A stretch of 53,653 nucleotides of DNA, taken from positions 1 to 53,653 of the forward strand of contig JAJZHK010000015.1 of assembly GCA_021804565.1 (NCBI GenBank). Reading direction: 5' to 3'. Below the pieces are notes generated by a model, which saw only the letters and a list, made by a program, of their open reading frames with translations, was not told where the DNA came from and did no database searches. Both the position numbers and the translations under genes were made by a program. This document shows positions 1-53,653 of the stretch, one piece after another (the stretch's first letter is position 1; every line of letters begins with the position of its first letter). Origin of the DNA: Pseudomonadota bacterium (lineage in GTDB: Bacteria; Pseudomonadota; Gammaproteobacteria; Pseudomonadales; Moraxellaceae).

Positions 1-1
1 C

Positions 2-448
2 AGCCTGCTCACGCTGTTGCCGGTCGCTCAAGCCAACGATGTTACGCCAGCCACCGGCAGCAAAAGCATGAGTTTTGCGCAGCTGGCCGCCGACGCAGGC
101 GCTCATCCAGGCGTGAGCGCGACGCCGACGCAGAACAGCCCCAAGCCTGCACCGCCGGCCCCGACTGAAGCCGTCAGCACCAGCCTCGTGCCTGCGCCTG
201 CCACATTGACCCTGGCACAACGACAGGCACAAGATGAGCTCAACAATGCCAAACGCCTCGACAGCGTCAACCGTGATCTGCTCGCTGACAAACAAAGGCA
301 GGCGATCCAGATCGAGCAGCTGCAAACCCAGGTCGCCGCATTGCGCGCCGATCGCAGCAACGAAGGTATCCGTGAAGGTGCCCTGGCGGTCATCGCAGGC
401 TTTCTGATGGGCTGGTTTTTTGTTGGATCGCGGCGCAAGTCCTGGTGA
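2..448 (+). CDS. Membrane-anchored coiled-coil protein, 5' end outside window
   Basis: The reading frame is open to the left edge, so the true start lies upstream. The first visible residues (SLLTLLPVAQA) look like the end of a signal peptide cleaved after AQA. A Pro/Ala/Thr-rich stretch follows, then a Gln/Leu-rich coiled coil, then one transmembrane helix (GALAVIAGFLMGWFFVG) and a short basic tail (SRRKSW). The coiled coil, membrane helix and basic tail recall the end of YgiM/TIGR04211-type proteins, but the SH3 domain of that family is absent from the visible part. Its stop overlaps the GTG start of mnmC (GTGA), which suggests translational coupling. Function unknown. Confidence 0.6.
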   Translation, partial: SLLTLLPVAQANDVTPATGSKSMSFAQLAADAGAHPGVSATPTQNSPKPAPPAPTEAVSTSLVPAPATLTLAQRQAQDELNNAKRLDSVNRDLLADKQRQAIQIEQLQTQVAALRADRSNEGIREGALAVIAGFLMGWFFVGSRRKSW

Positions 449-2265
449 ATTCATCGGCCTTTTCAGCCGCCCGACTGAGTTGGCAGGAAGGCGGCCTGTA
501 TTCGCAGGACTACGCTGACGTCTACCACCAGCGCGATCATGCCCTGGCGGAGAGTGAGCATGTTTTTCTGGCCGGCAATGGCCTCCCCGATCGCTTCGCC
601 GAGCACGATGAATTCGTCATCGCCGAGCTGGGCTTTGGCACGGGTCGTAATTTCCTCAACACCTGGCGCCACTTTCACGGTCAGCACCTGACCTATGTCG
701 CCACCGAACTGCATCCTATCGATGCCCAGAGTCTCGCCCATATCCATGCATCGGGACCCCTGCACGAATACGCACAACGCCTGCTCAAACGCTGGCCCCT
801 GTGTCTGCCTGGCATACATGCCATCGAGCTGACGGCCCAGGTACGCCTTATCCTGCTCTGGGGTGACAGCCTGGACATGTTGCGACGACTCGATCTGGAA
901 GTGCACGCCTGGTACCTGGACGGCTTCGCTCCACGTAAAAACCCAGCCATGTGGTCTGCCGAAATCTGCCAGGAAATCGCTCGTCTCAGCGGCCCCCACA
1001 CCCGTCTTGGCAGCTATTCTGTGGCCGCCGAAGTGCGCCAGCGCCTGAGTGAGCACGGCTTCATCTGCACCCGCCGTCCAGGACTGGGTCACAAGCGTCA
1101 TTGCCTGCAGGCGTTTTATCAAGGACCTTGGCGTACGGTACGAGCACCCGCTTATATCGATCCACCACGATGGCCGCAACCTCATCGCGTGCTCATCTTG
1201 GGGGCAGGCCTGGCCGGCTGTGCCGTCGCCCATGCCCTGCGTCGCAGTCTCTATCGGGGCGACATCGTACTCATCGATGGTCGCGGGATCGCCCAGGGTG
1301 GCTCGGGCAATCGCGTCGGACGCGCCGTACTGCGTGCTCGTGACTGGCAGGGCCTCCCCGATGCATGGCGCGCCCACGCTTTCCTCTACGCCGAACGCGC
1401 CTGGCGGGAAAGCCCCTGGGATCTGCGGCAGGGATGGTGGGAAGCCGGTGAAGCACCGTCCTGGGCCTATGCAGAAAAACCTTTCAGTGCAGCCGGCAGA
1501 CCAGGTTTTTTTCGACATCTCTTCGGCGCTCAACTGTCACCGCTGCAGCTCTGTCAGCACTGGAGTCGCGATATCGAGCTAAAGATCATGCAGGTCAGCA
1601 GCATCACCGGGCTCGCTCAGGGCTGCTATCAACTGCAGGACGCCACCGGCTACAGCATCCAGGGCGATGCCCTCATCCTGGCCGGCGGCGCTTATCTTGA
1701 ACCACGATGGCAACCCGCGGGCCTGCAGAAAGTTGCCGGCCAGGTCGAATGCCTGCCCTGGTCAGGAGCACGCGATATGTGGGGCGGTAGCAGCTATGCC
1801 ATTGCCGATGGGGAGCATCTGCTCTACGGCGCCAGCTTCGATCGTCAAGACAGCAGGGAAGAACCTTGTGACCTGGACAGCCAGGCCAATGATGCGGCGC
1901 TGCAGCGCCTGCACATCACGGCGGGGCCACTGCATCTGCCAGCACAGCGTCAGCGACGTCGCAGCCTGCGTCTGATGAGCCCCGACCATCTGCCGCTGCT
2001 GGGTGCCTGCCCGGATCTGCCACAGGCAGAACAAGACTACGCCGATCTACGTCATGGCTGGCGCCGTCACCACCAGGCGCCCACCTATGCACCTCACTTC
2101 TACCTCAATCTGGCGCATGGTTCACACGGACTCAGCCAGGTCGAGCTGGCCGCCGACCATATCGTGGCTCAGCTTTTAGCGCAGACTTCGCCGCTCCAGC
2201 TCCCCCACCTCAGACAGATCCATCCCCTGCGTTTGCTCCTGCGCCAGCTGAAAAGAGGTCCATGA
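445..2265 (+). CDS. mnmC: MnmC, bifunctional tRNA wobble-uridine modification enzyme
   Basis: Converts cmnm5(s2)U34 of tRNA to mnm5(s2)U34 in two steps: the C-terminal FAD-dependent oxidase removes the carboxymethyl group and the N-terminal SAM-dependent methyltransferase adds the methyl. The methyltransferase half (about residues 1-235) shows ELGFGTGRNFLNTW and WYLDGFAPRKNPAMW. The oxidase half begins with a dinucleotide-binding motif (GAGLAGCAVAHAL, about residue 250), followed by GSGNRVGR and a C-terminal AHGSHGL block. At 606 residues it is slightly shorter than the E. coli protein (about 670) but has both halves. The GTG start overlaps the preceding stop. The gene converges on the minus-strand coiled-coil gene, 40 bases away. 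Confidence 0.95.
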   Translation: MNSSAFSAARLSWQEGGLYSQDYADVYHQRDHALAESEHVFLAGNGLPDRFAEHDEFVIAELGFGTGRNFLNTWRHFHGQHLTYVATELHPIDAQSLAHIHASGPLHEYAQRLLKRWPLCLPGIHAIELTAQVRLILLWGDSLDMLRRLDLEVHAWYLDGFAPRKNPAMWSAEICQEIARLSGPHTRLGSYSVAAEVRQRLSEHGFICTRRPGLGHKRHCLQAFYQGPWRTVRAPAYIDPPRWPQPHRVLILGAGLAGCAVAHALRRSLYRGDIVLIDGRGIAQGGSGNRVGRAVLRARDWQGLPDAWRAHAFLYAERAWRESPWDLRQGWWEAGEAPSWAYAEKPFSAAGRPGFFRHLFGAQLSPLQLCQHWSRDIELKIMQVSSITGLAQGCYQLQDATGYSIQGDALILAGGAYLEPRWQPAGLQKVAGQVECLPWSGARDMWGGSSYAIADGEHLLYGASFDRQDSREEPCDLDSQANDAALQRLHITAGPLHLPAQRQRRRSLRLMSPDHLPLLGACPDLPQAEQDYADLRHGWRRHHQAPTYAPHFYLNLAHGSHGLSQVELAADHIVAQLLAQTSPLQLPHLRQIHPLRLLLRQLKRGP

Positions 2266-2305
2266 CAAGCCCGGCTGATCGGACGATGCGGCCGACGGCG
2301 ATATT

Positions 2306-4156
2306 TCAAGCCCTGCGCTGCCACCAGCGTTTTGCCACCTCGACCTGCCTGGGTGCAACGGGTAAGGGCACCGACGCTGCTGCAGGTTCCGGGCGACGAG
2401 CCAGATCGATCTTGATCTCCAGCACCTGATGACGCAACTGATCGATCAAGGGCCGCCAGCTCTCGTCTTGCGGAGCCAGCTCCTGCTGCATATTCATTTC
2501 CTGGATTTCCATCTCGATGTGCTGCAGGCGCGCCTGCCAGTCCTGTTTTTCTCGCTGCAGCAGGGTCTGGTCTTGCCGTGCCTGCTGCAACAACCACTGA
2601 TGCTCTTGGCGCCCCAGCTTGAACTCACGCAACTCCAGCTCAAATTCCTTGAGCTTATGCATGGCCTTGTGTGTCAGCTGCTGCCAGTGCTGGACCTGGG
2701 TCACATGGGCTTGCAGGCTCTCCTGCTGCTGCAGGTTCAAGGCCTGTGCCTGCTGGTACTGAAGCTGCCCATCGCGCAGTTGCTCTTGCAGTTCTTGGGT
2801 ATGCAGGGCATAAGCCGCCGCAGACGCCTCCAGTTGGGCTTGCAGTTGCATATGACGGCTATGCGCCTGGGCAAGATCCGACTCACGCTCAGCCTGGGCT
2901 TCAATGCGTTCGAGCAGCCCGCTTTCACGCTCAGCCTGGGTTGCAGCCAGTCGACACAAACGATCCAGCTCCTCACGACTGCTACGACAGCTGTGATCAG
3001 CCTCCTGCAATCGCGATTCCTGCTCTTGCAGGCGCTCCTGATAGGCCAGCTGGACCTGCTGTTGCTGCGCCAGGATCAGGCTGGCTTGCTGCTGGGCCTG
3101 CTCCATATCCTGTAAACGCATCCACAGACTTTGCACCTGTGACAACAGTCCCTGGGTCTGAGCCTGCTGCTGCTGCGCGCTGATCAGGGTCGACGCTGCC
3201 TGTTGCTGAAGCTGCTCCTGCTGCTCCAGACAAGGCTGCAGGCGTGACTCCAGGTCAGCCAGACGCTGCTGCCGCTCGCTCAGCTCAGAAGCTTGTGCGG
3301 CGATCTGCACGTGGATCTTCTGCTGTTCATGCCAGGACTGCTCATGCTGCTCCTGAAGCTGCGTGCTGCGCTGAAGATGAGCGACTGTTTCCGTACGCAA
3401 GACCTGCACCAGCTGCTCACAATGCTGCAGCGCCGCTTCATAATCCTGCCATCTTGCCTCAACGTCCTGCGCCAGCTGCACCTGCTGCCCGGCACGCCGG
3501 TCCTGCTCATCGAGGCGCTCCTGCAGTCGCCCGCTCAGGCTCTGCAACGCCAGGGACCAACGCCCTTGCTGATCGAGAGCCTGCTCTGTTTTTTGCCACA
3601 GCGCCTGCAGGCGCTGATTCTGATCCTGATCCTGGCGCTGCACACCCTCAAGTGTCCGCAGTTGTGCTTCCAGGGCCTCGGTACGCTGCAGCCACTGTTG
3701 CTCACGCACTTCCTGCGCAGCCAGCACCTGCTGCAGAGCCTGCCACATCTGCTGCTGGGCCTCGCCTTGCACCACCAGCTGCCTTTTCAGCTCATGCTGC
3801 TGTTGCGCCTGCTGCTCGCCAAACTGCTGGCGCCAAGCCTGCTCTTCGCGCTGCTGCTCTTGCAACTGCCGCCCCAAGCGGGCAGTTTCTGTACGCCCCT
3901 GCTCATCACCCCGCAAAAGCGTGGCCAGTTGGGTACGGGCGTCATCGTCGAGAGCACGCAAGTCTGCCGCCAAACGAAAAATATCACGCTGCATACGGGC
4001 AACGATGCTGGCGTTTTTTTCCTCATAAGCGTGAAGCTGCTTTTGCACAGCCAGGCCGGCCTCATGCCAGCCGATCTTGTAAGCCGGGTGCTGGAGGAGT
4101 TCGGACCTCGCCTGGCGTGACTTTGCAGCGGTATCAAGGGGCGGTATGGCTGTCAT
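2306..4156 (-). CDS. Large Gln-rich coiled-coil protein of unknown function
   Basis: A 616-residue protein that is almost wholly predicted coiled coil from about residue 85 to 580, built of Gln, Glu, Leu, Arg and Ala, with no signal peptide or membrane segment seen. The first 85 residues (HPAYKIGWHEAGLAVQKQL and onward) and the last 40 are less repetitive, and the end is basic (KRWWQRRA). I prefer the ATG at 4156 over an upstream TTG at 4195 because a GTGAGAG stretch lies just before it. CAG codon richness creates long antisense open frames that are not genes. I do not recognise a family; a scaffold, polar-localisation or chromosome-associated role is possible but unproven. The AT-rich gap with DnaA-like boxes lies just upstream. 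Confidence 0.8.
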   Translation of the reverse strand: MTAIPPLDTAAKSRQARSELLQHPAYKIGWHEAGLAVQKQLHAYEEKNASIVARMQRDIFRLAADLRALDDDARTQLATLLRGDEQGRTETARLGRQLQEQQREEQAWRQQFGEQQAQQQHELKRQLVVQGEAQQQMWQALQQVLAAQEVREQQWLQRTEALEAQLRTLEGVQRQDQDQNQRLQALWQKTEQALDQQGRWSLALQSLSGRLQERLDEQDRRAGQQVQLAQDVEARWQDYEAALQHCEQLVQVLRTETVAHLQRSTQLQEQHEQSWHEQQKIHVQIAAQASELSERQQRLADLESRLQPCLEQQEQLQQQAASTLISAQQQQAQTQGLLSQVQSLWMRLQDMEQAQQQASLILAQQQQVQLAYQERLQEQESRLQEADHSCRSSREELDRLCRLAATQAERESGLLERIEAQAERESDLAQAHSRHMQLQAQLEASAAAYALHTQELQEQLRDGQLQYQQAQALNLQQQESLQAHVTQVQHWQQLTHKAMHKLKEFELELREFKLGRQEHQWLLQQARQDQTLLQREKQDWQARLQHIEMEIQEMNMQQELAPQDESWRPLIDQLRHQVLEIKIDLARRPEPAAASVPLPVAPRQVEVAKRWWQRRA

Positions 4157-4799
4157 TTGTTTGACTCTCACGGGTCTATGGTGCAGTCCTGACAAAGTAA
4201 AGCAAAGAGCATGCCAGCCAGCGCCAAGGGCGTCATATTTATGGCGTCATGAGCGAGATCCGCCAAAATAGCCGGATCAGACCTTGACAAGTCACGCAGC
4301 ATCGTGAAAGTCAGCTTAACAGCATGATCTTGGGCCTTAAAGCTCATGTGCTTTCTAGCTTATTCACTGTCCACAAATTCTGTGGATAAGTCTGTGTAGA
4401 AATCTGCAGCAAGTGACGCAAAGGCGCATACAGCCTTATGCGACAGACACTTGACCATTTTTTGAACAAATTAATTTTTCATAAAAATCAACAAGTTATA
4501 AAAGGCAAGCGTTATTGATGTAGGAATAAACAGATTTTTGACCTTGAACTCCTGCCATAGGCTGCAGGCGCAAGTTTGGTGCATAACTTTGTTCGACAAA
4601 ATCTGACGATTCTATGACAGCACGTCGCTCAGCCGACTTTGGCATCAACTTTTCATCAAGGCGACATCTCAATGAAATTTAAGATTTATTTTATGCTTTG
4701 CCGGGTTCGGGGTCAGAAAGAGGAAGAAATCCTGCATGTCGCTCGTGCATCGACAGAGCCTTCTTGTCTTTGCCACGGCTCTCACCTAAGCTTAGGACC
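4157..4799. other. 643-base AT-rich intergenic gap between divergent genes
   Basis: The longest gene-free stretch of the window, clearly richer in A+T than its surroundings, between the coiled-coil gene (minus) and the transglycosylase gene (plus). It must hold both promoters. The middle has a cluster of DnaA-box-like nonamers and an IHF consensus match (separate entry). Three GATC sites lie at about 4256-4328. Open frames starting near 4698 are only non-ATG extensions of the next gene. I see no tRNA or clear small-RNA gene. Confidence 0.6.
4360..4586. promoter_or_regulatory. DnaA-box cluster with IHF-like site and AT-rich tract
   Basis: At 4381-4389 the minus strand reads a perfect TTATCCACA. 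Neighbouring near matches to TTWTNCACA are TTATTCACT at 4360-4368 (plus), TTCTACACA at 4393-4401 (minus), a weaker CTGTCCACA at 4367-4375 (plus) and TTATGCACC at 4578-4586 (minus). A very AT-rich run covers about 4456-4505, and inside it 4486-4498 matches the IHF consensus WATCAANNNNTTR exactly. DnaA boxes, IHF site and AT-rich tract are the parts of a gammaproteobacterial oriC, but dnaA, dnaN, mnmG and rpmH are not nearby. A DnaA-titrating locus or DnaA-controlled promoter is as likely. Confidence 0.4.
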
Positions 4800-5504
4800 A
4801 TGTACCCAAAATTGACACGGACAGGACCTGAACCTCTGGGAGGTTTGCACAGCGCTCTGCGTTGGGGCTTGGGCATGGCTGCCCTCGCCTTGCTCAGCCT
4901 GTCGGCCTCAGCTGGGCATGTTTATACCTTTAAAGATGCCGATGGCAACATCCTGCTGACCAATATGATCAATCCGGATGGTCGCCCGCAAGGCATGGCC
5001 TTCAAACGCTACAAAGTCCTCAGCAAGGTGGTCTGGTACCCGGATAGCAATGTACACAGCTACCATAACTGGGGGCACGATGAGGCCGCCATACCGGGGG
5101 CTTTTCATCACAATGTCCACGCTTACGATCAGCTGGTGGCGGCACAGGCCGCTGAGAATGGACTCGACAAGGGGCTGGTGCTGGCGGTGATCCACACCGA
5201 GTCAGGCTTCAACCCTTACGCCATCTCGCCACCTGGCGCCCGCGGATTGATGCAGCTGATGCCTTCGACAGCGCGACGCTACCATGTCCTCGATGCTTTT
5301 GACCCGGCCCAGAACATACGTGCCGGCACGCACTACCTGCATGACCTCTTGCAACGCTTCAAGAGCCTCGAGCTGGCTCTGGCCGCCTACAATGCCGGCG
5401 AGAAAAATGTCGAAAAATACGGCGGCATTCCCCCTTTCAGTGAAACCCAGGATTATGTGCAGAGAGTGCTCAGCCGCTACCACCATCTCTACGGCGGCGT
5501 CTGA
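4800..5504 (+). CDS. Secreted lytic transglycosylase with N-terminal DUF4124-like segment
   Basis: A periplasmic murein-cleaving enzyme of the soluble lytic transglycosylase (SLT, goose-lysozyme-like) family. With the ATG at 4800 the protein has 234 residues: a signal peptide (hydrophobic core GMAALALLSLSASA), a DUF4124-like strand (HVYTFKDADGNILLTN), then the SLT domain. The catalytic Glu is in HTESGFNP, followed by GARGLMQLMP, the AGTHYLHDLL helix and ALAAYNAGEKNV, all standard for this family. AGGA lies close upstream of the ATG, although the spacing is short. Non-ATG starts upstream would put 34 residues before the signal peptide and are less likely. The stop abuts that of the convergent gene (TGATCA). 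Confidence 0.9.
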   Translation: MYPKLTRTGPEPLGGLHSALRWGLGMAALALLSLSASAGHVYTFKDADGNILLTNMINPDGRPQGMAFKRYKVLSKVVWYPDSNVHSYHNWGHDEAAIPGAFHHNVHAYDQLVAAQAAENGLDKGLVLAVIHTESGFNPYAISPPGARGLMQLMPSTARRYHVLDAFDPAQNIRAGTHYLHDLLQRFKSLELALAAYNAGEKNVEKYGGIPPFSETQDYVQRVLSRYHHLYGGV

Positions 5505-5750
5505 TCAGCTCATAAAGAAGCTGAGCACGGCGACCACGGTCAGCAGCAACACCGCTATCAGCGCATAGAGCAGCCAGGGCCACTCGGCCACCGGCCGTCG
5601 CGTTTGAGCTGTGGCCGTCGACCCAGCCTCCGTCATGGCTTCCTGCAAAAGACGCTTTTGCGCTTCAAGGTAGGCGGAGGTCTCGAGCTGGCCGGCTTCA
5701 TGCTGCAGACCCAAGGCCAGAAGCTGGCGATTGATGCGCTCATAGCTCAT
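5505..5750 (-). CDS. Small tail-anchored membrane protein
   Basis: An 81-residue protein: an amphipathic N-terminal half (MSYERINRQLLALGLQHEAG), a short Thr/Ala linker and one C-terminal membrane helix (WPWLLYALIAVLLLTVVAVL) ending with SFFMS. The start codon overlaps the stop of the PP2C phosphatase gene (ATGA), so the two are probably translated together and may work together at the membrane. The longer open frame read through from inside the phosphatase gene is not used. No family recognised. Confidence 0.7.
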   Translation of the reverse strand: MSYERINRQLLALGLQHEAGQLETSAYLEAQKRLLQEAMTEAGSTATAQTRRPVAEWPWLLYALIAVLLLTVVAVLSFFMS

Positions 5751-6499
5751 AAGGCAGCCGCCTCTTGACTGACAAAGATGAAACTGAAGTTGTCGGGGGC
5801 ACCTAAGGCCAAGCAGCGCGACTTGATGTGAGCAAGAGCCAGCTCGGGCATCAAGGCCATGATCTGCTCCAGCTCGGTATCCGCCAGCAAAGCATGCACC
5901 CCGTCCGTGCACAGCAGGAAGCGGTCGCCCTCCTGACAATCGATCAGCTGCACATCGAGCGTCAGACGGTCTTCTGCACCGACCGCACGCAAGATGCGGC
6001 TGCGCAATTCCGCGGGGATCTGCAAAGGAGACTGACCACGATCCAGGGCCTGCTGATACATGGAATGGTCGCGCGTGAGCTGCTGCAACACCCCCTGGCG
6101 CCAGCGATACAGGCGCGAGTCACCTGCCCATAGAACAGCCGCCCACGGCATGCGCAAGATCAGAGCGACAGCTGTGGTGGCCAGGGTGCGTCCTTTGAGC
6201 TCTTCCTCCGCATAAAGACGTAACTGGCTGTTGAGTGCAAGCCAAGCCTCTTCCAATTCGAAAAGCTGATCCTGCAGTCCTTCATAGACATGCACCTGGG
6301 CACTGATCTCGACCAGGGCCCGACTGGCACGGTCACCGGCTGAACCGCCACCGACACCATCGGCCACGACCCAAAGACCCGCCTCCTGTCGAGTCAAGAC
6401 AGCGTCTTCATTGACCTGGCGACAAAGACCGGTGTCACTCAATCCACGTCCATACCAGGGGTGCACCTGGGCCTGCTCAAGGAGCCTTACATTGGACAC
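5747..6499 (-). CDS. PP2C-type serine/threonine protein phosphatase
   Basis: A cytoplasmic metal-dependent phosphatase of about 250 residues. Motifs in order: CRQVNEDAV, VADGVGGGSAGDRAS, WAGDSRLYRWR with LTRDHS, DRFLLCTDGV and the final PDNFSFIFV; the Asp residues that bind the two metal ions are present. The start is GTG, with a good GAGGA ribosome site 7-8 bases upstream, just after the lptG stop. The order is lptG, this gene, then the small membrane protein, all tightly packed. No matching kinase is seen in the window. An FHA-domain cyclase lies about 6 kb away on the other strand, but a link is only a guess. Type VI secretion genes, which often carry such phosphatases, are absent. Confidence 0.9.
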   Translation of the reverse strand: MSNVRLLEQAQVHPWYGRGLSDTGLCRQVNEDAVLTRQEAGLWVVADGVGGGSAGDRASRALVEISAQVHVYEGLQDQLFELEEAWLALNSQLRLYAEEELKGRTLATTAVALILRMPWAAVLWAGDSRLYRWRQGVLQQLTRDHSMYQQALDRGQSPLQIPAELRSRILRAVGAEDRLTLDVQLIDCQEGDRFLLCTDGVHALLADTELEQIMALMPELALAHIKSRCLALGAPDNFSFIFVSQEAAAL

Positions 6500-6508
6500 T
6501 TGTTTTCC

Positions 6509-7561
6509 TCATAGACGCAGCAGGGTGGCTGTCCCTAAAACCCCCGCCAGAAGAGCGGGTATCGCAGCCCCCCAAAAGGGGCTGAACTGGTAAATCAGAC
6601 TGGCAAAACCAAAAAAATCCTGGCCATAACGGAAACCCAGCCCGATGAAGACACCGGCCACCAGGCGCAAGCCCATGGTCACCGAGCGCAAAGGCCCAAA
6701 AATGATCGATGCCGCCAGCATCACCATGACCAGGGTGGCCCAAGGCTGTACCATTTTTTTCCAGAACTCAAGCTGGTAAGGCGCGGCATTGAGCCCCTCT
6801 TGCTGGAGGAAGTGCGCGTAGGCATCGAGACTGCTCAAGGACAAAAACTGTGGATCGGTCGAGGCCATGTCGAGAAAACCCGGCAGCAGGGGCGTCACCC
6901 AAGGGCGTGTCGCTATCGAGCTGACCTGCACCTGGCCGTCGATGGCGATATCGCTTTGCTGCAGATTGAACAGATGCCAGCCATCCTGCTGGTAGTCGGC
7001 ATCCTGAGCGTAGGAACGCTGCACCAGACGCCCTTGCGCATCGTAAGCATAAAAATCAAGAAAATTGAGCTTGCCCTGCCCCTGCACCAAACCCACATGG
7101 ACAAAAACCGGGCCCTCTCGGTGCCAATAACCCATACCGGCATCGCCCCCACCCTGGATCATCGCCTTGCGCACCTGGGCGATTCTTTCGGTATGCGGGA
7201 TCACGTACTGCGCCAGGATCAGACACACCGCCGCAAAAAGAATGGCGGGCCACAGTGTATAGGAGACGATGCGCAGAGGCGAGACGCCCGCAGCGCGCAT
7301 CACGGTCAGCTCGGAATTATTGGCCAAAACGCCCAAACCAACCAGCACACCGATGAGACACGCCACCGGGATCAGTTCATAGATCGAGCTTGGTGCATGC
7401 AAGCACACTTGGATCAGGGCATCGCGCATATGATAGGTCGCCGACAGGGCATCGAGCTCCCCGAGCCACGCCAACACCGTCTCCAATCCCAGCAGAGCCA
7501 GCAAAACGCCCAGCATGGATTGCAGAACCACTTTCATGACATAGCGCGACAGCATACTCAA
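6509..7561 (-). CDS. lptG: LptG, lipopolysaccharide export permease subunit
   Basis: Inner-membrane subunit of the LptB2FG ABC transporter that extracts LPS and passes it to the LptC/LptA bridge. Shows the LptG pattern: two N-terminal membrane helices, a SELTVMRAAG segment (coupling region), the periplasmic beta-jellyroll, then the signature FGPLRSVTMGLRLVAG near the last helices. I place the start at TTG 7561 because AGAGGA lies 9 bases upstream; the ATG at 7555 has poorer spacing and loses only two residues. In most gammaproteobacteria lptF lies between the divergent pepA and lptG; here lptG directly faces pepA and no lptF is found. The PP2C gene follows after 9 bases. Confidence 0.92.
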   Translation of the reverse strand: MSMLSRYVMKVVLQSMLGVLLALLGLETVLAWLGELDALSATYHMRDALIQVCLHAPSSIYELIPVACLIGVLVGLGVLANNSELTVMRAAGVSPLRIVSYTLWPAILFAAVCLILAQYVIPHTERIAQVRKAMIQGGGDAGMGYWHREGPVFVHVGLVQGQGKLNFLDFYAYDAQGRLVQRSYAQDADYQQDGWHLFNLQQSDIAIDGQVQVSSIATRPWVTPLLPGFLDMASTDPQFLSLSSLDAYAHFLQQEGLNAAPYQLEFWKKMVQPWATLVMVMLAASIIFGPLRSVTMGLRLVAGVFIGLGFRYGQDFFGFASLIYQFSPFWGAAIPALLAGVLGTATLLRL

Positions 7562-7683
7562 GCGAATACTTCCTCTTATCCCGTAACAAGGGCATACATG
7601 CAGCCATGAGCTGTGGTACAAATCCACGATTGGGAATAGAGTCATTATCCCGCAAAAAAATGTTCTTGTCTTGTGAGGAAGCC

Positions 7684-9177
7684 ATGCAGCTGCACATCAA
7701 ATCCGCACATGCCGCTCTCGATCGTCAAGCCGCATTGGTGATCGCCGTAGGCCCAGACCTGCAACTGAGCGCCGCCGCCGAAGCCATCGACCAGCAAACC
7801 CAGGGAGAGCTGCGTCTGGCCCTCAAAGCAGCAGGCTTTGAAGGCAAACTGGCGCAGACCCTGCCCCTGTGGCGGCTGTCCGGCCTCAACCATGACTGGC
7901 TGCTGGTCGTCGGACAGGGCCCCGCCAGTGAATTGAAGCCCTCATCTTTATTGAAGATGACCCAGGCGGCGGTACGTCAGTTGCAGTCCTTGCACCTTGC
8001 CCATGCCCGCTTCACGCTGGCCGAGCTGAACCTTGCCCAGGCTGAACCGCTGGACCTGCTTGCGCAGATGGCTCGCACCGTCCTCGATACCAGCTACCGT
8101 TTCGATCGCTACAAATCCAAGCCTGGCAAGAGCTCCACGCTGACCCAGGTCAGCTTCACCGTTGATGAACGCATTCCCATGAGCGCCGGACGTGAAGCGC
8201 TGAACTGGGCCGAGGCGGTGGCTGCAGGGACAGCCCTGGCGCGCGAGCTGGGCAACCTGCCCGGCAATGTCTGTACCCCGCGTTATCTTGCCGAACAGGC
8301 CGAGGAACTGGGCAAAGGACAGCGCAAGGTCAAAGTCAAGGTGCTCGGCGAGGCACAGCTGGAAAAGATGGGCGCTGGCGCCTTCATGGCGGTCAGCCGC
8401 GGTAGCGCACAGGAAGGACAGCTGGTCAGCATCGAGTATCGTGGCGGAGCCCCGCGCCAAGCCCCCATCGCACTTGTCGGCAAGGGCATCACCTTTGACA
8501 CCGGCGGCATTTCCCTCAAGCCTGCCGCGACCATGGATGAGATGAAGTTTGATATGTGCGGCGCCGCCAGCGTACTTGGCGTCATGCGTGCGATCATCGC
8601 GGCCCAGTTGCCGATCAATGTCGTCGGGGTGATCGCCTGCGCCGAAAACATGCCCTCCAGCACCGCCGGTCGCCCTGGCGACATCGTCACCTCGCTTTCC
8701 GGCAAAACCATAGAAATTCTCAATACCGATGCCGAAGGACGACTGGTGCTCTGCGATGCTTTGACCTACACACAAAAGACCTTCAAGCCGAGCACCATCA
8801 TCGATATCGCCACCTTGACCGGTGCCTGCGTCGTCGCCTTGGGCAAGGTGGCTTGCGGCGTATTCAGCGAAGATGATGGGCTTGCTGAAGATCTGCTGGC
8901 CGCGGGTGAAGCGAGCATGGACTTAGGCTGGCGCTTGCCGGTATGGAAGGACTACCAGGAACTGCTCGACTCAACGTGTGCCGACATGGCCAATATCGGT
9001 GGACCGACGGCAGGAGCGATCACCGCTGCCTGTTTCCTGGCCCGCTTTATGGAAGGGCAACGCTGGGCACACCTCGACATTGCCGGTACCGCTTGGCTGA
9101 GTGGTGCGCAAAAAGGCGCCACCGGACGCCCGGTCCCGCTGCTCACCGAATACCTGCGTCGGCAAGCCTATGCCTGA
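7684..9177 (+). CDS. pepA: PepA, leucyl aminopeptidase (M17)
   Basis: A two-metal cytosolic aminopeptidase that removes N-terminal residues from peptides. The E. coli homologue also binds DNA in XerCD site resolution and carAB control. The 497-residue protein carries the M17 core: GKGITFDTGGISLKP with the metal-binding Lys and Asp, MKFDMCGAASVLG, and the signature NTDAEGRLVL at about residue 347. The ATG at 7684 follows GAGGA at good spacing; the longer frame upstream lacks a ribosome site and runs into the lptG promoter region. It begins the pepA-holC-valS gene set and overlaps holC by 8 bases. Confidence 0.95.
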   Translation: MQLHIKSAHAALDRQAALVIAVGPDLQLSAAAEAIDQQTQGELRLALKAAGFEGKLAQTLPLWRLSGLNHDWLLVVGQGPASELKPSSLLKMTQAAVRQLQSLHLAHARFTLAELNLAQAEPLDLLAQMARTVLDTSYRFDRYKSKPGKSSTLTQVSFTVDERIPMSAGREALNWAEAVAAGTALARELGNLPGNVCTPRYLAEQAEELGKGQRKVKVKVLGEAQLEKMGAGAFMAVSRGSAQEGQLVSIEYRGGAPRQAPIALVGKGITFDTGGISLKPAATMDEMKFDMCGAASVLGVMRAIIAAQLPINVVGVIACAENMPSSTAGRPGDIVTSLSGKTIEILNTDAEGRLVLCDALTYTQKTFKPSTIIDIATLTGACVVALGKVACGVFSEDDGLAEDLLAAGEASMDLGWRLPVWKDYQELLDSTCADMANIGGPTAGAITAACFLARFMEGQRWAHLDIAGTAWLSGAQKGATGRPVPLLTEYLRRQAYA

Positions 9178-9610
9178 AGCCACCTTTTATACCCTGGCCG
9201 CCGATCTCGACGCACGTGGCCGCCAGGCGTGGATCTTGCGCATCGTTGAAAAAGTGACCCAGCAAAAACTGGGTCTGCTGCTGCGCTGCCAGGATCGTGA
9301 AGAAGCCCTGTGCATGGACGAGCTGCTGTGGGCGGGCCGTCCGGAGAGCTTCATCCCGCATGCTCTGGCTGACGAAGCTCCCAGCAAGAGACCGGCAACA
9401 CTCATCACCTGGGTCGCCGGTCCGCAGCCGCCAGCAGCCGTGCTCTTCAACCTCGCCGTGGAGCTCCCGCAGGTTCTGCCGCCAAGTCGTCTGCTGCTGC
9501 TCGTCGAAGGCGATGAAATGCAGCGGGCACAACGGCGCCAACAATGGAAATGGCTGAAAGCCCAGCATTGGCAGCTGAGCAATCACACACTGTCATCGAC
9601 TGCGTCTTAA
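9170..9610 (+). CDS. holC: HolC, DNA polymerase III chi subunit
   Basis: Accessory clamp-loader subunit; chi joins psi and contacts single-stranded DNA-binding protein at the replication fork. The 146-residue protein matches the family in ATFYTLAAD at the N-terminus, [20 protein letters not shown] in the centre and a Val/Leu-rich strand ([17 protein letters not shown]) near the end. The start overlaps the pepA stop, and pepA-holC-valS is a conserved gammaproteobacterial order. The stop codon lies inside the -35 element proposed for valS. Confidence 0.93.
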
Positions 9611-9636
9611 CGCCAGCCCCCACAGCCTTGTATAAT
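9607..9636 (+). promoter_or_regulatory. Candidate sigma-70 promoter for valS
   Basis: A perfect TATAAT at 9631-9636 with TTAACG at 9607-9612, 18 bases apart. The -35 overlaps the holC stop codon. The ATG of valS lies 30 bases downstream, so valS probably has its own promoter besides read-through from pepA-holC. Confidence 0.5.
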
Positions 9637-9666
9637 GCCCCTCCCTCCCTGACCGAGCGCACGCTG

Positions 9667-12488
<2,822 letters not shown>

Positions 12489-12492
<4 letters not shown>

Positions 12493-13364
12493 ACCGTTGC
12501 GTCCTGTTCGCAGACGTCTGTGGTAGCAGCCGCCTCTATGAAGTGCTCGGTGACCGGCCCGCGGCCGAGTTGATGAGGTCGGCTCTGGAACGCATGGCGC
12601 GCTGTATCGAGTCGTATCAGGGTCAGGTCATCAAGACCCTCGGCGACGAGATCATGGCCGTATTTATCACACCGGATGACGCGCTCAGCTGCGCCTTGCA
12701 GCTCCCCGCTCAGCTGCTCGACCTGTCGACGCCACTGCGCTTGCGCCAAGGCTTGCAATACGGTGTCGTCGTCGAGGAGCAAGCGGACATTTTTGGCGAC
12801 ACGGTCAATACCGCCGCCCGTATTGCCGGTCTCGCCCAGGCCGGTCAAATTCTACTCGGTCAGGCTGTCGCGGATGCTCTCAGCAAATCCATGCAGGACC
12901 AAGTTCGCAGACTCAATAGCCTGCCCTTGCGCGGCAAAGAAAACGATGTCGGTCTTTTTGAAGCCATCATCGCCACCGAAGACATGACGCAACTGCTCAG
13001 CCAGGCACAAAGCCTGCCATCGGGCCCCAGACTGCTGCTTGCGCAAGGCGGCAAAACCCGCCAGCTGCATGTTGGCGACAGTCTCAGCCTGGGGCGCGCC
13101 GAAGACAACGACTGGGTGATCGACTCGCCACGCGCCTCACGTCGGCACGCGCGCATCGAGGTCTTCAGTGACCGCTGCAGCCTGACGGACTTCAGCAGCA
13201 ATGGTACCACCCTGCTGACGGCCCAGAACGAAAGACTGCTGCTGCGCCATACCAGCCACAGCCTGTATGGTCAGGGCTGGCTGGCCTGTGGCGAAGAAGC
13301 GCAAGCGCAGGCCGAGCACAGCATCCATTTCAGCTTGATTCAGGAAATGAGCCCGGTTCGCTAA
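12489..13364 (+). CDS. Class III adenylate/guanylate cyclase with C-terminal FHA domain
   Basis: Residues 1-160 form a class III cyclase domain. The two metal-binding Asp are D9 (FADVCGSS) and D53 (KTLGDEIM); K49 and D100 sit where adenylate cyclases read the base; N107 and R111 (NTAAR) sit at the transition-state positions. All catalytic residues therefore appear present, and ATP is the likelier substrate. Residues about 190-265 form an FHA domain ([22 protein letters not shown]), a phosphothreonine-peptide reader. No membrane segment. The start overlaps the valS stop by four bases, an unusual partner. The 3' end overlaps the convergent DUF1653 gene by 35 bases. The kinase that would feed the FHA domain is not in the window. 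Confidence 0.88.
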
Positions 13365-13572
13365 GTCGCTCAAAACGACGACGGCCTGGCGCATATTCAC
13401 CGGCAAAAAGAGCCAAAGGCCTCACCCAAAAACCATAAGCACCGTACAAAGCCTGGTAGACCACCATCAGCTCTTCGGTTTCACTATGACGAGCCAGGCC
13501 CAAGACCTGATAGAGCTGCCCTTTATAGTGCCGATACAGGCCAGCCCGTACCCCCTCAGCCTCATGAACCAC
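13330..13572 (-). CDS. DUF1653 family small protein
   Basis: An 80-residue protein with the DUF1653 core: GLYRHYKGQLYQVLGLARHS, then VVYQALYG and FWVRPLALF. Family function is not known; members are small soluble proteins with conserved aromatic and Arg/His residues. The GTG start at 13572 overlaps the end of the CBS-domain gene by 11 bases, suggesting coupling. Its 3' end lies antisense to the last 35 bases of the cyclase gene. Confidence 0.85.
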   Translation of the reverse strand: MVHEAEGVRAGLYRHYKGQLYQVLGLARHSETEELMVVYQALYGAYGFWVRPLALFAGEYAPGRRRFERLSEPGSFPESS

Positions 13573-13996
13573 GAATATACTGCTCCAGCTGATCGATCAT
13601 GTTCTGCTGGCGCGAGATGATTGCCTTGACCAGGTCACCGATGGACACCATGCCTTGCAAGCGCCCCTGGTCGAGCACCGGCAGATGGCGCAAGCGGCGC
13701 TCGGTCATCAGGGACATGCAAACCTCGATCGGGGTCAGACTATCCACCGTCAGCACATCATGGGTCATGATATCGCGCACTTCGGTGGTGTAAGAAGATC
13801 GCTCCATCAGGGCCACCTTGCGCGCATAGTCACGCTCACTGAGTATACCGACGACCTGTCCGTCCTCAATGACGATCAGGGCCCCGATCTTGCGCTCAGC
13901 CATAATGTGCAAAGCCTCAAGCACGGTAGCTCCCGGCGCAATAGAAAAAACCTCAGTTATATCCTTATCACGTAAAACATCACCTGCTGTAGCCAT
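13562..13996 (-). CDS. CBS-domain pair protein
   Basis: A 144-residue protein made only of two CBS motifs (about residues 8-65 and 75-135): ATVLEALHIMAERKIGALIVIEDGQVVGILSE-type, then DIMTHDVLTVDSLTP and RRLRHLPVLDQGRLQGMVSIGD. Stand-alone CBS pairs bind adenine nucleotides such as AMP or ATP and act as energy sensors; the target here is unknown. The ATG at 13996 is preceded by AGGAG at good spacing. Followed by the overlapping DUF1653 gene. Confidence 0.92.
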   Translation of the reverse strand: MATAGDVLRDKDITEVFSIAPGATVLEALHIMAERKIGALIVIEDGQVVGILSERDYARKVALMERSSYTTEVRDIMTHDVLTVDSLTPIEVCMSLMTERRLRHLPVLDQGRLQGMVSIGDLVKAIISRQQNMIDQLEQYIRGS

Positions 13997-14271
13997 GACC
14001 AACTCCTGTACCTATAGGCCCATCTTGTTGTAGCACAGGCCCGTGACCTTGGGGAGAAGCTTTTGCTGCCAAAATGTGTATTCCTGGCAAGGGTGTATGT
14101 TAAACCTCCAGCGCAGACACCTAGATGTAGCGACCCGCGTTTGAAACCGACCGTAGCCGCCATCACGCTGAGCCTCCTTGCAACAGTGTATTGTCATTCC
14201 CTGTCTTTTTATGCATGGGCAAGCGCTCTACAGTAATTGCACTGCAACGAGATATTGACCCAAGGGAGTTC

Positions 14272-14847
14272 ATGATGAAAAAGATCTGCGTGGTGTATTT
14301 CAGTGGCTATGGCCACACGGCAAAGCTGGCTCAAGCGCTCATGGCGGGCGCACGTGGCGTCGCCGGCAGCGAAGTGCATGAGTGCCGCATCGACAATGAA
14401 GGCCAGATCCGTGATGCCGACTGGCAGTTGCTGGCTGCAGCTGATGCCATCGTCTACGGCAGTCCCACCTATATGGGCGGCCCAGCTTGGCAATTCAAAA
14501 AGTTTGCCGACGCCTCCTCCAAGCCCTGGTTCAGCCAAGCCTGGAAGAACAAGATCGCTGCAGGCTTCACCAATTCAGCCTCGACCAACGGCGACAAGTA
14601 CGCCACCATCCAGTACCTTTGGACGCTGTCTCAGCAACACGGCCAGATTTGGGTGGGCACCGGCCTGCTGCCCTCCAATGCCAAAGCGCATGGACCCGAA
14701 CATGTCAACTGGAGCGCCGGCTTTGGTGGTCTGATGTCAATTTCCCCTTCCGATGCCAGCCCTGATGAAGCGCCACGTTCGGGGGATCTGGAAACGGCCC
14801 GTCTGTTTGGTGAGCGTATAGCCCAGATCACCCATCAACTGGGCTGA
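14272..14847 (+). CDS. WrbA-like flavodoxin / NAD(P)H:quinone oxidoreductase
   Basis: A 191-residue flavodoxin-fold protein. The FMN phosphate loop is VYFSGYGHTAKLAQAL near the N-terminus, and GSPTYMGGPAWQFKKFAD is the second flavin-contact loop. FTNSASTNGDKYATIQYL and an HGQIWVGTG strand follow, as in WrbA-type quinone oxidoreductases, which reduce quinones by two electrons and protect against redox stress. The ATG at 14272 follows AAGGGAG. It is monocistronic, converging on the SDR gene with a strong hairpin between them. Confidence 0.85.
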   Translation: MMKKICVVYFSGYGHTAKLAQALMAGARGVAGSEVHECRIDNEGQIRDADWQLLAAADAIVYGSPTYMGGPAWQFKKFADASSKPWFSQAWKNKIAAGFTNSASTNGDKYATIQYLWTLSQQHGQIWVGTGLLPSNAKAHGPEHVNWSAGFGGLMSISPSDASPDEAPRSGDLETARLFGERIAQITHQLG

Positions 14848-14853
14848 TCAGGC

Positions 14854-14877
14854 GGCGGAGGCTGCGATGCCTCCGCC
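14854..14877. terminator. Inverted repeat between convergent genes
   Basis: GGCGGAGGC and GCCTCCGCC form a perfect 9-bp GC-rich stem with a 6-base loop, 7 bases after the flavodoxin stop and 26 bases from the SDR stop on the other strand. There is no clear T-run on either side, so its role as a bidirectional terminator is only likely. Confidence 0.4.
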
Positions 14878-14902
14878 CGGCTTCACGGCTGGGCGCATGG
14901 CT

Positions 14903-15673
14903 CTATGCTGAATGACCTCGCGCCTTGGCGACGAACTCATTGATCTGGGTGAGTGCTGCATCGAAGCGGCCCTGCTCTTGCGCAAAGCGCAGAAAACCCA
15001 CCCTCTCCACCAGGATCTCCCTGGGCGTCGGTTGCTGCCGAAAAAGCGCGATCACTTCATCGGCAAACGTCTCGAGCGGCTGATAGCCCGGTCGCGTCTC
15101 CTGCCCTGGGGTCAGGCCGGTTTGCACCGCAGGCGGTGCCAGTTCGATCACCTCGACCCTGCCCTGCAAGGCTTCACGCATCGCCACCGTATAAGAGTGG
15201 ATGGCCGCCTTGGTCGCACTATAGGTGGGAGCGATCGTCAGCGGCACAAAGGCCAGCCCAGAGGTCACATTCACGATAGCCGCATCCGGCTGGGTCAGCA
15301 GATGCTCGATAAGTGCATTACTCAGACGAATAGGGCCGAGCAAATTGGTGTTGACCGTCTCCTCGGCATCAGCCAGGCTGCGGGCGTGGTCCAGACTTTC
15401 ATAACGCATGATACCGGCGTTGTTGATCAGCACATTGAGCTTCGGATAGGCCGCCAGCAGGCGCTGAGCAAAATCGGCGACACCTGCGGCGCTGTTGATA
15501 TCGAGCGTGAGGGCATGCATATTGGGGCGCCCGGCGATCGCCCGCTGGAGTGCTTCTAGCCGTCGTCCAGCGATGATGACGGTATTGCCGCAATCATGAA
15601 AGCGATGCGCGAGCGCCTCGCCTATGCCTGATCCACCGCCGGTGATGAGTATGGTGTTACCCGATGTTTTCAT
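14903..15673 (-). CDS. Short-chain dehydrogenase/reductase (DltE-like)
   Basis: A 256-residue NAD(P)-dependent oxidoreductase with the classical SDR motifs: TGGGSGIGEALAHRF cofactor loop, NNAGIM, active-site Ser in NVTSGLAF, and YSATK with the catalytic Tyr and Lys. The C-terminal half (ELAPPAVQTGL, then ETFADEVIALF) matches the DltE-like group of short SDRs; the substrate is unknown. The ATG at 15673 follows AAGGAG. It stands alone, 270 bases downstream of tRNA-Leu. Confidence 0.9.
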   Translation of the reverse strand: MKTSGNTILITGGGSGIGEALAHRFHDCGNTVIIAGRRLEALQRAIAGRPNMHALTLDINSAAGVADFAQRLLAAYPKLNVLINNAGIMRYESLDHARSLADAEETVNTNLLGPIRLSNALIEHLLTQPDAAIVNVTSGLAFVPLTIAPTYSATKAAIHSYTVAMREALQGRVEVIELAPPAVQTGLTPGQETRPGYQPLETFADEVIALFRQQPTPREILVERVGFLRFAQEQGRFDAALTQINEFVAKARGHSA

Positions 15674-15945
15674 GAATGGCTGCTCCTTCGATGACTGCGC
15701 CCTGCCAGCGCCCAGACCTGTATCCTGCAACACCAGGATCACCGCCCGGAACCTGGAGGGTCCGGCCGCCTTGCACACGCTGAGCGGAGAGCTCTTGGGT
15801 GCACCATCGGGTTGTCCAGAAACAGGGCATGGAACAACTGAGGCTCTTGCCGGCAGATATCCTGGGGTGTCCGCGCTCGCCTATGGACTTGAGCGACTCA
15901 CGGTAAGCCGCTCTGGCTCTCAGCCATCCAAGCCTTGGGGCGGTT

Positions 15946-16030
15946 TGGTGCGGGTAGTCAGACTCGAACTGACACGAATTTCTTCGCAAGAACCTAAATC
16001 TTGTGCGTCTACCAATTTCGCCATACCCGC
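15946..16030 (-). tRNA. tRNA-Leu (anticodon TAG)
   Basis: On the minus strand the 7-bp acceptor stem is GCGGGTA with TACCCGC, the discriminator is A, and CCA is encoded (15946-15948). The anticodon stem CAAGA/TCTTG holds the loop TTTAGGT, giving anticodon TAG. A long variable arm follows (about 13 bases), and the T arm has GTTCGAGTC. The size of 85 bases and long variable arm fit a class II tRNA-Leu. Confidence 0.96.
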
Positions 16031-16057
16031 GCTGAGCACGCCACAGCTTCTCGGGTC

Positions 16058-16086
16058 ATTCTACCTGAGTGCCCGCCGCAAGTCAG
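16058..16086 (-). promoter_or_regulatory. Candidate promoter for tRNA-Leu
   Basis: On the minus strand CTGACT (16081-16086) and TAGAAT (16058-16063) are 17 bases apart, with the tRNA 5' end 28 bases downstream. A GC-rich stretch between the -10 and the gene is compatible with stringent control, but this is not proven. Confidence 0.5.
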
Positions 16087-16111
16087 TATCAAGACGCCGG
16101 AAATGCTCGCA

Positions 16112-17701
16112 TCAGCTCCAGAAATAACTACGGTGATTGACCTCGATGTGATCGGCCACATAGCTGGCAATAGCGGCCACCGTCATTTTCGGCGGCACCG
16201 TGATTCCTTGCGGCAGGACGCTGGCATCGACGATGAACAAGCCATGCACATCATGCATTTCACAGACCTCATCGACCACCGAAGCGAAAGGATCCGTGCC
16301 CATACGACAAGTCCCTTGCGGCTGCAGCGAGGCTACACGCAGACTGTACATCCCCATGGGCTCATAGCTGATTTTGGCGACCGCCTGATCAAGATCGAAG
16401 ACTGAATGGACCTCGGTCTTCTGGAAGGTTGGCAGCAGGACCGATGAAGCCCCTGCCGCGAAAAAGATACGTGCGGCATGAGCGATGCCACGCTTGAGAT
16501 CTTCGAGGTTGGCGCGGCTCAGGTTCCACTGAATATTTTTGTGGGGATCATGGCTCGTTCCTGAACTGAACACCGAGCCCTGACCTTCATCCTGAACAAA
16601 AACCTGCAGCATGGCGTAGTAGCGATAGTCGCCCATGAAGGCCATATGGCTGTTACCCACACCCAGACCACCGGTGGACAAAAGCTGCACGGGCGCTGGC
16701 AGCCCTGACATCATGAAGATCTTGCCGTCATGGGGACCGAGAAATTGATCGACATAGACACCTGACAAAGCCCCACGCCAACCATAGACAGCTTGCGGAA
16801 AGCGCCCCACCATCGATACGAAAGGATTCAGATACAGGTTATGTCCGAGGGTGCCCGATTGAAAACCCAGACCACTGCGCTGCAATAACAGCGGCGACTG
16901 TATAGCCCCTGCCGCCATCACGATCACCTGAGCATCGATACGCATCTGCGCGACGATCTCATTGGAGTCAGGGTCGATGACATTGGCGATGACCGCTGAG
17001 GCCCGTCCATGTGAGGTCAAGACTTGCGTGGCATGACAATCTGAATAAAGACGCGCGCCCATCGCCGCCGCCCACGGCAGGTAAGTCACCAGGGTCGACT
17101 GCTTGCGATCGGTACGGCAGCCGGCCAGACAATGCCCTGTCAAGGCGCACTGCTTGACCGTGCGCGCCAAAGGCTTCCAGGACCAGGCGAGATCGTCGCA
17201 GCCCTGAATCACTTTATTGGCGCACTCATTGATCTCATGCGGCTCATTGATATGCACACTGAGCCTGCGCTCGACTTTCTCATAAAAGGGACGCAGGCGA
17301 TCGGGTGCCATGGCTTTCAGGCCGAGCTCTTTGGACCAATGCTCGAGCACATAATCCGGAGCACGAAAAGCGACACCCGCATCGATGGTGGTTGACCCAC
17401 CTATCCCTGTCCCCTGAAACACCGGAACGTCAAAGGTGGTATTGACCTGCAAGGCCCCATCGACATAAGAGCGCTGTATGGTTTCAGCCATATCCTCGTG
17501 CATCTCGCTGCTGGGGACGTAGCGCCCCGACTCGAGCACGATGACACTACGGCCCTGACGCGCCAGCTCGAAAGCCATCACCGCGCCACCCGCACCTGAG
17601 CCCACCACGACGACATCGGCTTTGAGGCGCAAAACCTTTTCGATATGATCACGCGCCTGAATGACGGGTATGCCATCCTTGGGTACTTCGTGGAATTTCA
17701 T
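16112..17701 (-). CDS. GMC-family FAD-dependent dehydrogenase with Cys triad
   Basis: A 529-residue flavoprotein. FAD binds at GSGAGG (residues 34-39) and through GTGIGGSTTIDAGVAFRAP. The triad C185-x5-C191-x3-C195 has the spacing reported for the 3Fe-4S ligands of bacterial FAD-dependent glucose dehydrogenase alpha subunits. The C-terminal block (GTCRMGTDPFASVVDE, then FIVDASVLP) is of GMC type. However, the place usually reading His-Pro-x-Gly reads Gln-Pro-Gln-Gly, and the usual Asn-Pro of the last motif is Val-Pro-Pro, so the catalytic residues may differ. It has no signal peptide; the upstream gene encodes a Tat-signal partner 57 bases away. Substrate (sugar, alcohol or sterol) unknown. 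No cytochrome subunit follows; tRNA-Leu does. Confidence 0.85.
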   Translation of the reverse strand: MKFHEVPKDGIPVIQARDHIEKVLRLKADVVVVGSGAGGAVMAFELARQGRSVIVLESGRYVPSSEMHEDMAETIQRSYVDGALQVNTTFDVPVFQGTGIGGSTTIDAGVAFRAPDYVLEHWSKELGLKAMAPDRLRPFYEKVERRLSVHINEPHEINECANKVIQGCDDLAWSWKPLARTVKQCALTGHCLAGCRTDRKQSTLVTYLPWAAAMGARLYSDCHATQVLTSHGRASAVIANVIDPDSNEIVAQMRIDAQVIVMAAGAIQSPLLLQRSGLGFQSGTLGHNLYLNPFVSMVGRFPQAVYGWRGALSGVYVDQFLGPHDGKIFMMSGLPAPVQLLSTGGLGVGNSHMAFMGDYRYYAMLQVFVQDEGQGSVFSSGTSHDPHKNIQWNLSRANLEDLKRGIAHAARIFFAAGASSVLLPTFQKTEVHSVFDLDQAVAKISYEPMGMYSLRVASLQPQGTCRMGTDPFASVVDEVCEMHDVHGLFIVDASVLPQGITVPPKMTVAAIASYVADHIEVNHRSYFWS

Positions 17702-17758
17702 CTATCGCCCATCCCTTACTATCCGTCCTTCTTGGTCCACCACAGCAGTCGCCGTCCT

Positions 17759-18352
17759 TCAAAGGTCGGTCGGCATAGGGGCATTACCGAGTTTGCGCAC
17801 CCCCCACCGTAAAGAAACCGGGCCGTCGTAATCGAGATAAGGATTGACACGCTGATCACGCCAGTAGGCCAGAGCCACGACCGATTTGAGGCTGGTGATC
17901 AGCCCACGCTGAAAAAAGTAGCCGTTTTGCCACTTTTCCATATAAGCCAGTGCCGCATCGTCAGACATGCTGGAAAAACGGCTGAAGCGGTAACCCGGAC
18001 TGAACTCAAAAATCTTGCCGGCAAGGTTGACATTGGCCCGCACCGGCTTGCTCAGATGACTGATCATCAAGTCGATATTCTGCATGACGGGGATATCGAT
18101 CGTCGAAGGCATGCCGAGAACTTCGGGATGTAAAAAGACCTCACGGATACGATTGAGTACGCGATACTCAAGCAAGGTCAGGTAACGTATTTCCGAAGGC
18201 ACAGCGATGACTTCATCGGCATAGGCCCGTTGCCAGGAGGATGCCAACATGGCCAGACCACCGGCCACCCCCAGGCTGTGCCGCAAAAAACTGCGACGCG
18301 ACAACGGTGCCAGCTGTTCCTTCAGCACCGACTCGAGATCCTCGTTGAGCAC
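17759..18352 (-). CDS. Tat-exported gluconate-2-dehydrogenase-subunit-3-like partner
   Basis: A 197-residue protein with a twin-arginine signal (LSRRSFLRHSLGVAGGLAML, about residues 17-36) followed by an AYADE cleavage region. The mature part is mostly helical (LTLLEYRVLNRIREVFL, then VVALAYWRDQRVNPYLDYDG), as in the small gamma subunits of membrane FAD dehydrogenases. In those enzymes the gamma subunit carries the signal and the folded flavoprotein is exported with it. This fits the next gene, a GMC flavoprotein without a signal. The start is GTG with GGAGG at good spacing; an ATG alternative would cut into the signal. Confidence 0.75.
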   Translation of the reverse strand: MLNEDLESVLKEQLAPLSRRSFLRHSLGVAGGLAMLASSWQRAYADEVIAVPSEIRYLTLLEYRVLNRIREVFLHPEVLGMPSTIDIPVMQNIDLMISHLSKPVRANVNLAGKIFEFSPGYRFSRFSSMSDDAALAYMEKWQNGYFFQRGLITSLKSVVALAYWRDQRVNPYLDYDGPVSLRWGVRKLGNAPMPTDL

Positions 18353-18521
18353 CTTGCCTCCGCTAGGCCCGCCTCCGTTTTCAGGAGTGGCGCGCCATCG
18401 ACTGATTTTGTTGATTATTGTGGCCTACCAAAAGCAGGCAGCAAGCTTTCTGAGTGTACTCTAACTACCTGTGAAACCCTAGATTAAGCGCCTGATGCAT
18501 TACAAAAATGCAAAACTTGAC

Positions 18522-20009
18522 TCACCAAACGCCTTGGCTTTGCCATATCTCACGACGCTGTCGATACGGATCGCTCTCGAGATGTGGGTTTTCTGAAAAA
18601 ACCTGAACCTGAGCCGAGGATCCATAAGCCGGCCAGCTCCCCCCCGGACAGCCTTCACGGGCAAAATGTCCCCAATGGTCCTGCATCAGCCTTGACAGGG
18701 CGGCCGCCGACGCTCGCGATCCTGCGAAAAACTGCCCCCAAGGCGTATCGAGATTGGCGAAAACGAACGGCAAATCGACGATATGGCAGGCACCGAGCTG
18801 GCGTAATCCCGCACAAATCCAGTCCATACGATAGAACCAGCTGCGATCCGCAGCAGCCTCAGCCAGCTTCAGGCTGCTCATCGTAAAAATACGATCGGTC
18901 TCAAACATGATCATCCGCGCTTCAACACTCTCCCCGGCCAGCAAATCCGAGTAAGCGGCGCTCAGGGCAGCGGCTCTGGCCGGGACACCACGCTGTACCA
19001 AACGAGCAAAATCGGCCTCGTCCAGCACCTTCGGCTCGGCTTTTTTGCCCCCCATGAGTTCAGGATGATGCAGAAAAATAGACCACTCGTCGCGTGTCAC
19101 ACCCAGCAATAACGGGCGTGTATCGCGTGCAGCCGTCCATAGCGAAGGCGACAAGAGATCATCATCGATATAAGGCAAAGCCGGCATCCCATACTGCATG
19201 ATCTGCGGCTTTGCGCGGCCACGCGGCATGAGCATACGCAAGGTGGATCTTTGTGCACGCAGCCACTGCGGCCAGCTCGCTGCTGCCAGCGACTGCAGAT
19301 CCGGCATCTGCTCACGCATACGCGCGGTGACCTGCTGTGCATACTGCGGCAGATAGATGTGATCGGCGCTACCGCTTTGTACGATGGCACGCTGAAACAG
19401 GGACCGGGCCACTTCGACAGAAAGCAGGCTGGCCACGGCCATGCCGCCGGCGGATTCGCCAAAGAGCGTGACGCGCTGCGGATCGCCACCAAAAACAGCA
19501 ATTTGTGTCTGCACCCATTGCAAGGCCAAGATCAGATCACGCAGGCCGCAGTTGGTATCGGCGGCAAGCTCAGGGTAGGCCCGCCAATCACCAAAACCGG
19601 CAAGACCCAGACGATAATTGACACTAACCACCACGACATTCTGCGCTCTCGCCAGCTGCTCGCCATCATAGATCGCCTGCGCATTGGAGCCATTCAAAAA
19701 GCCGCCACCGTGCACCCAGACCATGACCGCATGCTGCCCCTGGAGACCGGGGGACCAGATGTTGAGGTGGAGACAGTCCTCGCCACACTCACCCACGCCC
19801 AGGAATCCAGCATGCTCCTGGGGGACGGCATGACCCGGCGCATGCGCCGCACGCACCCCGGACCAGGCCTGGCGCGGTAGCGGAGCACGCAGGCGGCGCT
19901 CAGGGCACAGCGGTTCCGCGTAAGGCAGGGCCAGGAAGCGAGCCACACCATCACGCCACTGCCCCTCAATACGACCTGTGGCGATTTCCACTTGTACGGG
20001 TGTCGGCAT
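18522..20009 (-). CDS. Type B carboxylesterase / lipase
   Basis: A 495-residue alpha/beta hydrolase of the carboxylesterase/acetylcholinesterase family, with no clear signal peptide. Seen in order: FLALPYAEPL, CLHLNIWSP, the oxyanion-hole motif VWVHGGGFLNGS, NYRLGLAGFGD, and the nucleophile elbow GESAGGM with the catalytic Ser. The acid and His of the triad lie further C-terminal and were not fixed with certainty. The ATG at 20009 follows GGGAG. It is divergent from mfd with a 91-base gap; the next gene downstream is the Tat-signal partner, but 170 bases separate them. Substrate unknown. Confidence 0.9.
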   Translation of the reverse strand: MPTPVQVEIATGRIEGQWRDGVARFLALPYAEPLCPERRLRAPLPRQAWSGVRAAHAPGHAVPQEHAGFLGVGECGEDCLHLNIWSPGLQGQHAVMVWVHGGGFLNGSNAQAIYDGEQLARAQNVVVVSVNYRLGLAGFGDWRAYPELAADTNCGLRDLILALQWVQTQIAVFGGDPQRVTLFGESAGGMAVASLLSVEVARSLFQRAIVQSGSADHIYLPQYAQQVTARMREQMPDLQSLAAASWPQWLRAQRSTLRMLMPRGRAKPQIMQYGMPALPYIDDDLLSPSLWTAARDTRPLLLGVTRDEWSIFLHHPELMGGKKAEPKVLDEADFARLVQRGVPARAAALSAAYSDLLAGESVEARMIMFETDRIFTMSSLKLAEAAADRSWFYRMDWICAGLRQLGACHIVDLPFVFANLDTPWGQFFAGSRASAAALSRLMQDHWGHFAREGCPGGSWPAYGSSAQVQVFSENPHLESDPYRQRREIWQSQGVW

Positions 20010-20039
20010 TGCTGTTCTCCCGGATATCGATTTTCGGCT

Positions 20040-20069
20040 ATGTCAGAGTCGGGCGACTCATTTTATACT
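20040..20069 (+). promoter_or_regulatory. Candidate promoter for mfd
   Basis: ATGTCA at 20040-20045 and TATACT at 20064-20069, 18 bases apart, lie 31 bases before the mfd start codon in the mfd/carboxylesterase divergent gap. The -10 is good and the -35 is moderate. Confidence 0.4.
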
Positions 20070-20100
20070 CCCCCCTCGAATCTGCCAGGACACCGCATCG

Positions 20101-23100
20101 ATGACATTTCAAGTTCCGCCCCTGCCCCGCCCCGGACAATATCGTGACTGGACGGGTTTGTCGGGTGCGGCTCTCGGCTGGGCCTTGGCACAGATGGCCA
20201 GCCATCATCAGCAAACCTTCTGTGTTCTCTGCAAGGATAGCGCGCAGGTGCAGAGTCTCGCGCGTGAGTTGGACTTCTTTCTGCAGCAGACCTCGATACC
20301 TCGCGTTGTATTTCCTGACCGCGAAATCCTACCCTATGATCGCTTCTCACCGCACCAGGACATCTTGTCCGAGCGCATAGCCACCCTCGCCCAGCTGCCC
20401 GGCATGCGCTCAGGCATCGTTCTCGTTGCGATCAACAGCGCCATCGTGCGCTTGCCACCTGTCGGTCATATCCAGGTGCAGGCCATGCGCTTGGCGCAAG
20501 GGCAAAAATTGCAGATCGAGCAACTGCGTCAGCAACTTCTCAACGTCGGCTACCGTCATGTCGACTGTGTCTACGAGCACGGTGATTTTGCTGTACGTGG
20601 CGCCATCATCGACCTCTTTCCCATGGGGGCAGAGCAAGCCCTGCGTATAGAAATGTTCGATGATGAAATCGACACCCTGCGCCACTTCGATGTCGACAGC
20701 CAGCGATCCACCACCGTCATCGAGCATTTTGAGCTTTTACCGGCACGCGAGTGTCCACTGGACCGTCAGGCGATCAGCCGCTTCCGTGCCCACTGGGAAA
20801 CGCATATCGGCGGCAATCCACGCCATATCCCGCTGTATCAGGATGTCGTTCAGGGCTTGCACAGTGCCGGACTGGAGTCCTACCTGCCACTATTTTTCGA
20901 CCACTGTGCCAGCCTGTTCGAGTACCTGCCCGAGTCCTGCGTGCTTGTTCATGAGCAGGATCTGGCGGCGACCCTGACGCATAGCCTGCATGATATCGAG
21001 CAACGCTATGAAGAGCTGCGCCATGACCGGGAGCGGCCGCTCCTGCCACCGGCCATGCTTTATCTGCGTGATCATGAGTTCTTCAGCGCCATCAAGCCTT
21101 ATCCTCGCCTGCGCCTGAACGACGTGGCCGCCGAGGACGCAGCATTTGACTGGGGCTGCCGACCACCGGCAGCACTGTCGGTGCAGGCGCATTCGCCACA
21201 GCCTATGGCGGCCCTGCAAGAGCATCTGCGCAGCGCAGCGCAAGCCGGGCGCCGGATCCTGTTTACGGCAGAAACCGCGGGCCGCCGCGAAGCCTTACGT
21301 GAACAGCTGGAACAGGCACAGATTCTGGTTCGGCCGGTAGACGACTGGAACGGCTTCATGGCTGCACAAGACGGCCTGATGCTCACCCAGGCCGCGCTGG
21401 ATGCCGGCATGCAAGGCCCGGATCTCGAAATCATCGCTGAAGCCCAGCTCTTTGGCCAGCGGGTGATGCAAAGGCGGCGGCGCAGCTCACAACAGCAGGG
21501 CTTCCAGGAAGATCTGGCCTTGCGCAGCCTGGCCGAGCTTCAACCAGGCGCTGCGGTGGTGCATATCGACCATGGTGTCGGTCGCTATCTGGGCCTGGTC
21601 GTCCTCGAAGTCGAGGGCCAGGCCCAGGAATTTCTGCAACTTGAGTATGCCGACCAGGCCCGTCTCTACGTACCTGTGGCACAGATGCACCTGATTGCCC
21701 GCTATGCCGGCTACGAGGGCGATGACATTCCGCTGCACCGCCTGGGCAGCGACCAGTGGCAAAAAGCGCGTCGTCAGGCGGCTGAGAAAATCCATGATCT
21801 GGCGGCTGAACTGCTCGACATCTATGCCCGTCGAGCCGCCCGCCCGGGTTTCTCCTATCGGCTACAGGGCATCGACTACGAGACCTTCGCCGCTGACTTT
21901 CCTTTTGAGGAAACCGCCGATCAGGCGCAAGCCATCGCCGCTACGCTCGCCGATATGGCCAAGGATCAACCTATGGATAGACTGATCTGCGGCGACGTCG
22001 GCTTTGGCAAGACGGAGGTCGCCATGCGTGCCGCCTTTGTCGCTGTCCAAAATGGCCGGCAGGTTGCTGTCCTCGTGCCGACCACCCTGCTGGCACAGCA
22101 GCATTACGAGTCCTTTCGTGACCGCTTTGCGGCCTGGCCTATACGTATCGAAGCCATCTCCCGCTTTCGCTCGGCGGCCGAGGTAAAAACCATATTGGCC
22201 GACCTGGCCCTGGGCAAGGTTGACATCCTCATTGGCACACACAAGCTTTTGCAGAGCGATATTGTCTTCCAGCAGCTAGGGCTGATGATCGTCGATGAAG
22301 AGCACCGTTTTGGCGTCAAGCATAAGGAGGCCTTGAAGCAAAAGCGTGCTGATGTCGACATGCTCACCTTGACGGCGACACCGATACCCCGCACCTTGAA
22401 CATGGCTTTAGCCTCCCTGCGCGATCTTTCCATCATCAGCACACCACCAGCACGACGGCTGGCCATCAAGACCTTTGTCCGGGACATGCAGAAATCCGTG
22501 ATCAAAGAGGCGGTGCTCCGTGAGCTGTTGCGCGGGGGTCAAGTCTACTATCTGCATAATGAAGTCGACAGCATCGAGCGCTGTGCCCAAGAGCTGGTCG
22601 CTGAGCTTCCTGAAGCACGGGTCGGTATTGCCCATGGTCAAATGCGTGAACGTGAACTTGAGCAGGTGATGCAGCAGTTTTATCACAAGCAGTTCAACAT
22701 CCTCGTCTGCACCACCATCATAGAAACCGGAATCGATGTGCCGTCTGCCAACACCATCATCATCGAAAGGGCGGACAAGCTGGGGCTGGCACAGCTGCAC
22801 CAGCTGCGCGGACGTGTCGGTCGCTCACACCATCAGGCCTATGCCTATCTGCTGACCCCGGTAGGCAAAAAATCGATGACCGCTGATGCAGAAAAACGGC
22901 TGCTGGCCATAGAACAGGCGCAAGACCTGGGCGCCGGCTTTATCCTGGCCAGCCAGGATCTGGAAATTCGCGGCGCCGGCGAACTGCTCGGTGATGAGCA
23001 AAGCGGTGGCATCCAGGCACTAGGCTACAGCATGTATATGGAGATGCTGGAGCGTGCCGTGCACGCCATACGTGAAGGGAGAACGCCCAAGGCGGACGAG

Positions 23101-23544
23101 CCTCTGAACATGCATGCTGATATCCAGCTACGTATTCCCGCCCTCATTCCCGATGATTACTTGCCCGACGTCCATATGCGCCTGATCTTTTATAAGCGTC
23201 TGGCTTCGGCGCGCAATGAAGAGGACTTGCGCGAGCTGCGCAGCGAAATGATCGATCGATTTGGCTTGCTACCGATTCCGGTACAACATCTTTTTGCCGT
23301 GCATGCGCTACGCCAGCACGCCGAGCGCCTGGGTATCGCGCACATCGATGCGAACGCCGAGGGCGGCCGCCTGGACTTTAGCGCTCACACCCGTATCGAA
23401 CCGGCCAGGCTCATCGCCTTGATCCAGAAACAGCCTCGCATCTACAAACTCGAAGGGTCCATGCGCTTGCGCTTCATCCAGCCCAGCCAGGATGCCCAGG
23501 AGCGACTGCGACGGGTCAGCGAGCTCCTGCATGCTTTAAGCTAG
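20101..23544 (+). CDS. mfd: Mfd, transcription-repair coupling factor
   Basis: A DNA translocase that removes RNA polymerase stalled at lesions and recruits UvrA. The 1147-residue length is typical. Domains in order: a UvrB-like N-terminal part (residues 1-350, including RVVFPDREILPYDRFSPH), the RNA-polymerase-interacting domain (about 485-560, PGAAVVHIDHGVGRYLGL), then RecG-like helicase motors with Walker A GDVGFGKTEVAMRA, DEEHRFG, TATPIPRTLNMAL, FNILVCTTIIETGIDVP and LRGRVGRSHHQAYAYLL, and the TRCF C-terminal domain. The ATG at 20101 gives MTFQVPPLP; the frame upstream crosses the promoter. Confidence 0.97.
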   Translation: MTFQVPPLPRPGQYRDWTGLSGAALGWALAQMASHHQQTFCVLCKDSAQVQSLARELDFFLQQTSIPRVVFPDREILPYDRFSPHQDILSERIATLAQLPGMRSGIVLVAINSAIVRLPPVGHIQVQAMRLAQGQKLQIEQLRQQLLNVGYRHVDCVYEHGDFAVRGAIIDLFPMGAEQALRIEMFDDEIDTLRHFDVDSQRSTTVIEHFELLPARECPLDRQAISRFRAHWETHIGGNPRHIPLYQDVVQGLHSAGLESYLPLFFDHCASLFEYLPESCVLVHEQDLAATLTHSLHDIEQRYEELRHDRERPLLPPAMLYLRDHEFFSAIKPYPRLRLNDVAAEDAAFDWGCRPPAALSVQAHSPQPMAALQEHLRSAAQAGRRILFTAETAGRREALREQLEQAQILVRPVDDWNGFMAAQDGLMLTQAALDAGMQGPDLEIIAEAQLFGQRVMQRRRRSSQQQGFQEDLALRSLAELQPGAAVVHIDHGVGRYLGLVVLEVEGQAQEFLQLEYADQARLYVPVAQMHLIARYAGYEGDDIPLHRLGSDQWQKARRQAAEKIHDLAAELLDIYARRAARPGFSYRLQGIDYETFAADFPFEETADQAQAIAATLADMAKDQPMDRLICGDVGFGKTEVAMRAAFVAVQNGRQVAVLVPTTLLAQQHYESFRDRFAAWPIRIEAISRFRSAAEVKTILADLALGKVDILIGTHKLLQSDIVFQQLGLMIVDEEHRFGVKHKEALKQKRADVDMLTLTATPIPRTLNMALASLRDLSIISTPPARRLAIKTFVRDMQKSVIKEAVLRELLRGGQVYYLHNEVDSIERCAQELVAELPEARVGIAHGQMRERELEQVMQQFYHKQFNILVCTTIIETGIDVPSANTIIIERADKLGLAQLHQLRGRVGRSHHQAYAYLLTPVGKKSMTADAEKRLLAIEQAQDLGAGFILASQDLEIRGAGELLGDEQSGGIQALGYSMYMEMLERAVHAIREGRTPKADEPLNMHADIQLRIPALIPDDYLPDVHMRLIFYKRLASARNEEDLRELRSEMIDRFGLLPIPVQHLFAVHALRQHAERLGIAHIDANAEGGRLDFSAHTRIEPARLIALIQKQPRIYKLEGSMRLRFIQPSQDAQERLRRVSELLHALS

Positions 23545-23554
23545 GCCGGCATCC

Positions 23555-24583
23555 TCAGGCGGCCAGGCGCCGGAGCCATAGACAGGCTTGCTCGTACAGC
23601 GGGTGTTTTTGCTGTGCGGGCCAGTTCATACGGAAATGTCCATGCAGTTTTTGCAAGCGCTGTGACGACGCTGCGGAGCGCCGATCACCACGTCTTTGCA
23701 GATGGCTGAGCACCTGCTCGGCGGCGGGACGATCGTTGCACACCAGAATCATGTCACAGCCTGCATCGATGGCCAGATCCGCACGCTCCGCCGGTGTTCC
23801 ATACTGGACTGCACCTTGCATGCTCAAGTCATCACTGAAAATCGCCCCTTGAAAACCCAGGCGATGACGCAGAATGTCCTGCAGCCAGATCTTGGAAAAT
23901 CCTGCCGGCCGCTGATCCACCTGCGGATAGAGAACATGCGCCGGCATCATGCCCTGCAGTTCTGCCGCCAGCTCACGAAAAGGCTGCAGGTCGTACTGCT
24001 CGATCTGAGCGTAAGAGCGCGCATCCACCGGCAAATCGAGGTGCGAATCGGCAGCCACCGAACCATGGCCAGGAAAGTGTTTGCCGGTGGCCGCCATACC
24101 CGCTTCGCGCATCCCGGCGATGAATGCTTTCAGCACCGCCGTGGCGATATGGGGGTCCGCGTGCACCGCGCGTCGGCCGATGACAGCGCTGACGCCGGGG
24201 TTGAGATCAAGGACCGGGGCAAAGCTGATATCCACACCCAAAGCCAGTACCTCGCTGGCCAAAAGCCAGGCGACATGATGCGCCGCCTGCAGGGCCTGCT
24301 CGGGAGATCTCTCGTACAAATCACCGAATGCCGCCATCTCAGGCAGAGGCTGCAAGCCCTGACGCAAACGCTGGACGCGCCCGCCCTCTTGATCCACAGC
24401 GAGCAGAAGATCAGGGCGACGGCGGCGCAGGGCGTGCACCAGATGCATCAGCTGTTGCGGATCTTCATAGTTACGGGCAAAAAAAATGACACCGCCGACC
24501 TCGGCTTGCGCCATCAGATGCAGCTCATCCCGCGTCAGCTCCGTAGCTTCCAGATCCAGCATCAATGCGCCGCGACTCATCAT
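23555..24583 (-). CDS. nagZ: NagZ, beta-N-acetylglucosaminidase (GH3)
   Basis: A cytoplasmic enzyme of murein recycling that cuts GlcNAc from 1,6-anhydro-muropeptides; its products can induce AmpC-type beta-lactamases in species that have ampR. The 342-residue single-domain protein shows DQEGGRVQRLR, the NagZ motif GKHFPGHGSVAADSHLDLP with the flexible His-loop, and FSDDLSM with the nucleophile Asp. Two ATG codons stand in tandem after GAGAGGAGA. It converges on mfd, with 10 bases between the stops. Confidence 0.95.
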   Translation of the reverse strand: MMSRGALMLDLEATELTRDELHLMAQAEVGGVIFFARNYEDPQQLMHLVHALRRRRPDLLLAVDQEGGRVQRLRQGLQPLPEMAAFGDLYERSPEQALQAAHHVAWLLASEVLALGVDISFAPVLDLNPGVSAVIGRRAVHADPHIATAVLKAFIAGMREAGMAATGKHFPGHGSVAADSHLDLPVDARSYAQIEQYDLQPFRELAAELQGMMPAHVLYPQVDQRPAGFSKIWLQDILRHRLGFQGAIFSDDLSMQGAVQYGTPAERADLAIDAGCDMILVCNDRPAAEQVLSHLQRRGDRRSAASSQRLQKLHGHFRMNWPAQQKHPLYEQACLWLRRLAA

Positions 24584-24662
24584 GGCTCTCCTCTCTCGCC
24601 TAGAGTGGCGATTATACGCAGGCTGGCAGAGAAAAAAATCATGGATACCCTCCTCCTTGCGG

Positions 24663-24691
24663 TTGTTGACTGAGGATGCTCTGCATATACT
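24663..24691 (+). promoter_or_regulatory. Candidate promoter for prc
   Basis: TTGTTG at 24663-24668 and TATACT at 24686-24691 with a 17-base spacer, 52 bases before the prc start, in the nagZ/prc divergent gap. Confidence 0.45.
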
Positions 24692-24743
24692 TGCCCTGTC
24701 CGCAAGTGTCTGCGTGCCCTCGATCTGGCCACTGGAATAAGCA

Positions 24744-26882
24744 ATGCCCTCGCCCCGCTACCCCCGCAAGTTTTTGGGTCTGGCCCTGGTGTCACTGGCC
24801 CTGGTATTCGCTGGAGGCTTCACCTCCTCGACGCAACCGCGCGCAGCTTACACCGAGCTGGCTCCAACCCAGCAAGAATCGGCAGCAGCCATCGATGTCG
24901 CCAAGGATCTTGTCCACTACAGCTATCTGCACCCCAGCCTGGATGCCCGCTTCTCCAGCAAGGTTTTTGATCGCTACCTGAAAGATCTTGACCCCTCGCA
25001 CAGCTATTTTTACGCCTCGGACATCAAAGAGTTTGAGCCTTTACGCAACACCCTGGGCAGTGCTCTGACCCATGGCGACCTGCATGCAGCGTTCTTCATC
25101 TACAATCGTTTCCAGCAACGCATGACGGAGCGCCTGAATTTCGAACTGGCCCTGCTGCAGACACACGCCCTGATGAATTTCAACCGCGAAGACTGGGTTG
25201 AGACCGATCGCGAGCATGCCCCCTGGATCAGCAACCAGGCGGCCATGGACAAACTCTGGCGGCAACGCGTCAAAGCCAGCGAGCTCAGCCTGACCTTGGC
25301 CGGCAAACCGGCCGCGGAAACACTCAAGCTTCTGGGCAAACGCTATCAGAGCCAGCTCACGCACCTCTACCAGGCTCACGCTGATGACGCCTTCCAGATC
25401 TACATGGATGCTCTGACCGAGAGCATCGACCCCCATACCGAGTACTTCACCCCGCGCGTCTCGGAAAACTTCAACATCAATATGTCCTTGTCGCTTGAAG
25501 GCATAGGCGCTGTCTTGCAGACCGAGGATGAGTACACCAAGGTCGTGCGTCTGGTGACCGGTGGCCCGGCTGATAAAGGACATACCCTCAAACCCGGTGA
25601 TCGTATCGTCGCCGTAGCGCAGGCCAATGGCGAGTTCGTCGACGTCGTCGGCTGGCGCATCGATGAAGTCGTCGATCTTATCCGTGGCCCTAAAGGCTCG
25701 CTGGTGCGCTTGCAAGTGCTGCCAGCGGGCAGTCACGACGAGCACCAGACGCATATCGTCAGCATCGTACGCAACACCGTGGCTTTGCAGGATCAGGCGG
25801 CTAAAAAGCATGTCATCGAACTGACCCGCAATGGCGTCAAGCACCGCATAGGCGTCATCGTGCTTCCTACGTTTTATGCCGATTTTCAGGCTGAACAGGA
25901 TGGCAACCCCAACTACCGGAGCACGACACGCGACGTCAAGGCGCTTATCGAGGAGCTCAAGCAAGAGCATATCGACGGGCTCATCATCGACTTGCGCAAC
26001 AACGGCGGCGGCGCCCTCCAGGAAGCCAACAGCCTGGTCGGCCTGTTCATCGACACCGGCCCTACCGTGCAGGTGCGCAGCTCAACCGGACAGGTTGAAG
26101 TCCTGGGCGACACCGATGAAGGCATGAGCTATACCGGCCCGCTGGTGGTCATGGTCAATCGCTTGAGCGCGTCGGCCTCAGAAATCTTCTCTGGCGCCAT
26201 ACAGGACTATCAGCGTGGCTTGATCATCGGCTCGACCACCTTTGGCAAAGCGACCGTTCAAGCCTTGCGCGATGTCGGCTATGGCCAGGTTAAAATCACT
26301 GAAGATAAGTTTTATCGTATTTCCGGGGAATCGAATCAGAATCGCGGCGTCATTCCCGACATCGTCTTTCCCAGCCTGATCGATGACAAGGACATCGGCG
26401 AAAGCGCCCTGCCCAACGCCATGCCTTCCGACAGCATCAGCCCGGTCAATTACCAGACTTTCTTCGACCTGAAGTCCATTTTGCCCACACTTCGTAAAGA
26501 AGACGCGCTGCGCGCGGCAAAGTCACCCGACTTCGTCTATACACGTGCAGAAGCAGCCCTGTTGCGGGCGCAACGCGGCAAGACCCGCATCAGCCTGCAG
26601 GAAAGCCTGCGGCGACAGGAACAAAATGCGCTTGATGCCCAGCAGTTGAGCATAGAAAATGCCAAACGACAGGCCAAAGGCCTGCCTCTGCTGAAATCGC
26701 TGGATGGGGCCGACAACGCCAGCAGTAGCGACGATGCCAGCGCTCCTAGTGATAGTGACATCCAGAAAGATGGCTTTCTGCGCGAAGCGGGTGAGGTCAT
26801 CCTCGACTGGACACACCTGCTCAAAAACCACAAGAGCGTGCCTGTCGACACCGCGCCGGTGGCCAGCAGTTCGCATGCCTGA
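24744..26882 (+). CDS. prc: Prc/Tsp, periplasmic C-terminal processing protease (S41)
   Basis: Tail-specific periplasmic protease; in relatives it processes FtsI and degrades the murein hydrolase MepS with NlpI. The 712 residues begin with a signal peptide (KFLGLALVSLALVFAGGFTS). Next come the Tsp N-terminal domain (DPSHSYFYASDIKEF, SIDPHTEYFTPR), a PDZ domain (about residues 240-330; LEGIGAVLQTED, LKPGDRIVAV), and the S41 core with IDLRNNGGGAL, the catalytic Ser in LSASASEIFSGA and the Lys in STTFGKATVQ. The C-terminus is an extended helical region rich in Lys and Gln. GGAATAA precedes the ATG. Confidence 0.95.
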   Translation: MPSPRYPRKFLGLALVSLALVFAGGFTSSTQPRAAYTELAPTQQESAAAIDVAKDLVHYSYLHPSLDARFSSKVFDRYLKDLDPSHSYFYASDIKEFEPLRNTLGSALTHGDLHAAFFIYNRFQQRMTERLNFELALLQTHALMNFNREDWVETDREHAPWISNQAAMDKLWRQRVKASELSLTLAGKPAAETLKLLGKRYQSQLTHLYQAHADDAFQIYMDALTESIDPHTEYFTPRVSENFNINMSLSLEGIGAVLQTEDEYTKVVRLVTGGPADKGHTLKPGDRIVAVAQANGEFVDVVGWRIDEVVDLIRGPKGSLVRLQVLPAGSHDEHQTHIVSIVRNTVALQDQAAKKHVIELTRNGVKHRIGVIVLPTFYADFQAEQDGNPNYRSTTRDVKALIEELKQEHIDGLIIDLRNNGGGALQEANSLVGLFIDTGPTVQVRSSTGQVEVLGDTDEGMSYTGPLVVMVNRLSASASEIFSGAIQDYQRGLIIGSTTFGKATVQALRDVGYGQVKITEDKFYRISGESNQNRGVIPDIVFPSLIDDKDIGESALPNAMPSDSISPVNYQTFFDLKSILPTLRKEDALRAAKSPDFVYTRAEAALLRAQRGKTRISLQESLRRQEQNALDAQQLSIENAKRQAKGLPLLKSLDGADNASSSDDASAPSDSDIQKDGFLREAGEVILDWTHLLKNHKSVPVDTAPVASSSHA

Positions 26883-26970
26883 AGATCGGAAAGCCCGGGT
26901 GCAGACGTCGTAGGACGCCTCACCCAGCCGACCGGGCTGAGCAAGGCTCCCGAGTTCATCGGGGTGGAGT

Positions 26971-27882
26971 TTAGGCCTTGTTCTCGCTTCGATAAGGCAG
27001 CACGCGTCCTGCCGCGCGCACACGGCTATCGCCGTCGATGACGCGCAACTGGTGCCAGCCTTCCGCATCGGGATCGACACTGACCTGGACCTGCAGCTCG
27101 CCTGAAGGCAGGGGGATGGGTCTGAGAAAACGTAAATCCAGCTCATGGACGCTGATTTCTTTTTGCAGGCACTCATAGCTGCGGGCAAAAAGACCCAAGC
27201 CCTGCAGAACGGTACGCCCAAAGGCAGACTTGCGCCCCATGGCGTCGATCCAGTGGATGGGATTGAAATCACCGGTCAGCACAGCAAACTGAAAACCATC
27301 ATCAGGCTCAGCCCGCCAGACCCCCACGGTACGCCAGGCTTCCACATGCACCCGTGACTGACGCAAAGCCGCACGGCGCGCCGCCGGACTGAGAAAGGTC
27401 GTATGCAGGGTAGCTTCAACCAGATCATGGCGCTGCTTGGTGCCGGTCACGATGCGTACGTCAAGGTCGGCTCTGCCCTGCTCCTCGCGCATCGAGTGCA
27501 GGCTGGCCCTGACAACCAGAGGGGCATCCAGCGGCAGGGGACCGTTGCAGCGCATGTGCACGCCCTGGTTGATGATATCGACCAAATCGTACTTGGACTG
27601 CTCGATCACCTGCAAGGCCAGGGGCAAGCCCCATTGGGCGAACATATGCGGAGGCAAAACACCCTCTTCCTGACCACCGGACCAATCCGTGTAGGCGCGA
27701 ACCAAATCGATGGGCAAAGGGCTATGGATGGCCGCCAGATCATGAAACTGGCTAGGGTTTTCCGCCGGGCGCACGAAGGGCAACCAGGAGCGGGCATAAG
27801 CACGACTCCATGCCTTCAACATAGGCCCCTGGTAGCGAATCAGCGACAAGGGTATGGGACGCGTAGAAACGATATTTTTCAC
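26971..27882 (-). CDS. MaoC-like hydratase/dehydratase domain protein
   Basis: A 303-residue double-hot-dog-type protein. The C-terminal half has the hydratase-2 motif VLTGDFNPIHWID with the Asp-His pair, then FGRTVLQGLGLFA. The N-terminal half (PLPIDLVRAYTDWSGG, LPPHMFAQWGLPLAL) looks like the degenerate first hot-dog. Such proteins hydrate or dehydrate acyl-CoA or acyl-ACP esters in fatty-acid or PHA metabolism; substrate unknown. The GTG start follows AGAGGTGA about 10 bases upstream. It converges on prc; between them lies a possible hairpin (AGCCCGG at 26892-26898 with CCGGGCT at 26932-26938). Upstream is tRNA-Arg. Confidence 0.8.
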   Translation of the reverse strand: MKNIVSTRPIPLSLIRYQGPMLKAWSRAYARSWLPFVRPAENPSQFHDLAAIHSPLPIDLVRAYTDWSGGQEEGVLPPHMFAQWGLPLALQVIEQSKYDLVDIINQGVHMRCNGPLPLDAPLVVRASLHSMREEQGRADLDVRIVTGTKQRHDLVEATLHTTFLSPAARRAALRQSRVHVEAWRTVGVWRAEPDDGFQFAVLTGDFNPIHWIDAMGRKSAFGRTVLQGLGLFARSYECLQKEISVHELDLRFLRPIPLPSGELQVQVSVDPDAEGWHQLRVIDGDSRVRAAGRVLPYRSENKA

Positions 27883-28057
27883 GGCGAACTGATCACCTCT
27901 CCCTCATTAGTTCAATGATAAATCATTTTCCCATGAAGCACCAGAGCTGGCCGTGCCGAAAAGCACCAGCGCCCTATCGCTCAAGGCCAGACAACATCAG
28001 AGAAGATGCACAGCATAACAAGGATTTTTATCAGGATTGAACGGCACAGAGCGAGGA

Positions 28058-28134
28058 TGGCGCCCCGAACACGATTCGAACGTGCGACCTGTCCCTTAGG
28101 AGGGGACCGCTCTATCCATCTGAGCTATCGGGGC
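28058..28134 (-). tRNA. tRNA-Arg (anticodon CCT)
   Basis: On the minus strand the acceptor stem is GCCCCGA with TCGGGGC, the discriminator is G and CCA is encoded (28058-28060). The D arm is AGCTCAGATGGATAGAGC. The anticodon stem GTCCC/GGGAC encloses CTCCTAA, giving anticodon CCT, which reads AGG. The T arm has GTTCGAATC. Length is 77 bases. Confidence 0.97.
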
Positions 28135-28144
28135 CAAGCCGGGG

Positions 28145-28173
28145 ATTGTAGCCAAGAAGAAAGCCCCGGCCAA
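28145..28173 (-). promoter_or_regulatory. Candidate tRNA-Arg promoter inside the rpoS terminator
   Basis: On the minus strand TTGGCC (28168-28173) and TACAAT (28145-28150) are 17 bases apart. The tRNA starts 11 bases after the -10, close to where transcription would begin. The -35 lies in the downstream arm region of the rpoS terminator stem. Confidence 0.45.
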
Positions 28174-28192
28174 GAACAAAATGGCCGGGGCT
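28158..28192 (-). terminator. Intrinsic terminator of nlpD-rpoS
   Basis: AGCCCCGGCCA (28182-28192) and TGGCCGGGGCT (28162-28172) on the minus strand form a perfect 11-bp stem with a 9-base loop, followed by TTCTTCTT. It starts 10 bases after the rpoS stop codon. Confidence 0.85.
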
Positions 28193-28201
28193 GTAAAACG
28201 G

Positions 28202-29146
28202 TCAAGCGCCGAACATCACTTCACTATCCAGCCCCTGGTGCTCAAGGATTTCACGCAGACGACGCAGGGCGTCCACCTGAATCTGGCGCACACGCTCGCG
28301 GGTCAGGCCGATTTCCTCGCCGACCTCTTCGAGGGTCGCCGGTTCGAAACCACGCAAACCAAAGCGACGGGCGAGAACCTCACGCTGCTTCTCCGGCAGT
28401 TCATCGATCCAGCCGTCGAGATTGCCACGGATATCTTCTTCCTGCAGCAACTCAGCAGGATCACTGACGCGACCATCGGTGAGGACCTCGGCCATGGTCT
28501 TGTCGCTGTCAGGGCCAACAGGCATATCGATGGAGCAAATACGCTCATTCAAACCGAGCATGCGATGCACTTCCTCGACCGGCTTGTCGAGCAGGCAGGC
28601 GATCTCATCCGGCGTCGCCTCATGATCCAGCTTTTGTGTCAGCTCACGGGCAGCGCGCAAATAGACATTGAGTTCCTTGACGACATGGATAGGCAGACGT
28701 ATCGTGCGCGTCTGATTCATCAGCGCACGCTCCATGGTTTGCCGTATCCACCAGGTGGCGTAGGTCGAAAAACGAAACCCACGCTCAGGGTCAAATTTTT
28801 CCACAGCGTGAATAAGGCCTAAATTGCCTTCCTCGATCAGGTCCAGCAAGGTCAGGCCGCGATTGATATAACGGCGCGCGATCTTGACCACCAGACGCAA
28901 ATTGCTCTCGATCATGCGCTTGCGGGCACTGGCCACCCCGCGTCTGGCCCGACGGGCGTAGTAGACTTCTTCTTCCGCACTCAGCAAAGGCGAGAAGCCT
29001 ATTTCATTGAGATACAGTTGGGTGGCATCGGCCGTACCTTGGCTCGCTCCTTCCCGGCGTACAGGCAAAGCCAGCGGTTCACTTTTTGATGCGGGCTCAC
29101 CCGTCGAAATACTACGATTGTACCTTGATGCTTTACGTGCCTGCAT
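28202..29146 (-). CDS. rpoS: RpoS, stationary-phase sigma factor
   Basis: Sigma-38 of the general stress response. The 314-residue protein has region 1.2 ([17 protein letters not shown]), region 2 ([47 protein letters not shown]), region 3 ([19 protein letters not shown]) and region 4 ([37 protein letters not shown]). The ATG at 29146 follows a GTGAGGGGGG site. It sits downstream of nlpD with a 142-base gap, as in E. coli, where the main rpoS promoter lies within nlpD. A strong terminator follows. Very short N-terminal region, with no rpoD-like region 1.1. Confidence 0.97.
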
Positions 29147-29288
29147 GATGCCCCCCTCACCTTTTATTCTTGCAGCGCCCCTCACAGGCCGCTGTTTTTT
29201 GATTATGTTGCAAGCCAACCACTTTTCAGAAATCCTGTCCTGGCCGTCTTCTAAGCCCGGCCAAGCTACTCTTGGCCTCACCGCCTGA

Positions 29289-30038
29289 TCACTGCTTGGG
29301 CAGCAAGCTCAGCGGGTCTATGGGCCGGCCGGCTTGACGAATTTCAAAATGCAAGCCCACTCGATCAGCCCCACTAGAGCCCAGCTTGGCCACCACATCC
29401 CCCTGGTGCACCCGTTCCCCTTCATGCACCAGAATACGGTCATTGTGCGCATAGACACTCAAATAAGGCCCTGCATGCTGGATGATCACCAGCAAACCAT
29501 AACCTACCAGACCTGAGCCACAGTAGACGACACGACCTGACGCCACTGCATGCACAGATTCTCCCCTTTTTCCTAAAATGTCTATCCCCTTGTTGCCCAG
29601 AGCCTGGGTCGAGAAACCGGCGATGACATGGCCCTGCACAGGCCATATCCAGGACTGAACACCTGTTTCCAGAGGCTTTTTTGCGACTGTCGGCTTTTTG
29701 ACGGCCGTTCCGAGGACAAGCGCTCGATGCGTTTTCCTGAGCACCGGCATAGGGCTGGACGATACCTCCTGATGGGCTTCATCAAGTTGCAGGACCATCT
29801 TCGGATATATTCCACAGCTCTTAGGTAACTTATTGATTTTGCATAGAACGCGATAGTCTTTATCAAAGCTTAAAGCGATCGAGTAAAGGGTATCGCCCGG
29901 CTGTACGACATAGCGCCCCTGCGTGTCCTGGACACGGGCATGGCGGGAGGCTGCAGGAGACAGGTCGACGACAGGAGCGACATGGCGGCTCTGGCAGGCG
30001 ATCAGTGTCAAAAATAGAACCCAAATCAGCCGACTCAT
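29289..30038 (-). CDS. nlpD: NlpD, LysM/LytM lipoprotein, amidase activator
   Basis: A 249-residue outer-membrane-directed lipoprotein: lipobox LIAC with Cys at about residue 15, a LysM domain ([18 protein letters not shown]) and a C-terminal LytM domain ([14 protein letters not shown] and onward). The first metal-ligand motif of active M23 peptidases is replaced by NKGIDILG, while LHFEIR is kept; this degenerate form is typical of NlpD, which activates the septal amidase AmiC instead of cutting murein itself. The ATG at 30038 is chosen since it puts the lipobox at the right distance. Lies between pcm and rpoS, the conserved place. Confidence 0.93.
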
Positions 30039-30121
30039 GGCGGTCTCATTATCGATCAAGGCGGGCTCAATGAGGCCACAAATCCTTGAAACTCTTAAGG
30101 GAACAAGCAGCCGGGCAGGCT

Positions 30122-30176
30122 TCTGTTAAAAATTATAATAATCAAAAAATTATGTTTATAGAAAAAAAATCTAAGA
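30122..30176 (-). promoter_or_regulatory. AT-rich nlpD/rpoS upstream region
   Basis: Minus-strand TATAAT at 30132-30137, about 95 bases before the nlpD start, inside a nearly pure A+T run beginning at the end of pcm. No good -35 is visible at normal spacing; the A/T tracts could act as an UP element or regulator site. Confidence 0.35.
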
Positions 30177-30851
30177 TTGACGTAAACCTGCGCGCATGGG
30201 CACAAAATGCACCTTGCCCAAGGAACGCTCTTCGATGCCCTCCTCGCGACGGTACAAAGCGATCAGCTCCTGTCCGCCGGCACGAGCCACCGGCAAGACC
30301 AGGCAGGCATTCAGCGCCAGCTGATCGAGCAAGGCAGGTGGCACGCCCAGGGGCGCTGCCGCACATAAAATAGCATCAAAAGGGGCCTCCTCCGGCCACC
30401 CCAGAAGACCATCGGCATGGCGCAGATGACAGTTTCGATAACCCAGACGCTGCAGGCGCTCGCGCGCCTTGTCCTGCAAAGGACGGATACGCTCCAGGCT
30501 GTAGACCTCACGAAAAAGCTCGGCCAGAACTGCCGTTTGATAGCCACACCCGGTCCCGACTTCAAGGACCCGGCCATGGTTCGCAGCGCCCAGCAAAACC
30601 TCGCTCATACGCGCCACCACATAGGGTTGCGAGATGGTCTGCCCCTGTGAGATGGGTAGTGAGCTGTCCTCATAGGCGCGATGCGCCAGAGCCTCGTCAA
30701 CGAACAGGTGGCGCGGCAAGCTGCGCATCGTTTCCAGCACCTGCAAAGAACGTATCCCCTGCTCTTGCAAGCGCTGCACCATGCGATCGCGAGTGCGTGG
30801 CGAGGTCATGCCGCTACCGAGGCGCTCAAGATCCGTATATGGCGTCATCAT
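30171..30851 (-). CDS. pcm: Pcm, protein-L-isoaspartate O-methyltransferase
   Basis: Repairs isoaspartyl residues in aged proteins with SAM. The 226-residue protein has PRHLFVDEALAHRAYEDSSLPI and GQTISQPYVVARM, which form the substrate pocket, then the SAM motif VLEVGTGCGYQTAVLAEL. Its start overlaps the surE stop (ATGA), so the pair is probably translated together, as in many gammaproteobacteria. Confidence 0.96.
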   Translation of the reverse strand: MMTPYTDLERLGSGMTSPRTRDRMVQRLQEQGIRSLQVLETMRSLPRHLFVDEALAHRAYEDSSLPISQGQTISQPYVVARMSEVLLGAANHGRVLEVGTGCGYQTAVLAELFREVYSLERIRPLQDKARERLQRLGYRNCHLRHADGLLGWPEEAPFDAILCAAAPLGVPPALLDQLALNACLVLPVARAGGQELIALYRREEGIEERSLGKVHFVPMRAGLRQS

Positions 30852-31615
30852 GACACCTGCTCCAGCCAGCTCTGCACACCCGCCACCCCAGAGAGCAAGG
30901 TCATATCAGTCTGCAAGGGGGTCACCGACACATAAGCCTGCTCGATGGCATGAAAATCTGTGCCCGGCCCGCCATCGGCAGCCTCCCCAGCGACACCTAT
31001 CCAGTAGACCCGACGTCCTCGGGGATCGCTTAAGGCCCGAACATCCTGGGCTCGCTGGCGATGCCCGCAACGGGTCGCCCGCACACCTCGTATCGACCCG
31101 GCAGGGAGGTCCGGCACATTGACATTGAGAATGGAGCGCTCCGGCAAAGCCAGCCGTGACCAGTCCTGCAACAAGCGGCGCGCCCACTGTGCGGCCACCG
31201 CAAAACCTTCACGGCCGTGCTCACGCACATGGGCGCCACACAAGGAGATCGCCATGGCCGGTTTACCGAGAAAACGACCTTCCAGGGCTGCGGCCACCGT
31301 TCCTGAATAAATGACATCATCCCCTAGGTTGGCACCGGCATTGATTCCCGAGATGACCAGATCAGGTTCGTAGTCCAAAAAACCATTGAGTGCCAGATGG
31401 ACACAGTCAGCCGGCGTCCCGGAGACGGCATAAAAACCATTGTCCAGATGGGTCACCCGTAAAGGCTGATGCAAAGTCAGAGCACTGGACAGGCCGCTGC
31501 ACTCGGTCTCGGGGGCGATCACGGTCACGTGCGCGATATCGGCGATGGCTTCATACAAGGCAGCCAGACCTGGCGCCATGACCCCATCGTCATTGCTCAA
31601 CAAGACCTGCATCAT
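30848..31615 (-). CDS. surE: SurE, survival 5'/3'-nucleotidase
   Basis: A metal-dependent phosphatase acting on nucleoside monophosphates and short polyphosphate. The 255-residue protein shows LLSNDDG (metal ligands D9, D10), APETECSGLSSALTL, SGTPADCVHLAL and SGINAGANLGDDVIYSGTVAAALEG. Start overlaps the truD stop (TAATG) and its own stop overlaps pcm. Typical length. Confidence 0.96.
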   Translation of the reverse strand: MMQVLLSNDDGVMAPGLAALYEAIADIAHVTVIAPETECSGLSSALTLHQPLRVTHLDNGFYAVSGTPADCVHLALNGFLDYEPDLVISGINAGANLGDDVIYSGTVAAALEGRFLGKPAMAISLCGAHVREHGREGFAVAAQWARRLLQDWSRLALPERSILNVNVPDLPAGSIRGVRATRCGHRQRAQDVRALSDPRGRRVYWIGVAGEAADGGPGTDFHAIEQAYVSVTPLQTDMTLLSGVAGVQSWLEQVS

Positions 31616-32673
31616 TACTCTCCTCCCTCTTCCTGGCCATGATGATCGCCCTCCACCAGATCGACGATTTCCTGCAGCACCACCGTGGCATAGGCGCCAC
31701 GGCCCAGCTCAAAGCTCAGGCAGAGATCATCGCCACAACGCTCATGCTGCAAATTTTGCACACGCAGGCGCAAGGCGCGACGATCATGCTCGAGCAGCTG
31801 TGCCACGACCGCGATAGCCTCGCTATCCTCGGCCAGTACCACCGCTTCCAGGGCAGCCACCTGGGCGTTCACAACGGGTTTGCCGCGGCCTGGTAAAGGA
31901 CCGCTGGGATGCACGTCGAGGGCGGCCAGGCGCGCGACGATGGCTGCATCCTCAGCCTGCGGATGAAAGAAGCTCTGGCGTCCATCAAGCATCAGAACGT
32001 CACCATCCAGACATTGATTCCAGCTGCCCTGGGCGACGCGTGCAGACAGTACCTTATTGAACCAAGCCGAGCGCAAAGCCGACAGCCACATCGCTTCACG
32101 TCGCGGCAAACGCCGCGTACGCAAGCGCTGCCAGCGTCCCAGCATGGCCAGGCCTAACTCTATATTCTGTCGCTCACGGCCAAAACGCTGCTCCCCAAAA
32201 TAGTTGGGGACCCCCAGATCGCGTAGACTTTGCAGGCGCGCCTGCAGTTGCAGCTCGTCCAGGTCGACATCACGCAAGCGGATACGAAAACGGTTGGCAC
32301 GGTGACTGCCACGGGGCAGCTTGCGCAAGTGTCGATGGCGTGCGAGGACCCGCCAGCCTTCGCCATCGAGCTCCTCAGGGGCATCGCGACCGGGCAGATG
32401 GATACTCAGCCACTGCCGGGTTCGTGCCCAACGGTCCTTGAGCCCGGCATACCCGATGCTTTGCACCGGCACCTGACAGCGCTGGGCCAGAGCATCGATC
32501 AGTGCAAAGCTGCTCATGCCGGTCTTCTCAACCTGGATCAACAGATGCTCGCCCTCACCGTCAGGGGCAAATCCAAGGTCCTCATCGACGATAAAATCAT
32601 CAATCTCTACTTTCAGCCTTGCCTGCCCCAAGCTGGGGCCGTGTGCACGCTGCCAGCGCGCATGAATGTTCAT
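31615..32673 (-). CDS. truD: TruD, tRNA pseudouridine(13) synthase
   Basis: Makes pseudouridine 13 in tRNA-Glu. The 352-residue protein carries the catalytic Asp in [14 protein letters not shown], the [11 protein letters not shown] strand and [10 protein letters not shown], all family hallmarks. A Glu/Gly-rich tail (HHGQEEGGE) ends it. Start overlaps the ispF stop (ATGA). Confidence 0.95.
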
Positions 32674-33152
32674 CGCTGCACCAGGAGGCAGACCGCCTGC
32701 GCCATCAGTCCTTCGCGCCGACCTATCGCCCCCAAGCCCTCGCAGGTGGTGGCTTTGACACTGACATCGGCCATATCGATCTGCAAATCAGCGGCGATAT
32801 GGCTGCGCATCGCCAACACATGCGGCGCAATGCGCGGCCGCTCAGCCAGCACGCAGACATCAACCTGTGCGACATGATAGCCTCGGCCATGCACCAAACG
32901 CAGGACTTGGCGCAGCAGGTCACGGCTGTCCGCGCCCTTCCAGGTGGGATCCGTATCGGGAAAGTGCTGACCGATATCGCCCAAGGCCAGTGCTCCGAGC
33001 AAAGCATCACACAAAGCATGCAAGGCCACATCACCATCTGAGTGCGCGAGTATGCCCTGGTCATGGGCGATACGTACGCCGCACAGGGTGACATGGTCGC
33101 CTGCACAAAATCTATGAATATCGACGCCCTGACCTATACGTATCGCTTGCAT
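32670..33152 (-). CDS. ispF: IspF, 2-C-methylerythritol 2,4-cyclodiphosphate synthase
   Basis: Cyclises CDP-ME-2-phosphate in the non-mevalonate isoprenoid pathway. The 160-residue protein has the Zn ligands in GVDIHRF and [11 protein letters not shown], then [11 protein letters not shown] and [12 protein letters not shown]. The ATG at 33152 lies 2 bases after the ispD stop and gives MQAIRIGQG; a TTG two codons earlier is possible. ispD and ispF catalyse pathway steps flanking ispE, which is not in the window. Confidence 0.96.
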
Positions 33153-33154
33153 TT

Positions 33155-33843
33155 TCAACTCTCGGTGTCTTGCTGAGCCCGCAAAATGGCGGCTGCGAGC
33201 GCGATGTCTGCGGGGTAAGTGATCTTGATATTGTCATGCGCACCAGCGACCAGCTGCGGCATCCGTCCAGCGGCTTCAAAAACACCCGCTTCATCGCCCG
33301 GTAATTGCCCCTGTGCCAAGGCCTGCTGCAAGAGACGACTGAGCTCGCCATAGGCAAAAGCCTGCGGGGTCAAAGCATGCCACATATGGCTGCGATCCAC
33401 GGTAGCGACGACCCGGGCGGCCGCATCGGCTCGCTTCATGGTGTCGCGCACCGCTGCGGCGAGCAAGGCCCCGTCAGGCGACGTTTGCGCAGCCAGCAGC
33501 AGCCTCTGCAAATCTTCATGGCGCACGCACGGGCGAGCGGCATCATGCACCAGAACACAGTCATCATCCTGGGCGAGCGAGGCCAGGGCCTGCAAACCCG
33601 CCGCCACCGAATGACAGCGCTCACGGCCACCTTGGACATAAAGAATCGGCGCCTGCGGATCCGGGTACCGATAATCGTCCCCGGCGGCGAGGACGAGAAC
33701 CACGGCCTGCGGCTCGATACGCAGCAAACGCTCCAGCGTCCAGGCGATGACCGGCCGACCCGCTAAAGGCAGGTACTGTTTGGCCACCTCGCTTTGCATA
33801 CGCCGTCCGGCACCCGCGGCCGGGATGATGACCCAGGGACGCT

Positions 33844-33847
<4 letters not shown>
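33155..33847 (-). CDS. ispD: IspD, 2-C-methylerythritol 4-phosphate cytidylyltransferase
   Basis: Transfers CMP to MEP in isoprenoid precursor synthesis. The 230-residue protein shows the nucleotide-binding start [45 protein letters not shown] and LTPQAF. The start is GTG, overlapping the ftsB stop (GTGA). The operon order ftsB-ispD-ispF is standard. Confidence 0.96.
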
Positions 33848-35489
<1,642 letters not shown>

Positions 35490-35501
35490 TCAAAGTAATC
35501 T

Positions 35502-38001
<2,500 letters not shown>

Positions 38002-38048
38002 TTACGAAGCCATGCAGCGATCAGCGCATGTGCTCAGGATGGGGAGGA

Positions 38049-38078
38049 AGTCTAACACGACTAACTTCCCGCTCTCAA
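38049..38078 (-). promoter_or_regulatory. Candidate extended -10 promoter for pyrG operon
   Basis: On the minus strand TTGAGA (38073-38078) and TAGACT (38049-38054), 18 bases apart, with TGT just before the -10 forming an extended -10 element. About 75 bases upstream of the pyrG start. Confidence 0.5.
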
Positions 38079-38134
38079 CGTCGCCACGCATCTACTGCGC
38101 CCCCAGGAGCCCAGGCAGGTCTGTCGCCTGCGGC

Positions 38135-39466
38135 TCATCGGTACAGCTCAGGCGCTTGCCAGTGCACCCAATAACCTGGCTCTCCAGGGGCTGCCGCAGC
38201 TTCCTGAGCGGTCGCCACGCCAGGCACACAGATCAGCTGTTCGCCACAATAGAGCAAAGGCATGTGCGCCCGCGCCGCCGCAGACCAAGCGGTCGATTGC
38301 AACAATTTCTTGACCTGGCGTTCGCCATCGTGGCGATGCAGACGCTCACCACCACGGCGCTGCCGGACCGCTAGTCCTTGCTGCCAAAGACTGGCACGCA
38401 GGCCCTGCCCGAGCACCGGGCTTCGGCGCAGGACCCCGCCATCCGGCAGGTAGAGCTCGGCGCTGTCCGTCCAGACCTGCGCCGGCCAGATCACTTCATC
38501 GCGCACAGGCTCCCAGTAGAGACGCTGACGCGCGCAGACAAAGCGATGATGTCGCCAATGCAGCTGAGCGCCACCTGCAGGCGTGAATAAAAGCCGCCAT
38601 AGTCTTTCGATCCACGCGCGCGGAGGAATGCCTATAGCCGCCTGACGCAGCCACAATCGCAAAACGCGGCGCCCCTGACTGATCGGTAGCGCACCCAAGG
38701 CCCGGGCATCGAGACTTCTGCCATCCTCGCCCAGCAGACCTGCCAACAGCGCCGCGTCACGCTCCTGACGTAGCTGCCGTTCTTCCCAGCCCTCTCCAGC
38801 CAAGGCCCCCAGATGCGCTATCGCCTGTGGCCAGCGCTGGACAATCGCTGGTAAAATTCTATGCCTGATGTAGTTGCGATCCAGCTGCACATCGGCATTG
38901 CTGCCATCCTCCACCCAGGTGATACCCTGCTCATGCAGGTAATCTTCAATCAGCTTGCGCTCCTGATCCAGCCAAGGTCGCCAGATACGGTAGGCCGGCT
39001 CGTGCCAAGACTCATCGCTGGCCATGGCCGCCAAACCATCGAGACCGCTGCCTCGAAACAGACGAAACAAGACCGTCTCCGCCTGATCCATGGCGTGATG
39101 GGCCAGGAGCAGAACATCCTCGGCACGCAACTCCGCAGCCCATACCGCTTGACGCGCTGCGCGCGCCTGCGCCTCCAGGCTGGGACCGGCACCGACCTGC
39201 ACACGATGCACACGCAAGGGCAGTTGCCAAAGCCGAGCCTGCTGGGTGATATGTTCGACCCATGGATCAGCGTCCGCCTGCAATCCATGATGGATATGCA
39301 CGGCACGCAAGGACAGCTGCATCTCGTCACGCAGCTGCAGCAAGGCATGCGCCAGTGCGCTGGAGTCGCGACCACCGCTCCAGGCCAGCACCAAATCACC
39401 CTGCAGCCCGGCACGACGCTCGCCAATAAAGCGACGCAGAGCCTCAAGCAGAGCCTGTGACATCAT
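38135..39466 (-). CDS. tilS: TilS, tRNA(Ile)-lysidine synthetase
   Basis: Attaches lysine to C34 of the minor tRNA-Ile (CAU), so that it reads AUA. The 443-residue protein has the PP-loop LAWSGGRDSSALAHAL, IHHGLQADADPWVEH, AHHAMDQAETVLFRLFRGSGL and ITWVEDGSNADVQLDRNYIRHR, then the C-terminal domain (RQRRGGERLHRHDGERQVKKLLQ pattern split by short gaps). The classical SGGxDS is SGGRDS. Tandem ATG codons at the start. It precedes pyrG, as in Pseudomonas, and follows an SDR gene by 5 bases. Confidence 0.93.
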   Translation of the reverse strand: MMSQALLEALRRFIGERRAGLQGDLVLAWSGGRDSSALAHALLQLRDEMQLSLRAVHIHHGLQADADPWVEHITQQARLWQLPLRVHRVQVGAGPSLEAQARAARQAVWAAELRAEDVLLLAHHAMDQAETVLFRLFRGSGLDGLAAMASDESWHEPAYRIWRPWLDQERKLIEDYLHEQGITWVEDGSNADVQLDRNYIRHRILPAIVQRWPQAIAHLGALAGEGWEERQLRQERDAALLAGLLGEDGRSLDARALGALPISQGRRVLRLWLRQAAIGIPPRAWIERLWRLLFTPAGGAQLHWRHHRFVCARQRLYWEPVRDEVIWPAQVWTDSAELYLPDGGVLRRSPVLGQGLRASLWQQGLAVRQRRGGERLHRHDGERQVKKLLQSTAWSAAARAHMPLLYCGEQLICVPGVATAQEAAAAPGEPGYWVHWQAPELYR

Positions 39467-39471
39467 GCAAC

Positions 39472-40227
39472 TCAGCGCGCTGGCATACGCAGCCCGCCAT
39501 CGATGCGCAACACTTCACCATTGAGAAAGCTGTTTTGCATGATGTGCAAGGCCAGCTCACCAAATTCACGCGGTTCTCCCAAACGCTTGGGAAACTGTGT
39601 CGCTGCAATCAGTGGACGCCGAACATCCTCAGAGGCGGCCTGCATCAGGGGCGTATCGAATATACCGGGGGCGATGGTATTGACGCGTATACCCAGACCG
39701 GCCAGATCGCGCGCCATCGGCAAGGTCATGCCGACAATACCGCCTTTGGAGGCGGCATACGCCACTTGCCCGACTTGCCCCTCATAGGCAGCGATCGATG
39801 CCGTATGGATGATGACGCCACGCTCGCCCTGCTCGTCGACCTCGTTCAGAGCCATACGCGCTGCCGCACAACGCGCCAGGTTGAAGCTCCCGATCAGATT
39901 GACCTGCACGACTTGCTCGAACAGTTGTAGAGGCATCGGCCCCTGCTTGCCGACAGTCCGGCTCGCCGTACCGATGCCGGCACAATTGAGCAAACCATGC
40001 AACTGACCCAGGGCGGCCAACAGATCACTCACCCCTTGCGCATCGACGACGTCGACTACATAAGCCTGTGCGGCTGAACCCAGGCTCAAAGCTGCCGCCT
40101 GGACACGCTCTGCGTCACGGTCGATGAGCGCCACACGCGCGCCTGCAGCGACGAGAACCTGCGCCGCCGCATAACCCAAGCCTGATGCACCGCCCGTCAC
40201 CACCACCAGTTTGCCTGCAATGTGCAT
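39472..40227 (-). CDS. SDR dehydrogenase, 3-hydroxyacyl-CoA dehydrogenase type II-like
   Basis: A 251-residue oxidoreductase with TGGASGLGYAAAQVL, LLNCAGIG, Ser in HTASIAAYEGQ, YAASKGGIVGM and the tail GEVLRIDGGLRMPAR. The NAD specificity Asp (LIDRD) and the block around PMPLQLFEQVVQVNLIGSFN match the HSD17B10-like group, which oxidises short branched 3-hydroxyacyl-CoA, for example in isoleucine breakdown. The ATG at 40227 follows GAGGGGG. It is 73 bases downstream of another SDR gene. Confidence 0.9.
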   Translation of the reverse strand: MHIAGKLVVVTGGASGLGYAAAQVLVAAGARVALIDRDAERVQAAALSLGSAAQAYVVDVVDAQGVSDLLAALGQLHGLLNCAGIGTASRTVGKQGPMPLQLFEQVVQVNLIGSFNLARCAAARMALNEVDEQGERGVIIHTASIAAYEGQVGQVAYAASKGGIVGMTLPMARDLAGLGIRVNTIAPGIFDTPLMQAASEDVRRPLIAATQFPKRLGEPREFGELALHIMQNSFLNGEVLRIDGGLRMPAR

Positions 40228-40300
40228 CACACCCCCTCATCCATCGTCGCTACTTGCTGTATGTCAAAGCGGCATCGAGTGCGGCCCTGGCTGCTCACCT

Positions 40301-41143
40301 TCAGGACTGCTGCAACATCTTACGGCGTCTCAGCTTACCACCGAGCACCAGCACGTCCTGATAATAACCTGGCAAGACACGGGCCATGAGGTCGATCAGC
40401 TTGGCATCCGGGCCGATGAGCAGGCGACGCTGGTTGCGCTCAATCGCACGCACGATCGTCGCCGCTGCCGCCTCAGGGGTGGTGATGAAGGCCTTCTCGA
40501 AGTCACGCTGGGCCTTGTCATCGGTAAAACCAGCACTTTGGGTGATACGTGCACTGGCGGCAATATTGGTCTTGATCCCACCCGGATGCACACAGGTGAC
40601 CCCTATCGGCGCACCTTCAATCGCCAACTCTTCGCGCAGGGATTCGGTAAATCCTTTGACCGCGAACTTGGCTGCATTGTAAGCCGATTGCGTCGGCACC
40701 CCGATCAAGCCAAAAACACTCGATATATTCACCACATGACCTTCGCCTGCGGTACGCAGGTGAGGCAAGAAGGCTTTGGTACCGTAGACCACGCCCCAGA
40801 AATTGATATTCATGAGCCACTCGAAATCGGCGTAAGCCATATCTTCGACGGTCGCTCCCAGGGCCACCCCGGCATTGTTGATGATGACATGGACATGGCC
40901 AAAACTGCGCGCGCACTCATCAGCCCAATCATAGACCGCCTGACGATCGGCGACATCCAGACGGCAGGCGGTGGCTTTGACACCCAGCGCCCGGCAGGCC
41001 TCTGCGGTCGATTCGACCGCTTTTTCGTTGATATCCGACAACGCCAGATGGCTGCCACGGCTTGCCAACAAAAGAGCCGTAGCCCGGCCTATGCCTGAGC
41101 CGGCTCCGGTGATTGCGACCACTTTATCCTTGAGCTGCTTCAT
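40301..41143 (-). CDS. Short-chain dehydrogenase/reductase
   Basis: A 280-residue SDR: TGAGSGIGRATALLL, LDVADRQAVYDWADECAR, NNAGVALGATVEDM, Ser in NISSVFGLIG and YNAAKFAVKGFTESL. The last 40 residues (RNQRRLLIGPDAKLIDLMAR and onward, ending KLRRRKML) resemble lipid- or sterol-related SDRs with a C-terminal membrane-associating tail. Substrate unknown. AGGAAGG precedes the ATG. Confidence 0.9.
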   Translation of the reverse strand: MKQLKDKVVAITGAGSGIGRATALLLASRGSHLALSDINEKAVESTAEACRALGVKATACRLDVADRQAVYDWADECARSFGHVHVIINNAGVALGATVEDMAYADFEWLMNINFWGVVYGTKAFLPHLRTAGEGHVVNISSVFGLIGVPTQSAYNAAKFAVKGFTESLREELAIEGAPIGVTCVHPGGIKTNIAASARITQSAGFTDDKAQRDFEKAFITTPEAAAATIVRAIERNQRRLLIGPDAKLIDLMARVLPGYYQDVLVLGGKLRRRKMLQQS

Positions 41144-41266
41144 CAGTTTGCCTTCCTGCTATCGTGAGGTGCAGCTAGATTAGAAAGCCTGAGGCCTATG
41201 GTCAATGAACTTGCGGCCTGAGCACTGCGTCAGCGCCGCCAAGCCGACGCACCCGGCCGCGGTTTT

Positions 41267-41647
41267 TTAACGATGCAGCCAGGCCTGCACGCTCAACACC
41301 CCCAAAATAGTGAGCAATAAGGAGCCCCCCAGATGCACCAGGATCGCCAACAAGGCCATGGCGGTACGGCCGGCTTGCAACTGCGTCACCACTTCTGCAG
41401 AAAATGTGGAAAATGTCGTCAGACCGCCACAAAAGCCGGTGATCAGCAGCAAACGCCACTCCGGCGACCACCCCGGCATCTGGGCAAAAGCGGCCATGGC
41501 GACACCGACGATATAAGCGCCCAGGAGATTCGCCGCCAGAGTACCTGGAGGCACGGCGGCCCATAAAGCATTGAAGCGCACCCCCAACTGCCAGCGCAAC
41601 AAGGCCCCCAAGGAAGCCCCCAGGGCAATGGCGAGTATACTACGCAT
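41267..41647 (-). CDS. crcB: CrcB/FluC fluoride ion channel
   Basis: A 126-residue inner-membrane protein with four predicted membrane helices; it dimerises to export fluoride. The hallmark [13 protein letters not shown] holds the fluoride-lining Phe/Thr residues, and [14 protein letters not shown] carries the conserved Asn. The ATG at 41647 overlaps the end of the DUF190 gene by 8 bases. No fluoride riboswitch was recognised in the cysB-DUF190 junction. Confidence 0.94.
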
Positions 41648-41966
41648 CCTGGACCTGCCCAAGACGTCCAAACTGAGCAGGAATACGTACATAAAAAAGG
41701 TGTAGCTGCAAAGACTCCAGATGTGCCATGAAACGCGTCACCAGGTCATCCTCAGCGATGAAACGAAGATAGACCGGCTCATCGGCCAGTTCGAAAAAAT
41801 GCGCACTGTGCAGACGCCCACCCTGCCCAAAACCCAGACCTGCGCTAGCCATCGTCGCCCCGGGCACGCCAAAGCGACGTGCCTCTTCGAGCAGCCAGGT
41901 GATCAACTCCTGACCCTGATGATGCTGATCACGGGTCGTGTAAAGCTCCAGCAAACTTCCATGCAT
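41640..41966 (-). CDS. DUF190 (PII-like) protein paired with crcB
   Basis: A 108-residue protein with [22 protein letters not shown], then [19 protein letters not shown], the pattern of DUF190, a PII/GlnB-fold family often encoded next to crcB. It probably senses or regulates in the fluoride response, though no biochemical role is certain. The ATG at 41966 follows GGGGG; the longer frame upstream lies inside cysB and is not used. Confidence 0.9.
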
Positions 41967-41982
41967 AAGACCCCCGGGACAC

Positions 41983-43840
<1,858 letters not shown>

Positions 43841-43844
<4 letters not shown>

Positions 43845-44584
43845 CGCGGTGTATTGAGTACCCCTACCGGCAGTTCCGAAAACCAGTTGATAAAACGCTC
43901 AACGTCGGCACCCCGATAAATCGCCCCATGCTGGGGGCATAGCATGTCAATCTTGAGCGCTGCGGCGCGCTCGCACCAGACCAGCTTAGCGGTCTGTGAG
44001 CCCATCCATCGCTGGTGAAAATGCTTGGCATGCCTGATATGCTCGTCGAAGTCACGCACAAAAACATCGGCTGAACCTGGCAGCATGGCCGCACCCACAT
44101 CGCCAGAAAAAAGAATACGAGCGACTTCATCGTAAAGATGAAAGTTCCCCGAAGAGTGCAGGTAATGCGCTGGAAGGGCCTGCAAACGTAAGGCGCCCAA
44201 AGATATCTCGCTCCCCTCGTCAGGCAAGGAGATAAAGGTTTGCTCGTGACCACCAAAATGGGTGACGAAAGTTCCCCATAACCAACTCAGATAACAGCGC
44301 AGCTCAGGATTCACTTCAAGCCAAAGCGCCAAAGACGAGATGATGTCAGGGTCCTGGTGCGATGCGAAAATATAACGCAGATGGCGTGGATCAACGATCT
44401 CACTCAGCGCCGCAAAAACCGCTGGAAAGATCTCCATGCCGCCCGGATCGGTTAACAAAAGGTGCTCACCATCGCTGACAACATACTCATTGGTGTCGAT
44501 GACGTCGTTACGCTTGTCAGGGTCGCGCGTCAGAACATGCCAGCTATGTGTGCCTTGCTCATATATTTTGACAGCCTTTTTCAT
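43841..44584 (-). CDS. ODP-like beta-lactamase-fold diiron protein
   Basis: A 247-residue metallo-beta-lactamase-fold protein of the flavodiiron/ODP type. Metal-ligand candidates: H76-x-D78-x-D80 (SHQDPDII), H140 or H143, D162 (FSGDVG) and H219 (PQHG). Classical flavodiiron enzymes have HxExD; the variant HxDxD and lack of a flavodoxin domain fit the oxygen-binding diiron proteins used as chemotaxis sensors in spirochaetes (Treponema ODP). NEYVVSDGEHLLLTDPGG is the fold's first strand pair. Start overlaps the receptor-fragment stop (ATGA), so the two proteins are probably made in equal amounts. It is the last gene of the chemotaxis operon. A hydrolase role cannot be excluded. Confidence 0.75.
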
Positions 44585-45192
44585 ATTGGCGCTCCTGGCG
44601 CGGCATCGATCTCTTCAATATTGTTGCGCATCATCTGGTGCCCTGTTTGTACGATACGCATGGTTTTATCCAGCATCGGCGTGATATCACCGATCAACTG
44701 CGCAAACTGGTTAGCCACTTCGGTCAGTTGTCCCCGCCAGTCGCCGCCATAAGCGGCCTCGATCTTGGCACCACGACAGATCACATCGGCAAAGCGCAAA
44801 AGCTCCTCGGCTTGCTCCACCACCTCACGTAACCGTCCTTCAAGTGCATACAACTCACTTCTCATCGTTTGCATGCCATGACGCATATTCAGCGCCAGCC
44901 CCGCACGTAAAGCATCTGCCAACAAAATAGCTTGGCGCTGCTGACGCAGGGCCCGGCTGGTGAGCAGTATATGTGCAAATGTGGTTTGCCGCAGATGCCC
45001 CATGCACTGCGCCATCCCCAAACTGAACTCCCGCAGTTCGTCAGTGATGATGCTAAATCCAGCGGCTTGCTGACCGACACGCTTGGCCAGCAAGGTGGCA
45101 TTGATCGCCAGACGCTCGATACGCAAGGCGCCTAAGCTGATCACTTTGACATTTTCATTGAGATCAATGATGCGCGCGAGATCTTCATTCAT
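44581..45192 (-). CDS. Half-hairpin chemoreceptor-like soluble protein
   Basis: A 203-residue, wholly helical protein without signal or membrane segment. Residues about 24-58 (IERLAINATLLAKRVG, then QQAAGFSIITDELREFS) align with the tip and ascending arm of the chemoreceptor hairpin ([30 protein letters not shown]), but the descending arm is too short to make a normal hairpin. The rest forms further helices (LREVVEQAEELLRFAD and onward) with no PAS or HAMP domain. GTGAGG precedes the ATG. Stop overlaps the ODP gene start. It may couple ODP to CheA/CheW, but this is inference. Confidence 0.7.
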   Translation of the reverse strand: MNEDLARIIDLNENVKVISLGALRIERLAINATLLAKRVGQQAAGFSIITDELREFSLGMAQCMGHLRQTTFAHILLTSRALRQQRQAILLADALRAGLALNMRHGMQTMRSELYALEGRLREVVEQAEELLRFADVICRGAKIEAAYGGDWRGQLTEVANQFAQLIGDITPMLDKTMRIVQTGHQMMRNNIEEIDAAPGAPI

Positions 45193-45203
45193 AATGGCCT
45201 CAC

Positions 45204-46247
45204 TCAGTGCGCCAGCTGCGCCATCAGCGCAGCAGCAATACGGTTCAGGGGAAGTACATCCACCGCTGCTGCCAGCTGTATCGCTGCTCTGGGCATACCA
45301 AAGACGATACAGCTCGACTCATCCTCGGCGCACGTCCAGGCCCCGGCCTGGCGCAGCTTGAGCAAACCTTCTGCACCATCTTTACCCATACCGGTCAATA
45401 AAATGCCGCATGCCTTCTGCGCGGCGACTTCTGCGACGGACTGCATCAGCACATCGACGCTGGGCCTATGGCGATTGACAGGCTCACTGTCCGAAAGACG
45501 GCAGACAGAAGTCTGTGCATCTTTCTTCTCCAACAGAAGATGCTGCCCTCCTGGCGCTATATAGACATGGCCCCTTTGCAACACCTCACCGTCTGCAGCC
45601 TCTTTGACGGACAGTGCGCACAAACCATCCAGCCGCCGCGCAAAAGAAGCGGTGAACTCAGGCGGCATATGTTGGGCAATCAGTATAGGCGGCATCTGTG
45701 CAGGCAAGGCTGTGAGCAAGGCCTTGATGGCCTCTGTCCCCCCGGTTGAAGCCCCGACCACCACCACTTTATCGATGCGTGTGTTCAGGGCAGGAGCAGC
45801 CGGCAAAGTCGACACCGCCTGAGGTCGCAGGCGAGCTGATGCGGCGGCACGTAAAATCTGACGCAAGTCCTCTGCATACGCGTGCATATGTTGCGCTTGC
45901 CTGAGATCAGGCTTGGCGATCACCTCCACAGCACCCAGTTCGAAAGCACGTAAAGCCACCCCGCTACCGCGCACGGTCAAGGTTGAAATCATGACCACCG
46001 GGGTGGGCCGCAAATGCATGAGGCGCCGCAAAAATTCCAGCCCGTCCATACGCGGCATCTCCACATCAAGCGTGATGACATCGGGGTTGGTCGCCCTGAT
46101 CACTTCTCGTGCCTGCAAGGGGTCACTGGCCTCTCCGAGCACCTGCAGATCTTCGCTATCTTCAACGATAGCGCGCAGGATCTGCCGCATCAGTGCCGAA
46201 TCATCGACAATCACCACGCCTGTCCTGGTCACCTCAGCTCTCCTCAT
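45204..46247 (-). CDS. cheB: CheB, chemoreceptor methylesterase/glutamine deamidase
   Basis: A 347-residue response regulator. Receiver domain: D15/D16 acidic pocket, phospho-acceptor D61 (TLDVEMPRMDG) and K112-region (AKPD). Catalytic domain: Ser in VVGASTGGTEAI, His in IAQHMPPEFT, Asp in LTGMGKDGAEG. CheA phosphorylation should activate removal of methyl groups from the receptors. Encoded between cheD and the receptor fragment. Confidence 0.96.
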   Translation of the reverse strand: MRRAEVTRTGVVIVDDSALMRQILRAIVEDSEDLQVLGEASDPLQAREVIRATNPDVITLDVEMPRMDGLEFLRRLMHLRPTPVVMISTLTVRGSGVALRAFELGAVEVIAKPDLRQAQHMHAYAEDLRQILRAAASARLRPQAVSTLPAAPALNTRIDKVVVVGASTGGTEAIKALLTALPAQMPPILIAQHMPPEFTASFARRLDGLCALSVKEAADGEVLQRGHVYIAPGGQHLLLEKKDAQTSVCRLSDSEPVNRHRPSVDVLMQSVAEVAAQKACGILLTGMGKDGAEGLLKLRQAGAWTCAEDESSCIVFGMPRAAIQLAAAVDVLPLNRIAAALMAQLAH

Positions 46248-46268
46248 GGCGCCTTAGCATCAAGCCGC

Positions 46269-46871
46269 TCAAAACAGATCGACATCCCCCGATACCTTGT
46301 CCTTGCTCAGACGTGACACATACTCTCGTTCACGCTGAATAATCGTATCGTTATGCGCTGACTTGAGACGCTTGACCATCACCCGCCCGCTACTGGGAAA
46401 AAAATAGACCTTGCGCGGGTAAATATCGAGAAGATCACGAGCGATGATCTCGATACCCTCCTTGCGCAGGTAAGACTCAACAAATTCGGCATTTTGCTCA
46501 CCAATATTGGAAACCGTAAACCCGGCCAGCACTTGCCCACCACCAAAGACCTTGGCTTGCAGTCGGTCGCGCTGCCCCCCTGCCTTGATGACATGGTTGA
46601 TGAGCAACTCCATGGCGTAACTGCCATAGCGGGCTGGAGCGGACACCGTATCGAGATCACCCAGGTGCAAATCCGGCAACATGAAGTGGTTCATACCGCC
46701 CACTTTTTGCACGGGATCACGAATACAAGCGGCAACACAGGACCCCAGCACGGTCACGATGACCATGTCGCGAGCCGTCACATAGTACTGGCCGGGCAAA
46801 ATCTTGGCGGCCGCCATCGAGAAATGTGGGTCAAAATAGAGTGTCGGCTGATGCACGTCATGCCCACTCAT
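46269..46871 (-). CDS. cheD: CheD, chemoreceptor glutamine deamidase, VDLF tail
   Basis: A 200-residue CheD. The active-site Cys is in VTVLGSCVAACI and the His in GGMNHFMLPD. It deamidates receptor Gln residues to Glu so that they can be methylated. The C-terminus GDVDLF matches that of the partial receptor at the window's right edge (GSVDLF). The ATG at 46871 follows AAGGAGG and overlaps the cheR stop (ATGA). Confidence 0.95.
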   Translation of the reverse strand: MSGHDVHQPTLYFDPHFSMAAAKILPGQYYVTARDMVIVTVLGSCVAACIRDPVQKVGGMNHFMLPDLHLGDLDTVSAPARYGSYAMELLINHVIKAGGQRDRLQAKVFGGGQVLAGFTVSNIGEQNAEFVESYLRKEGIEIIARDLLDIYPRKVYFFPSSGRVMVKRLKSAHNDTIIQREREYVSRLSKDKVSGDVDLF

Positions 46872-47698
46872 GCGCGCCTCCTTAGACTGTATGTCGTGCG
46901 ACCACAAGCCTCCCACCACGCACTGCCCTGACCGAGAACCTCTGAGTGTCCGAGAAACAGTCGTCCCTCTGGCCGAAGCAAGCTTGCAAAGCGCTCCAGC
47001 AGGCGCTCTTGCGTGGGTCTGTCGAAATAAATGAAGACATTACGACAAAAAATAGCGTCCAAAGGAGCTTCGATCCGCCATAGTGAATCGAGCAGGTTGA
47101 TCTGCTCAAAGAGCAGCATATGACGTAATTCATCACGCACCCGTACTTGGCCTTCCTGCTGACCGCGTCCGCGCAGGAAAAATGCACGCTTACGCTCCAG
47201 GCTCAGCTGCTCGACAGCCTTGAGTGGATAGACCCCGGTGGCAGCCCTGCGCAGAACGTCCGTATCAATATCACTCGCCCAAATCTGTACTGGCGCATGC
47301 AGACTATGCAAGGCTTCAGCTGCCGTGATAGCCAGGGAATAAGGCTCTTCTCCTGTCGACGCTGCTGCACACCAAATACGTACTTGACCATAGGCCTGCA
47401 GCCAATCGGGCAATAAAGCTGCCAAGGTATGAAAATGATGCTCTTCACGAAAAAAAGAAGTCAGATTGGTGGTCAGTGCGTTGACGAAATGCTGCCATTC
47501 CTGGTCGCCCTGGTCGGAGTTCAACAAAGACAGGTAGTCGGCAAAATCACGCAATTGCAAAGCACGCAGTCTTCGCGCCAAACGCGAATAGACCATGGAC
47601 TTCTTCTGGTCGCTCAGGGCAATACCGGCGTGCTCGTAAAGCAAGGCACATATTTTTTTAAACTGCGCCTCGCTGAAAGCAAATTCGGTCTCTTCCAA
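46868..47698 (-). CDS. cheR: CheR, chemoreceptor glutamate methyltransferase
   Basis: A 276-residue SAM-dependent enzyme that methylates receptor Glu residues. N-terminal helical domain (ICALLYEHAGIALSDQKKSMVYSR pattern in segments) then the SAM site IWCAAASTGEEPYSLAI and the RNVFIYFD motif. The start appears to be TTG at 47698, since no ATG occurs before residue 35, which would delete the N-terminal domain. The pentapeptide of the neighbouring receptor is the likely docking site. Confidence 0.95.
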   Translation of the reverse strand: MEETEFAFSEAQFKKICALLYEHAGIALSDQKKSMVYSRLARRLRALQLRDFADYLSLLNSDQGDQEWQHFVNALTTNLTSFFREEHHFHTLAALLPDWLQAYGQVRIWCAAASTGEEPYSLAITAAEALHSLHAPVQIWASDIDTDVLRRAATGVYPLKAVEQLSLERKRAFFLRGRGQQEGQVRVRDELRHMLLFEQINLLDSLWRIEAPLDAIFCRNVFIYFDRPTQERLLERFASLLRPEGRLFLGHSEVLGQGSAWWEACGRTTYSLRRRA

Positions 47699-47701
47699 GG
47701 C

Positions 47702-48184
47702 TCAGATCTCAACCGAAGCTGTATCCATCAGATACATGTCAGGACTACCAAGTAGCTTATCGATATCGACGAGTATCACCATACGCTCATCCAGGGTGCC
47801 CAGGCCACGGATATAACGGGTATCAAGAGCCGACCCAAACTCGGGAGCAGCCCTCATCTGTGCGGCTTCCAGCCCGATGACATCAGACACGCCATCAACC
47901 ACGATACCTACCATGCGCGTGCCCAAGGTGACGATGATGACCACGGTGAATTGATCATAGCTTGGTGCATCCAAACCGAACTTGAGGCGAAGATCGACGA
48001 TAGGGACAATGACCCCGCGCAAGTTGATGACCCCCTTGATAAAAGCTGGAGCACTGGCAATTGCGGTCACCTGGTCGTAGCCGCGTATCTCCTGAACCCG
48101 CAAGATATCGATGCCGTATTCTTCACGCCCAAGCTTGAACACCAGGTATTCAGAGCGCTCCTCGTGAGCCACATGTTCATTCAT
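47702..48184 (-). CDS. cheW: CheW, chemotaxis coupling protein
   Basis: A 160-residue SH3-like coupling protein linking receptors with Che[25 protein letters not shown], then [23 protein letters not shown] and the [16 protein letters not shown] end. ATG codons at 48190 and 48184; I choose the second because GAGGGG directly abuts the first but is 6 bases from the second. The receptor gene ends 11 bases upstream. Confidence 0.95.
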
Positions 48185-48194
48185 GCTCATCCCC

Positions 48195-50702
48195 TCAAAA
48201 CTCGGCCCAATCATCCTCTGCCTGCGGAGCAGGGAAAGACGATGGCGATATGGACTTGCTGGATGCAGCCAGAGTCGTTGTGGCCCTTTGACCGAGTGTT
48301 GGTGTCATCACCGGCAGGCCCTGCTTTAACTTGAAGATCGCAATCGCCTGCATCAGCATCTGTGACTGCTCTTTGAGGCTCTCGGCAGCAGCTGCAGCCT
48401 GCTCGACCAGGGCGGCATTTTGCTGAGTGACATCATCCAGCTGCGTGATCGCCACATTAACCTGCTCGATACCACTGCTCTGCTCGGCAGAAGCCGATGA
48501 GATATCGGCCATGATGTCACTGACTTTCTTGACCGAGCCGACCACATCATCGATGGTCTGTCCGGCACTACTCACCAGACGCGCCCCTGACTCAACCTTG
48601 CTCACCGAGTCATTGATCAGGCTTTTGATATCTTTGGCCGCCGAGGCCGAACGCTGGGCGAGGTTACGAACCTCCGAAGCGACGACGGCAAATCCTCGTC
48701 CCTGTTCACCCGCGCGCGCCGCCTCGACAGCGGCATTCAAGGCCAGGATATTGGTTTGGAAAGCGATGCCATCAATGACCGAGATGATATCCACGATCTT
48801 ACGCGAAGACGTATTGATCTCCTGCATCGTATGCACCACCTGCTCCACCGCCAGACCACCACGCCTGGCCACTTCGCTGGCCTCGCGAGCGACCTGATTG
48901 GCCTCCTTGGCATTGGCCGCATTCTGCCGTACCGTGCTGGTCAGTTCCTCCATGCTACTTGCCGTTTCTTCAAGATTGGCCGCCTGCTGCTCAGTACGTG
49001 CCGACAGATTGCTATTGCCTGAAGCGATTTCCGACGCTGCAGTCGCGATCGTATCACTGGCCTCTCGAACAGTTTTTACGGTTTCTTGCAAGTTGAGCAT
49101 GCTGTCATTGAAAGCGGTCCGCAAGGTCGCAAACTCACCCTGCAGATCGATATCGATTGTTTGCGACAGATCGCCTCGAGCCAAAGCGTTGAGACCACTG
49201 CTGACAGCATCTATAGCCTGCTTTTGCGCTGTGATATCAAGGGCATATTTGACGACTTTGATCACCTTGCCGGTGAAGTCAACAATAGGGCTATAACAGC
49301 CCTGCAGCCAGACCACGCGCGCCCCCTGACCACGACGCTCAAACTGGCCACTCTGAAATTCTCCTTGCCCTAAACGCTCCCAGAACTGACGATAGGTGTC
49401 CCCTTGCAAGCCCTCGGATGGCATAAAAATACTATGATGGCGACCTGCAACTTCTTCAGCCCGGTACCCCATGATACGAAGAAAGGTCTCATTCGCCGCT
49501 ATAATTTGACCGGTGGGGGTAAACTCCACCACCCCCATACTGAAGTCCAGTGCTTTGCGCTGAGCATCAGCCGCCAGGGAAATATCCTTGAAATGGCTGA
49601 CGTCGCTCTGTATCGAAATGAATCGCTCGATCTGCCCTTCACGATTACGCACAGGATTGATGGCAAGGCTGGCCCAGTAATAGCTGCCATCTTTGCGATA
49701 GTTGAGGATGTCCTCAACAAAAGGCTGGCCGGCGTCCAGTCGCTCACGGATACGCTTTTTGGCGCTGACATCGGTCAAGGCGCCCTGTAAAACCTCCCCG
49801 GGCTTCTTGCCTAGCATTTCTGCCTGGGTATAACCGCTCATGCGTTCGAAGCCGCGATTGACAAACTGGACCTTGCCCTGAGCGTCGGTAATGATCACCG
49901 AGTTATCCGACTCGTGCGCCACCAGTGACAGCAAATGTGACTCTTCTCGTAAGGCCACCTGCTCCGTCACATCGTGCAAAAATGCTGTATACAGGGTACG
50001 TCCAGCCAGTTTGACCCGGCTTAAGGACAGTGAAACTGTCAAGACTTGTCCGTCAGCACGCTCCAGCTTGACCTCGCGCGCCTTACCGACGATATGATCA
50101 ACGCCGTTTTGTCGATTGGCATTCACGTAAGCATCGTGCTGTGGCTGTATTGCCATAGGCACCAGCATCTTCACATTCTTGCCCATCACCTCGGCGCGTG
50201 GACGTCCCCACAAGCGCTCCGCAGCGGCGTTGAAAAAGGTCACATGATTATTTTCATCGATGCTGACAACAGCATCGAGGGCCTGTTCCAAGGTCTGCTC
50301 GATGATGGCCTGAGCTTCACGTTCGGCGGTGACATCCTGAACAAAGGCGGAATAACAGGTTTGCGCACCCTCACCATGTTGCGTCAGGGACAGCCGACAC
50401 CATACCTTGCTGCCGTCACTGCGTTCGACTTCAACGATGCGCGATGTATTGACGATACGATCCTGACCCGTACGCCGATGATGATCGATATACTCATCGT
50501 GTTGCGCCTGATGCATACGCGGCACCAGTTTGCGCACATTCTGTCCTATCACCTCATCACGACGATAGCCCCAGAGCCGCTCGGCAGCATCGTTGTAAAA
50601 AGTGATTCGGTTGCTGGCGTCAATGAGAACGACAGCATCAAGAGCTCTCTCCAGCGTGGTTTGATACTGCTGCGCATGTCTGATCGTGTCCCAGATTTTC
50701 AT
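48195..50702 (-). CDS. Soluble four-PAS chemoreceptor with FixL/DosP-like PAS pair
   Basis: An 835-residue cytoplasmic receptor without membrane helices. PAS1 (about residues 10-125) and PAS2 (132-245) are alike; each has a His in a HDEYI/HDAYV segment (H68, H189) and an Arg exactly 20 residues later (R88, R209), as in FixL H200/R220 and DosP H77/R97. PAS3 (255-370) is LOV-like but without the photoactive Cys ([10 protein letters not shown]). PAS4 (375-490) follows, then a HAMP-like linker and the hairpin ([20 protein letters not shown]). C-terminus DWAEF fits the CheR-docking pentapeptide. It occupies the place of Aer2 in the Che2 cluster. Haem binding is inference. The ATG at 50702 follows GGAGGAG. 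Confidence 0.9.
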
Positions 50703-50762
50703 CCTGCTCTCCTCCACGGACGCAAACCGATCACGTCCGTACCATAAGTCTATAAGCCATGG

Positions 50763-52682
50763 TCAATCCTGGCTCTTACGCACCAATGCCTCCACATCGA
50801 TGATGAGGGCAACACGACCATCTCCCATGATCGTCGCACCCGAAACACCATCCACCCTACGAAAATTGTCTTCCAGGCTTTTGATCACCACCTGGTGCTG
50901 CCCCAATAGCTCATCCACCAGCAGTGCTGTGCGCATCTGGTCGGACTCCAGAATGACAAAAACACCGGCCGTGATCGTCGGAGGCAAACGCTCGACACCA
51001 AACAGACGGTCTAAAGTCATGACCGGCAGGTAGTCTCCACGCACATGGATCAGTTGACCCTGAGCACTCACCGAGCGCAGGTCGGCCGCACCTATCTGTA
51101 AAGACTCGACGACAAAACTGAGTGGCAAGATATAGGTCTCGGCACCGACACGCACAGCCATGCCATCAAGAATGGCCAGGGTCAAAGGCAGGCGTATGGT
51201 CATGGTGCTACCTAAGCCCGGTTGCGACTCAATATCGATACGAGCTGCCATGGCGGTGATATTGCGACGAACGACATCCATCCCCACACCGCGCCCGGAG
51301 ACATCACTGACCACATCGGCCGTCGAAAATCCGGGCTGAAAGATCAACTGCCAGACCTCATCGTCACCCATGCCCTCACTCACACTTAAACCACGCTCAA
51401 GAGCCTTGGCCAGTATTTTTTCACGGTTCAAGCCCGCACCATCATCCGAGACCCGGATCAAAATATTGCCGCCTTGATGAAAGGCCTTCAGTGTTAATGT
51501 GCCCTGTTCAGGCTTGCCCAATTCACGTCTGCGCCCGGGGCATTCTATACCGTGATCAAGGCTGTTACGCACCAGATGGGTCAAAGGATCTGCCAGCTTT
51601 TCAATCACACCACGGTCCAGTTCAGTCGCCTCACCCAGGGTCACAAGCTGTACCAGCTTGCCAAGTTTTTGTGCCGTATCCCGAACCATACGAGGGAAGC
51701 GACTGAAAACAAAGGAGATAGGAATCATGCGTATCGACATCGCCGCTTCCTGCAACTCTCGGGTGTTACGCTGTAATTGCGCGACACCCTGGTGCAGACG
51801 CTCGTGCTCGCTGCTATCAAGACCTAGCACCATCTGCTGCAGCATGGACTGGGTAATGACCAGTTCACCGACCAGATTCATGATCTGGTCAATTTTCTCA
51901 ACCGCCACGCGCAAGGTACTGGCCTCATGGGTCGATGCGGCTGTTTTGATCGAACTTGTGGGCTTCTCCGGCATAAGGGCCGCTGGAGCAGGCTGAGGCT
52001 CGACAAAAAATCCCCAACCCGGGTCCTCGGCAGGGATGCCTTCAGGCTCAGAATCAGTGTCAAAAAGGCCCCATCCTTCATCGACCTCAAGCCGTCGCCC
52101 TTGCGGATCAAAAAGGGAAAACTCCTCAGCACGCAGCACAAAACCAAGATCTGACTGCAAAGCCTGGGCATTGAGGTCGCCGCTATAAAACCAGTCGTCT
52201 CCTTGGCGCTGCCAGTTTTCGCTGAGCAAACGCTCCTGCAGGTCGCCATGCTCATCTTTCGGCGGCCAATGCAGACGCCAGGGCGACCTCAAGTCGACGT
52301 CTGACAAATGATGCAAGGCCTGCTGCAACTGCTGCGAGGCGGTGCTATCGCCAAGAATGCCCTGCTGATGCTCTTCCACCATACGTCGCAGTTGATCACC
52401 GGTACGCAAAAACAGGTCGATCATCTCGCTACGCAGATGCAAATTTCCCTGTCGAATCTTATCCAGCTGATTTTCCAGGGCATGCGTCAGTTCGGCAATA
52501 TCCCCCAACCCAAAAGTCGCTGCACCACCTTTCACCGAGTGAGCCGCTCGAAAAATCGCGCTGAGATCCTCGGGATCCGGTCTGCTGACATCGATCGCCA
52601 ACAGCACCGCCTCCAGTTGCGCCAGATGCTCGAGTGCCTCTTCAAAAAAGGTCGGCAAAAATTGCGACAAATCTATGCTCAT
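50763..52682 (-). CDS. cheA: CheA, chemotaxis histidine kinase
   Basis: A 639-residue kinase. P1 has the phospho-acceptor H48 (AAHSVKGGAATFG). The middle (about residues 125-230) is a divergent P2/linker containing two short repeats, EGWGLFDT and PGWGFFVE. P3 starts at LRVAVEKIDQIMNLVGELVI. P4 shows the N box HLVRNSLDHGIE, G1 VSDDGAGL and G2 SGRGVGMDVVRR. The P5 CheW-like domain ends the protein (TYILPLSFVVESLQ). It phosphorylates CheY and CheB. The ATG follows GGGAAG. Confidence 0.96.
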   Translation of the reverse strand: MSIDLSQFLPTFFEEALEHLAQLEAVLLAIDVSRPDPEDLSAIFRAAHSVKGGAATFGLGDIAELTHALENQLDKIRQGNLHLRSEMIDLFLRTGDQLRRMVEEHQQGILGDSTASQQLQQALHHLSDVDLRSPWRLHWPPKDEHGDLQERLLSENWQRQGDDWFYSGDLNAQALQSDLGFVLRAEEFSLFDPQGRRLEVDEGWGLFDTDSEPEGIPAEDPGWGFFVEPQPAPAALMPEKPTSSIKTAASTHEASTLRVAVEKIDQIMNLVGELVITQSMLQQMVLGLDSSEHERLHQGVAQLQRNTRELQEAAMSIRMIPISFVFSRFPRMVRDTAQKLGKLVQLVTLGEATELDRGVIEKLADPLTHLVRNSLDHGIECPGRRRELGKPEQGTLTLKAFHQGGNILIRVSDDGAGLNREKILAKALERGLSVSEGMGDDEVWQLIFQPGFSTADVVSDVSGRGVGMDVVRRNITAMAARIDIESQPGLGSTMTIRLPLTLAILDGMAVRVGAETYILPLSFVVESLQIGAADLRSVSAQGQLIHVRGDYLPVMTLDRLFGVERLPPTITAGVFVILESDQMRTALLVDELLGQHQVVIKSLEDNFRRVDGVSGATIMGDGRVALIIDVEALVRKSQD

Positions 52683-52717
52683 TCGCGACTTCCCATCCAG
52701 CGTGCACCCAGATTTTT

Positions 52718-53083
52718 CTATCCCAGGACTTTCTTCACCACGTCAAGAAGGCGTGCTGGATCGAAAGGCTTGACCAGCCACCCCGTAGCACCTGCTGCCT
52801 TACCCTGCGCTTTCATGGCATCGCCAGCTTCGGTGGTCAGCATCAAGATCGGCGTCGTACGCGTACCAGGGTTTTGACGCAGGGCCTTGATCAAACTCAA
52901 ACCATCCATGCCTGGCATATTTTGATCGGTCAGTATGAGGTCCACTTTATGGCTCGTCGCCATGCGCAGGCCCGCTTGACCATCGCCCGCCTCAAGCACC
53001 GTATAGCCTGCGGACTTCAGGGTAAACATCACCATTTGCCTGATCGAAACCGAATCATCTACCGTCAAAATAACCTTGCTCAT
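52718..53083 (-). CDS. cheY: CheY, chemotaxis response regulator
   Basis: A 121-residue single receiver domain: D9 and D10 (TVDDS), phospho-acceptor D53 (LTDQNMPGMDG), conserved Thr at about 84 (MLTTEAGD) and K105 (WLVKPFDP). Phosphorylated form should bind the flagellar switch or other outputs. The ATG at 53083 follows GAGGGCGG. A separate CheZ gene is not present in the window. Confidence 0.96.
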   Translation of the reverse strand: MSKVILTVDDSVSIRQMVMFTLKSAGYTVLEAGDGQAGLRMATSHKVDLILTDQNMPGMDGLSLIKALRQNPGTRTTPILMLTTEAGDAMKAQGKAAGATGWLVKPFDPARLLDVVKKVLG

Positions 53084-53109
53084 AAGTCCGCCCTCACCCC
53101 CCAAAAGTA

Positions 53110-53652
53110 TCAGAATAGATCGACCGAGCCCTGTTCCATACTTTTCTGGCTGACCGGGGAGCTCTGACGCTGCTCCTGGATCTGCTTTTGCAGAGCTTCA
53201 GCCTCGCGGCGCAAAGCATGGATAACCTCCAGATTCTCAATCCCGGCATGGGCCACAGCCTCCTGCATATAACACTGCAAAATACCGCTGTAGCGCGTGA
53301 TCCACTGCACGCGGTTTTCGCTGAACAACAACAATTGCGATACCATGTCCTGAAACTGCAGAAGGGTCACCGCGTGCTCAGAACGCTGCTGTATACGCTG
53401 GACCAGATCATGCACCTCAAAGACAGCGTCTGCTGTCCGCTGCGACATTGCAGAGAAGTGCTGAATGATGCCCACCAAATGATCCTTGGCCTTGAGAACA
53501 TGGATCATGTCCTGTGAAGCCAGAGAGGCCACCTTCTCAGTCGCTCCGGAGATGGCCTGTGACACCTCATCAACGACGGTCCGTATGCGCTCGCTGAACT
53601 CACTGGTACGCATGGACAACTGCCGGACTTCATCAGCCACCACGGCAAAACC
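53110..53652 (-). CDS. Chemoreceptor C-terminal part, gene cut by the right edge
   Basis: Reads in frame to the right edge, where the first visible residues are GFAVVADEVRQLSMRTSEF, the ascending arm of a receptor signalling hairpin; the sensor part and start lie outside. After the arm comes an unusual helical tail with LLQFQDMVSQLLLFSENRV, whose FQDxxxQ pattern resembles the CheZ phosphatase active site (FQDLTGQ). The protein ends in GSVDLF, like CheD. In the P. aeruginosa Che2 cluster a receptor gene (cttP/PA0180) occupies this first position. Phosphatase function is speculation. Confidence 0.75.
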   Translation of the reverse strand, partial: GFAVVADEVRQLSMRTSEFSERIRTVVDEVSQAISGATEKVASLASQDMIHVLKAKDHLVGIIQHFSAMSQRTADAVFEVHDLVQRIQQRSEHAVTLLQFQDMVSQLLLFSENRVQWITRYSGILQCYMQEAVAHAGIENLEVIHALRREAEALQKQIQEQRQSSPVSQKSMEQGSVDLF

Positions 53653-53653
53653 A

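Follow-up and report, generated by a model that had tools for sequence, protein, structure and literature searches.

An ODP-family protein and a small receptor-like partner, likely carrying two signalling tips, are encoded together in a chemotaxis operon

The Treponema ODP is described as sensing oxygen for chemotaxis, and it is coupled to an MCP homologue without a membrane or sensor part. This partner, TDE2496, is able to modulate CheA and probably becomes part of arrays, and deletion of ODP leaves the CheA density more constrained, according to the parts of PMC7666581 drawn on here. Single-chain receptors are a second point of reference. The sections of PMC4692393 used here mention a soluble single-chain receptor of R. 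centenum and engineered Tsr~Tsr fusions, described as MCP signalling domains in single-chain form or as complete receptors fused together. From the same sections, the Tsr~Tsr receptors were made to manipulate the two subunits separately, and subunit swapping has been reported and must be considered. The locus analysed here resembles the Treponema TDE2498/TDE2496 system, as far as that description goes, in that the gene of an ODP is coupled to that of a receptor-like protein lacking membrane and sensor parts, and it resembles the single-chain receptors in that two signalling hairpins would share one polypeptide. Unlike the latter, as portrayed in those sections, our receptor-like protein (hereafter the mini-receptor) has about 200 residues, comprises the tip bundle alone, has unequal tips and is coupled to an ODP. 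Compared with TDE2496, which is known here by its description and could be of either type, it has 203 residues and, likely, two tips per chain. ODP-receptor coupling and single-chain receptors are therefore already known, and the candidate new part is a small, ODP-linked form with two unequal tips. A two-tip ODP partner was absent from the titles and abstract openings covered by our literature search, in which subscription literature was thinly represented and the 2019 PNAS paper on ODP fell outside the scope. That paper, by Muok et al., is said to describe the Treponema denticola ODP (TDE2498) with the receptor TDE2496, as well as a Thermotoga maritima ODP, and reportedly found a diiron site with a stable peroxo adduct and a role in oxygen/iron sensing.

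The window, by which we mean the whole 53,653-nucleotide stretch of DNA that was analysed, carries a che operon on its minus strand. The ORFs for the 203- and 247-residue proteins are the last two genes of this operon and sit directly after CheB (Table 1). The initial annotation had placed an ORF pair here with overlapping stop and start, and this was borne out, the two frames sharing 4 nt. Upstream of the CheY-like gene, at 53110-53643 (-), the contig end truncates a further receptor-like protein, leaving its C-terminal portion ('FQDMVSQLL'); against Pfam MCPsignal this fragment reached just 18.4 bits, over residues 2-42. No RNA families were detected at 43000-53653.

Table 1. Features of the che operon and of the ORF pair, in window coordinates
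Feature	Position	Strand	Basis
ODP-family protein, metallo-beta-lactamase fold, 247 aa	43841..44584	-	Pfam ODP E 1.2e-71; PDB 6qrq E 1.3e-64, 6qnm E 3.6e-53
H219 codon, presumed ligand position	43928..43930	-	Solved-chain alignment; invariant 6/6
D162 codon, presumed ligand position	44099..44101	-	Solved-chain alignment; invariant 6/6
H143 codon, presumed ligand position	44156..44158	-	Aligns with His of flavodiiron PWLH; invariant 6/6
H76-Q77-D78-P79-D80 codons, HxDxD motif	44345..44359	-	Sequence; invariant in 6/6 ODPs; identical in 6qrq and 6qnm
Overlap of 4 nt, receptor stop / ODP start	44581..44584	-	Read from ORFs
Mini-receptor, likely two-tip, 203 aa	44581..45192	-	61-member alignment; AF2 pLDDT 93.0, pTM 0.85; predicted four-helix bundle by structural match
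Likely tip 2, residues 138-173, degenerate (I144, invariant E145, A146)	44674..44781	-	hhalign window 137-187 vs canonical tip; shuffle control
Predicted far-end loop, residues 94-96, linking the two hairpins	44905..44913	-	DSSP of AF2 model
Tip 1, residues 22-56, near canonical (N31, R38, G40, G45, F46, E52, R54)	45025..45129	-	hhalign window 17-67 vs canonical tip
CheB	45204..46247	-	Pfam CheB_methylest E 6e-67 and Response_reg
CheD-like	46269..46919	-	ORF, named by eye; query in flank scan
CheR-like	46868..47698	-	ORF, named by eye; query in flank scan
CheW-like	47702..48214	-	ORF, named by eye; query in flank scan
PAS-type chemoreceptor, 840 aa, full-length signalling hairpin	48195..50717	-	ORF, named by eye; query in flank scan
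CheA	50763..52682	-	Pfam Hpt, H-kinase_dim, HATPase_c, CheW
CheY-like	52718..53104	-	ORF, named by eye; query in flank scan

Judged by its sequence, the 247-residue protein is a member of the known ODP family, far above chance. It scored 241 bits against Pfam ODP (PF19583; cut-off 27.2), covering positions 1-194 of the 194 in the profile, and matched solved ODP chains (Table 1), which confirms its original identification as ODP-like; it is the sole ODP-family match in the 2.5-Mb genome from which the window comes. The motif residues singled out beforehand (H76-Q77-D78-P79-D80 as HxDxD, H140, H143, D162 and H219) are all present, are invariant in six of six aligned ODPs and coincide with identical residues in the alignment with 6qrq and 6qnm. 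We take HxDxD, H143, D162 and H219 to be the metal-ligand positions. The pairing of H140 with H143 in the motif needed refinement: both are conserved, but alignment with a flavodiiron chain puts H143, at the ligand position, opposite the histidine of PWLH, and makes H140 an additional conserved histidine. Like the flavodiiron proteins 1vme and 1e5d, the protein has a metallo-beta-lactamase-type domain in which the motif positions align; unlike them, it shows no detected flavodoxin domain within its 247 residues, for which Pfam gives lactamase-type matches only. The HxHxDH motif, presumably that of the zinc metallo-beta-lactamase hydrolases, is absent from the protein, with HQDPDI in its place, and we know of no shown hydrolase activity for ODP-family homologues.

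The partner had been described as resembling only the tip and ascending arm of a chemoreceptor. The likeness to a receptor tip held: against Pfam MCPsignal (PF00015) the 203-residue protein scored 25.1 bits over residues 13-58, below the cut-off of 34.6, and 56 of the 61 members of the mini-receptor family matched MCPsignal at E values up to 0.01, one relative (L043) exceeding the cut-off with 35.4 bits. Pfam recognised no sensor or membrane family in the window protein. At tip 1 the sequence still follows the canonical hairpin tip of the PF00015 signalling domain, and this tip aligns with residues 79-126 of the PDB receptor chain 3g6b, about the middle of its 213 residues; we take 3g6b to be Thermotoga Tm14, a plain hairpin.

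What probably did not hold was the word 'only', since a second, degenerate tip was detected at residues 138-173, unreported by Pfam. We scanned 50-residue windows of the 61-member family profile with hhalign against a canonical-tip profile made from 34 receptors of the fetched loci, selected for a canonical tip. The first of two separate peaks lay at residues 17-67 (P 2.8e-20), the second at 137-187 (P 3e-6, probability 88). Between them, the windows that began at residues 57 to 89 gave probabilities below 1, and the six MCP windows outside the tip that served as a control reached 7.6 at most. The second match, which we consider moderately strong, runs without gaps across the tip turn. When the whole C-terminal half was aligned with the canonical tip the result was weaker (probability 45, P 2e-4); its score of 29.6 compares with 17.5 for the reversed profile, and was reached by none of 200 full-column shuffles and by one of 200 heptad-preserving shuffles, which came out above it. 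Tip 2 is recognised solely via the canonical receptor profile: compared directly, the two halves of the mini-receptor gave no match (probability 2.6), which leaves a duplication origin of the two tips unsupported. Because of this missing half-to-half match, and because tip 2 is merely suggestive in seven divergent family members (P 0.004), we regard a second tip in the 203-residue partner as likely rather than proven. Conservation in the 61-member alignment forms two blocks, being highest at both tips and falling at the far end; E145 is its only invariant residue, and N31, G40 and E145 are jointly present in 57 members.

AlphaFold2 models were obtained for the window protein (scores in Table 1) and for a spirochaete-labelled relative, L094 (pLDDT 93.8, pTM 0.86). 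Both predicted structures are single-chain four-helix bundles over nearly their full length. The best structural matches were the de novo bundles 5vjs/5vju for the window model (Z 19.6, rmsd 1.9, 183 residues) and 8d9o for the L094 model (Z 16.9, rmsd 2.2, 172 residues), all presumably single-chain four-helix bundles; 8a3k, which is one according to its title, matched the window model with Z 12.2 and rmsd 2.2 over 127 residues. Four-helix bundles being common, these matches speak for shape alone and not for function. Foldseek gave no match to the window model at E values up to 0.001, and its weak listings include the chemoreceptor chains 9a69 (rank 17) and 3zx6 (rank 46). Few receptor signalling chains appeared among the structural matches of either model, a scarcity that is uninformative because the structure library consists of single chains.

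According to DSSP, helix 1 of the window model is continuous through tip 1, where we infer a turn because the compact bundle match requires one; the L094 model has a helix break at residue 45. At tip 2 the helix breaks in both models. In an antiparallel four-helix bundle of the predicted kind, loops 1 and 3, which are the two tips, would share one end. The protein is thus, as modelled, apparently neither a normal receptor hairpin nor an unrelated fold. An ordinary MCP has one hairpin per chain and needs a dimer, whereas here one chain is predicted to make the four-helix bundle; the window protein also departs from PF00015 in scoring below the Pfam cut-off and in its helices of about 50 residues, which would leave little space for a methylation/adaptation region. 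With a second tip detected, we set aside the half-hairpin of the initial annotation for what are probably two short hairpins in one chain. A rival that stays with the half-hairpin idea has one tip only, taking the first 60 residues as the remnant and the rest as an unrelated helical scaffold, so that a receptor-like bundle would need two copies of the protein. That Pfam reports residues 13-58 alone and that a direct comparison of the halves gives no match would agree with it, but the gapless profile match at tip 2, the invariant E145 and the helix breaks there in both models argue for a second tip, and we judge the one-tip alternative to be quite improbable.

The family alignment is best read as complementary decay of the two tips. 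With positions numbered after E. coli Tsr, tip 1 conserves N381 (98%), R388 (77%), F396 (91%), V398 (88%), E402 (88%) and R404 (83%). In place of the IEAA Glu, its position 385 has L, I, V or M in about 86%. Tip 2 retains E385 (100%), I384 (86%) and A386 (91%); there, Ser is the usual residue at 381 in place of Asn, Tyr at 388 in place of Arg and Gln at 398 in place of Val, with Leu instead of Phe at 396, and Glu at 402 is kept in 36%. In an ordinary receptor dimer, as set out in the sections of PMC4692393 used here, the identical subunits differ in place, one lying at the trimer axis and one toward CheA/CheW. A single chain would be able to specialise these two subunit positions, and such specialisation may have occurred here: as the tips have become unequal, each may retain one dimer-subunit job, either the trimer-axis contacts or the contacts with CheA/CheW.

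We then asked how widely the partner occurs and how tightly it is bound to ODP. A search of 58 genomes returned it in one congener (73% identity) and as four short divergent relatives, each adjoining an ODP. Scanned with the ODP alignment, species genomes yielded at least 592 matches, 581 of them confirmed; as the best 80 of the 581 were used as loci, these represent the closest relatives and not a census. Within this set the partner adjoins ODP in 79 of 79 assessable loci, 76 of them scored by script and three by inspection, namely L042 (ODP cut by the contig end), L095 (coordinate filter) and L060; L055, whose sequence begins 138 nt upstream of ODP, was left out of the count. By their record titles the carriers include Betaproteobacteria, Methylococcales and Neisseriales, together with MAGs labelled Leptospirales, Spirochaetia, Myxococcales and Deltaproteobacteria. 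Of 82 loci, 75 have receptor and ODP genes that overlap or stand apart by no more than 30 nt (spacing -30 to +30), -4 being the commonest value, and ODP and receptor distances co-vary (0.84), which shared ancestry alone may explain.

A phylum sample of 299 genomes contained 61 with an ODP-profile match at E values up to 1e-30. Six of the 299, the window's genome included, had a match above 350 bits, and in all six the partner adjoins; the 350-bit line between this ODP subfamily and the rest was set after the scores were known. Thirty ODP matches of the sample were fetched as loci, and among the 24 weaker ones (L120-L143) 21 lacked the partner, one was broken (L121) and two were cut just upstream (L129 and L132). 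The partner appears to be tied to one ODP subfamily, and ODP-family (PF19583) proteins without an adjoining partner exist in the sampled genomes.

The neighbourhood survey also addressed the link with chemotaxis. Of the 79 loci, 20 had at least one of CheA, CheB, CheD, CheR and CheW, which we count as core che genes, in the fetched flank; five more had CheY- or MCP-type matches only, and 54 had no che match in fetched flanks that were often cut by contig ends. In L048, L050, L061, L062 and L077 the pair lies between CheW and CheR. Its position thus varies among che operons, as if the pair had moved as a unit. The CheA dimerisation domain was found in 32 of 33 chosen pair genomes versus 228 of the 299 of the phylum sample (p 0.003, with kinship uncorrected and pair genomes included in the background); the 33 were hand-picked, 12 from the G series and 21 from the 80 loci, and one of them, G288, has a broken pair. 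The remaining pair genome, G046, has a 1572-residue CheA-like frame. The initial annotation had named homologues outside chemotaxis operons, with hydrolase activity, as evidence against its reading. The 54 flanks and the partner-less ODPs partly provide homologues outside chemotaxis operons, and all 33 pair genomes encode the CheA domain or, in the one case, the CheA-like frame.

These data bear on the alternative that ODP has no sensing role and works as an enzyme that consumes oxygen or NO, or as a hydrolase, the helical protein being a mere subunit. ODP-family proteins that do without a receptor, and a fold shared with the flavodiiron reductases, would suit an enzyme; yet no flavodoxin domain was found for electron supply, and both the MCPsignal matches of 56 of 61 partners and the core che genes in 20 of 79 flanks point away from it, and we hold this alternative to be very improbable. 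Another alternative is that the pair feeds the CheA of a different pathway, serving type IV pili or other functions and not swimming. The 54 loci without a che match in the fetched flanks are in line with this, as are the several CheA-domain matches, up to 10, in many of the tested genomes and the very long CheA-like frame that is the best match in G046. The window and the 20 loci, however, place the pair with CheA, CheW, CheR, CheD or CheB genes resembling those of the window, whose flagellar role is putative, and a different pathway seems to us rather doubtful.

We favour the view that the pair probably forms a portable module with input to the chemotaxis kinase, and that the 203-residue protein in it is a miniature single-chain receptor-tip pseudo-dimer that serves the ODP. 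The mini-receptor, which has no recognised membrane, HAMP or sensor part, would fold its two short hairpins and one connecting loop into a four-helix bundle that mimics a receptor dimer at its kinase-contacting end alone. The co-translated ODP would bind iron and oxygen at its diiron site, change its shape or association and so contact the mini-receptor, and CheA would be altered via the tip bundle. ODP would accordingly bind the mini-receptor directly, the bundle would insert into the array, any direction of the response being likewise putative, and the pair as a whole would sense oxygen and control the kinase. This retains much of the original suggestion that the pair adds an oxygen or iron sensor to the operon without a normal receptor: the ODP family, the receptor-like partner and the che operon all agree with it, and oxygen or iron as the input, argued by analogy, would fit Treponema. 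A wider claim, that a single-chain, asymmetric mimic of a dimer tip is widespread in nature, that its hairpins divide the trimer-axis and kinase-contact roles and that it acts as a portable adaptor bringing into CheA arrays a soluble diiron oxygen/iron sensor that is itself no receptor domain, is put forward more tentatively, and we would lean slightly against it.

The main rival to the input module is competition by the mini-receptor, which as an antagonist or cap would occupy the receptor site of CheA/CheW without activation, so that ODP would tune array order or kinase output by sequestration. What the mini-receptor retains is just the end that contacts the kinase, and some canonical residues are missing from each tip, as might be expected of a cap; the more constrained CheA density in Treponema without ODP, as given in the consulted parts of PMC7666581, also agrees with it. 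Against it, the same parts state that TDE2496 can modulate CheA, likely in arrays, although TDE2496 may or may not be of the two-tip type. We consider a cap unlikely. If instead the input-module reading is true, evolution would have split the roles of the receptor-tip subunits within a small soluble single-chain protein, and the pair would offer a simple two-protein system for how a diiron sensor signals to CheA. It would also suggest a way for two genes to carry oxygen sensing together from one operon to another, and the pair may plug oxygen sensing into the machinery that controls swimming.

Several relatives departed from the common arrangement. In the metagenome assembly L060 a mini-receptor at 2993-3514 lacks both tip segments in frame, perhaps through an assembly fault at conserved stretches, and in L121 the pair is spread over several frames, with partner pieces of 88 and 155 residues, and is apparently decayed or misassembled. 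Natural fusions with other domains were not borne out: the long upstream frames of L043, L073, L081, L084 and L105 gave no domain but MCPsignal, the one other match, to PPE in L043, staying below its threshold (16.5 bits vs 26), and with no extra domain the long extensions in these five relatives were taken as open frames. A very divergent partner (E 3.5e-8 against the family profile) lies at 815-1495 of L119 beside a subfamily ODP; its genome, G154, has three ODP-profile matches at E values up to 1e-30. In Methylobacter tundripaludum SV96 (L044), two tandem mini-receptor-like genes, at 4577-5194 and 5420-5998, stand upstream of the ODP among che genes. Finally, in L122 a receptor-free ODP-family protein (1465-2214, minus strand) is flanked by two proteins of 133 and 121 residues that look Roadblock/LC7-like by eye, which suggests another type of partner for ODPs.
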